NCBI GenBank assembly: GCA_022452145.1
Contig: JAKURY010000019.1
Coordinates: forward strand, 1 to 41,390
From: Acidimicrobiales bacterium
Lineage (GTDB): Bacteria; Actinomycetota; Acidimicrobiia; Acidimicrobiales; MedAcidi-G1
Length of the DNA stretch: 41,390 nucleotides
Reading direction: 5' to 3'
In this document: one piece after another, positions 1-41,390 of the stretch
Position numbering within the stretch: the first letter of the stretch is position 1
Layout of the letters: each line of letters begins with the position of its first letter
Position numbers and translations under genes: made by a program
Notes under the pieces: generated by a model
What the model was told of the DNA's origin: nothing
The model's input: the letters and a program-made list of their open reading frames with translations, nothing else
Databases searched by the model: none

Positions 1-121
1 ATTGGGGCTGATCGCCGCCCCAGGCCCGCCGGCCAGCCGCCACGTACTCGTCAGCCCAGCTGTCCCAAACGATTCGGTTCGATGCCACATGGTCGGAGGA
101 CTCAGAACTATCCACCCCCAT
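1..121 (-). CDS. SAM-dependent methyltransferase, N-terminal fragment (runs off the left edge)
   Basis: Reading leftward from the ATG at 121 there are 40 open codons to the window edge. The visible residues include NRIVWDSWADEY and a following AGRRAW, which resemble the N-terminal cap of class I SAM-dependent methyltransferases (pattern NRxxWDxxAxxY). The Rossmann core with the glycine-rich SAM loop would lie outside the window, so the catalytic part cannot be checked. No strong ribosome binding site precedes the ATG, and a few codons of uncertainty remain at the start. The next gene to the right is on the opposite strand, so this gene begins its own transcript in the 195-base gap. Substrate unknown. 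Confidence 0.6.
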   Translation of the reverse strand, partial: MGVDSSESSDHVASNRIVWDSWADEYVAAGRRAWGGDQPQ

Positions 122-316
122 GAGTAGACCACAGGAACCCACCAACGGTTACCGGACGGATACGAGGCGACCGGGGCACGGAGCGGCGGTTCGAACCGGC
201 TCGGAAACGGCGGATCGCAGGAACGAGCCCCACCACCGGGGCTGGTTCGCCCGTTCGGAGGGTCGGAGGCCGGTATGGCAGGATCGGTGGCGACCACTAC
301 GGAGAGGGAAACCCCA

Positions 317-511
317 ATGGCCACCTACGAATGCCCGTCCTGCGGCATGTCGGTCAACGCCACCTGCGGTGCCTGTGGCGCCCCGCTCGTGAACGACACC
401 TTGGCCAAGGACGACGGCTCGACCGTCCAGGTCTCGAGGTGCCCCAACGACCACGGCAAGATCAAGTCTCCGATGTGCTGCGGCGCCGACATGTCGTGCG
501 CCGTCAACTGA
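317..511 (+). CDS. Small zinc-ribbon protein (64 aa)
   Basis: A 64-residue protein starting at ATG 317 behind a good ribosome binding site (GGAGAGGG at 301-308). It carries CPSCG near residue 6, CGACG near residue 17, a further Cys in the middle and CCGADMSC at the C-terminus. The paired CxxC knuckles imply one or two structural zinc sites. Proteins of this size and pattern are usually treated as double zinc ribbons, but I cannot name a partner. An in-frame extension upstream to 275 exists but has no comparable ribosome binding site, so the shorter start is preferred. It stands alone between two leftward methyltransferase genes. It has no signal peptide and is probably cytoplasmic. Function unknown. 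Confidence 0.75.
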   Translation: MATYECPSCGMSVNATCGACGAPLVNDTLAKDDGSTVQVSRCPNDHGKIKSPMCCGADMSCAVN

Positions 512-531
512 CCTGACTCGATCGCCGACCG

Positions 532-1200
532 TCAGAACGTCCGGAAGACGACCACCGGAGAGAGTTGCCCGGCGTGGTCGCCCGTTTCGTAGGTGGCCAC
601 CCGGTGGACCACTGGTTCGGTGATGCGGCCCGCCGTCACGTCGTCTGCGAACCGGTCGGCAAAGCCGAGGTTGGTGAAGTAGTCGGGATTTATCCCGATT
701 GCGAACAGGGCACCCGGTCGGGCGATGCGGTGCAGTTCGTCGAACGCCCCCGGCCCGACGTGTCCGTGGGTGAAGGTTCCGCAGCTGACCACTGCCCCGT
801 AGCCACCGGTCGGCAGGTCCAGGGTGGCGGTCAGGTCCCCCTCGTGCAGGTGGCGGTAGACCGGGTCGCCACCCTCGTCCGACTTGGCTCGGGCCTGATC
901 CAACATCTCGGGAGACAGGTCGAGGCCGTCGACGGTCCACGGCCCGAATGCCCGCAGCACGCCACCCACCAGGCCGGTGCCGCATCCGACGTCCAGAACA
1001 GGGCTGTCAGCGTCGATGGCAGCCCCGGCGAAGGCACCTGCCACACCCAGGTGGTACACGTACCCGTGGTCGGCTATGAAGCCCGACTCGTAGGTGGTGG
1101 CCCAGCGTGCATACAGGTCACGGCTGTCGTCCGGCGTCTCGACCGCATAGGCGGCGGCCAGGTCTAGGCCACCTTTGTCGTCGGGTCCGGTACCGCCCAT
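532..1200 (-). CDS. Class I SAM-dependent methyltransferase
   Basis: A 222-aa protein with a classic methyltransferase core. Motif I is VLDVGCGTGLVGG, followed by an acidic motif II region (VDGLDLSPEMLDQA) and a motif IV-like stretch (YGAVVSCGTFTHGHVG). The N-terminal part (AYAVETPDDSRDLYARWATTYESGF) matches the cap of the Methyltransf_11/25 type. It probably transfers a methyl group from SAM to a small molecule, but the sequence does not identify the substrate. The start is taken at ATG 1200; a GTG five codons upstream (1215) is possible. It lies 40 bases downstream of the small hypothetical gene on the same strand, so the two may be co-transcribed. Confidence 0.85.
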   Translation of the reverse strand: MGGTGPDDKGGLDLAAAYAVETPDDSRDLYARWATTYESGFIADHGYVYHLGVAGAFAGAAIDADSPVLDVGCGTGLVGGVLRAFGPWTVDGLDLSPEMLDQARAKSDEGGDPVYRHLHEGDLTATLDLPTGGYGAVVSCGTFTHGHVGPGAFDELHRIARPGALFAIGINPDYFTNLGFADRFADDVTAGRITEPVVHRVATYETGDHAGQLSPVVVFRTF

Positions 1201-1240
1201 GCCCGACTCTGGCACGCTTCAGGTGCCGGTGGAAGTTCGC

Positions 1241-1465
1241 CTATGCCACCAGGTCCGCGTCGGCGTCCGGGCCGACGGCCAGTGCGACCGGGTCCACGGC
1301 GAGCCGCTGGTTGGCGGCGATCTGACCGGCACCGTCGAGGACGATGCTCAGCACCAGGTCGGTGGAGCCCATCGCGAAGCCGGGGCCGACGAAACGTTTC
1401 ACGGCCCGGTAGACGTCGTCCTGCGGATGACGGAGGTTGTGGATGGAACGTGTGCTGAATCGCAT
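1241..1465 (-). CDS. Small hypothetical protein (74 aa)
   Basis: An open frame of 74 codons from ATG 1465, preceded by a plausible AGGCAGGA. An alternative ATG six codons upstream (1483) has no ribosome binding site. The product starts MRFSTRSIH and ends in a small acidic tail (GPDADADLV). I see no catalytic motif, signal peptide or membrane segment. The first residues are loosely like the start of PLP-dependent cystathionine-type lyases, but nothing else of that family follows, so I give no weight to this. Codon use matches its neighbours (G/C at third positions), and it leads into the methyltransferase gene. It could be a real conserved small protein or a chance frame. Confidence 0.45.
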   Translation of the reverse strand: MRFSTRSIHNLRHPQDDVYRAVKRFVGPGFAMGSTDLVLSIVLDGAGQIAANQRLAVDPVALAVGPDADADLVA

Positions 1466-1628
1466 CGGGAATCCTGCCTTCATGGCACTGGTAGGTGGTT
1501 CCGGGGACTCCCGGGCCTGCTGGTTTACGTGTCTGACCTGCAGCTACGGGCATCCCTGAGGGAGCTGTCGGTCGCTGTGGCCGTGGCACCATTCTGGAGC
1601 CGGTGCAGGCGAAAGCACGGCGACTGTT

Positions 1629-1640
1629 GTCACACGTGAC
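1629..1640. promoter_or_regulatory. Short dyad in the 181-base leader upstream of the small gene
   Basis: GTCACACGTGAC has 5-bp arms (GTCAC/GTGAC) around two bases. It lies between the sulfatase stop and the small leftward gene, where that gene's promoter should be. The same 181 bases contain more leftward-strand self-complementarity, for example GACAGCT pairing with AGCT...GTC near 1530-1575 and CCGGG/CCCGG at 1501-1514. It may be an operator or part of a structured leader. I recognise no riboswitch family. Confidence 0.25.
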
Positions 1641-1665
1641 GCCTGTCGCAGGGCCGCCCCCGGGG

Positions 1666-3156
1666 CTACGCGTCCAGCACCACCATCCCGCCGGGAGCCG
1701 CCAGGTGGTCTGCAAGCACCTGGTCGTCGGTGGCCATCCGCCAGTCCATGAGGGACGCCGCGTACCCGGCCATCGAGGGGTGGCCAGCCAGCGGCCGACG
1801 CTCCTCAGGGTCGTCCTCGAGGTCGTAGAACAACGCCGGCCACCCGGCGAAGTGCACGTACTTTCCCGCGCGGTCCCGGTGCACCGCCAGGTTGCAGAGG
1901 TGACCCGGTAGGTCCACGGCCCCGGCAAACAGGCGGAAGTCGAACTCCCAGTGCACCGCCGACCGCCAGTCGGCAGGATCGGCCCCTTCCAGCCAGGGCC
2001 GGAGCGACCGCCCCTGGCACTGGCGTGGCACGTCGACGCCTGCCAGGTCCAGGAGCGTCGGCATGACGTCCACGTTCTCGGTGAACGCCTCGACCACCCG
2101 ACCGGCGCCACCGGCTTCCGCGGACCCGCCCGTCACGGGCGGGTAGCGGACGATGAGCGGAATGTGGAACGCCTGGTCGAAGAAGCCCAGCTTGGACATG
2201 AGGCCGTGGTCGCCGAGCATCTCCCCGTGGTCCGAGGTGACGACGACGATGGTGTCGTCAGCAGCACCCGTCCATTCCAGGGCTGCGAGCAGCCGACCGA
2301 CCTGGTCGTCCACCTCGGACATCATCCCGTAGTAGGTGGCACGCAGCTGGCGTAGGTCCAGCGGCTCCGACGGCGGACGGGTGTGTCGCCAGGACCGGGC
2401 GGCGGCCAGGAACGGATGCCCGTCGCCCGACTCGTCGGCTAGCGGCTCCGGAACCGATGCCGGATCCACCAGGTCGTTGTACGGCTCGGGCACCACGAAC
2501 GGAGGATGCGGTCGGTAGATCGAGGCGTGTACGAACCAGGGCCGACCGTCGGCAATCAGGCCCTCCAACTCGTCGACCACCTCGCCCACCAGGAATGCCG
2601 TCTCGGTCTCGTCGGCGGCGAAGGGTGGGGGTGCCCAGGTGGCGCCGCGTCCCGGTGGAACGGCCACATCGGTCCTAGGACGCAGGAAGCGGTCACGGTC
2701 CGAGACATCGTGACCCCGGTCCTCCAGCCACCGGTACCAGGCCTCCCGGTCCTCTGGGAGGTCCAGCGCCACCCGGAATCCGGGAAGGGGTCCCTCGTAG
2801 TCCTCGAGGCGCGGATCGTCGTCGGGCACGGTGCGCGGGTCCACCGTGGTATCCGTATAGCCGAACAGCACCGGGTCGTACCCGGCTGCACGGGCCTCCA
2901 GGGCCACGTTGGTGAAGCGTGCGTCCAGCGGCGTGCCGTTCTGGACCGACCGGTGGACGTGCTGGTAGGTACCGGTCAGCAGGCTGGCCCGGCTGGGGCC
3001 ACAGGGGGCGGTCTGGGCGTAGTGCGAGGTGAACCGGACGCCCTCGGAGGCGAGGCGGTCCAGGTTCGGAGTCTCCACCACCGGATGCCCGGCAGAGCCG
3101 AGACAGTCGCCGCGCCACTGGTCGAGGGTGATGAACAGGATGTTCGGACGACGCAT
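1666..3156 (-). CDS. Type I sulfatase (formylglycine-dependent)
   Basis: A 496-aa sulfatase family hydrolase that cleaves sulfate (or phosphonate) esters. The N-terminus RPNILFITLDQWRGD supplies the metal-binding Asp12. CGPSRASLLTG at about residues 52-62 fits the C-x-P-S-R signature in which Cys52 would be converted to formylglycine by a maturase encoded elsewhere. VVVTSDHGEMLGDHG is the second metal motif. The start is ATG 3156, preceded by GGGAGGGG. The open frame continues upstream, but only as the antisense of the neighbouring transporter gene. No signal peptide is visible, so it is probably cytoplasmic, unlike many polysaccharide sulfatases. It is divergent from an EamA transporter 66 bases away. 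Substrate not predictable. Confidence 0.93.
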   Translation of the reverse strand: MRRPNILFITLDQWRGDCLGSAGHPVVETPNLDRLASEGVRFTSHYAQTAPCGPSRASLLTGTYQHVHRSVQNGTPLDARFTNVALEARAAGYDPVLFGYTDTTVDPRTVPDDDPRLEDYEGPLPGFRVALDLPEDREAWYRWLEDRGHDVSDRDRFLRPRTDVAVPPGRGATWAPPPFAADETETAFLVGEVVDELEGLIADGRPWFVHASIYRPHPPFVVPEPYNDLVDPASVPEPLADESGDGHPFLAAARSWRHTRPPSEPLDLRQLRATYYGMMSEVDDQVGRLLAALEWTGAADDTIVVVTSDHGEMLGDHGLMSKLGFFDQAFHIPLIVRYPPVTGGSAEAGGAGRVVEAFTENVDVMPTLLDLAGVDVPRQCQGRSLRPWLEGADPADWRSAVHWEFDFRLFAGAVDLPGHLCNLAVHRDRAGKYVHFAGWPALFYDLEDDPEERRPLAGHPSMAGYAASLMDWRMATDDQVLADHLAAPGGMVVLDA

Positions 3157-3222
3157 GCCTACCCCTCCCGGGCCCGGGCTCCGTCCGGTCATCCTGCCAG
3201 CCCCCGCAACTAGTGTCCGACG

Positions 3223-4140
3223 ATGGTCACCTTCCTCCTGGACAAGATCCCGCGCTCGGGACGCCGACTGGGACTGCTCCTGGCTTTCAGCGGGATGTTC
3301 CTGGTCTCCACCGACTCGCTGCTGATCCGGGTAGCCGAACGCGACTCGGAGGTGGACGGGTGGACCATCGCCTTCATGGTCGGCCTGTTCTCCACGCCGG
3401 TGGCCTGGTCGATCGCCATCCGGTCCCTGGGCCGGGCCACCGTCCCTACGGTCGTCCGCTGGAAGCGGACGCTGCTCCTGACCGGCATCCTGGGTGCGGT
3501 CGGTACCACGTCCTTCCTGACGGCGGTGACCCTGACCGCGGCCTCCAACGTCGTGGCCATCATCGCAGCCGCCCCCATCTTCTCGGCCGTCCTGGCGCGC
3601 ATGGCCCTCCGTGAACGCACGTCGGGCCGGACCTGGCGGGCCATCGGCGCCACGGTCGTCGGCGTCACCGTCATCGTCGGCGGCTCCATGGCCGCAGGTG
3701 GCGGCAACGGGGACCTGCTCGCCCTCGTGGCCATCATCGTCTTCTCCGTCAACCTCGTGATCTGGCGTCGTCACCCCGACCTTCCCCGCACCCTGGTGGT
3801 GGCGGCCACCGCTACAGCCACCGCCCTGGCGACGGCCATCCCCGCCGACACCTCGTTGCTGGATCGACGGGCCCTGGTGGCCACACTGCTCATGGGGGGA
3901 TTCTTCGGGCCCACCGCCAGGCTCTGCATGTCGACGGCCACCCGCCATGCAACGGCGGCCGAGGTCAGCCTGTTCACCCCGGTCGAGACGATCGCCGCCT
4001 CCCTCTGGGTGTGGATGTGGTTCGACGAGGTGCCCCCGACCCCGACCTTCATCGGTGGGACCATCGTGGTGGTCGCCGTGTTCTACGGTCTGACCGGACC
4101 GGCCGCCGAGGTCCAGGCGGGCCCACCGAGGTCATCGTGA
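3223..4140 (+). CDS. EamA/DMT-superfamily membrane transporter
   Basis: A 305-aa integral membrane protein with about ten hydrophobic segments in two five-helix halves, as in the drug/metabolite transporter (EamA) superfamily. The first half runs from LGLLLAFSGMFLVSTDSLL through NVVAIIAAAPIFSAVLARM. The second ends with FTPVETIAASLWVWMWFDEVP and GTIVVVAVFYGL. Members usually export or import small metabolites across the inner membrane. The substrate cannot be inferred. Translation starts at ATG 3223. The TGA at 4138-4140 overlaps the GTG start of the YbaK-like gene (GTGA), so the two are translationally coupled. Confidence 0.9.
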   Translation: MVTFLLDKIPRSGRRLGLLLAFSGMFLVSTDSLLIRVAERDSEVDGWTIAFMVGLFSTPVAWSIAIRSLGRATVPTVVRWKRTLLLTGILGAVGTTSFLTAVTLTAASNVVAIIAAAPIFSAVLARMALRERTSGRTWRAIGATVVGVTVIVGGSMAAGGGNGDLLALVAIIVFSVNLVIWRRHPDLPRTLVVAATATATALATAIPADTSLLDRRALVATLLMGGFFGPTARLCMSTATRHATAAEVSLFTPVETIAASLWVWMWFDEVPPTPTFIGGTIVVVAVFYGLTGPAAEVQAGPPRSS

Positions 4141-4655
4141 TCTCCCCGACCGGCGGGTTCGACCCGGTGCTCGCCCATCTGGCCGACCTGGGCGTGGACC
4201 ATGAGGTCATGCCGTGCGATCCCGACCTGGCGGACACCGCCGACTTCTGCGCCGCCTACGGCATCGATCCCGAGGATTCGGCGAACGCCATCCTCGTAGC
4301 CGGGAAGCCGAGGCCCGACGAGGACCGGCCGCTGGCCCTCTGCCTGGTGCTCGCCACACACCGCCTCGACGTCAACGGCGCCGTGCGGAAACGGCTCGGA
4401 ACCCGAAAGGCCTCGTTCGCCGGAGCCGAGGAGACCGCACGGATCACCGGCATGGCGATAGGTGGGGTCACGCCTTTCGGCCTACCGTCCCAACTCCCGA
4501 TCTGGATCGACGCCGCCGTCATGGAGCGGGGCCGGGTCGTGGTGGGTGGTGGAAGCCGCGATCGGAAGCTCCTGCTGCCACCCGCCGGGCTCCTGAAGCT
4601 CCCCACAGCCGAGGCCGTCGACGGCCTGGCCCGACCGGCACCAGACGACGCCTGA
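4137..4655 (+). CDS. YbaK/EbsC-type aminoacyl-tRNA deacylase domain protein
   Basis: A 172-aa single-domain protein of the YbaK/ProX editing family, which hydrolyses mischarged aminoacyl-tRNA in trans. Supporting features are the N-terminal VDHEVMPCDPDLADTADFCAAYGID segment, the central strand LALCLVLATHRLDVNGAVRKRLG, and the typical C-terminal GGVTPFGLP followed by PIWIDAAVM and VVVGGGSRDRKLLLPP. The last elements form the substrate pocket in the family. The start is the GTG at 4137, inside the stop of the transporter gene; a longer frame upstream only overlaps that gene. The choice of amino acid (Cys-tRNA(Pro), Ala-tRNA or other) cannot be read from sequence alone. Confidence 0.85.
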   Translation: MISPTGGFDPVLAHLADLGVDHEVMPCDPDLADTADFCAAYGIDPEDSANAILVAGKPRPDEDRPLALCLVLATHRLDVNGAVRKRLGTRKASFAGAEETARITGMAIGGVTPFGLPSQLPIWIDAAVMERGRVVVGGGSRDRKLLLPPAGLLKLPTAEAVDGLARPAPDDA

Positions 4656-4714
4656 TACCCGCCCACCCGGCTTCCGCCGACTCCTGAGTCCCAGCCCGAC
4701 CAGCAGGACCGCAT

Positions 4715-5020
4715 TCAGGCGCTGCTGTGACCCGCCAGATGCTCGTCCAGGGCGTCACGTGCGCTACCGGAAGGGGCCTCGTCGACCAGGCATCGGACCG
4801 TGTCGCGGCGTCCCAGGGCAGCCAGGAGGTCGGCGGCCATGGTGTCGACCAGGCAAAGCATGTCGAGACGGGTGCCGAGGGTGAGCGGGTCGGCGATCAG
4901 GCCATCGAGGGCCGGACCACATGCGAGCTCGGCCCGCACCAACTTGATCGCTGCCGCCTCCAACTCGTCGAGGGCGTCCAGGGCTCGCAGGACCTGGGTT
5001 GCTTCGCTGTCGGTGAGCAC
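4715..5020 (-). CDS. Hypothetical protein, helical, acidic (101 aa)
   Basis: I do not recognise this protein. From the GTG at 5020 it encodes about 101 residues rich in Ala, Leu and Asp (VLTDSEATQVLRALDALDELEAAAIKLVRAELACG...), predicted to be mostly helical, with no membrane segment or motif. The composition resembles small cytoplasmic helical-bundle proteins. An ATG at 5104 would give a longer product but would overlap the start of the divergent MazG-like gene, and its extra residues look non-coding, so the shorter start is preferred. There is no clear ribosome binding site. Confidence 0.5.
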   Translation of the reverse strand: MLTDSEATQVLRALDALDELEAAAIKLVRAELACGPALDGLIADPLTLGTRLDMLCLVDTMAADLLAALGRRDTVRCLVDEAPSGSARDALDEHLAGHSSA

Positions 5021-5102
5021 GACCCGAGTGTGGACCGAACACACGCGCGACGCGTGGATCCCCCGACATGGTCGCTCGCCGCCGGCCGCTACCGTCCGCT
5101 GC

Positions 5103-5354
5103 ATGGAACTCACCGACGTCCAGCAGCTCATGGAGCAGCTCTACGGAACCGCCGATCGCGAGCGCGGGGTCCCGGCCACCGTGGCCTGGCTGTGCGAGGA
5201 ACTCGGCGAGCTGGCCCAGGCCGCCCGCAAGGGCACCCCGGGCGAACAACTCCACGAGTTGGGCGACGTCCTGGCGTGGCTGGCCAGCCTGGCCAACCAA
5301 CTGGACCTCTCGCTCGACGAGGCGATGGCGCGCTACGTGACCGATCCGCCCTAG
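5103..5354 (+). CDS. MazG-like nucleotide pyrophosphohydrolase (83 aa)
   Basis: An 83-residue all-alpha protein with the metal-binding pattern of the MazG/all-alpha NTP pyrophosphatase family: WLCEELGELAQAARKG supplies the EExxE helix and HELGDVLAWLASLANQL the ExxD helix. Family members hydrolyse (d)NTPs to monophosphates, cleaning up non-canonical or damaged nucleotides. The length matches the short single-domain MazG-like proteins of archaea and actinobacteria. Translation starts at ATG 5103. The gene is divergent from the small helical hypothetical gene, and its stop lies 27 bases from the stop of asd, with which it converges. Confidence 0.88.
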   Translation: MELTDVQQLMEQLYGTADRERGVPATVAWLCEELGELAQAARKGTPGEQLHELGDVLAWLASLANQLDLSLDEAMARYVTDPP

Positions 5355-5381
5355 CGGCCGGCGGAGTGCGGGTGGCGGGCG

Positions 5382-6410
<1,029 letters not shown>

Positions 6411-6475
6411 CTACAGGCTATCGACGCACCATCCGGCGCTCGCCATGGAAACAGACGGGACTGTCACCCAGCGCC

Positions 6476-7192
6476 TCAATCCTCGCGGACGTCGGCGAAC
6501 AGGTCGGCCAGCGACTCCATCAACGGATAGCCGTGGCCGCACGAAGTGGCCACGAACGCCGAGAGGCGCCGGGCCGAGAGGTCCAACTCGGCACCGTCCA
6601 CCTCCGCCGAGTCGAAGACGTAGGTGAAGACGAGGGCCTGGAGACGGGGCATGGTCACCGTCTCCGGGTCCAGCCTGTCCAGTTGGACGCCTAGGTCCGC
6701 GTAGACCCCGGTGAGCAGGCGCAGATCGGACGACATCGCCGGGGGTACACGGTTGCTGGTCCACGCCAGCAGGTTCCGCGTGGCCAACAGCAGGCCGTGG
6801 TGGCTGCGGGCGTCGAGCACCCCGTCGGCGGCCACGACGGACTCGACCTCCAGGACGATCTCGCCGGAGATGACCGCCAGGTCGTAACAGAAGCCCGGTG
6901 CTGCAGCCGGGATCGGGCCACCAGCCAGGGTGGTGGTCGATACCGGCACGGGTGCCACCGTCGTCGATACCGGCACGGGTGCCACCGTCGTCGATACCGG
7001 TACGGGAGCGACGGTCGTGGGCGCCGGCTCGGCTACCGCCCCAATGGTGGAACTCGGTGCGACATCGGCCGGCCCGACGGTGGTCGGGGTGGGAACCGTG
7101 AGCGCGGCCCCACCACATGCCACCGTCGTCGCCAGGACTGCCACCACTGCGGCCCGGCGGGCCACGACGGGGAACCGTCGTGTCAACCCCAT
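6476..7192 (-). CDS. Putative lipoprotein with Thr/Val/Pro repeat linker
   Basis: A 238-aa secreted protein with an Arg-rich N-terminus, a hydrophobic h-region and a Cys near residue 26 (VLATTVACGG) as a possible lipidation site, although the -3 position is Thr rather than Leu. A low-complexity linker with three TTVAPVPVS units follows. After it comes a helical domain of about 140 residues with two Cys (FCYDL and TSCGHG) that could pair. This domain resembles the C-terminal part of the upstream lipoprotein in size and layout (acidic helices, a late Cys), suggesting related partners. Its ATG shares one base with the upstream stop (TGATG), so translation is coupled. Function unknown. Confidence 0.8.
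   Translation of the reverse strand: MGLTRRFPVVARRAAVVAVLATTVACGGAALTVPTPTTVGPADVAPSSTIGAVAEPAPTTVAPVPVSTTVAPVPVSTTVAPVPVSTTTLAGGPIPAAAPGFCYDLAVISGEIVLEVESVVAADGVLDARSHHGLLLATRNLLAWTSNRVPPAMSSDLRLLTGVYADLGVQLDRLDPETVTMPRLQALVFTYVFDSAEVDGAELDLSARRLSAFVATSCGHGYPLMESLADLFADVRED
6936..7016 (-). repeat. Three tandem 27-bp repeats in a lipoprotein linker
   Basis: Copies begin at 6936, 6963 and 6990. The first two are almost identical and the third has a few substitutions. Each encodes one TTVAPVPVS unit on the leftward strand. The 27-base unit keeps the frame, so copy number can vary without disrupting the gene. Confidence 0.9.
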
Positions 7193-8247
7193 CAGGCGGT
7201 GGCTCCGACCCCGACGAGCAGCTCGAACAAGATCGAGGAGGACTCACCGCACGTCTCCACCACGTGGGTCCGCAGCCGCCTGGTGGCGGTGTCCAGGTCG
7301 TCCTCCGACGCATCGAGCTCAGCCGATATGCGGGCCATCACACCGAGGAAGGCAAGCATGGCCTCCTCATCATCGGCATCGTCCAGGTCGAGTCGGGCGA
7401 ACCCCTCGACCATCAGGTCCCCGACGCGGGCAGTGGTGTCGTGCACCAGGGCGGCGTCAGCCTGTAAGCCGACAGGGACCTCATCGACTAGCCAGGCGAA
7501 GATCTCGTTGGTGACCGCGAATACCCGGGCCAGGACCAGCGGGTCCGGTCCCCTGTCAACGTCGTCGGCCTCCAGCAGCACGGCCATCATGTCTCCGAGC
7601 CTCTGGGCCAGGCCGGCACAGACCGCCGGGGTGTCTGCGTCCGCCGCCCCGAACGCCGCCAGCGTGCTGCACCGCATCGTGTTGGCCATGATCGGCGTCC
7701 CGGCCAGCAGGTCGGAGGCCTCCTCGTCTCTGAGGGCCACGAAGCCCTCGGCGAACCGTGCCTCCAGATAGGGGGCCAGGTCAACGGGATCCACGCCCTC
7801 GAGCAGGCACGCGGCGTCGATGGGAGGGGATTCCGGATCCGCCTCGATGGCGTCCTGCAGCCCGAGGGTGACCACCTCTATGACCAGGTCACAGGCGCTC
7901 AGCGCCTGCACCGCCAGCGCGGACTGGCCCGGTCGTGGGCCGTTCCGGGTCAGGGCGATGACCTCTGCCGGTTCCAGCTCCTCGAGCAGGCGGTCGGCCA
8001 CGCAGGCCAGGTCGTGGTCGGTCAGGCCGCCGAGTATGGGGGCGCCATCGGCCGCCCCGGCCACGAAGCCGGACCGGGCGGCGGCCGGCGTCACCGTGGT
8101 CGTGGCCACCTCCAGGACCGTGGTCGTCGGTACCACCGTCGCCCGCTCCGTCCCGTCGGCGGTCGACCCGCAGGCACTCAGGAGCAGGACTATCGAGAGG
8201 ACCGCCAAGGTGGCGGGGCCGGCCCACGCCGGTCCGGAGAACCGCAC
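7192..8247 (-). CDS. Putative lipoprotein, helical, function unknown
   Basis: A 351-aa exported protein. From the GTG at 8247 it has a short positive start, a hydrophobic stretch and a good lipobox (LLLSACGS, Cys about residue 27), then a Thr/Val linker. Two or three similar alpha-helical segments follow, each with spaced Cys residues (HDLACVADRL, LSACDLVIEV, DAACLLEGV, TMRCSTL, PAVCAGL, VETCGES). The repeated D/L-rich helices with single Cys suggest a disulphide-stabilised extracytoplasmic domain of unknown family. The start lies 8 bases after the aspartate kinase stop, and the stop overlaps the next lipoprotein start, so the gene is embedded in the ask-asd operon. Confidence 0.82.
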   Translation of the reverse strand: MRFSGPAWAGPATLAVLSIVLLLSACGSTADGTERATVVPTTTVLEVATTTVTPAAARSGFVAGAADGAPILGGLTDHDLACVADRLLEELEPAEVIALTRNGPRPGQSALAVQALSACDLVIEVVTLGLQDAIEADPESPPIDAACLLEGVDPVDLAPYLEARFAEGFVALRDEEASDLLAGTPIMANTMRCSTLAAFGAADADTPAVCAGLAQRLGDMMAVLLEADDVDRGPDPLVLARVFAVTNEIFAWLVDEVPVGLQADAALVHDTTARVGDLMVEGFARLDLDDADDEEAMLAFLGVMARISAELDASEDDLDTATRRLRTHVVETCGESSSILFELLVGVGATA

Positions 8248-8255
8248 CGTACGGG

Positions 8256-9473
8256 TCAGGCTTCGGCCAGGCCGAAGGCGTCGTGGAGTGCCCGGACGGC
8301 CTCCTCGACCCGGTCCCCGTCGACCATGCAGCTCACCCGAATGGCCGACGTGGAGATCATCTGGATGTTCACGCCGCACGCCGAGAGCGTTTCGAACATG
8401 GTGGCCGCCACGCCCGGATTGGTCCGCATGCCGGCACCTATCACGCTCACCCGGGCGATCGAGTCGTCGGACGACACCCCGGTGGCGCCGATCTTGGCCG
8501 CCAGCCGCTCGGCCAGATCCACGGACCGGACCAGGTCACCGTGGGGCACGGTGAACGAGATGTCGGTCACACCGTGGTCGGAAACGTTCTGCACGATCAT
8601 GTCCACGTTGACGTCCAGGTCGGCCATGGCGCGGAACACGGTGGCCGCCACGCCCGGCTGGTCGGGCACGCCGGCGATCGTCATCTTGGCCTCGGTCGTG
8701 TCGTGGGTGACCGCCGAGACGATGGCCTGTTCCATATCGGTTTCCTCCTCATCGACCCACGTCCCCTCCTGCCAGGTGAACGCGGAACGGACATGCAGTC
8801 GCACACCGTGGGTACGGGCGTACTCGACGGATCGCATGGCCGGCTTTGGACACCCGGTGGCCGTCATCTCCAGCAACTCGTCGAACGAGATGCTGTGCAT
8901 CCGTCGGGCTGTCGGCACCACGCGCGGATCGGTGGTGAAGACCCCGGTGACATCGGTGTAGAGCTCGCAGGCGTCGGCGCCCAGGGCGTTGGCCAGGGCC
9001 ACCGCCGTGGTGTCCGAGCCGCCCCGTCCCAGGAAGGTCACGTCGTTGTTGGTCGACACGCCCTGGGACCCACCGATCACCGGAACCCGCCCGGCATCCA
9101 GCGAGGCCCGGACGCGGTCGGGGCGGACCTCCACGATCCGGGCGTTCTGGTGGCTGGTATCGGTCAGGAACCCGGCCTGGCTTCCGGTGAACGATTCGGA
9201 GTCGATGCCGATGTGGTGTAGCGCCAGGCACACCAGTGCCATGGCCTTGCGTTCGCCGGCCGTGATGAGCATGTCCATCTCGCGGCCCGGTTGGATCGCT
9301 GACACCTCGCCGGCCAGTCGCAGGAGTTCGTCGGTCTCCTTGCCCATGGCCGAAACGACGAGCACCACCTGGTTGCCGTGCCTGACGGTGCGGGCAACGT
9401 GGTCGGCCACCTCGCGCATGCGATCCGCATCCGCGACCGAGGTGCCACCGAACTTCTGGATGAGGAGGGCCAC
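8256..9473 (-). CDS. lysC: Aspartate kinase
   Basis: A 405-aa aspartokinase that phosphorylates aspartate, the committed step of the aspartate amino-acid family. KFGGTSVAD at residues 6-14 is the family signature. GGSDTTAVALANALGAD in the middle is the ATP/aspartate-binding core. The C-terminal about 140 residues form two ACT domains (TIAGVPDQPGVAATVF and VIGAGMRTNPGVAATMF), which normally mediate feedback inhibition by lysine and/or threonine. The GTG at 9473 is chosen because the protein begins with the first strand there; the longer frame upstream has no family similarity. It heads the leftward ask - lipoprotein - lipoprotein - asd cluster. Confidence 0.97.
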   Translation of the reverse strand: MALLIQKFGGTSVADADRMREVADHVARTVRHGNQVVLVVSAMGKETDELLRLAGEVSAIQPGREMDMLITAGERKAMALVCLALHHIGIDSESFTGSQAGFLTDTSHQNARIVEVRPDRVRASLDAGRVPVIGGSQGVSTNNDVTFLGRGGSDTTAVALANALGADACELYTDVTGVFTTDPRVVPTARRMHSISFDELLEMTATGCPKPAMRSVEYARTHGVRLHVRSAFTWQEGTWVDEEETDMEQAIVSAVTHDTTEAKMTIAGVPDQPGVAATVFRAMADLDVNVDMIVQNVSDHGVTDISFTVPHGDLVRSVDLAERLAAKIGATGVSSDDSIARVSVIGAGMRTNPGVAATMFETLSACGVNIQMISTSAIRVSCMVDGDRVEEAVRALHDAFGLAEA

Positions 9474-9579
9474 GGGACACCACGCTATCGGCGCGGCTCC
9501 GGGGCACTGTCGACGGTATTGCCGAACCACGGGCCACGGCTCTCCGGTCCTCCGCCGGGCCTCGGTAGGGTGCCGCCCC

Positions 9580-10371
9580 ATGGCCACCAAGTCCCGTCGC
9601 CCCGCCACCCAGCCCGCCGCCTACCGGTTCTCCCCGACGACCCGCCTCGTCGCCGGGCTGCTGGCCTTCATGATGGTCGGCAGCCTGATATTCGTCGTCG
9701 TGGCCGGTTCCGGAGGGGACTCCGGCGCCCCGGCACCTACCGTCCCGGCTCCCGACGACTGCCCTGCCACGGACAAGTCGGACGCACCCCGGTTGGCGTT
9801 CGACAGCCGCCCCACGTGGTGCCTCCGATCCGGCGCCGACTACACGGCCGTGTTCGACACGACCGAGGGTGAGATCCGGGTGACCCTGGACCGCGGGCGG
9901 ACCCCGGAGACCGTCAACAACTTCGTCGTCCTCACCCGGTACGGGTACTACGACGGCACCCTGCTCTTCCGCTTCGACCCGACCATCGCCATCATCCAGG
10001 GCGGCGCCCCCACGACCAACAGCTGGTCGGACCCGGGACCCGGCTACACCATCCCCGACGAGGGCGGTGAGTTCCTACCGCTGTCCGGCGGTGGCCTGCG
10101 CGGACCCTTCACCTACCGGGCCGGCGACCTGGTGATGGCCCGCTCGGCAGGGCCCAACAGTTCGGGTGCCCAGTTCTTCTTCGCCACGGGCCCGGAGGTC
10201 GCGCTCCTGGACAACCAGGGCACGTACCTGGTGCTCGGCCATGCCGACGAGGCCGGCATCGCCGTTCTGCAGGCGATGATGGGCCTCTACCGGTTGGACG
10301 ACACCTCGCAGTACGGAGGTGGACCGATCCGCGAGGTCATCGTCCGGTCGGTCACCATCGAGGTCGGCTGA
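9580..10371 (+). CDS. Membrane-anchored cyclophilin-type peptidyl-prolyl isomerase
   Basis: A 263-aa protein with a cytoplasmic N-terminus, one transmembrane helix (about residues 24-46: RLVAGLLAFMMVGSLIFVVV) and an extracytoplasmic cyclophilin domain. The domain begins AVFDTTEGEIRVTLDRGRTPETVNNFVVL and contains IIQGGAPTTNSW, GDLVMARSAGPNSSGAQFFFAT and TYLVLGHADEAG, all typical of cyclophilins that catalyse proline isomerisation during folding of exported proteins. The usual FHR motif is FRF here, so full activity is not certain. Actinobacterial homologues commonly have this anchored layout. The start is ATG 9580. It is divergent from the aspartate kinase gene and followed by aat. Confidence 0.92.
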   Translation: MATKSRRPATQPAAYRFSPTTRLVAGLLAFMMVGSLIFVVVAGSGGDSGAPAPTVPAPDDCPATDKSDAPRLAFDSRPTWCLRSGADYTAVFDTTEGEIRVTLDRGRTPETVNNFVVLTRYGYYDGTLLFRFDPTIAIIQGGAPTTNSWSDPGPGYTIPDEGGEFLPLSGGGLRGPFTYRAGDLVMARSAGPNSSGAQFFFATGPEVALLDNQGTYLVLGHADEAGIAVLQAMMGLYRLDDTSQYGGGPIREVIVRSVTIEVG

Positions 10372-10404
10372 CCCCCGGGTCGGAACCGGATCGGGAGCCG
10401 TCCG

Positions 10405-11082
10405 ATGGCCGGGCAGAGACCCGTCGAACCACCGGCCAGCACGTGGGCGTTTCCGTCGGCCCGCTCGGCCGACGAGCACGGTGTGGTCGGCGTCGGGGCC
10501 GACGTGGATCCCGGCACCCTGCTGGCCGCCTACCGGAGCGGCATGTTCCCCATGCCGATCGAGGCCGGAGGGCCCATGGCCTGGTGGTCGCCCGATCCAC
10601 GGGGCGTCCTGGCCCCCCGTGGGGTGAGGATCAGCCGGTCCCTGAGGCGTTCGATCGACCGCTATGAAATCCGGGTCGATACGGCTTTCGCCGACGTGGT
10701 GGTGGCCTGCGCCGACCCGGCCCGGGAGCGAGGATGGATCGACGAGCGGATCGCCTCGGCCTACACCGAGCTCCACCGCCTCGGCTGGGCCCATTCGGTC
10801 GAGGCCTGGGACGAGGACGGTCTGGCCGGAGGCCTCTACGGCGTGGCCATCGGCGGCCTCTTCGCCGGCGAGTCCATGTTCCACCGTCGGACCGACGCCT
10901 CCAAGGTCGCCCTCACCGGGCTCGCCGGCCTCCTGGGAGACGACGACGACCGGCTGATCGACGTGCAGTGGTGCACCCCGCACCTGGAACGCCTGGGTGC
11001 CACCGAACTCTGCCGTGCGGACTACCTGGAACGCCTCCCCGACCTGACGCTCGCAGTCGGCCCGGACTGGTCGGCCTGGTAA
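10405..11082 (+). CDS. aat: Leucyl/phenylalanyl-tRNA-protein transferase
   Basis: A 225-aa enzyme that transfers Leu or Phe from aminoacyl-tRNA to the N-terminal Arg or Lys of proteins, marking them for ClpS/ClpAP degradation (bacterial N-end rule). Family hallmarks are GVGADVDPGTLLAAYRSGMFPM, MAWWSPDPRGVL, the GGLYGVAIGGLFAGESMFHR core and LIDVQWCTPHLERLGA. Length and motif order match complete family members. It lies 33 bases after the cyclophilin gene on the same strand and may share its transcript. It converges with the carboxylase epsilon gene, whose stop is 13 bases away. Confidence 0.96.
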   Translation: MAGQRPVEPPASTWAFPSARSADEHGVVGVGADVDPGTLLAAYRSGMFPMPIEAGGPMAWWSPDPRGVLAPRGVRISRSLRRSIDRYEIRVDTAFADVVVACADPARERGWIDERIASAYTELHRLGWAHSVEAWDEDGLAGGLYGVAIGGLFAGESMFHRRTDASKVALTGLAGLLGDDDDRLIDVQWCTPHLERLGATELCRADYLERLPDLTLAVGPDWSAW

Positions 11083-11095
11083 CCGATGCCGGCGG

Positions 11096-11272
11096 TCAGC
11101 CCCAGAAGGTGCTGATGCCGCCGGAATGCCACCAGCGCCCGGAAAACCGCCAGGCAGTCGGGGCCGCTGGAGGCTCCAGGGCAGACGACGGCTTCGGCCA
11201 CAGCGCCTCGTAGGCGACGAGGATGGCAGCCAACTCCTGCTCGGTGGCACCCTCGGCGACTATGCGGACCAT
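11096..11272 (-). CDS. Acyl-CoA carboxylase epsilon subunit (58 aa)
   Basis: A 58-codon gene immediately downstream of the carboxyltransferase beta gene (17 bases between stop and start), with GGGGAAG upstream of ATG 11272. The product begins MVRIVAEGATEQELAAILVAYEAL and ends AWRFSGRWWHSGG followed by ISTFWG. The EGATEQELAA helix followed by a tryptophan/arginine-rich tail is the layout of the small epsilon subunits that bind and activate actinobacterial acyl-CoA carboxylases (the AccE5/PccE type). Its size is at the low end for the family. Family assignment rests on motif and position. Because it is under 60 residues it is easily missed by length-filtered gene calling. Confidence 0.85.
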   Translation of the reverse strand: MVRIVAEGATEQELAAILVAYEALWPKPSSALEPPAAPTAWRFSGRWWHSGGISTFWG

Positions 11273-11289
11273 CGGAATACCCGCTTCCC

Positions 11290-12846
<1,557 letters not shown>

Positions 12847-12912
12847 GGTGGCCACAGGGTACCGAACTGGAATCAACCGGCAGGAGTGTCTGCCCGCCGG
12901 TACCTTCCTGAG

Positions 12913-13479
12913 ATGCCCGACGCCACCGGTGGAGCCAGACGATGCCTGGCCGTCTTCTGCGGATCGAAGGTCGGCAACGACGGTGGCGTCCACACCCTGG
13001 CCCGGGAACTGGGATCGGCCATGGCGGCCGGCGGCGTGGGGTTGGTCTACGGCGGAACGTGCATCGGCGTGATGGGCTCCCTGGCAGACGCCGTGCTGGA
13101 GGCGGGGGGAACAGCGGTCGGGGTTATACCCGTCGGCCTGTTCAGCCGGGAGGTCCCCCACGGGAACCTGACCGAACTCGTGGAGGTGCCGGACATGCAT
13201 GCCCGGAAGCGGGCCATGTACGAACGTGCCGACGCCTTCTGCGCCCTGCCCGGTGGCTACGGAACTCTGGAGGAGGTGTTCGAGGCGGCCACCTGGACAC
13301 AACTGGGCCTCCACGACCGCCACAAGCCGGTGGTCCTGCTGGACCACAACGGCTTCTGGTCAGGCCTCGAGGCCTTCCTGGACAGGGCAGTTTCCGACGG
13401 GTTCGTGAAGCCGGGCAACCGCGGGATCGTGTCGCGGGCGACCTCGGTTGCCGAGGCGCTGGCGATCCTCGACCGCTGA
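12913..13479 (+). CDS. LOG-family protein (TIGR00730; nucleoside 5'-monophosphate phosphoribohydrolase type)
   Basis: A 188-aa Rossmann-like protein with the lysine decarboxylase-like/LOG signature. The N-terminal strand is CLAVFCGSKVGN, then GLVYGGTCIGVMGSLADAVLEAGG, MHARKRAMYERADAFCALPGGYGTLEEVFE (PGGxGT motif with the catalytic Arg and Glu) and WTQLGLHDRHKPVVLL. Family members split cytokinin riboside or other nucleoside monophosphates into base and ribose phosphate; the physiological substrate in bacteria is often unclear. The start is ATG 12913. It is divergent from the carboxylase beta gene (66-base gap). Despite old database names it is not a lysine decarboxylase. Confidence 0.93.
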   Translation: MPDATGGARRCLAVFCGSKVGNDGGVHTLARELGSAMAAGGVGLVYGGTCIGVMGSLADAVLEAGGTAVGVIPVGLFSREVPHGNLTELVEVPDMHARKRAMYERADAFCALPGGYGTLEEVFEAATWTQLGLHDRHKPVVLLDHNGFWSGLEAFLDRAVSDGFVKPGNRGIVSRATSVAEALAILDR

Positions 13480-13515
13480 CGTCGGACCACCGCCGCCGGC
13501 GGGCCTACGACGGGG

Positions 13516-14406
13516 TCAGCGCCGGTCGGCGGCGAGGCGTCGCGCCCGCTCGGCCAACCGGGGGGCGTCCAGGTGGGAGCACACGTCCTCCAGGTGGCGT
13601 GCCGGGCCGCTCCAGCGCAGGTCCTCCACGTCCTCCATCACCGGTGCGTCGAGGTCCAGGGTGGCCAGTCTCCGGTACAGCAGAGCCTCCTCGCGGCCGG
13701 CTGCCAGGGTGACGGCCAGATTCGTCGCACCACGGACGGCAACGTCCCATTCCCGGGCGTCGTCGGGAATGGCCTCAAGGTGTCCGTAGCGGGCCAGGAC
13801 CGTAGCCGAGGACTTGGCGCCCCAGCCGGCCAGGCCCGGGATGCCGTCGGCCGTGTCGCCCACCAGCGCCAACCAGTCCGGGATGGACGTCGGCTGCACG
13901 CCGAACTTCTCCACCACACCGGCCCGGTCGTAGGTGATCTCCCGCCTGCGGTCGACCTGCACGATGCCGGCTGCGTCGTCCACCACCTGGGCAAGATCCT
14001 TGTCCGGGGTGCACACCAGTACCCGACCAACGCGCGGATCGACGGCAGCCCGGACGGCTGCGGCCCCCATCGCATCGTCGGCCTCGTGCTCGACCATTCC
14101 GAACACCGTGAACCCGGCGGCCTCCAGCGCCGCCTCCAGCAGCGGAAACTGGGCGAACAATTCCGGCGGCGTGCCCTCCCCGGTCTTGTAGCCGTCGAAC
14201 AGGTCGTTGCGGAACGACTCGATCACCCGGTCGGTGGCCACCCCGACGTGGGTGGCTCCGTCCGCCAGCAGCCTGAGCATGGAACCCAGCACCCCACGGG
14301 TGGCCGCCACCTCCACGCCCTCGGCGGTGACGTGGGATGGCACGGCGAAGTGGTGGCGGAAGAGCTCGTAGGTGCCGTCCACCAGGTGGACGTCGATACC
14401 GACCAT
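13516..14406 (-). CDS. Stand-alone 5'-3' exonuclease (Pol I 5'-nuclease domain-like)
   Basis: A 296-aa FEN/PIN-type nuclease equivalent to the N-terminal 5'-nuclease domain of DNA polymerase I without the polymerase. It has the first metal Asp (HLVDGTYELFRHHF), the EADDAMG acidic cluster, TPDKDLAQVV and the helix-hairpin-helix region LVGDTADGIPGLAGWGAKSSATVLARYG. These residues bind two divalent metals and act on flaps or RNA primers. Small stand-alone versions are common in actinobacteria and may help Okazaki fragment or repair processing. The start ATG 14406 follows the epimerase stop by 21 bases, so the two are probably co-transcribed. Confidence 0.92.
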   Translation of the reverse strand: MVGIDVHLVDGTYELFRHHFAVPSHVTAEGVEVAATRGVLGSMLRLLADGATHVGVATDRVIESFRNDLFDGYKTGEGTPPELFAQFPLLEAALEAAGFTVFGMVEHEADDAMGAAAVRAAVDPRVGRVLVCTPDKDLAQVVDDAAGIVQVDRRREITYDRAGVVEKFGVQPTSIPDWLALVGDTADGIPGLAGWGAKSSATVLARYGHLEAIPDDAREWDVAVRGATNLAVTLAAGREEALLYRRLATLDLDAPVMEDVEDLRWSGPARHLEDVCSHLDAPRLAERARRLAADRR

Positions 14407-14427
14407 GGCGTCTCCAGGTACCCCCGG

Positions 14428-14829
14428 CTACTCCTGGACCAACTCGATCAGCGTTCCGAACGATCCCTTCGGGTGGACGAAGGCCACGGTCGTACCACGC
14501 GAACCGGGACGGGGGACCACGTCGATGGCCCGACCACCGGCTGCCACGATGGCCTCCAGGGCCTCGGCGCAGTCGTCGACCCGGTAGCCGACGTGGTGGA
14601 TGCCTTCGCCACGCTTCTCCAGGAACCTGGTGATCGCCGAATCGGGTCGGGTCCCGGTCGTGAGCTGGATGTAGGACTCTCCGACCCTCAGCAGGGCTTC
14701 GTCGACGCCGTCCCGTTCGACGACCTCACGGTGGTGGACCTCGGCACCGAAGGCCGCCCGGTAGTAGGCGATGGCCGCCTCCAGGTCGTGGACCGCGATG
14801 GCAACGTGATCTATCTGGGTCAGCAGCAC
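14428..14829 (-). CDS. mce: Methylmalonyl-CoA epimerase
   Basis: A 133-aa protein of the vicinal oxygen chelate (glyoxalase) fold that interconverts (2R)- and (2S)-methylmalonyl-CoA. It starts LLTQIDHVAIAVHDLEAAIAYY, has the second metal region EGIHHVGYRVDD and ends PKGSFGTLIELVQE. Metal ligands fit the family: His in DHVAIAV, His in HHVGY and Glu in LIELVQ. The GTG at 14829 is preferred because GGGAG precedes it at suitable spacing; a longer frame from 14877 adds residues that look non-coding. It complements the carboxylase genes nearby in propionyl-CoA metabolism. Methylmalonyl-CoA mutase is not in the window. Confidence 0.93.
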   Translation of the reverse strand: MLLTQIDHVAIAVHDLEAAIAYYRAAFGAEVHHREVVERDGVDEALLRVGESYIQLTTGTRPDSAITRFLEKRGEGIHHVGYRVDDCAEALEAIVAAGGRAIDVVPRPGSRGTTVAFVHPKGSFGTLIELVQE

Positions 14830-14920
14830 GCGGGGCTCCCGGAGGCTCGGATGGTGTCGTTCGCCGACTGGATCCACCTGGTGCCGTGGTGGTGCGGCGG
14901 TACGCGCCTGTGGACTGGGC

Positions 14921-14929
14921 TGTGGATAA
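14921..14929 (-). other. Consensus DnaA box (isolated)
   Basis: TGTGGATAA on the plus strand is TTATCCACA on the minus strand, an exact DnaA 9-mer. A related TGTGGACTG begins 12 bases earlier at 14909. Both lie in the 318-base gap between mce and recR. There is no cluster of boxes and no dnaA/dnaN nearby, so this is not called an origin. Confidence 0.4.
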
Positions 14930-15007
14930 GTGCCACTAGGGCCATGGGCGGCCCATTGCGTGCTGGTGGTCCGTTTTGTGACGGCCGAACGACGAATCGT
15001 GTCTGAC

Positions 15008-15036
15008 TTGTCATGATCTCTTCATTGTCGTAATAT
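15008..15036 (+). promoter_or_regulatory. Sigma70-like promoter with no downstream ORF
   Basis: TTGTCA at 15008-15013 and TAATAT at 15031-15036 are separated by exactly 17 bases, in an A/T-rich patch inside very GC-rich DNA. The expected transcription start is near 15043. No gene follows on the plus strand (recR and dnaX are on the minus strand), but two hairpins do. Confidence 0.6.
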
Positions 15037-15042
15037 GATTGC

Positions 15043-15118
15043 AACAGTTGGGAACCACCCCTCCACCCAACTCGGGAACGGCCCTCCGGTCCGGCGGGAG
15101 CCACCGGAGGGCGTTTCC
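15043..15118 (+). ncRNA. Candidate small RNA with two stem-loops
   Basis: Starting a few bases after the promoter at 15008-15036, the predicted transcript folds into two perfect hairpins. The first is AGTTGGG (15046-15052) pairing with CCCAACT (15066-15072), with a 13-base C-rich loop (8 C). The second is GCCCTCCGGT (15081-15090) pairing with ACCGGAGGGC (15103-15112), with a 12-base loop and then GTTT, a weak intrinsic terminator. This gives a product of about 75 bases antisense to nothing and ending before the recR stop. The C-rich loop recalls actinobacterial 6C RNA, but the second loop is G-rich, so I do not assign it to that family. Confidence 0.5.
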
Positions 15119-15147
15119 ATGCTCCGCGCCGGTCTTCCACAGGCCCG

Positions 15148-15750
15148 TCATCCGCCGTCGAGGCGCCGGCGACCCTCCAATGCCCGGCCCAGGGTCAGTT
15201 CGTCGGCGTACTCCAGGTCTCCACCCACCGGCAGTCCGCTGGCGATCCTTGTGACATCCATGCCCAGCGGGGCGAGAAGGCGGGCCAGGTACATCGCCGT
15301 GGCCTCGCCCTCGATGTTCGGGTTGGTAGCCAGGATCACCTCTTCCACGCCCTCCGGCTCCAAGCGGACCAGCAACTCCCTCACCCGGAGCTGGTCCGGA
15401 CCGATGCCCTCAATCGGGCTGATCGCCCCTCCCAGCACGTGGTACCGGCCGCGGAACTCGCCGGTCCGCTCGACGGCCACGATGTCGCGGGGATCCTCCA
15501 CCACGCACAGCACCGACGCGTCCCGACGGTCGTCGGTGCACACCGCACAGAGATCGCCCTCGGCCAGGTTGAAGCACCGATCGCAGAATCGGACCTTCGC
15601 CTTCATCTCGTCGATGGCCACCGTCAGCCGGGAGGTGTCCTCGACGGACACCTTCATGAGGTGGAAGGCCAGGCGCTGGGCGGACTTGGGCCCGATGCCC
15701 GGAAGGCGTCCCAGCTCGTCGATCACCTGCTGCACCGCGTCGGCGTACAC
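15148..15750 (-). CDS. recR: Recombination protein RecR
   Basis: A 200-aa RecFOR-pathway protein that loads RecA at gaps. It has the N-terminal helix-hairpin-helix [20 protein letters not shown], a zinc finger with [16 protein letters not shown], and the Toprim domain ([51 protein letters not shown]). The C-terminal [25 protein letters not shown] is the Walker B-like tail of the family. The start is GTG 15750, behind GGAG. It follows dnaX by 21 bases. The usual intervening ybaB/ebfC gene is absent, so dnaX-recR is a direct pair here. Confidence 0.97.
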
Positions 15751-15771
15751 GTCGTTCGCTCCGCCGCCCGA

Positions 15772-17568
15772 TCAGGTCGGATCGACCAGCGAGGCGCCCG
15801 GGAACGCCTGGGTCAACTTCTCGACAGCCGAACCCTCGGCGATGTCGGCGTCCACCAGCCCGTCGAGGTCGACGGCCTCGTCGGCGACCGGGGTGGCCAC
15901 CACCGGCTCCCGGACGGACTGCCGGGTGTCCCCGTCCACGATCAACCGCACGGGAACCGCTACACCGAACCGGTCTGCCAGAGCCTTCTCCAGCTCGGGT
16001 CGCATGTCCTCGCAACGCCGCATGTGGGGCTCGTTGGGAAGCGCCATGACCGCGGTGCCGTCCTCCACGGCTACGAAGCGGGCCGCGGAGAACCTGGCCC
16101 GGGCCTTCCTGCCCAGCCGGTCCAGGAGGTCGTCCCCCCATGCCAGTACGAGCTCGTCGCGGGTCAGGGTCGTGGCCGTGTCGGTCGGGGCCTGCCCGAC
16201 GACCCGTGCCGTGGACCCTGCCTCCGCAGCGCCCCCACCATCGGACCCTGCTGCAGGCGGCGGCGTCGGCGCCGAAGGGGGCGACGGCTCGGCAGTAGCA
16301 GTAGCAGCGGCAGCGGCAGCGGCAGCGGCAGCGGCAGCGGCAGCGGCAGCGGCAGCGGCCAACCTGGCCCGACCCTCGGCCGCCGGACCTGTCCGGGGGG
16401 GAGGGGGCGGAGGGGGTGGGCTGCCACCGGTCCGCGGACCCGGCGGGACACCGCGCTCGGCCAGCGCCGCCTCCAACTGCTCGACCCGACGTGTCAGGGC
16501 CTCCAGGTCAGCCGGATCTCCGCTCCCGGCGGCGGCCGACGCCGTGAGCCGCACGAGGGCCACCTCCAGGTCAACCCGCGGATCGGGCGACCGTCGCATG
16601 TCGACCAGGGCGGTCCCCAGCACCTCCAGCGCCCGGGTCGTGACCGCCGGCGTGACCATCTCGGCGAAGCGCTCCGCCCGGTCCCGATCGGCGGCAGGCA
16701 ACTGGGTCGGTGGTACGCCCATGGCCACCAGGAAGGCTTCCCGCAGGGCGCCCAGAAGCGCCTCACCGGTGACCCTGGGCTCCCGCCCGCGTGCGATGCC
16801 GGCGGCCAGGGCGGCCAGGGCCCGGCCCGGGTCCCGCTCGGCCAGGGCGGCCAGCAACTCGTCGGTCGAGGTCTCGTCGTCGGTGATACCACCTACCACC
16901 ACCCTGTCGAGAGCCGAGAGGGCGTCCCGGGCCGACCCCCGGCCGGCCCGCACCGCATGGGTGATGCCTTCTTCGTCCACGTCCAGACCCGCCTCGGCAA
17001 CGACGTCGCGCACCAGTGACTCGAGTTCCACGGCGGTCAGCAGGTTCAACTCCAGGTGCTGGGAGCGACTCCGGATGGTCTCGACCACCTTGTGTGGCTC
17101 GGTGGTGGCCAGGATGAAGATCACATGGTCCGGCGGTTCCTCCAGCGTCTTGAGCAGGGCGTTCTCGGCACCGGCGGTGAGCATGTGGACCTCGTCGAGG
17201 AGGTACACCTTGGTCCGGCCCGGGGTGCCCAGGGCGACCCTGGCGAGCAGGTCGCGCATGTCGTCGACCTTGTTGTTGGACGCCGCGTCCAGCTCGTGCA
17301 GGTCGAACGAGGTACCGGCATCGATGGACACGCAGGACTCACACGTCCCGCACGGTTCACCGTCGACCACGTCCGTGCAGTTCAGCGCCTTGGCCAGGAC
17401 CCGCGCGGCCGTAGTCTTGCCGGTTCCACGGGGGCCGCTGAGCAGGTAGGCGTGGAGTACCCGGTCCTCCCGCACGGCATTCCGGAGGGCGGCTACCACG
17501 TGCTCCTGTCCCCGGATCTCCGAGAATCGCCGGGGCCTGAAGCGCCGGTAGAGCGACGTGTACTCCAT
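15772..17568 (-). CDS. dnaX: DNA polymerase III gamma/tau subunit
   Basis: A 598-aa clamp-loader ATPase. The N-terminus MEYTSLYRRFRPRRFSEIRGQEHVV is diagnostic. Walker A GPRGTGKTT is at residues 45-53, followed by a four-Cys zinc module (CTDVVDGEPCGTCESC), the DEVHML Walker B and the ATTEPHKV sensor region. AAA+ domains II and III extend to about residue 370. After them come a linker of eight prolines, a run of about 20 alanines with Pro/Ser-rich sequence, and a C-terminal tau-like domain. It heads the leftward dnaX-recR pair. The proline stretch includes a C7 run, but slippage there would not produce an early stop in the -1 frame, so I predict no programmed gamma form. Confidence 0.97.
   Translation of the reverse strand: MEYTSLYRRFRPRRFSEIRGQEHVVAALRNAVREDRVLHAYLLSGPRGTGKTTAARVLAKALNCTDVVDGEPCGTCESCVSIDAGTSFDLHELDAASNNKVDDMRDLLARVALGTPGRTKVYLLDEVHMLTAGAENALLKTLEEPPDHVIFILATTEPHKVVETIRSRSQHLELNLLTAVELESLVRDVVAEAGLDVDEEGITHAVRAGRGSARDALSALDRVVVGGITDDETSTDELLAALAERDPGRALAALAAGIARGREPRVTGEALLGALREAFLVAMGVPPTQLPAADRDRAERFAEMVTPAVTTRALEVLGTALVDMRRSPDPRVDLEVALVRLTASAAAGSGDPADLEALTRRVEQLEAALAERGVPPGPRTGGSPPPPPPPPRTGPAAEGRARLAAAAAAAAAAAAAAAAAAATATAEPSPPSAPTPPPAAGSDGGGAAEAGSTARVVGQAPTDTATTLTRDELVLAWGDDLLDRLGRKARARFSAARFVAVEDGTAVMALPNEPHMRRCEDMRPELEKALADRFGVAVPVRLIVDGDTRQSVREPVVATPVADEAVDLDGLVDADIAEGSAVEKLTQAFPGASLVDPT
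16305..16358. repeat. Hexanucleotide microsatellite (CAGCGG) x9 inside dnaX
   Basis: Nine uninterrupted CAGCGG units on the plus strand encode paired alanines on the leftward dnaX strand, with degenerate GCAGTA units beside them. The six-base unit preserves the frame, so slippage would only lengthen or shorten the polyalanine linker. Confidence 0.97.
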
Positions 17569-17625
17569 GCGCCGACCCTACTGCGGCACCGCAACAGGGA
17601 CCGCTGGCCAAGTACCGGTGATCGG

Positions 17626-17712
17626 CGGAGGGAGTGGGATTCGAACCCACGGTGACGGTGAAGCCACACACGCGTTCCAGGCGTGCCGAATCGTCCGCTC
17701 TCGCATCCCTCC
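17626..17712 (-). tRNA. tRNA-Ser (anticodon GGA)
   Basis: The acceptor stem GGAGGGA/TCCCTCC closes an 87-base cloverleaf. The anticodon stem CACGC/GCGTG presents the loop CTGGAAC, giving anticodon GGA. The long variable arm is that of a class II serine tRNA, and the T arm reads GTGGG-TTCGAAT-CCCAC. The discriminator is G. A full CCA is not encoded (GCCGAT follows). It lies upstream of dnaX on the same strand. Confidence 0.95.
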
Positions 17713-17808
17713 GGGACCCGACGCTGGGCCGGGATCCGGGCGACAAGGATATCGAAACCCATGATGGGATCCGGGCGGTACAGGTATCGTTGAGGTGCAT
17801 CCGTCTTG

Positions 17809-17922
17809 GAGTGTGGCGGTCGGGTCCTGTGCGACCGGGGCCCGTGAACCGAGTCAGGGCCGGAAGGCAGCAGCTCTCAGCGGAACCCCCGGAGTGCCGC
17901 AGACCACCTGGCCGCCACGCTC
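17809..17922 (+). ncRNA. ffs: Signal recognition particle RNA (small bacterial type, 4.5S)
   Basis: The conserved SRP domain IV core is present: GTCAGGGCCGGAAGGCAGCAGC near 17855-17876, with the symmetric and asymmetric internal loops bound by Ffh. The termini pair (GAG-GTGGCGG at 17809-17819 with CCGCCACGCTC at 17912-17922), giving a single long hairpin of about 114 bases. This is the usual small SRP RNA without an Alu domain. It lies between the tRNA-Ser(GGA)/dnaX block and tadA, a common arrangement in Gram-positive bacteria. Confidence 0.95.
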
Positions 17923-17962
17923 GAGGACGGGTGCCACCGCGCCCGCCCCTATCGTCGCCCAC

Positions 17963-18448
17963 GTGGAACACGGTGGAACAAAGTCGGTTGACGATCCGGA
18001 CCCAACCGACCATGGCCTGATGGGCGCGGCCCTGGCCGAGGCCGCTCTCGGGGCGGCGGTAGGCGAGGTACCGGTTGGCGCCGTGGTGGCCGTCGGCGAT
18101 CGGATCGTGGCCCGGAGGCACAACGAGCGCGAGGCCACCGGCGACCCCACCGCCCATGCCGAGGTCCTGGCGCTGCGCGACGCCGCCACGGCGCTGGGAC
18201 GGTGGCGCCTCGACGACGCCGTCCTGGTCGTGACCCTGGAGCCCTGCCCTATGTGCGCCGGAGCGGCCTGGGCGGCCCGCATCGGCCGCCTCGTCTGGGG
18301 AGCACCCAACCCGGACGCGGGGTCCGTCGGCTCCCTCTACAACCTGGGATCCGACCCCCGTCTGAACCACGAATACCCGGCGACCGGCGGTATCCGCTCC
18401 GAGGAGAGTGCGGACCTGCTCACCGCGTTCTTCGCCCGCCACCGCTGA
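17963..18448 (+). CDS. tadA: tRNA adenosine(34) deaminase
   Basis: A 161-aa zinc deaminase that converts adenosine to inosine at the wobble position of tRNA-Arg(ACG). The fold begins MGAALAEAALGAAVGEVPVGAVV. The catalytic zinc site is TAHAEVLALRDA (His ligand plus proton-shuttle Glu) with the PCPMCAGA pair of Cys ligands, then ARIGRLVWGAPNPDAGSVGS. The C-terminal helix (LLTAFFARHR) is typical. The GTG at 17963 is favoured because family members have about 15-20 residues before the first helix; ATG 18020 would be the minimal start. It is preceded by the SRP RNA on the same strand and followed by tRNA-Ser(CGA). Confidence 0.94.
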   Translation: MEHGGTKSVDDPDPTDHGLMGAALAEAALGAAVGEVPVGAVVAVGDRIVARRHNEREATGDPTAHAEVLALRDAATALGRWRLDDAVLVVTLEPCPMCAGAAWAARIGRLVWGAPNPDAGSVGSLYNLGSDPRLNHEYPATGGIRSEESADLLTAFFARHR

Positions 18449-18504
18449 TTGGCGGCCGATCGGTCCGGTTGGTCGCCCGTCGGCACCTCAGTAACCTCGT
18501 CAGC

Positions 18505-18594
18505 GGAAGGTTGCCAGAGCGGACGAATGGGGCGGCCTCGAAAGCCGTTGTGGCCTCCGGGTCACCGTGGGTTCAAATCCCACACCTTCCGCCA
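18505..18594 (+). tRNA. tRNA-Ser (anticodon CGA)
   Basis: The acceptor GGAAGGT/ACCTTCC encloses a class II cloverleaf with a long variable arm. The anticodon stem GCGGC/GCCGT holds the loop CTCGAAA, giving anticodon CGA. The T arm is GTGGG-TTCAAAT-CCCAC. The discriminator G is followed by an encoded CCA, unlike the GGA isoacceptor 0.8 kb away. Confidence 0.95.
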
Positions 18595-18595
18595 T

Positions 18596-18624
18596 CAGTG
18601 ACCGGGTCCCGGACCCGGTCACTG
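18596..18624. terminator. Perfect inverted repeat between convergent genes
   Basis: CAGTGACCGGGTCC at 18596-18609 and GGACCCGGTCACTG at 18611-18624 are perfect complements around one base. The repeat starts two bases after the tRNA-Ser(CGA) end and ends six bases before the stop of the convergent lipoprotein gene. It is well placed as a bidirectional terminator, although neither side has a T-tract. Confidence 0.65.
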
Positions 18625-18630
18625 CCGCGC

Positions 18631-20175
18631 TCAACCGACGTCGGTGGGATCGGAGATGGCACGCCAGAACCCGATCTCGTGGTCCCACTCGGCCAGACTG
18701 AGGGTGTCGCGGGCGTCGTACTTACCGGGACCCAGCGAGTTGTACAGCTGGCCCGATATCGAGAACGAACCGAGACCATCCACAGCAGCAGCAAACGATT
18801 CGTTGGTCAGATCGGGACCGGCCGCCGTGGCGATCTGCCGGAACAACTCGAACAACCTGCAGGAACTCTGGGTGGCCGACCAGTAGTTGGGCTCACCCTC
18901 CTCCAGCAACTCAACCGATCGCACCTCGAGGCCCAGGCCCGCCTCGATGACGTCCAGGCAGTCGGCCATGGCCGGATCGGTTGACGAGACGAACGACCGG
19001 TTGGTGAGCAGGGTGCCGGCACCATCGATGCCCTGCGGGGGATCCGTCTTCCAGCGGTTGGTGGAATCGCCGTTCAGGATGAGCACGACGAACTCGTCAC
19101 CAAGGTCAAACAGGACCTCCTGGGCGTAAGCGGCCTCTCCGATGAAGAACACCGTGGACACGTCCTCCACCCGGGCCCGCTCCAGGAGCACCTCCATGTG
19201 GGTGATCGTGGCCACCTCATCGCCGGTGTTCGGGTTGTACACGGCGACAGCGACCGTCACACCCGCTTCCTCGAGCGCCGCCCTGGTGTCGGCGATGGTC
19301 GGCTCGTAGTCGCCGTTCGCCCCGTAGAGCATGAAGGTGCCCAGGTCGGCCAGTCGTCCGGTCTCCCGCAGCAGGTTCACGAAGGCCCTGCCACGTCGAC
19401 CCAGGCTGATGTCATCGCTGATCCAGGTGGCGGTCACCCTTTCGAGCTGTTCAGGGGTGGGCTTGCCCCCCACGAGGATCGTGTCGTAGAGGCCACCGAA
19501 GCACTCGTTGACGCCCTCGGCTCCGGGGCCGGCGAAGCCGTTCAGCACGGCGAACACCTGGTGGTCCTCAGCCATCTCCACACACACCGCCTCGGCCGTG
19601 GTGGCACCGACCGGGAGGAAGGTCCCGTGGACGACCTCGACCATCCGACCGAGCACCCCTCCGGTGGCGTTGATGTGGGCGACGTAGGCGTCCACCGCGC
19701 CCTGGTAGTTGGCATAGGTGAGGTTGAACCCGTACGTCTCGTTGAACTTCTCGAAGTCGATGGACGTGAAGCCGATTCTGATGGTCGCCGACGTGACGCC
19801 CCGGAAGGAGTCGGTAAGGACTATTGGAGCCGCCGTGGTCGTGGTCTCAGGCGGTTCCTCGGTGGTCGTCGTGGTGGTTGCCTCGACCGACACCTCGACA
19901 GTCGTGGTGGATGCCTCTACCGGCGGCCCAGTGGTCGTGGTGGATGCCTCTACCGGCGTCCCGGTGGTCGTGGTGGATGCCTCTACCGCCTCGTCAGCCG
20001 ACGGTGTCGTCGGAGCCACCGCCTCCGCCGATGTGGTCGGCACCGTTCCCAGGGTGGTGTCGACCGGCACCCCCACCAACGCCGACGGTGACGAACCGCC
20101 GCCACAGCCACCGGCCACCAGCGCCAGGGCCAGGGCCACCCCGAGCCGGACCAGGCGTCGCACCGATCCACTCAT
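18631..20175 (-). CDS. ABC-type (LivK-like) periplasmic-binding lipoprotein, type 1 fold
   Basis: A 514-aa exported protein. ATG 20175 follows GGGGGGAG. The signal ends in VAGGCGGGSS, a lipidation site at about residue 24. A Thr/Glu/Ala-rich linker of about 100 residues carries VEASTTTTG repeats, then comes a periplasmic-binding type 1 domain: IRIGFTSIDFEKFNETYGF, GAVDAYVAHINATGGVLGRMVEVVHG, VFAVLNGFAGPGAEGVNECFG, MLYGANGDYEPTIADTRAALEEAGVTV. The domain resembles branched-chain amino-acid/amide-binding proteins, but no permease or ATPase genes are adjacent. It may serve a distant transporter or act as a sensor. Ligand unknown. Confidence 0.85.
   Translation of the reverse strand: MSGSVRRLVRLGVALALALVAGGCGGGSSPSALVGVPVDTTLGTVPTTSAEAVAPTTPSADEAVEASTTTTGTPVEASTTTTGPPVEASTTTVEVSVEATTTTTTEEPPETTTTAAPIVLTDSFRGVTSATIRIGFTSIDFEKFNETYGFNLTYANYQGAVDAYVAHINATGGVLGRMVEVVHGTFLPVGATTAEAVCVEMAEDHQVFAVLNGFAGPGAEGVNECFGGLYDTILVGGKPTPEQLERVTATWISDDISLGRRGRAFVNLLRETGRLADLGTFMLYGANGDYEPTIADTRAALEEAGVTVAVAVYNPNTGDEVATITHMEVLLERARVEDVSTVFFIGEAAYAQEVLFDLGDEFVVLILNGDSTNRWKTDPPQGIDGAGTLLTNRSFVSSTDPAMADCLDVIEAGLGLEVRSVELLEEGEPNYWSATQSSCRLFELFRQIATAAGPDLTNESFAAAVDGLGSFSISGQLYNSLGPGKYDARDTLSLAEWDHEIGFWRAISDPTDVG
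19901..19988 (-). repeat. Three 33-bp tandem repeats in the lipoprotein linker
   Basis: A 22-base core (GTCGTGGTGGATGCCTCTAC plus CG) recurs at 19901, 19934 and 19967 with a period of 33 bases. The repeats encode VEASTTTTG-type units in the disordered linker after the lipidation site. The period is a multiple of three, so copy number can change in frame. Confidence 0.9.
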
Positions 20176-20248
20176 CCCAGCTCCCCCCTCCGGCCGCTCC
20201 ATGGACCAGATGGACTCGCTAGACGGTAGACGCGATCCGGGCGATCGG

Positions 20249-21115
20249 TCACCACCCGACCAGGACCGCCCTGCTGGCCTCCACGATGCGGCGGGCCATC
20301 GGGCCCATGCCCAGCGCGGTCAACCCGGTGTTGAATACCTCGGGCGCAACCACCGGATCTGCGGAGATGTCCCGCAACAACCCGAACAGGTGGTCGTGGT
20401 CAACCACGCCCTCGCCGGGCAGGGGGCGGTCGGCCAGGCACTCGGCCATCGGATCATCCCAGGGCTCGGCTCCGGCGTCGCACAACTGGAACACCCGGAT
20501 GGCCTCGCCGGGCATGGAGGCCAGGGTCTCGGCGTGGCGTCCGTACGGGCCACCAGGTTGGCGGTGCCAGTGCCAGGAGTCGAGCAGCACCCCCACGTTC
20601 GGCTGCCCGGTACGCCGAAGGATCTCCCAGCAGGTCGTGATGTCCGGGATTCCGGACCACGGTAAGAACTCCACGCAGATGGCCACGTCGACCTCCGCGG
20701 CCCGATCGGCCACCGCTGCGAGGTTGGCAACCGTCGCCTCCATGGACACGAGCTCGGGCTGTAGTACCACAGCGGCGAGGTTCGGCGACCCGTGGGCCGC
20801 AGCGATGTCGATCGAGTCCAGTGAATCCTCGACGGCCACTGCCGGACTGGTTGCGTTGGCCCAGCCGTAGATGGCTTCGACGCAGGCGACCCGTAGGCCG
20901 GCCGCCGAGAGTCGGGCCCTGATGCCGGCTGAGGTCCATCCCCGCGCCTTCAGGAGGACCTCGTGGAGGGTCCAGAAGGAGATACCGACAGCGCCGGCGG
21001 CAACGGTCGCCTCCACGTACTCCTCGAAGCCGGCTCCGTCCAGGTCGAACGTGTCGGGTAGGAGGGTGCTGGGACAGAGGAACAGGTCGTCTCGCCTACG
21101 GCGCTCAACGGTCAC
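20249..21115 (-). CDS. Sugar phosphate isomerase/epimerase-like TIM-barrel protein
   Basis: A 288-aa protein of the xylose isomerase-like TIM-barrel group (AP endonuclease family 2 fold). Metal-site residues expected in the fold are visible in order: Glu in AICVEFLPWSGIPD, Asp and His in GVLLDSWHWHRQPGG, Gln/Asp in VFQLCDAG and Glu in VVAPEVFN. Such proteins isomerise or epimerise ketoses and inositol derivatives, or open lactone-like rings; the substrate is not predictable. The GTG at 21115 overlaps the TetR stop (GTGA), so the two are translationally coupled and the regulator probably controls or senses this step. Confidence 0.85.
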   Translation of the reverse strand: MTVERRRRDDLFLCPSTLLPDTFDLDGAGFEEYVEATVAAGAVGISFWTLHEVLLKARGWTSAGIRARLSAAGLRVACVEAIYGWANATSPAVAVEDSLDSIDIAAAHGSPNLAAVVLQPELVSMEATVANLAAVADRAAEVDVAICVEFLPWSGIPDITTCWEILRRTGQPNVGVLLDSWHWHRQPGGPYGRHAETLASMPGEAIRVFQLCDAGAEPWDDPMAECLADRPLPGEGVVDHDHLFGLLRDISADPVVAPEVFNTGLTALGMGPMARRIVEASRAVLVGW

Positions 21116-21696
21116 GCCGGGGTTCCCGGCACGAGGGCCGGCTCCAGGCGGGCCAGGAGGGCGGCTACCAGGTGGTCGACTGTGGATTCCGGAGCGGGTT
21201 CCAAGGTCAGACGACCATCCCGCCATAGGGTGGCGAACCCCCAGACGAGGGACAGTTGCAGCCGCGTCCAGTGGACCCTCGCGTCGGCGTCCAGGCCCAT
21301 CATCTCCAGGACAGTCTGGAGCGGGCTGCCGACGCGTTCCACCGCTGCCAGCAGGTCGGGGTCACTACCGGGAGGGTGGATGGCGGCGCTGAAGCGCCCC
21401 GGCCACGCCATGGCGAAGCCCAGGTGGGCCCGGACTACGGCGTCGACGGCGTCGCGACCCGACCGTCCCACGGCTGCTCCGATCACCGCATCGCCCAGGT
21501 CGGCCAGCGACCGGAGGGCCAGGAGCCGACGGAGCCCCTCCACGCCGTCCACGTGGGCGTAGAGCGACTGTGACCTGATGCCCAGTCGGGCCGCCACCAT
21601 CACCGGTCCCACCCCGTCGACGTTTCCGATCTCGTCGAGGACCTCCAGAGCGGCACGGCCCACCTGGTCGGCGGTCACCCCTCGTCGTGCGGCCAT
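21112..21696 (-). CDS. TetR-family transcriptional regulator 1
   Basis: A 194-aa repressor-like protein. The N-terminal helix-turn-helix is VTADQVGRAALEVLDEIGNVDGVGPVMVAARLGIRSQSLYAHVDGVEGLRRLLA, in which SQSLYAHV is the recognition helix. The C-terminal helical domain would bind ligand and dimerise. ATG 21696 is preceded by GGAGGGG. The gene is divergent from the UGSC cassette across a 55-base gap with a perfect palindrome, so it likely represses itself and the cassette. It is coupled to the TIM-barrel gene downstream. The inducer is unknown, but a substrate of the cassette or of the isomerase is the natural candidate. Confidence 0.88.
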   Translation of the reverse strand: MAARRGVTADQVGRAALEVLDEIGNVDGVGPVMVAARLGIRSQSLYAHVDGVEGLRRLLALRSLADLGDAVIGAAVGRSGRDAVDAVVRAHLGFAMAWPGRFSAAIHPPGSDPDLLAAVERVGSPLQTVLEMMGLDADARVHWTRLQLSLVWGFATLWRDGRLTLEPAPESTVDHLVAALLARLEPALVPGTPA

Positions 21697-21721
21697 CACC
21701 CCTCCGTGCGTTCCTTGCAAA

Positions 21722-21736
21722 CCTAGTCGAACTAGG
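21722..21736. promoter_or_regulatory. Palindromic operator between TetR 1 and the UGSC cassette
   Basis: CCTAGT-CGA-ACTAGG is a perfect 6+6 bp inverted repeat in the 55-base divergent gap. A -35-like TTGCAA for the rightward cassette lies immediately upstream (21715-21720), so a bound regulator would cover the -35/-10 spacer. Position and symmetry fit a TetR operator. Confidence 0.65.
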
Positions 21737-21751
21737 GCAGGCTTATGTCTG

Positions 21752-22804
21752 ATGACTGTAGACACTGCTGGCCCCAGAACGGCCCTCCTCGAGGTGGACG
21801 ACGACGCCGACCTGATCGAGGTGCTCTCCTCCCACGGTTGGGGCGACGGCCTGCCGCTGGTCGCCCCCACCCCCGGACGGGTCGAGGCGATGCTCGCAGG
21901 TTGTGCCGGCGCCGACCCCGACGAGGTCATCGCCGTGCTCCCTCCCCGGTTCGGCGAGGCCACCAGGCTGGCCATCGCCGTGAACGCCGTGATGGCCGGC
22001 TGCCTGCCCGACCACCTCCCGGTCCTGGTGTCGGCCGTGCGTGCGCTGGCCCACCCCGAGTTGAACCTCCGTGGCGTAAACGCAACCACCCACTGCGTCG
22101 CCCCTCTGCTCGTCGTCCATGGAGAGGTGGCCCGCAGCGGCGGCTACAACAGCGGCCCGGGTGCCTTCGGACCCGGTAATCGGGCCAATGCCACCACCGG
22201 TCGGGCCCTCCTCCTGGTACTCCTGCACGTGGCCGGTGCCACGCCGGGTGACGGGGACGCCTCGACCCAGGGTGGGCCGGGCAAGTACGGCTTCTGCGTG
22301 GCCGAGAACCTGGATGCCTCACCGTGGGCCGGCTACGCGGCTTCCATCGGCGTGGACGCCCCATCAGCGGTGACCGTCCACTGTGGCGAGGCACCACACA
22401 ACGTGCACGACATGGAGTCGTCGGACCCGGCACGGATCCTGGACAAGGTGGCCTCGGCGATGGCCACCACCGCCCAGAACAACGCCTGTATCAGCCAGGG
22501 CGAGTACGTGGTGGCACTCTGCCCGGAACACGCCGCCACGTGTGCCGAGGCCGGGTGGTCCCGATGCGACGTCGCCTCCTACCTGTTCCAACGGGCCCGG
22601 CTGCCAGCCGGCGAACTACGGGCGGCCTTCGCGCACCGGGCGTGGGCCCCGTGGATGGACCGGCTGGAGGATGATGAGCTTGTCCCCATGACCGGGGAGG
22701 CGGGAAACATCCGGGTGCTGGTCGTCGGGGGACCCGGCAAGCACAGTTCCGTCATACCCAGTTGGGGAATGACCCGGAGCGTCACCCTCCCCGTCGAGGC
22801 CTGA
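21752..22804 (+). CDS. Large partner protein of the UGSC cassette (350 aa, function unknown)
   Basis: A 350-aa cytoplasmic protein whose biochemical function I cannot name. Motifs that look conserved-type include GWGDGLPLVAPT (residues 29-40), a Cys-containing MAGCLPDHLP, LRGVNATTHCVAP (about 107-119), FGPGNRANATTGRALLL (about 139-155), ASTQGGPGKYGFCVAEN and SAVTVHCGEAPHNVHD. The many Gly/Asn/Thr-rich turns suggest an active-site-bearing enzyme domain. I recall similar proteins adjacent to UGSC-motif proteins, but this is memory, not a search. It is the first gene of the cassette, begins at ATG 21752 just after the palindromic operator, and ends 24 bases before the selenoprotein start. Confidence 0.8.
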   Translation: MTVDTAGPRTALLEVDDDADLIEVLSSHGWGDGLPLVAPTPGRVEAMLAGCAGADPDEVIAVLPPRFGEATRLAIAVNAVMAGCLPDHLPVLVSAVRALAHPELNLRGVNATTHCVAPLLVVHGEVARSGGYNSGPGAFGPGNRANATTGRALLLVLLHVAGATPGDGDASTQGGPGKYGFCVAENLDASPWAGYAASIGVDAPSAVTVHCGEAPHNVHDMESSDPARILDKVASAMATTAQNNACISQGEYVVALCPEHAATCAEAGWSRCDVASYLFQRARLPAGELRAAFAHRAWAPWMDRLEDDELVPMTGEAGNIRVLVVGGPGKHSSVIPSWGMTRSVTLPVEA

Positions 22805-22828
22805 ACCCCGAACAGATCGGAGACGACC

Positions 22829-23359
22829 ATGCAGATCATCCGCCCTGACGGATCGGTGGCCACGCCGCCCGCCACCCTCGCCCCATCTCCCCACGTGCTC
22901 TCCGGACGACGTATCGGCATCCTCGACAACCGCAAGCCCAACGCCGATGTGCTCCTCGAACGCCTGGCCGAGCGCCTCGTCGAGCGGACCGGCGCCACCG
23001 TCGTACGCGTCGATACCAAGAACGCCGCCATCCCGTGTGACGACCAGGTCCTGGGCCTACTGGCCGAGGAGGTGGACGTCATCCTCACCGGCACCGCCGA
23101 TTGAGGGAGCTGCACGTCGTGGAGTGTCCACGACACCGTGAAGCTCGAGCAGGCCGGTCGGCCCACCGTTCTGGTGGCCACCGGTGATCTTCGGCAGCTG
23201 GCAGACCAGACCGCTGCAGACCTGGGCCTGGCCGACCTGCGGGTGGTGTCCGTCGAGCACCCCGTCGGCGGCATCGACCCCGACGAGGTCCGAAGGCGGG
23301 CCGACGGCATCGTCGACGAGGTGCTCGGCCTCCTGACCGGAACCGGCGGCGCCCCGTGA
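22829..23359 (+). CDS. UGSC-motif selenoprotein (UGA-encoded selenocysteine at residue 92)
   Basis: Reading through an in-frame TGA at 23102-23104 gives one 176-aa protein. The first 91 residues contain RRIGILDNRKPNADVLLERLAERL and DVILTGTAD. Then come U92-G-S-C95, TSWSVHDTVKLEQAGRPTVLVATG, and a C-terminal half ending DGIVDEVLGLLTGTGGAP. U-G-S-C is the redox UxxC-type motif that names the UGSC selenoprotein family, in which other members have Cys in place of Sec. Three facts support recoding: the frame is intact on both sides, a SECIS-like stem-loop starts two bases after the TGA, and the final stop overlaps the next gene's start (GTGA). Decoding needs selA, selB, selC and selD elsewhere in the genome. 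Confidence 0.9.
23107..23146 (+). promoter_or_regulatory. Bacterial SECIS element
   Basis: The mRNA just after the UGA forms a long stem-loop. GAGCU (23107-23111) pairs with AGCUC (23142-23146). CAC (23113-23115) pairs with GUG (23138-23140). GUCGUGG (23116-23122) pairs with CCACGAC (23128-23134), with apical loop AGUGU. The loop has G as its second base and begins 18 bases after the UGA, matching bacterial SECIS rules (16-37 bases, G in the first two loop positions). Confidence 0.85.
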
Positions 23360-24186
23360 CCATCCAGATCGACCACACCGAACGCACCGCCCTGGTGACC
23401 GGCGCAGGCGCCGGAATCGGTCGGGAGGTCGCCCTCTGGCTGGCCCGGGCCGGTGCGGCAGTTGCCGTCAACGACCTACGGGCCGACAGGGCCGAGGCTG
23501 TGGCGGCCGAGATCGACGGAGAGGGCGGGTCGGCGGTACCGGTGGTCGCGGACTGTCGGGACGACGCCGCCGTCGACGCCATGGTCGCCACGGTCCTGGA
23601 TCGCCTTGGGGGCCTGGACATCGCCGTCAACAACGTCGGGATGCTGCCTCCGGGGCGTAGCCCCCAGCCGTTCGTGCAGGCCCGGGGCGAGGACTGGCGC
23701 GACATCGTCGACCAGAACCTGGTCACGGCGGCCCTGTGCGGCCGGGCCGAGGCCGAGGTGATGGTCGAGGGGGGAGGCGGCTCGATCCTGTTCGTGACGT
23801 CGGGCGAGACCACCCGGCCGGCGCCCTACAACGCTGCCTACGCGGCGGCCAAGGCCGCGGTCAACCACCTGGTGACCACCATGGCCGTGGAGTTGGGACC
23901 GGCCGGCGTCCGGGTCAATGCCATGGCACCGGGCACCACGCTGACCGAGACGGTGGCGGCTGCGTTCACCGAGGAGCGCATGGCTGCAATCGTCGAGGCC
24001 ACCCCGCTGCGACGCATGGTCGAGCACGACGAGTTGGCCCGCCTGGCCGTGTTCCTGACCAGCGACCTGGCCCGGTGCATCACCGGGCAGTTCCTGCTGG
24101 CCGACGCAGGGGCGTTCCTGTCACGCACCCGACCGGCCAACGACGAGGGGCTGACCGTACACCTGGACGGTTCGAACGCCCGCTGA
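23356..24186 (+). CDS. Short-chain dehydrogenase/reductase (UGSC cassette)
   Basis: A 276-aa classical SDR that should oxidise or reduce an alcohol/ketone with NAD(P). The cofactor loop TGAGAGIG is at residues 15-22, NDLRADRAE follows strand 2 (an Asp there favours NAD), and NNVG is in strand 4. The catalytic Ser lies in LFVTSGETT, and Tyr/Lys are in AAYAAAKAAVNHL. The C-terminal part (FLTSDLARCITGQFLLADAGAF) is also standard. The GTG start overlaps the selenoprotein stop by GTGA, so its translation depends on ribosomes that have passed the selenocysteine codon. It converges with a second SDR gene 26 bases away. Confidence 0.92.
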   Translation: MTIQIDHTERTALVTGAGAGIGREVALWLARAGAAVAVNDLRADRAEAVAAEIDGEGGSAVPVVADCRDDAAVDAMVATVLDRLGGLDIAVNNVGMLPPGRSPQPFVQARGEDWRDIVDQNLVTAALCGRAEAEVMVEGGGGSILFVTSGETTRPAPYNAAYAAAKAAVNHLVTTMAVELGPAGVRVNAMAPGTTLTETVAAAFTEERMAAIVEATPLRRMVEHDELARLAVFLTSDLARCITGQFLLADAGAFLSRTRPANDEGLTVHLDGSNAR

Positions 24187-24212
24187 CCCGGTTGGCCGGC
24201 GGACTACCTCCC

Positions 24213-25106
24213 CTACAAGCCGATCCGGTGGTGAGGAGGGACTTCGAAGCGCCCGATGGCATCGGCCCGCTCGTGGAGCAACCCGACGATGTCATCGAGC
24301 TTCCGGCCGATGATGAACTGGCGTCGGGCCGTGCACCCCACGACGAAGCGCCCCAACTCGTCCAGGTCGGCGACCGTGACATCCCGTCCCGCCTTCGCCA
24401 ACAGGTCCTTCATCTCGACGAATGACATGCTCTTGCGGCCGGTACCCCCGCGCACCCGCTCCAGCTCTGTCGGCCGGTTGCGTTGCGAGGTGAACAGCCC
24501 GGTGTCCATCAGCCCCCCGGACGGGTAGAACACCGACGCTCCCATGGCCTCGGACTCGGCCCGGAGCTGGTGGTCCAGCGTCTCGGTCATGCAGCTCACC
24601 GCCGCTTTGCTGGAGGCGTACAGGCCAGCCGACGGCACCGGTGCGAAACCACCGTCACCCGAGGAGGTGTTGACGACGTGCCCCGGCTCGCCGGAAGCCA
24701 GCATGCGGGGAACGAAGGCCATGATCCCGTTTGCGGTTCCGAACACGTTGACGCCGTAGCACCATCTCCAGTCGTTCGGTTCGTGCGTCCAGATCCGACC
24801 TCCTCCTCCCGAACCCACGCCGGCGTTGTTGTAGAGAAGGGTGCAACGCCCGTGCACCGTGAACACCTGGTCGGCCAACGACTCGACCGAGTCGGCGTCG
24901 GAGACGTCGGTGAGTATCCCCGACACCCGTCCCGGAAAGGAGGCCGACAGCACGGCAACCGTCGTGTCCATCACGTCCTGCTCGATGTCGGCGATGACAA
25001 CGGTGGCGTCCGCCTCCAGCAGGGCGCGCACGATGCCCTTCCCGATGCCGTTGGCACCACCGGTCACGACGGCGACCGACCCTGCGACCTCCAGGGGCAC
25101 CGTCAT
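24213..25106 (-). CDS. Short-chain dehydrogenase/reductase (amidohydrolase cluster)
   Basis: A 297-aa SDR. The cofactor motif is VVTGGANGIGKG near residue 13, then IADIEQD (Asp after strand 2, suggesting NAD), YNNAGVG in place of NNAG, and catalytic residues in NTSSGDGGFAP and GLYASSKAAVSCM (YxxxK). The C-terminus is longer than usual, with a helical extension ending FEVPPHHRIGL. Its ATG shares one base with the stop of the amidohydrolase gene (TGATG), so the two are coupled. The three leftward genes (two amidohydrolases, one SDR) look like a catabolic operon. Substrate unknown. Confidence 0.92.
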   Translation of the reverse strand: MTVPLEVAGSVAVVTGGANGIGKGIVRALLEADATVVIADIEQDVMDTTVAVLSASFPGRVSGILTDVSDADSVESLADQVFTVHGRCTLLYNNAGVGSGGGGRIWTHEPNDWRWCYGVNVFGTANGIMAFVPRMLASGEPGHVVNTSSGDGGFAPVPSAGLYASSKAAVSCMTETLDHQLRAESEAMGASVFYPSGGLMDTGLFTSQRNRPTELERVRGGTGRKSMSFVEMKDLLAKAGRDVTVADLDELGRFVVGCTARRQFIIGRKLDDIVGLLHERADAIGRFEVPPHHRIGL

Positions 25107-26401
25107 CAGGCGGCTACCTCCTGCGTCTGGTTCTGCGGCGCCATGCCAGGACAGCCCTTGGCCGTCTCCGGGATGTCGACGTACGAAATGCCACCGCTTA
25201 CGTGCGTCTTGGTCGGGCAGTGCTGGTCGGCCAGGGGTCGTAGCTTCTCGACGTCGAACTTGTAGAGAGCCGCAACATTGGTGGTCAGCAGCGAAGTGGC
25301 CTCGTCGGTGGTCATCTCCCCGAAGGTGAGCCTCAGGTGCTCGTCGGTATGGGGATGTGACCCTTCTATGTGCGGGTAGTCGGACCCCCACATGACCTTT
25401 CCGATGCCTATCTGGCGGACCGCCTCGATATCGGTGGGACGCAGAAAGCTGGCCCCGACGTGGCACTGCCGCTGCCAGTACTCGGACGGTCGCAACGACA
25501 TCTCGGCCACGGCGACACCACCGAAGATCGCCTCGGAACCGTAGGTGGAGTACTTCATCCGCTCGTAGAACGAGTCCAGCTTCTCCAGCGTGTCCGGAAC
25601 CCAGGTCGTACCGGTCTCGGTGTTCACCCACTGGAGGTCCGGGTGGCGTTCGAAGACGCCGGAGAACATGAGGTGCCACAGGGCCCGATGGCTCCACCAC
25701 GAAACCTCCAGCATGAACATCGCAAGCGAGGCCGGGAAGTGGTTCCCGAAGTTCGGGGTGGCTCCACCTGAATGGTGGTTCAGGGGCATGTCGCAGGCCT
25801 CGGCCGCCGCCCAGATCGGCCTGTAGGCCGCCGAGTAGAGGGGCTCGAAGGGTGAGTCAGGCGGGGCACCCGGCACGAGGATCCCGCCGCGCAGGCCGTT
25901 CTCGGCTGCCCACTGGATCTCGGCAACGGAACCCTCCACGTTACCGAGGAAGATCTGGGCGATACCCGCCCTGCGTTCCGGCGCCTCGGATACGAAGTCC
26001 AGCAGCCACCGGTTGTGCGCCCTGAGACCGGCCCAACGACGGTCCATGTCGTCGCTGTAGGGAGGTGCCTCGAACTGGCTGGATGATGCAGGCGCGAACG
26101 GAGGCTGGGTGTTGGGGAACAGCACGGCGGCGACGACGCCGTCGGCCTCCTGCTCGCGCAGGCGGCGCTCGGTGGACCAGTTGCGGTTGCCGTCGACCGT
26201 CGGGTCGCCGTCCACACCGACGTTCAGCGGTGACCGGTCAGCGTCATTGAACACCTCGGCGGTCCGTCGTTCGGCCTCCTGGATCGCCACGGCCCACTCG
26301 TCGAATTCATCGTGGTACTTCTTCTCGAGGTACGGCTTGTAGTCGTGTAGTGCCGCACCGCAGTGGGTGTCGGCCGAGATGACCACGTGTCGTTCGCTCA
26401 T
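25106..26401 (-). CDS. Amidohydrolase (metal-dependent hydrolase family 2), copy A
   Basis: A 431-aa amidohydrolase-superfamily protein. It begins VVISADTHCGAALHDYKPYLEKKY, where the D-T-H element replaces the usual first metal HxH. Further metal and catalytic segments are MPLNHHSGGATPNF and KVMWGSDYPHIEGSHPH (the SDYPH Asp). The family includes decarboxylases and hydrolases of aromatic or lactone substrates. ATG 26401 follows GGGAG. The C-terminus adds a short tail rich in small residues after VEKLRPLAD. It is similar in architecture to copy B directly upstream, suggesting an ancient tandem duplication with divergence. Confidence 0.88.
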   Translation of the reverse strand: MSERHVVISADTHCGAALHDYKPYLEKKYHDEFDEWAVAIQEAERRTAEVFNDADRSPLNVGVDGDPTVDGNRNWSTERRLREQEADGVVAAVLFPNTQPPFAPASSSQFEAPPYSDDMDRRWAGLRAHNRWLLDFVSEAPERRAGIAQIFLGNVEGSVAEIQWAAENGLRGGILVPGAPPDSPFEPLYSAAYRPIWAAAEACDMPLNHHSGGATPNFGNHFPASLAMFMLEVSWWSHRALWHLMFSGVFERHPDLQWVNTETGTTWVPDTLEKLDSFYERMKYSTYGSEAIFGGVAVAEMSLRPSEYWQRQCHVGASFLRPTDIEAVRQIGIGKVMWGSDYPHIEGSHPHTDEHLRLTFGEMTTDEATSLLTTNVAALYKFDVEKLRPLADQHCPTKTHVSGGISYVDIPETAKGCPGMAPQNQTQEVAA

Positions 26402-26448
26402 CGTGCTTTCACTCCCTGGTCTCGTAAGTCCCTGGTCCGGCACCGGGT

Positions 26449-27729
26449 TCAGGCGTACTGCATCTCGCAGCCGTACTCGTTGATCCACCATCGAGCGGTC
26501 TCCACGGCATCCGCCGGCGTCCGGAGGTCCGGTGACTGACCCAGCTGTTCCGGCGTGGGCCCGACCCGGTCGGCGACGACTCGCAGACCGGCTTCGTCCA
26601 GGCCGTAGCAGTCGATGGCATTGAGGCCAAGGAGAAGCCGGGTGTCCTCGATCGAGACGTCCTGGAAGTCGTTTTCCAGGCGTTCCCTGGTCTTGGGCCA
26701 GGATCCCTCGGGATGCGGGTAGTCGGTTCCCCACATGAGGGCGTCTATGCCGTTGACGTGCCGTCGGCGGATCTCCTCGGTGGACATGGTGGAGGCGCCG
26801 ATGAAGACGTTGGTGCCGAAGTACTCGGATGGCAGACGGGTGATGAGGCCCTTCATGCGGGATCCCATCTTCTTGATCTTCCAGCTGGCCCCGAAGTTGA
26901 CGTCGGTCTTCCAGAGCAGATCGCCGATCCAGTACGAGCCACACTCCACCACGGCGTACCGCAAGTTCTCGAACCGGTCGAACTTGCCGGAGAACAGCAG
27001 CTGCCAGAGGATCCGGTGGGTCCAGAACGGGACCTCGCTTATGTACATGGCCACGTTCTGGCCGTACGAGTCGAAGTCGGCCTCGCCGGAATGGGTGTGC
27101 ACCACGAGCCCGGTATCGGCACAGGCCGCCCAGACCCGGTCGTAGTGGTCGGTGCCGTAAGCCGGGAACCCGTGCCACATGGTCGGCACCATGATCCCCT
27201 TGATCCCCGGCCTTCCGGCAAGGGACTCGATCTCGGCCACGGCCAGGTCCACGTCGTGGGTTATGGGCACCAGCGCCACGCCGGCCCGACGTACCGGGTT
27301 GGTGGCGCAGAACTCCTCCAGCCAGCGGTTGTGGGCACGGGCTCCACCGAAGGCCAGTCGGGGGTCGGTGATCTGGCCTGCATGCAGCCCGGCGCCGAAC
27401 GGCGGGGACTCCTGGCCTGTCACGGCGTCACCGTCGGCGAAGATGATCTCGCCGGCGACACCGTCAGCATCCAGCACCGGATCACGGACCTCGGGGTCGT
27501 AGGCGCCCTGGAGGCCCCACTCGTTCTCGCCCTCCCACTCGGCGATGAACTCGGCATTCACCTCCTCGGCGATCCGTCGGTGCTCGTGGCGCTCCGCGAC
27601 GTACTGGTCGAACTCCTTGTGCAGCGAGGACTCCAGGTACGGGCGGTACTCCTCGCACTGCAGTCCGGCGTGGGTGTCCGACGAGACGACTATGTACGGC
27701 TCGCTACCGGTGCTTACCTCTCGATCCAC
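26449..27729 (-). CDS. Amidohydrolase (metal-dependent hydrolase family 2), copy B
   Basis: A 426-aa paralogue of copy A. Shared landmarks are PYIVVSSDTHAGLQCEEYRPYLES (D-T-H), ARAHNRWLEEF, GLVVHTHSGEADFDSYG, PFWTHRILWQLLFSGKFDRF and ALMWGTDYPHPEGSWP. The GTG at 27729 is preferred because GAGGAGAGG lies just upstream; a longer frame to 27774 has no such site. It is the first gene of the leftward amidohydrolase-amidohydrolase-SDR cluster and is divergent from TetR 2 across 107 bases containing a dyad. The two paralogues may form a heteromeric enzyme or act on successive intermediates. This is inference from pairing only. Confidence 0.88.
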   Translation of the reverse strand: MDREVSTGSEPYIVVSSDTHAGLQCEEYRPYLESSLHKEFDQYVAERHEHRRIAEEVNAEFIAEWEGENEWGLQGAYDPEVRDPVLDADGVAGEIIFADGDAVTGQESPPFGAGLHAGQITDPRLAFGGARAHNRWLEEFCATNPVRRAGVALVPITHDVDLAVAEIESLAGRPGIKGIMVPTMWHGFPAYGTDHYDRVWAACADTGLVVHTHSGEADFDSYGQNVAMYISEVPFWTHRILWQLLFSGKFDRFENLRYAVVECGSYWIGDLLWKTDVNFGASWKIKKMGSRMKGLITRLPSEYFGTNVFIGASTMSTEEIRRRHVNGIDALMWGTDYPHPEGSWPKTRERLENDFQDVSIEDTRLLLGLNAIDCYGLDEAGLRVVADRVGPTPEQLGQSPDLRTPADAVETARWWINEYGCEMQYA

Positions 27730-27784
27730 TGTGGGCCTCTCCTCGTGGGGCGCTGCTCTCTTGGACAGCGTCACAGACTTCCTT

Positions 27785-27805
27785 GTACACTGTCGCAGAG
27801 AGTAC
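27785..27805. promoter_or_regulatory. Imperfect palindrome in the TetR 2/amidohydrolase divergent promoter
   Basis: GTACACT-N7-AGAGTAC has arms matching at 6 of 7 positions, giving a 21-bp dyad in the 107-base gap between amidohydrolase B and TetR 2. A second weaker dyad (TCTTGGACAG at 27759, CTGTCGCAGA at 27790; 8 of 10) overlaps it. Either could be the TetR 2 operator. Confidence 0.45.
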
Positions 27806-27836
27806 GCAGGACCGCAACCCGGGCGCTGGAGGACCC

Positions 27837-28502
27837 ATGGACGACACCCCAGCCAGGACCGGCCGTCACGCTGGCCTCGATCCCGCAGAGATCCTCGACC
27901 GTGCCATCTCCCTGGTCGAGGCCGAGGGTGCCGACGCCCTGACGATGCGCCGACTGGCCTCCGAACTGGGCGTTGCCACGACGTCGATCTACTGGCACGT
28001 CGGCAACCGCGAGCAGCTGGTCACGGCGATGGTGAGTCGCCACGGCGAGCACCTGGCCGAGGCGCCGGTCACCGGAGACACGTCCCGCGACCGGGTGCTG
28101 GCCGTCGCCCGCCTCATCTGGGAGGGCTCCCTGGAGCACAGGGAGATCACCAGACTGGCCAGTACCCACGGGGCCTCCTCGCTCCACGCCCAGCACCTCG
28201 AACTGGCCATGGCGCGGGAACTCCAGGAGGCCGGCGTGGTGGGCGATGCCGCTCGGGACGCCCTACGGGCCATCACCGCCTGTGTCGGCGGCTTCATCGT
28301 CGCCGCCATGCTCGACGACGTCATCCCGACGGACCACCGCCGTACCTCGGTCCTGGCCCACCTGGAGGACCCGGACCTGGACCCTGGCACCCGCGCCTCC
28401 CTGGCCACGAGCAGCCACCTCCCGTCGCTGTTCGACGCGACGCTGCGGGCCGTCGTGAACTCGGTCGTCCCCGCCGACCTCTCCGTCAACGCCTACCTGT
28501 AG
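27837..28502 (+). CDS. TetR-family transcriptional regulator 2
   Basis: A 221-aa regulator. The DNA-binding domain is DPAEILDRAISLVEAEGADALTMRRLASELGVATTSIYWHVGNREQLVTAMV, with recognition helix TTSIYWHV. The larger C-terminal helical domain resembles the TetR C-terminal type with a hydrophobic ligand pocket (ALRAITACVGGFIVAAML). ATG 27837 has GGAGGA upstream. Because it is divergent from the amidohydrolase operon and shares its promoter gap, it most probably controls that operon. It converges with the molybdoenzyme gene. Confidence 0.9.
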   Translation: MDDTPARTGRHAGLDPAEILDRAISLVEAEGADALTMRRLASELGVATTSIYWHVGNREQLVTAMVSRHGEHLAEAPVTGDTSRDRVLAVARLIWEGSLEHREITRLASTHGASSLHAQHLELAMARELQEAGVVGDAARDALRAITACVGGFIVAAMLDDVIPTDHRRTSVLAHLEDPDLDPGTRASLATSSHLPSLFDATLRAVVNSVVPADLSVNAYL

Positions 28503-28528
28503 CACCGACCCCGGACCTGCCGGGATCA

Positions 28529-28542
28529 ACCGTCGCAACGGT
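28529..28542. terminator. Hairpin between convergent TetR 2 and molybdoenzyme genes
   Basis: ACCGT-CGCA-ACGGT forms a short perfect stem in the 54-base gap between two stops. It is flanked by a direct repeat CCGGGATCA (at 28520 and 28551) and by CCTG/CAGG arms that can extend the stem imperfectly. There is no T-tract, so terminator function is uncertain. Confidence 0.35.
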
Positions 28543-28556
28543 GGGACAGGCCGGGA

Positions 28557-31403
28557 TCAGCCCTCGTAGCGGTATGCGGTCGCCCTCGGCTTGACCGGGC
28601 GGGCGAACCAGAGCGGGCGGCGTAGGCCGTCGGGGCCGGGACCCGGACGGGCCTTGGCCAGCCACTCCTCGAAGATCCGCTGCGACGCCCCGGTGTCGAC
28701 CACCACGTCGCCGTAGGCGTCGCCGACCTCGGCCGGGGCGACGGTCACCCTCTGCAGCCAGCAGTGCATGCCGCTGACCGGATCGGGCTGGACAGGAAAG
28801 GTGAGGTTCTGGTGCACCCCGGTGTCGGTCCACCAGATCAGGTCGGTGTCCGGATCGTCGCTCTGGTACGCCTCCGCCCCGTGGTCCCGCCGGAGCCGCC
28901 ACCTACCGTCATCGTCCCGTTCGATGGAGGCCTTCCCGGCACCCCACGACCGGGCCTTGTCGTCCTCGAGGCGCCACCGACCCATGTGGTGGCTGGCAGC
29001 CACCACCCCGGGGCGGATTCCCTCGGTACGCCACGCCTGGATGACGAAGTGGCCGATTCGGGTGGTGATCCGGACCAGCCCGTTCTCCTCGATGCCCAGC
29101 TGCTCGGCATCGGTGGGGTGCAGCCAGAGCGGATGGCGATGGCTGATCTCGTTCAGCCACTTGCTGTTGGCCGACCGGGTGTGGATGAGCGTCGGGATGC
29201 GGAACGTCGGCACCAGAATGCGCTCGCCGGCTGACATGTCCAGGTCCTCCCAGTGGACCTGGCTCCTGATGAAGGTCGGCATGGCGTACTCGGGCCAGCC
29301 CCAGTCGCGGATGGTCGCCGAGAAGAACTCCAGCTTCCTGGACGGCGTGGGGAATCCGAGCCTGGCCTCGCCGTCGATGTCGACGGCCGGCGAGCCGTCG
29401 CCGATGAACGGCATGTGGCCTTCGATGTCCTCCAACGCCTCGTGGGAGCCGGCGGTACCCGGTCGACGCCAGACGCCGGCCTCGTCCCGGAATGCGCCCT
29501 CCAGGTCAGCGGCGGGCACGTGGCGTTCGTAGACCTGAGTCTGGTCTCCGGGCAGCGAGAACGAGCCTCTGCGCCGCATGTACTCCAGCGGGGTGAGGCC
29601 CTCGGCCGCGGCCGCCTCGGGCAGCCCCGGCACTGAGCCCTCGAACAGCATGGCGTAGTACTCGTCCAGGGTGAGCGGGGTGCCGGGGTTCTCCAGGCTC
29701 TCGAACTGCGAACGGATGCCCAGCGAACCATCGGGGTCTATCCGCCACGACAGGTCGATGAAGAACTCCTGCTCCTCCCAGACCTCGCCCGGGTTGGCCT
29801 CATGGGTCCGCTCGAAGGTCTCGCCGTCGAGTTCCCGGTGGCGACGGAGGACCGGCTGGCGGAACCCGATCCAGCGTCCGTTGTGGGTCTCGAAGCTGGA
29901 CACGTCGTGTCGTTCCGAGGCGATGCCCATGGGCAGCACGTAGTCGGCGAACCACGCCGACTCGTTCCAGGTGGGGGTGAGCGCCACGTGGCATCCGACC
30001 TTGTCGGGGTCGCGTAGCACCTCCATCCAGGTGAAGCCGTCCGGGTTGGTCCACAACGGGTTGTAGACCCGTGTGAAGTAGGTGTCGATGTAGCCCCGAC
30101 CTGCCTTCAGGAAGTGGGGCAACAGCATCGACATCTCGTGGTGGCTGAGCGGGTACTCGATCGGCCACTGCAGTTCGTTCCACCGCCCCTGGGGCTCGGG
30201 GTGTATCGGTGTGACGGGGATGAACTTGTTCCAGCCGTTGGCGTTGGTACCACCCACGGTGCCGACGGACCCGGTCAGCACGTTGAGGAACTGCAGGCAA
30301 CGGGCCACCATCCATCCGCCCTCGTTGCCGGCCGACGAAGCCCTCCAGGTGTGGGAGGCGAACCTGCCGAGGCCCTCGCCGATGATGCGGGCGACGGTGC
30401 GGATGCGGTCCTCGTCGATGCCGCAGATTCGGGCTGCGGCTTCCGGCGTGTACTCGGCGTAGAGCTCCAGCAGGGCTGGGCCTACGTTGGCGAACACAGG
30501 CTCCAGGTCGGGGCGGGCCTCCCGGAGGAAGGTCTCCCAGTTCACCCAGCGCTCGAAGAACGCCGCGTCCCAGGTGCCGCCCAGGATAAGCAGGCGGGCG
30601 ATGGCTAGCAGCAGGAAGGCCTCGGTACCCGGCCAGGCCGAGAACCAGTGGTCGGCCTTGGAGGCCGTGTTGGACAGGCGGGGATCGACGCAGATGACTG
30701 TGGCGCCGTTGGCCTGGCCCTCGATGATCCGCTGGGCGTGAGGGTTGAAGTAGTGCCCGGCCTCGAGGTGCGACGAGATGAGGAAGATGACCTTGGCATT
30801 GGCGAAGTCGGCCGAGGGGCGGTCGAATCCCATCCAGGAGGCGTAGCCCACCCGGGCACCGCTGGAGCAGATGTTGGTGTGGCTGTTGTGGCCGTCGATG
30901 CCCCATGAGTGGAGGACCCGCTCCATGTAGGTGTCGTCGCCCATCCGACCGACGTGGTACATGACCTCGTGGTGGCGCTCCTCCCGGAAGGCGTTCCCGA
31001 TGCGGGTACCGACCTCGTCGAGGGCCTGTTCCCAGGAGATGCGCTCCCAGAGGCCCTCGCCCCGGTCGCCGACCCGCTTCATCGGATACAGGATCCGCTC
31101 GGGGTCCTCGACCTGGTTGATGGTGGCCGGGCCCTTGGCGCAGTTGCGGCCACGGCTGGCCGGATGGACAGGGTTGCCCTCGAACTTCGAGATCCGGCCG
31201 GTCTCCTTGTCGACCCAGGCCAGCAGGCCGCAGTTGGCCTCGCAGTTGAAGCACGTTGTGGGCACCAGCCGGTGGGCCCGCCGGACCCTGGTCGGCCACG
31301 CCTTTGCGTCCAGCGCGTCGACGTGGTCCCAGGTCTCCTCGGGCGGATAGCTCGAGAGGCCTGTCCCCTCCTTCCGGGGTGGGGCAGTGTCGTCGATGGT
31401 CAT
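28557..31403 (-). CDS. Molybdopterin oxidoreductase catalytic subunit (DMSO reductase superfamily)
   Basis: A 948-aa molybdenum/tungsten bis-MGD enzyme. An N-terminal [4Fe-4S] site has Cys51, Cys54, Cys58 and Cys88 (CFNCEANC and GRNCAKG). Cys179 in SHTNICSSGARVG is the likely Mo ligand, as in polysulfide, thiosulfate and arsenate reductase-type enzymes. The MGD-binding domains follow (VIFLISSHLEAGHYFNPHAQ, TVICVDPRL, NTASKADHWFSAWPGTEAFLLLAIARLL, with the C-terminal MopB domain after about residue 770). No twin-arginine signal is present, so it probably works in the cytoplasm. It follows the FeS-NrfD gene by 21 bases. The electron donor or acceptor substrate is unknown. Confidence 0.93.
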   Translation of the reverse strand: MTIDDTAPPRKEGTGLSSYPPEETWDHVDALDAKAWPTRVRRAHRLVPTTCFNCEANCGLLAWVDKETGRISKFEGNPVHPASRGRNCAKGPATINQVEDPERILYPMKRVGDRGEGLWERISWEQALDEVGTRIGNAFREERHHEVMYHVGRMGDDTYMERVLHSWGIDGHNSHTNICSSGARVGYASWMGFDRPSADFANAKVIFLISSHLEAGHYFNPHAQRIIEGQANGATVICVDPRLSNTASKADHWFSAWPGTEAFLLLAIARLLILGGTWDAAFFERWVNWETFLREARPDLEPVFANVGPALLELYAEYTPEAAARICGIDEDRIRTVARIIGEGLGRFASHTWRASSAGNEGGWMVARCLQFLNVLTGSVGTVGGTNANGWNKFIPVTPIHPEPQGRWNELQWPIEYPLSHHEMSMLLPHFLKAGRGYIDTYFTRVYNPLWTNPDGFTWMEVLRDPDKVGCHVALTPTWNESAWFADYVLPMGIASERHDVSSFETHNGRWIGFRQPVLRRHRELDGETFERTHEANPGEVWEEQEFFIDLSWRIDPDGSLGIRSQFESLENPGTPLTLDEYYAMLFEGSVPGLPEAAAAEGLTPLEYMRRRGSFSLPGDQTQVYERHVPAADLEGAFRDEAGVWRRPGTAGSHEALEDIEGHMPFIGDGSPAVDIDGEARLGFPTPSRKLEFFSATIRDWGWPEYAMPTFIRSQVHWEDLDMSAGERILVPTFRIPTLIHTRSANSKWLNEISHRHPLWLHPTDAEQLGIEENGLVRITTRIGHFVIQAWRTEGIRPGVVAASHHMGRWRLEDDKARSWGAGKASIERDDDGRWRLRRDHGAEAYQSDDPDTDLIWWTDTGVHQNLTFPVQPDPVSGMHCWLQRVTVAPAEVGDAYGDVVVDTGASQRIFEEWLAKARPGPGPDGLRRPLWFARPVKPRATAYRYEG

Positions 31404-31424
31404 CGTGGTGCTCCGAATCCGTCG

Positions 31425-32963
31425 CTACGAGAGGGGGACCGACTGGCCGGCCCTCACATAGGCGTCCTCGTAGGCGAACAGGCCGTGAAGCACGAACGGT
31501 GCGGCTACGGCGGACAGGAAGAGGCCATCAGGCCCCAGGGCGATCGACACGGCCACCAGGACCAGCGGTATGGCCAGCCCGTTGAGGCGCCACTGCCTGA
31601 AGGACCTCCGCTGGCCGCCGCTCGTCATCTCGGTCAGGGCCATGGTCACGTGCCGCGAGTGGTCGCCGCGCACCTCGAGGCCCACCAGCAGCCCGTTTGC
31701 GGCCAGGCCGATCAGGAACGCCCACTGGATGGCGGCCGCCCCCGGCACGTCGATGAACAGCGCCAGCAACGAGTACGACGCGCCCCCGGCGACGACGGCC
31801 TGGGCCAGCAGGACGGGAAGCAGCAGCGGCTCCTGCCAGAGGTCCCGACCCTCGCACTGACCGAACAGGAAGGCGGTGTAGCCGGCGGTGGCCAGCGCCA
31901 GCAGCACCGTCGGCACCACCAGCACGGGTAACAGACCATCGGCGCCGGTCAGCCCGGCCACCCACCAGGCTGCCACCACGGCCCCGAACCCGCCGAGTAC
32001 GTAGGCGCCCTTCACCAACCACGAGGTGCGGTTGCCCCGGGTCAGGAGGTACACGAAGCGCTTCGGCTGCTTGAGGTCGGCGACCAGCAGGGCACCGGTG
32101 AGGGCCAGGAACGCACCGGCCAGCATCGGGGGCACGACGCCCACGGCTGCCCGTGAGCCCCCGTGGCCCAGCAGCACCAGCATCGAGGCCACCAGCATCA
32201 CGCCGGCGGCTATGGCCTTGGTGACCAGGTAGCCCGAGACCATCGAACCCCAGGCAGGCGGATGCTGGGTGGTGTAGGTGGTACGGGCCATGGCCTCACC
32301 ATCGTCCCGGCTGGGTGCGGCTGTGAGCGCGACTGGCGTGGGGGTGGGATGGTCGGATCGTGTCTCGGCCCAGATCATCCCGTCGGCAGCGATGTAGGCG
32401 GCCAGCGGATCCAGCGAGGACGCAGTGGCGTCCTTGTACACGACCTTCGGGCTGGTCCCCTGCTCCGGGGAACGCACCGCACCGTCGGTGGTGAGGAGCA
32501 GCGAGATCTCGGACCCCGGATCGTCGAGGTCGCCGACCCGTATAGCCCGGGTGGGACACACGACCACGCACGAAGGCTCGAGGCCGTCCTCGATCCGGTG
32601 GTTGCAGAAGTTGCACTTGTGCGCCGTGCCGGTCTGCGGGTTGAGGTAGATGGCGTCGTAGGGGCAGGCGTTCATGCAGGCCTTGCACCCGATGCAGTTG
32701 TCGTCGTCGAAGTCGACCACACCGTTCTCGGCACGGAACAGCGCCGAGGTCGGGCAGATGGCCATGCATGGTGCATCGTCGCAGTGGTTGCACCGCATGA
32801 CCGAGAAGTGCCTCTCGCTGTCCGGATGGGTGCCGGTCTCGACGTACTTGAGCCACGTGCGGTTCACCCCGAGCGGCACGTCGTGCTCGCTCTTGCAGGC
32901 CACGGTGCAGGCGTGGCAGCCGATGCAGCTTCCGGAATCCAGGACGAAGCCGAGGCGTGTCAT
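31425..32963 (-). CDS. Fused four-cluster ferredoxin-like and NrfD-like membrane subunit
   Basis: A 512-aa fusion of two usually separate subunits. Residues 1-140 hold 16 Cys in four groups (13/16/19/23, 58/61/66/70, 90/93/96/100, 117/120/132/136), a DmsB/PsrB-type four [4Fe-4S] protein. After a linker (about 141-245) come about eight transmembrane helices of the NrfD/PsrC type (SGYLVTKAIAAGVMLVASMLVLLG, GAFLALTGALLVADLKQP, PVLLAQAVVAGGASYSLLALFI), which exchange electrons with menaquinone. With the molybdoenzyme downstream this makes a complete quinone-linked complex. A second copy of the GTGTCATAGG decamer places a five-codon mini-ORF (32977) whose stop overlaps the ATG at 32963. Confidence 0.92.
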   Translation of the reverse strand: MTRLGFVLDSGSCIGCHACTVACKSEHDVPLGVNRTWLKYVETGTHPDSERHFSVMRCNHCDDAPCMAICPTSALFRAENGVVDFDDDNCIGCKACMNACPYDAIYLNPQTGTAHKCNFCNHRIEDGLEPSCVVVCPTRAIRVGDLDDPGSEISLLLTTDGAVRSPEQGTSPKVVYKDATASSLDPLAAYIAADGMIWAETRSDHPTPTPVALTAAPSRDDGEAMARTTYTTQHPPAWGSMVSGYLVTKAIAAGVMLVASMLVLLGHGGSRAAVGVVPPMLAGAFLALTGALLVADLKQPKRFVYLLTRGNRTSWLVKGAYVLGGFGAVVAAWWVAGLTGADGLLPVLVVPTVLLALATAGYTAFLFGQCEGRDLWQEPLLLPVLLAQAVVAGGASYSLLALFIDVPGAAAIQWAFLIGLAANGLLVGLEVRGDHSRHVTMALTEMTSGGQRRSFRQWRLNGLAIPLVLVAVSIALGPDGLFLSAVAAPFVLHGLFAYEDAYVRAGQSVPLS

Positions 32964-33019
32964 AGGAGGTGTGTCATAGGGGTGGCTATCCAGGTCTGGC
33001 AGGCGGTCGGGTCTGCCGG

Positions 33020-33595
33020 TCAGGCGGCGACCGTGGCCATCTGTCGGATCCCGGCGCACAACAGCACGACCATCCGGTCGAAGCTGCCGTCCAGGTTGAG
33101 TGCGAAGGGATGGCCGTCGCCGGCCTCCAGGTGGGCGAAGCCGTGGAAGGCACTCCGCAGGGTCCTGGCAGCGTGGATGCGCTCGTCGTCGGCCAGCCCG
33201 TAGGAGGCCAGGGCCTGGCCCAGCACCTGGACGACCCGCTCCACGGCAGCCTCTAACTCGGCGTCGGACGAGCACGGGTAGCGGTCGGTGGCCGCATACA
33301 GGCCGGGATGGTCACCGACCATGGCCCGCCATGCGCCGCCCATCGCCCGGACGGCGTCGTCGCCCGCCAGCCCCACGGCGGCCTCGCCCAGGCGGTTGGC
33401 GAGGATCTCACGACCCCGCAGGCCCAGCGCCCGGATCAGCGCGTCGTAGTTGTCTACGTGGCGGTACAGGGCCGGCTGTCGGACGCCGAGGCGTTCGGCC
33501 ACACGGGTCAGGGTGACGGCATCCAGCCCCTCGGCGTCAGCCAACTCGGCTGCGCAGTCCACCACCTGGTCGGTGTCGAGAGTTCGCCTGCTCAT
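33020..33595 (-). CDS. TetR-family transcriptional regulator 3
   Basis: A 191-aa regulator. The HTH region is LDTDQVVDCAAELADAEGLDAVTLTRVAERLGVRQPALYRHVDNYDALIRALGLRG, with recognition helix QPALYRHV. The rest (GAWRAMVGDHPGLYAATDRYP...ALRSAFHGFAHLEAGDGHPF) resembles the WHG-type C-terminal domain. Upstream, at 33610-33624, is a dyad that recurs at 38665-38679. It is followed by the FeS-NrfD and molybdoenzyme genes (56-base gap) on the same strand, and it follows the EamA transporter gene, so it may control the block on either side as well as the distal divergent promoter. Confidence 0.9.
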   Translation of the reverse strand: MSRRTLDTDQVVDCAAELADAEGLDAVTLTRVAERLGVRQPALYRHVDNYDALIRALGLRGREILANRLGEAAVGLAGDDAVRAMGGAWRAMVGDHPGLYAATDRYPCSSDAELEAAVERVVQVLGQALASYGLADDERIHAARTLRSAFHGFAHLEAGDGHPFALNLDGSFDRMVVLLCAGIRQMATVAA

Positions 33596-33609
33596 GTCCG
33601 GATCCTAGT

Positions 33610-33624
33610 GTTAGAGACTCTCAC
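33610..33624. promoter_or_regulatory. Candidate TetR 3 operator, site 1
   Basis: GTTAGAGACTCTCAC, 15 bases upstream of the TetR 3 start, fits the dyad GTTAnAGnCTnTnAC. Its core AGAG-A-CTCT is a perfect palindrome. A near-identical dyad lies at 38665-38679. A second small inverted repeat, GCGCT-N7-AGCGC, is adjacent at 33625-33641. Confidence 0.6.
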
Positions 33625-33682
33625 GCGCTAGTTATGAGCGCTGTCGTTTTCGTGAGCCATCACCCTGGTGCTCCCGGAGCGG

Positions 33683-34480
33683 TCACCAAACCACCAGGGC
33701 GGCACCTGCCGCCACCAGCACCGCTCCCCAGAGAGCGCGGGTCCCGAGAGCCTCGCGGGCGATGAGGACACCCAGCACGACCGAGACCTGCCTGAGGCCG
33801 GCCACCTGGCCCGCCTGGGCCCGCTGGAAGGCCAGCAGCACGAGGGCGTAGGCCCCACCCTGGCCCACTCCCACCAACGAGGCGACCCCCAGCACGGGCC
33901 GTAGCCGACCCCACCCGGGCCGACGTACCAGCAGCACGGTGCACGAGCTGAGCACCATGATCACGGACAGGTAGCCGAGGGCCCCGGTGAGGTCGACCGA
34001 ACGGGCGTCGATCAGCGAATAGCTCACCGTGCAGAGGCCGGTCCCCACAGCCAGGACCACGGCCTTGCGCTCCTGGAGTCGGCTGCCCAGGCCGGCCAGG
34101 AGCAGGAGGCCGACGAGGAGCACGACCAGCCCTACGGCCGTGGCGACGGACGGGCTCTCGTCCAGCAGCAACCAACCGCCCAGGCCGATCAGCAGCGGGG
34201 CGGTGCCCCGGGCGATTGGGTAGACCACGCCCAGGCTGCCATCCCGGTAGCCGGTTCCCAGCAGGGTCTGGTACGCACCGTGGGCCATCGACGATGCCAG
34301 GACCGCGCCGATCACCTCGACCGGTGGGTCGACGACCGCTGCAGGCAGCAGTGCGATGCCGACGGCCAGGTAGGCGAGGGCGATGACGACCTCCGGGTCC
34401 GCTGTCCTGTGCAGGCGGGCGTTCCACCCGGCGTGCAGGACCGTCGAGGCCAGGACGAGGAGTACGGCGGAGGTCGGCAC
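33683..34480 (-). CDS. EamA/DMT-superfamily membrane transporter
   Basis: A 265-aa hydrophobic protein with about ten transmembrane helices in two repeats, for example SAVLLVLASTVLHAGWNARL, VIALAYLAVGIALLPAAVV, GLVVLLVGLLLLAGLG and LWGAVLVAAGAALVVW, typical of the EamA/DMT superfamily. STVLHAGWNARLHR near the N-terminus is a common start of this subfamily. It lies 15 bases after phosphate acetyltransferase on the same strand, so it is part of that operon and may export a product such as an organic or sulfur compound. Direction and substrate are not determinable from sequence. Confidence 0.9.
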   Translation of the reverse strand: MPTSAVLLVLASTVLHAGWNARLHRTADPEVVIALAYLAVGIALLPAAVVDPPVEVIGAVLASSMAHGAYQTLLGTGYRDGSLGVVYPIARGTAPLLIGLGGWLLLDESPSVATAVGLVVLLVGLLLLAGLGSRLQERKAVVLAVGTGLCTVSYSLIDARSVDLTGALGYLSVIMVLSSCTVLLVRRPGWGRLRPVLGVASLVGVGQGGAYALVLLAFQRAQAGQVAGLRQVSVVLGVLIAREALGTRALWGAVLVAAGAALVVW

Positions 34481-34495
34481 GGGTAGCCGCGCCGA

Positions 34496-35401
34496 TCAGG
34501 TGGTGGCGCGGGCCTGCAGCCCCGCTATCACCGCCACGTCGACGATGTCTTCGGCCGAACAGCCACGCGACAGGTCGTGCAGCACGCCGTCCAGCCCCTG
34601 TAGCAACGGGCCGAACGCCCGGGCTCCACCCATTCGCTCAGCGACCTTGTAGGCGATGTTCCCGCTGTCCAGGTCGGGGAAGACGAACACATTGGCCGTT
34701 CCGGCCACCGGTGATCCCGGTGCCTTGGCCTCGGCCACCTCGGGAACCCAGGCGGCGTCGAACTGAAGCTCTCCGTCGACGACCAGGTTCGGTACCCGCT
34801 CACCGACGAGCGCCGTGGCCAGCCGTACCTTGTCGACCCGGGCGTGTTCGGCGCTGCCCTTCGTGGAAAAGGAGAGCATGGCGATCCGCGGCTCGGCATC
34901 GACCAGGGCGGCGTACGTCCGGGCCGTCGAGATGGCAATCGACGCCATCTGCTCGGCATCGGGATCGGGCACCACCCCGCAGTCGCCGAAGGCCACCGGT
35001 CGACCGTCCGGCAGGACCAGTAGGAAGCAGCTGGAGACCACGTCGGTACCGGGGGCCAGCCCCAGCACCCTCAGGCCGGCCCTCAGGACGTCGGCAGTCG
35101 GGCGGGTGGCCCCGGCAACTGCCGCATCGACCACCCCGGCCCGGACCAGGACGGCTGCCGCCACGACCGGGTCGTCGGGGTCCAGCCCACCGGCCTCTGC
35201 GTGGGCGGCGGCATCGGCAACGGCTCCGACCGACCGGTCCAGCACCGGGTCGACCGGGATCGTCAACCCGCCGCTTACCAGAACGGATGCAGCGGCGTCG
35301 GCCCGGGGGTCGCCGAGGTCGGCCAGCACGACCCGTGCCGGATCCGTCGCCGCCCGGGCATGCCAGTCGGCCAGCACGCCCGATCGGGAGCGCCCGTTCA
35401 C
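34496..35401 (-). CDS. pta: Phosphate acetyltransferase (short form)
   Basis: A 301-aa single-domain enzyme of the PTA/PTB family that interconverts acetyl phosphate and acetyl-CoA. Diagnostic segments are [127 protein letters not shown]. It lacks the long N-terminal regulatory domain of the E. coli type. The GTG at 35401 follows GGGAGG at good spacing. In taurine degradation Pta completes the path after sulfoacetaldehyde acetyltransferase, which fits its position behind the transporter genes. Confidence 0.93.
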
Positions 35402-35432
35402 CCGCGGTCCTCCCGTTCGTGCGCCAGGAGGT

Positions 35433-36284
35433 TCAGCCCCTGCCCCGCCACGGGATGAGGCGTCGTTCCAGGAACCTCATGACGAGGTCCATGGTCACGC
35501 CGATGACCCCGATGATGATGATCGACACCACAACGATGTCCATCCTGAAGAACTTCGAGGCCGCGAAGATCATGGCGCCCAGGCCGGTCGTGGTACCGGT
35601 CAGCTCGGCGGCCACCAGGGTCCCCCAGCAGACGCCGAGTGCGACGCGCATGCCGGTGAAGATGTCCGGCAGGGCGTTGGGAAGGATCACGTAGCGCAGG
35701 ATCTGCCACCTGTTGGCGCCCAGCGAGTAGGCCGCGTGGACCTTGGAACGCTGGACGCCCAGGACGCCGGCCCGAGCGGCAATGACCATGATCCAGACGG
35801 CGGCGAAGAACAGCAGGTTGACCTTCGAACCCTCGCCGATGCCGAACCACACGATAAACAGCGGTAGCAGGGCCAGCGGCGGTACCGGGCGGAGCAGCTC
35901 CACGATCGGGTCGAAGATCCCCCGGAGGCGGTTCGACAGTCCCATGGCGAAGCCGACCGGCACGCCTACCACCACGCCGTAGAGCAGGCCCTTCAGCACC
36001 CGCCAGAGGCTGGCCCACGTGTGGTCCCACAGCCCGACACGCCGGTAGCCCCTGTTGATCAACTCGATCAGGGCATCCCAGGTCTGGCGGAGCGACGGGA
36101 AGGTGCGGTCGTTAACGATCGGTTCAGAGCCCTGCTTGATGAACCACCAGAGGCCGACGAGCCCCAGGAGCGAGACCACGCTCCATCCCGGCGAGCCCTT
36201 GACCTCGGCGGCATCGCCGAAGGTGACCGTCTTGCGGGTGTTGGAGCCCCTGCCTCCACCCCGGAGCTTCTCGTGCAGGCTCAT
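35433..36284 (-). CDS. ABC transporter permease, TauC/SsuC type
   Basis: A 283-aa inner-membrane permease with six predicted helices and a cytoplasmic N-terminal arm of about 30 residues. The EAA loop that contacts the ATPase is [49 protein letters not shown], the canonical sequence of the nitrate/sulfonate/taurine permease family. [26 protein letters not shown] and [22 protein letters not shown] are also family hallmarks. Its ATG overlaps the end of the ATPase gene by four bases. No periplasmic binding protein gene is adjacent, so the ligand (taurine, alkanesulfonate, nitrate or another) is inferred only from context. Confidence 0.92.
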
Positions 36285-37087
36285 GGCGTGCCCCCTTCGT
36301 GGCCCATGATCTGTTCCTCCATTTCCCAGATGAGGGACAGCAGTTCCTCGCGCTTCTGGATGAACTCGGGTGAAGCTTTCATCTCGCGCGGGTCGACGTG
36401 GAGGCCCTGCTGGGCGAACGGCAGCTCGTACTCGCGCTCGATCCGGCCCGGGCGGGGGGCCATCACGAACAGCCGGTCGCCCAGGTAGAGGGCCTCCTCC
36501 ACGCTGTGGGTGACCAGCACGATCGTCTTGCCCGTCTCCTGCCAGAGTTTCAGGATGAGGCCCTGCATCTTCTCTCGGGTGAGGGCGTCCAGGGCTCCCA
36601 GGGGTTCGTCCATGAGGATGACTTCGGGATCGTTGGCCAGACAGCGCGCCAGGGCCACACGCTGCTGCATACCGCCCGACAGCTCGTACACCGCCTTGTC
36701 GCCGAATCCCTGGAGGCCGACCGTGGACAGCAGGTCCTGGACAAGGTCATGGGTCTCCGACTTCCCCTTCCGATTCATGCGTGGCCCGAAGGCCACGTTC
36801 TGGGCGACCGTCTGCCACTCGAAGAGGGCGCCCTGCTGGAAGACCATGCCCCGCTCCTGGCCCGGCCCCGTGATGGGATCACCTCCCAGGGTGACCGATC
36901 CGGACGTCGGCGCCAGGAAGCCTGCGACGATGTTGAGCAGGGTCGTTTTGCCACACCCCGAGGGCCCGAGCAGCGTCAGCAGGCGCCCGGCCTCCAGGTC
37001 GAATGAGACTTCGTGCAGGGCCTGGACCGAACCGCCCTTCGGAAGTTCGTAGATCATGCCCAGCCCGTCTACCGACAGATCCTTCAT
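36281..37087 (-). CDS. ABC transporter ATP-binding protein, TauB/SsuB type
   Basis: A 268-aa ATPase driving the adjacent permease. Walker A is GPSGCGKTT, the Q-loop is in GMVFQQGALFEWQTV, the signature is LSGGMQQRVALARCLA, Walker B is VILMDEPLGALDALTRE, and the H-loop is VLVTHSVEEALYLGDR. The C-terminal LPFAQQGLHVDPREMKASPEF is longer than the minimal domain, as in TauB/SsuB/NrtD homologues. ATG 37087 has GGGGGGA upstream. It lies 117 bases after the aminotransferase gene, with a terminator-like hairpin in between, so it may have its own promoter. Confidence 0.93.
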   Translation of the reverse strand: MKDLSVDGLGMIYELPKGGSVQALHEVSFDLEAGRLLTLLGPSGCGKTTLLNIVAGFLAPTSGSVTLGGDPITGPGQERGMVFQQGALFEWQTVAQNVAFGPRMNRKGKSETHDLVQDLLSTVGLQGFGDKAVYELSGGMQQRVALARCLANDPEVILMDEPLGALDALTREKMQGLILKLWQETGKTIVLVTHSVEEALYLGDRLFVMAPRPGRIEREYELPFAQQGLHVDPREMKASPEFIQKREELLSLIWEMEEQIMGHEGGTP

Positions 37088-37142
37088 CTGATCGTCCCCC
37101 CTGCCACGTCGTTCGCCGGACGTAGCCTCACAGATCGTAGAA

Positions 37143-37161
37143 GGGTGCCCGGCGGGCACCC
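37143..37161 (-). terminator. Intrinsic terminator candidate after the aminotransferase
   Basis: GGGTGCCC-GGC-GGGCACCC is a perfect 8-bp stem with a three-base loop, about 45 bases past the aminotransferase stop. On the leftward strand it is followed by TTCTACG, a weak pyrimidine tail. It would partly separate the aminotransferase from the ABC-pta operon. Confidence 0.6.
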
Positions 37162-37170
37162 ATCGTTCGG

Positions 37171-37231
37171 TCGTTCTCTGCCAGCCATCCGTCCAACCCG
37201 TCGTTCAGTCGTTCTCTGCCAGCCACCCGTC
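37171..37231. repeat. Duplicated 3' end of the aminotransferase gene
   Basis: TCGTTCTCTGCCAGCCATCC with GTC (37171-37193) repeats, with one change, the sequence at 37209-37231 that encodes the last codons of the aminotransferase (GWLAEND and stop). The similarity extends for about 37 bases with a 38-base offset. The downstream copy lacks the stop, consistent with a small tandem duplication after the gene. Confidence 0.8.
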
Positions 37232-38575
37232 GACCCGATCGGCAATCCGGTCCACCCTGCCGACGAGGTCGTCGATGACCATCCTGTCGGCGATCAGGGG
37301 CGGCGAGATCGTCAGGCCCGTGTAGCCCCGGTCGTCCGGGCGGATGGTGATCCGCTCATCGCGGACGAAGCCCCCCAGCACGCCGCCCTGCAGGGCCGCC
37401 TCCTGGGTGCCGCTCAGGTCGCGGTCGACGGCCGAGTCCGCACACAGTTCGACGGCGTAGAAGTAGCCGGTCCCCCGGACCTCGCGGATGCTCGGGTGGG
37501 CGGCAGCCATGGTCCGGAGCTGCTGGCCGAAGTACCCCTCGTTGGCCAGCACGTGCCCCATGAGGCCCTCATCGCGCATGGCCGTCATGTTCGCCACGGC
37601 CACCGCCGTGGCCACCGGGTGGCCACCGAACGTCGAACCATGCACGTATGAGCCCATCGGGGAGTCGAACAGCTCGGTGACCAGCGGGCCGCGGATGACC
37701 ACGCCGCCCAGGGGCTGGTATGCCGACGTCACCCCCTTGGCGAAGGTGATCATGTCGGGCACGACGCCGTTGCGCTGGCTGGCGAACCAGTGGCCGAACC
37801 GGCCGAACGAGCAGATGACCTCGTCGGCTACCAGGAGCACTCCGTTCTCGTCGCAGATCCGGCGGAGCTCCTGCCAGTAGCCGGCGGGTGGCACCAGGGC
37901 ACCGCCACCGTTCTGGACGGGCTCGGCGATGACCATGGAGACCGTCTCGGGGCCCTCGGCGAGGATCATCTCCTCGATGGCCCGGACACAGGACAGTTCG
38001 GCGGCCGGGGTGCCGGCCGGCGAGGTGCACTGGTGGGTGTTGGGCACGTGCCGGGTGCCGCCCCAGAGCATCGGGAGGTAGGGATCGCGGAACTTCGGGA
38101 TGCCGGTGACCGAGAGCGCTCCCAGCGTGGTCCCGTGGTACGACCAGTTGCGGGAGATGACCTTGTACCTGCTCTCGTCACCCCGGGCCACGTGGTAGTT
38201 GCGGGCGAACTTGATCGCCGACTCGACCGCCTCCGAGCCTGAGCTCACGAAGAACGTCTCGCTCAGGTCGCCGGGGGCGAAGCCGGCAATCATGGCGGCC
38301 GCCTCGATGGCCGGCGGGTGGGCGAAGCCCCAGTTGGTGGAGTAGGCCAGCGTGTCCATCTGTTTGGCGGCGGCAGCCGACAGGTCGGACCGACCGTGGC
38401 CGATGTTCACGCAGAACAGGCCGGCCAGGCCGTCCAGGTACTCGTTGCCGTCCGTGTCGTAGAGGTAGCAACCCTCACCCCGCTCGATGATCGGCAGGGC
38501 GTCGGTGTGCCAGGCCCCCTTCTTCGTGAAGTGGGGAACGAGGTGCTTCTGGGCGAGTTCCCGGGGGGTGCTCAT
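37205..38575 (-). CDS. Class III PLP-dependent aminotransferase, probably taurine-pyruvate or omega-amino acid type
   Basis: A 456-aa fold-type I aminotransferase. Lys280 in DMITFAKGVTSAYQPLGG should bind PLP, Asp251 in LLVADEVICSFGR contacts the pyridine nitrogen, and SSGSEAVESAIKFARNYH forms the phosphate cup. The sequence NWSYHGTTLGALSVTGIPKFR and the C-terminal RPDDRGYTGLTISPPL fit the omega-amino acid:pyruvate group that includes taurine-pyruvate aminotransferase. It is headed by a promoter region shared with a divergent FAD/GcvT dehydrogenase. With TauBC-like genes and pta downstream, taurine or another omega-amino acid is a reasonable substrate. Sulfoacetaldehyde acetyltransferase (xsc), needed for the taurine route, is not in the window. 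Confidence 0.9.
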   Translation of the reverse strand: MSTPRELAQKHLVPHFTKKGAWHTDALPIIERGEGCYLYDTDGNEYLDGLAGLFCVNIGHGRSDLSAAAAKQMDTLAYSTNWGFAHPPAIEAAAMIAGFAPGDLSETFFVSSGSEAVESAIKFARNYHVARGDESRYKVISRNWSYHGTTLGALSVTGIPKFRDPYLPMLWGGTRHVPNTHQCTSPAGTPAAELSCVRAIEEMILAEGPETVSMVIAEPVQNGGGALVPPAGYWQELRRICDENGVLLVADEVICSFGRFGHWFASQRNGVVPDMITFAKGVTSAYQPLGGVVIRGPLVTELFDSPMGSYVHGSTFGGHPVATAVAVANMTAMRDEGLMGHVLANEGYFGQQLRTMAAAHPSIREVRGTGYFYAVELCADSAVDRDLSGTQEAALQGGVLGGFVRDERITIRPDDRGYTGLTISPPLIADRMVIDDLVGRVDRIADRVDGWLAEND

Positions 38576-38664
38576 GGGTTCTCCGTCTGCGTACTCATGG
38601 GTTCCACCGATCGATCGGGCCGTACACTCCTGCGGACGGCAGCCGGGTGACCGGCGTCACTGGA

Positions 38665-38679
38665 GTTAGAGTCTGTAAC
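38665..38679. promoter_or_regulatory. Candidate TetR 3 operator, site 2 (divergent promoter)
   Basis: GTTAGAGTCTGTAAC fits the dyad GTTAnAGnCTnTAAC in the 193-base gap between the aminotransferase and the FAD/GcvT dehydrogenase. It matches site 1 (33610-33624) at 12 of 15 positions, including the GTTAGAG half. The surroundings are A/T-rich (TAACTTAATCACAAAG), as expected for a promoter. A further TCTAAC half lies at 38695-38700. Confidence 0.6.
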
Positions 38680-38768
38680 TTAATCACAAAGGCATCTAAC
38701 AACAAGGGGTTCGCCCCTTCCCGGAACCCGTCAGAGCCTCCGCCGACCACACCAGGGACACGTCTCCT

Positions 38769-41216
38769 ATGGCAAAGCAGATCCCCGAGCGGGCACAGGT
38801 CGTCATCATCGGTGGTGGCATCGTCGGTACCAGCATCGCCTACCACCTCACCGAGCTGGGTTGGAACGACGTCGTGCTCCTGGAGCGCAACACCCTGACC
38901 AGCGGAACCACCTGGCACGCCGCCGGCCTGGTCGGCTGCCTCCGAGCCACGCAGAACATGACCCGCCTGGCCGCCTACTCGGCCGAGCTCTACGAGTCGC
39001 TAGAACGCGACATGGGCCACGCCACCGGCTTCAAGAAGGTGGGTTCGCTCAGCGTGGCCGACAACCCGGAGCGCATGGAGGAGCTGGTACGGGGTGCCGG
39101 CATGGCCAACGCCTTCGACGTGGAAGTCGAGGTCATCACCGCCGAGGCCCTGTGCGGTCGGTACCCGCTGCTCAACCCCGAAGGCATCGTCGGTGGCGTC
39201 TGGCTGCCCGGTGACGGCCAGGCATCGCCCGTGGACACCACCATGGCCATGGCCGCCGTGGCCAGAGAGCGGGGCACCCAGATCTTCGAGGGCGTCTCGG
39301 TCGAGCGCATCCGCACCGCCCACGGCCGTGCCATCGGCGTGGACACCGACCAGGGGCCGATCGACGCCGAGCACGTCGTCACCGCAGCCGGCATGTGGTC
39401 ACACCAACTGGGACGCGACGTCGGGGTGAACATCCCCCTCCACGCCTGCGAGCACTTCTACCTGGTGACCGAACCGATCCCGGACCTGCCGTCGGGCCTA
39501 CCGGTGCTGCGCGACACCGACAACTGCATCTATGTGAAGGAGGAGGCCGGGCGCCTGATGGTCGGCGCCTTCGAGCCGGTGGCCAAGCCCTACGGCATGG
39601 GCGGCCTTCCCACCGACCAGCCGTTCCTGCAGTTGGAGGAAGACTGGGAACACCTGGCCCCAGTCTACGAGGCGGCCTGCGAGCGCATCCCGGCCCTGGC
39701 CGACGTGGGCATCCGCCTGTTCTTCAACGGCCCTGAGTCCTTCACCCCCGACGACCGGTACCTGCTGGGCGAGACACCGGAACTGCGGAACCACTGGGTG
39801 GCCACCGGCTTCAACTCGATCGGCATGCAGTCGGCAGGAGGCGCCGGCAAGGTCCTCGCCGAGTGGATCGTCGACGGTCGGCCCCCCATGGACCTGTGGG
39901 ACGTGGACGTGCGGCGCATGCAGCCCTTCCAGACCAACCGCCGGTACCTCCACGACCGGTCGATCGAGGCCCTCGGCCTGCTGTACGCCATGCACTGGCC
40001 GTTCCGCCAGGTCGAGACGGCCCGTGGCGTGCGCCGCTCGCCGGTCCATGACCGACTGGTGGGCCTGGGGGCCTGCCACGGCGAGAGCGGCGGCTGGGAA
40101 CGACCCAACTGGTACGCCCCCGAAGGCGTCGAGCCGGTCTACGAGTACACCTACGGTCGACAGAACTGGTTCGAGCACTCGGCGGCCGAGCACCGCTCCT
40201 GCCGAGAGGGCGCCGCCTACTTCGACCAGACGTCGCTGGCCAAGCTGCTGGTCCAGGGGCCGGACGCCTGCGCCGTGTTGAACCGCATCTCATCGGCCGA
40301 AGTGGACGTGGAGCCGGGTACGTCGGTATACACCACCTGGCTGAACGACCGCGGTGGCATCGAGGCCGACCTGACCGTGAACCGCCTCGGCGAGGACCGG
40401 TTCCTGGTGGTCACAGCCTTCTCCGCGCAGGTGAAGGACGCAGACTGGATCGCCCGCCACACCCCTGACGGCGCCTGTATGACCGTCACCGACGTGACGT
40501 CCGGCTACGCGGTGCTCGGCGTGTTCGGCCCCCGTGCCCGCGACATCGTGGCACCGCTGACAGACGCCGACCTCTCCAACGAGGCCTTCCCGTTTGGCAC
40601 CCTCCAGGAGGTCGACCTGGCCTACGCCCGGGCCATCGCCGTGCGCCGAACCTACATGGGTGAGCTGGGCTGGGAGCTCTACCTACCCACCGAGTTCGCC
40701 CTCGGAGCCTTCGACGCCCTCTGGGAGTCGGGTGCCCCAAACGGCCTGGTTGCGGCCGGATACCACGCCATGAACTCCCTGCGGATGGAGAAGGCCTACC
40801 GCCACTGGGGCGACGACATCGCCGACGAGGACACCCCACTGGAGGCGGGGCTCTCGTGGGGTGTGGCGTTCGACAAGCCCGGTGGCTTCATCGGCCACGA
40901 CGCCCTGGTGGCCCAACGGGACGCCGGCGTGACCCGGCGCCTCGTGCAGTTCCGCCTGGACGACCCCGAGCCGCTGCTCTACCACGACGAGCCGGTCCTA
41001 CGGGACGGCCACCTGGTGGGACGCATCACCTCCGGCATGTACGGCCACACCGTGGGAGCGGCGCTCGGCATGTCATACGTCGGCTGTGAGCCCGGCACGC
41101 CGCGAGCCCAGGTGCTCGAGGGCGCCTTCGAGGTCGACGTGAACGGCGTACGGGTCCAGGCGACCGCCTCGTACCGCCCGTTCTACGATCCGGACAGCAA
41201 CAGGGTCCGCCTCTAG
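38769..41216 (+). CDS. FAD-dependent dehydrogenase with GcvT domain (dimethylglycine/sarcosine dehydrogenase-like)
   Basis: An 815-aa two-domain flavoenzyme. Residues 1-380 are a DAO-type FAD domain: VVIIGGGIVGTSIAYHL binds ADP-ribose, and SGTTWHAAGL places His50 where dimethylglycine and sarcosine dehydrogenases attach FAD covalently. HWVATGFNSIGMQSAGGAGKVLAEWI closes the domain. Residues about 440-815 are a GcvT/aminomethyltransferase domain (AYFDQTSLAKLLVQGPDA, GGIEADLTVNRLGEDRFLVV, RRTYMGELGWELYLP, YHAMNSLRMEKAYRHWG), which would transfer the one-carbon unit to tetrahydrofolate. The reaction is likely oxidative N-demethylation of a glycine-betaine derivative. ATG 38769 lies downstream of a dyad. 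The exact methylated amine is uncertain. Confidence 0.93.
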   Translation: MAKQIPERAQVVIIGGGIVGTSIAYHLTELGWNDVVLLERNTLTSGTTWHAAGLVGCLRATQNMTRLAAYSAELYESLERDMGHATGFKKVGSLSVADNPERMEELVRGAGMANAFDVEVEVITAEALCGRYPLLNPEGIVGGVWLPGDGQASPVDTTMAMAAVARERGTQIFEGVSVERIRTAHGRAIGVDTDQGPIDAEHVVTAAGMWSHQLGRDVGVNIPLHACEHFYLVTEPIPDLPSGLPVLRDTDNCIYVKEEAGRLMVGAFEPVAKPYGMGGLPTDQPFLQLEEDWEHLAPVYEAACERIPALADVGIRLFFNGPESFTPDDRYLLGETPELRNHWVATGFNSIGMQSAGGAGKVLAEWIVDGRPPMDLWDVDVRRMQPFQTNRRYLHDRSIEALGLLYAMHWPFRQVETARGVRRSPVHDRLVGLGACHGESGGWERPNWYAPEGVEPVYEYTYGRQNWFEHSAAEHRSCREGAAYFDQTSLAKLLVQGPDACAVLNRISSAEVDVEPGTSVYTTWLNDRGGIEADLTVNRLGEDRFLVVTAFSAQVKDADWIARHTPDGACMTVTDVTSGYAVLGVFGPRARDIVAPLTDADLSNEAFPFGTLQEVDLAYARAIAVRRTYMGELGWELYLPTEFALGAFDALWESGAPNGLVAAGYHAMNSLRMEKAYRHWGDDIADEDTPLEAGLSWGVAFDKPGGFIGHDALVAQRDAGVTRRLVQFRLDDPEPLLYHDEPVLRDGHLVGRITSGMYGHTVGAALGMSYVGCEPGTPRAQVLEGAFEVDVNGVRVQATASYRPFYDPDSNRVRL

Positions 41217-41273
41217 CCCGTCCGCCGCTGGCCAGTCTGCGGCTGGCCCGTACGCCGTGGCCCATCGGACGGG
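41217..41273. terminator. Long inverted repeat after the FAD/GcvT dehydrogenase
   Basis: CCCGTCCG (41217-41224) and CGGACGGG (41266-41273) are perfect complements that bracket a GGCC-rich interior able to form further hairpins (GCCGCTGGCC / GGCTGGCC). The repeat begins immediately after the TAG stop, in a convergent gap, so bidirectional termination is likely. Confidence 0.55.
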
Positions 41274-41299
41274 ATCGGAACGTGTCTTCGTCGGGTCGC

Positions 41300-41390
41300 T
41301 CAGTCCAGTTGGGCGTCGAGCAGGGTCTCCAGTAGGCGCGCCAGCGTTTCCCGGTCACCCTCCCCGATCTCCGCGTAGAGGGTCTGCTCC
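41300..41390 (-). CDS. C-terminal fragment, possibly a MarR-family regulator (runs off the right edge)
   Basis: Thirty codons before a TGA at 41300-41302, on the leftward strand, ending EQTLYAEIGEGDRETLARLLETLLDAQLD. An amphipathic helix with GDRETLARLLETLL close to the stop is typical of the C-terminal dimerisation helix of MarR regulators. The rest is outside the window, so the family is a guess and the reading frame is supported only by composition. It converges with the dehydrogenase gene. Confidence 0.4.
   Translation of the reverse strand, partial: EQTLYAEIGEGDRETLARLLETLLDAQLD

Follow-up and report, generated by a model that had tools for sequence, protein, structure and literature searches.

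A UGSC-family selenoprotein gene and its partner gene in an Acidimicrobiales bacterium

The UGSC gene and its operon

The window, by which we mean the whole 41,390-nucleotide stretch of DNA analysed here, is contig 19 of a 2.08-Mb, 46-contig, 95% complete genome, and carries on its forward strand a gene of the UGSC selenoprotein family at 22829-23359. The gene would encode 176 amino acids with selenocysteine (Sec) at residue 92, specified by the TGA at 23102-23104, and ends at the stop codon TGA 23357-23359. Its frame comprises 91 residues before the internal TGA and, as a first-pass annotation of this DNA had stated, continues for 84 codons beyond it (23105-23356); the read-through translation contains the motif D-U-G-S-C-T-S-W-S-V-H-D, with UGSC at residues 92-95, just as that annotation had read it. 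A mechanical list of open reading frames of at least 80 amino acids contains the 91-residue front half, and has no entry in the UGSC frame for the back half.

The proposed identity as a UGSC selenoprotein is supported by family models that cover both halves of the product: Pfam UGSC (PF24696) matches the read-through protein with 166.3 bits against a cut-off of 25 (9e-49) over residues 3-170, spanning the UGA, and NCBIfam UGSC_fam (NF041046) matches it with 141.8 bits against a cut-off of 125, while the same family search gave no match in 14 control genomes. The genome has a second UGSC gene (C21:8668-9168), also with a TGA and likewise matched by one family model across it. By its sequence the window gene is a further member of an already described family, agreeing with it in full-length match, UGSC motif and Sec form, and itself showing no difference from it; Cys homologues occur elsewhere. 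The GOS survey counts 255 Sec and 21 Cys UGSC members (PMC2398784), so the description of UGSC as a known family with Cys homologues is sound. The further claim that the family was first noted in marine metagenome surveys is only in part supported: in passages of that 2008 paper UGSC appears with the families already known, and not with its seven new ones (PMC2398784).

In homologues the two halves line up as a single protein, the downstream half is conserved, and of 155 distinct sites in the alignment 154 have Sec or Cys at the UGA position (126 TGA, 28 Cys codons and one GGC). The proportion of Cys does not reflect how common it is in nature, because 20 stop-free loci were fetched on purpose, and many of the Cys rows are paralogues with other residues. 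Within a 31-row alignment, in which U was written as C, the UGSC/CGSC motif is invariant. Elsewhere, three homologues (L158, L171, L174) have Ser in place of the second motif Cys (UGSS).

Directly upstream of the UGSC gene, on the same strand, lies a gene that we call the partner (21752-22804; 350 amino acids and a TGA stop), the start of which was set where homology begins; a 408-residue reading frame from 21578 that covers it is probably over-long. Downstream is a short-chain dehydrogenase (SDR) gene at 23356-24186, also on the plus strand (PF13561/PF00106), whose GTG start overlaps the UGSC stop in the GTGA of 23356-23359, an overlap that had been correctly noted before. A TetR-type regulator (21112-21697, minus strand, start approximate; PF13305 TetR_C_33, 4.5e-13) is divergent to the operon, and since partner, UGSC and SDR genes form one run beside it, we infer that their expression is probably inducible. 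A search of 21500-24300 against Rfam (E up to 10) gave no family at gathering score. The window also contains two serine tRNA genes, at 17624-17712 (minus) and 18505-18594 (plus), with anticodons GGA and CGA.

The hairpin after the UGA and the selenocysteine machinery

A bacterial SECIS-type hairpin occupies 23107-23146 on the plus strand, its folded stem beginning two bases after the TGA and its AGUGU apical loop (23123-23127) following 18 intervening bases, in agreement with the geometry given by the first-pass annotation. Folding of the RNA downstream of the UGA, which the same annotation had proposed as a check, gave -22.6 kcal/mol and a z-score of -3.05, with 1 of 200 dinucleotide shuffles as good, whereas the RNA at three UGA codons that serve as ordinary stops in this operon (z -0.07, -0.68 and -0.98) folds no better than shuffles. 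Against codon shuffles the mean z-score is -2.07 for 27 Sec forms and -0.78 for four Cys forms; seven of the 27 Sec forms have p above 0.1. In a separate fold test the hairpin of the second UGSC copy reaches only z -0.87. Fold energy alone is thus a poor test for SECIS elements here, and the claim for this hairpin rests on covariation.

Numbered from the U of UGA, pairs 15-33, 18-30 and 21-27 each join two third codon positions, and were counted in 126 Sec and 28 Cys sites, the one GGC site being excluded. Pair 15-33 is standard in 102/126 Sec sites against 13/28 Cys sites, and pair 18-30 in 120/126 against 13/28. The strongest is pair 21-27, formed in 123 of the 126 Sec sites (73 GC, 50 CG) and in 7 of the 28 Cys sites; it is maintained by a codon swap, in which Trp (TGG) typically accompanies Val GTC, and Cys (TGC) typically accompanies Val GTG. 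When one side of this pair was re-dealt in 1000 shuffles, which do not keep kinship, the mean was 64 and the maximum 80, compared with 123 observed. The AGUGU loop is present in 81/126 Sec sites, while 19/126 have fewer than six of the seven pairs in the standard register, many of these being divergent subfamilies. The closest control for loss of the hairpin is provided by L020, L021, L029 and L038, Cys orthologues whose peptide is likewise SCTSWSVHD: pair 21-27 is broken in three of the four, and all four use AGC for the Ser codon where the Sec orthologues use AGT. The hairpin is incomplete in most of the 28 Cys copies, Sec form and hairpin being kept or lost together, and we take it to be under selection as RNA and not merely through the protein.

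Divergent UGSC-like proteins with the motif UGSC-TPAV were seen at three loci (L169 4675-5220, minus strand; L080; L140 178-435), those of L169 and L140 adjoining a divergent partner. In its standard register the hairpin does not hold up at the UGSC-TPAV loci (2-3 of 7 pairs), but a GCCCGC/GCGGGC stem can be seen by eye after the TGA in a shifted register.

That the organism decodes UGA as Sec had been proposed from the window, and the genome contains the complete set of SelA, SelB, SelD and tRNA-Sec. The two outcomes named in advance as fatal to the proposal, a genome lacking tRNA-Sec or SelB and homologues in which the halves never form one aligned protein, are both contradicted. The tRNA-Sec gene (C9:17478-17569) scores 67.5 bits with the Rfam model and has the anticodon TCA according to ARAGORN, by which it was told apart from a serine tRNA that also exceeds the Rfam tRNA-Sec cut-off, at 49.2 bits. 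SelB (C9:3518-4597; 265.7 bits, cut-off 242.25) and SelA (C9:4628-5767; 389 bits, cut-off 267.9) lie on the same contig; SelD (L226; C17:34022-34939, minus strand; 365.2 bits) has one in-frame TGA, so that it is probably a selenoprotein itself.

In the class set of 247 genomes, PF24696 is found in 89, SelA in 168 and tRNA-Sec in 166. All 72 genomes with a listed TGA-UGSC copy have SelA or tRNA-Sec, as do 3 of the 14 with Cys copies only and 102 of the 158 without UGSC; this count rests on about 150 UGSC matches listed, 'Cys only' meaning no TGA copy among these, and leaves out three of the 89 genomes (G117, G154, G196) that have no listed match. On a 153-sequence tree built without the Sec/Cys column, the 28 Cys sequences fall into six clades and require six parsimony changes, against at least 21 in 500 label shuffles, a result that bears on the number of Sec/Cys changes and not on their direction.

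The partner gene, its neighbours and a second locus

The partner protein matches no Pfam or NCBIfam family over cut-off, and comparison with PDB sequences returned no convincing relative. Structure searches with its AlphaFold2 model (pLDDT 85.0) hit cyclic amide hydrolases, class I fumarate hydratase and chorismate mutase; these similarities are weak, with a best Foldseek E of 5e-3 and a highest VIA Z of 6.7, and are not used as evidence. The association with UGSC is close to constant: the partner or a homologue adjoins UGSC, within a 1.5-kb flank, in 30 of 31 class loci including the window, and in the remaining one (L097) the two are separated by about 3.7 kb that includes a GcvT-type gene. 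A partner profile was also scanned against 84,980 species genomes, yielding at least 588 stretches, of which at least 557 were confirmed and 80 kept. Of these 80 loci, 76 also contain a match to the UGSC profile, weak in two cases (43 and 55 bits), and in the other four the partner stands at a contig end. Among the matches listed, locus titles name Acidimicrobiales, Chloroflexi, Rokubacteria and Beta-, Gamma-, Alpha- and Deltaproteobacteria. Within the same 80 of at least 557 loci the order is partner-UGSC in most of those from Acidimicrobiales and UGSC-partner in most betaproteobacterial ones, which indicates that the linkage survives rearrangement. The best explanation of these gene arrangements is that UGSC forms one half of a widespread, uncharacterised two-gene system with the partner. 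The GOS survey names a fusion of UGSC to a domain 'Unknown_1' (PMC2398784), which may be the partner described here. Four metagenome-assembled contigs titled Bordetella parapertussis (L160, L162, L171, L186) share genes of the UGSC system; the titles may be misassignments.

The wider neighbourhoods of UGSC vary between phyla. In 100 loci scanned, an SDR homologue directly follows UGSC in 11 (the window not counted), a TetR homologue is divergent beside the partner in six (L099, L100, L116, L118, L125, L151), and GcvT-type proteins occur in five, in two of which (L097, L117) they are encoded between partner and UGSC. L116 keeps the order of the window, namely TIM barrel and TetR (both on the minus strand), partner, UGSC and SDR, and L119 has a run of GMC oxidoreductase, GcvT, partner, UGSC, SDR and PhyH. 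Proteobacterial loci include a cluster of TctC-type substrate-binding proteins found in 22 loci, one representative of which was checked with Pfam. Judged by gene content, these neighbourhoods look like catabolism of small organic compounds.

The partner beside the second UGSC gene carries, as an N-terminal fusion, a thioredoxin-like domain with a CPAC motif, the Pfam TraF match of which is weak, at threshold. This fusion has an in-frame TGA of its own (L019 3111-3113, equivalent to G000:C21:10278-10280, minus strand) in the linker motif PG-U-GS. Of 64 genomes with a match to the fused domain, all five that represent the family of the source bacterium in the sample have the TGA; 57 other strong matches have no stop, and three weak matches with a TGA were set aside as distant (one each in G225 and G127, and a second one in G048; 31-35% identity, E 1e-9 to 2e-7). 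The 25 Cys forms of the fusion that were read have RPGCGS or RPGCAS. The five genomes share an 8-bp hairpin with the loop CGGGC, which begins at nucleotide 16 after the U and in which T-A is exchanged for C-G between genera; taken alone, its energy is not unusual (z -0.32). The fusion is probably a second selenoprotein of the system, and it would appear that in the fused partner of this sister complex Sec (PG-U-GS) has taken the place of a conserved Cys (PG-C-GS).

In passages from the UGSC and selenoprotein literature (PMC2398784, PMC13188914, PMC9312934, PMC5029168, PMC12013277) we found no report of the partner pairing, the resemblance to GrdB treated below or the PGUGS site. The linkage to the partner, the likeness to GrdB/PrdB together with a predicted non-thioredoxin fold, and the second-locus UGA go further than the known family. 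Where UGA is read only as a stop, annotation would truncate the window gene and probably the second-locus partner gene too.

Fold, resemblance to GrdB/PrdB and possible chemistry

The AlphaFold2 model of UGSC (pLDDT 91.3) comprises five strand-helix units in the predicted order E-H-E-H-E(Sec)-H-E-H-E-H, with Sec after strand 3, and can be described, as a prediction only, as a Rossmann-like domain. Structure comparison with this model returned mainly SDRs, response regulators and other alpha/beta proteins, the best being 8s7v_H (VIA Z 11.7, 132 residues, 3.2 A), and no functional reading is drawn from these matches; a search of PDB sequences gave nothing below E 0.15. A Trx-like fold was suggested for UGSC in the GOS paper (PMC2398784). 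The predicted fold does not look like thioredoxin: UGSC shares the UxxC pair with thioredoxin-like UxxC selenoproteins, and the sister-group partner is fused to a CxxC thioredoxin-like domain, but the predicted order of strands and helices appears to differ.

In sequence, the resemblance is to GrdB and PrdB. GrdB, GrdF and GrdH are selenoprotein B of glycine, sarcosine and betaine reductase, respectively, and PrdB belongs to D-proline reductase; these proteins need a pyruvoyl subunit (GrdE/PrdA type) to work with and use a selenol to cleave a C-X bond in amino-acid-fermenting anaerobes. With E allowed up to 1, the model TIGR01917 (glycine reductase selenoprotein B) picks up 29 of 31 UGSC proteins (best 1.9e-4) and that of GrdF 25 (best 8.3e-5), with GrdB-type matches confined to the Sec region; some unrelated families reach similar E in a few members, among them PRK08931 (7/31, best 5.5e-4) and PRK08246 (3/31, best 0.0011). 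In a profile alignment of UGSC by hhalign with three Sec-containing GrdB C-termini, 89 columns long, the Sec columns coincide (probability 66.6; E 5.4e-5 for the pair). UGSC shares with GrdB/GrdF/GrdH and PrdB the Sec followed by G-[ST]-x-T, a downstream E-x3-GIP and an HP motif, but at 176 amino acids it is without most of GrdB and scores below every family cut-off, the window protein reaching 11.4, 14.1 and 12.8 bits against the cut-offs of 602.2, 800 and 300 for TIGR01917, NF040794 and TIGR04483. Lying below the cut-offs and without the other GrdB/PrdB parts, UGSC is not classed as a member of that group; the indications that its Sec region is homologous to that of GrdB/PrdB are weak but consistent. 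The partner is a further difference, showing no relation by profile to GrdE-like proteins, and its candidacy as a GrdE-type subunit was not supported (probability 0.1 against three such proteins).

Taking the evidence together, we are fairly confident that the best explanation of the locus is a UGSC-family selenoprotein with hairpin-guided Sec92, acting in a two-gene system with the upstream partner. Insertion of Sec at residue 92 is near certain by inference: SelB and Sec-tRNA-Sec, guided by the hairpin, would insert Sec there instead of stopping. For the chemistry, we tentatively favour selenol attack on a substrate carbon, which we put at somewhat under an even chance. UGSC would be the catalytic subunit of a complex with the partner, which would bind and activate an organic acid or amine substrate; Sec92, placed after the third strand, would attack carbon, with cleavage of a C-N, C-O or C-S bond, as in glycine and proline reductase selenoprotein B though without a GrdE-type subunit. 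Cys95 of the UxxC pair might then resolve the intermediate, to be reduced in turn by a thioredoxin, and the SDR and other neighbours might process the product.

UxxC is equally usual in thiol oxidoreductases, which counts against attack on carbon, and UGSC could instead be a selenol/thiol oxidoreductase whose U-x-x-C pair cycles between selenenylsulfide and reduced states in the service of the partner protein, a real possibility that we hold to be about as likely as attack on carbon. Such a role would fit the invariance of CGSC/UGSC in the 31-row alignment and the N-terminal CxxC thioredoxin-like domain of the second-locus partner, which makes redox cycling probably a part of the system. It sits less well with the predicted five strand-helix units and the position of Sec after strand 3, with structure matches drawn largely from SDRs, response regulators and other alpha/beta proteins, and with a sequence likeness that is to GrdB/PrdB. 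We nonetheless prefer attack on carbon, since it accounts in addition for the likeness to GrdB and for a second protein that is nearly always present.

A reading of the UGA as a plain stop codon or a mistake of assembly, leaving two small genes or a broken one, is extremely improbable: its only support is the mechanical reading-frame list, which ends the gene at 23104, and it must contend with 126 distinct sites that have TGA at this codon, a second gene of the genome that has it too, the conserved downstream half, the covariation of the hairpin and the co-occurrence with Sec machinery. Some bacteria do reassign UGA, but a genome-wide reassignment, or reading as Trp, Gly or Cys, is just as improbable, as the partner, UGSC and SDR genes all end in TGA, so that UGA is still a stop, Cys occupies 28 of the 29 non-TGA sites, and a tRNA-Sec with anticodon TCA is present.

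Should selenol attack on carbon apply, UGSC and its partner might be a two-subunit selenoenzyme, widespread and so far unrecognised, through which selenol chemistry of the GrdB/PrdB type would reach beyond anaerobes that ferment amino acids, without a GrdE-type subunit; in the bacterial family of this genome its sister complex would have Sec in both subunits. We regard this wider proposal as speculative and less likely than not. Function is made testable by the near-constant partner, the GrdB likeness, the recurring SDR, GcvT-type and carrier neighbours, and the Sec and Cys forms that match the state of the hairpin.

Separately, GRDB-type genes (PF07355) at L113, L114 and L115, in 3 of 119 class genomes, continue through an in-frame TGA into UGT[SG]TR; the 347-position PF07355 match ends at the TGA codon, so that each gene looks complete though it continues.
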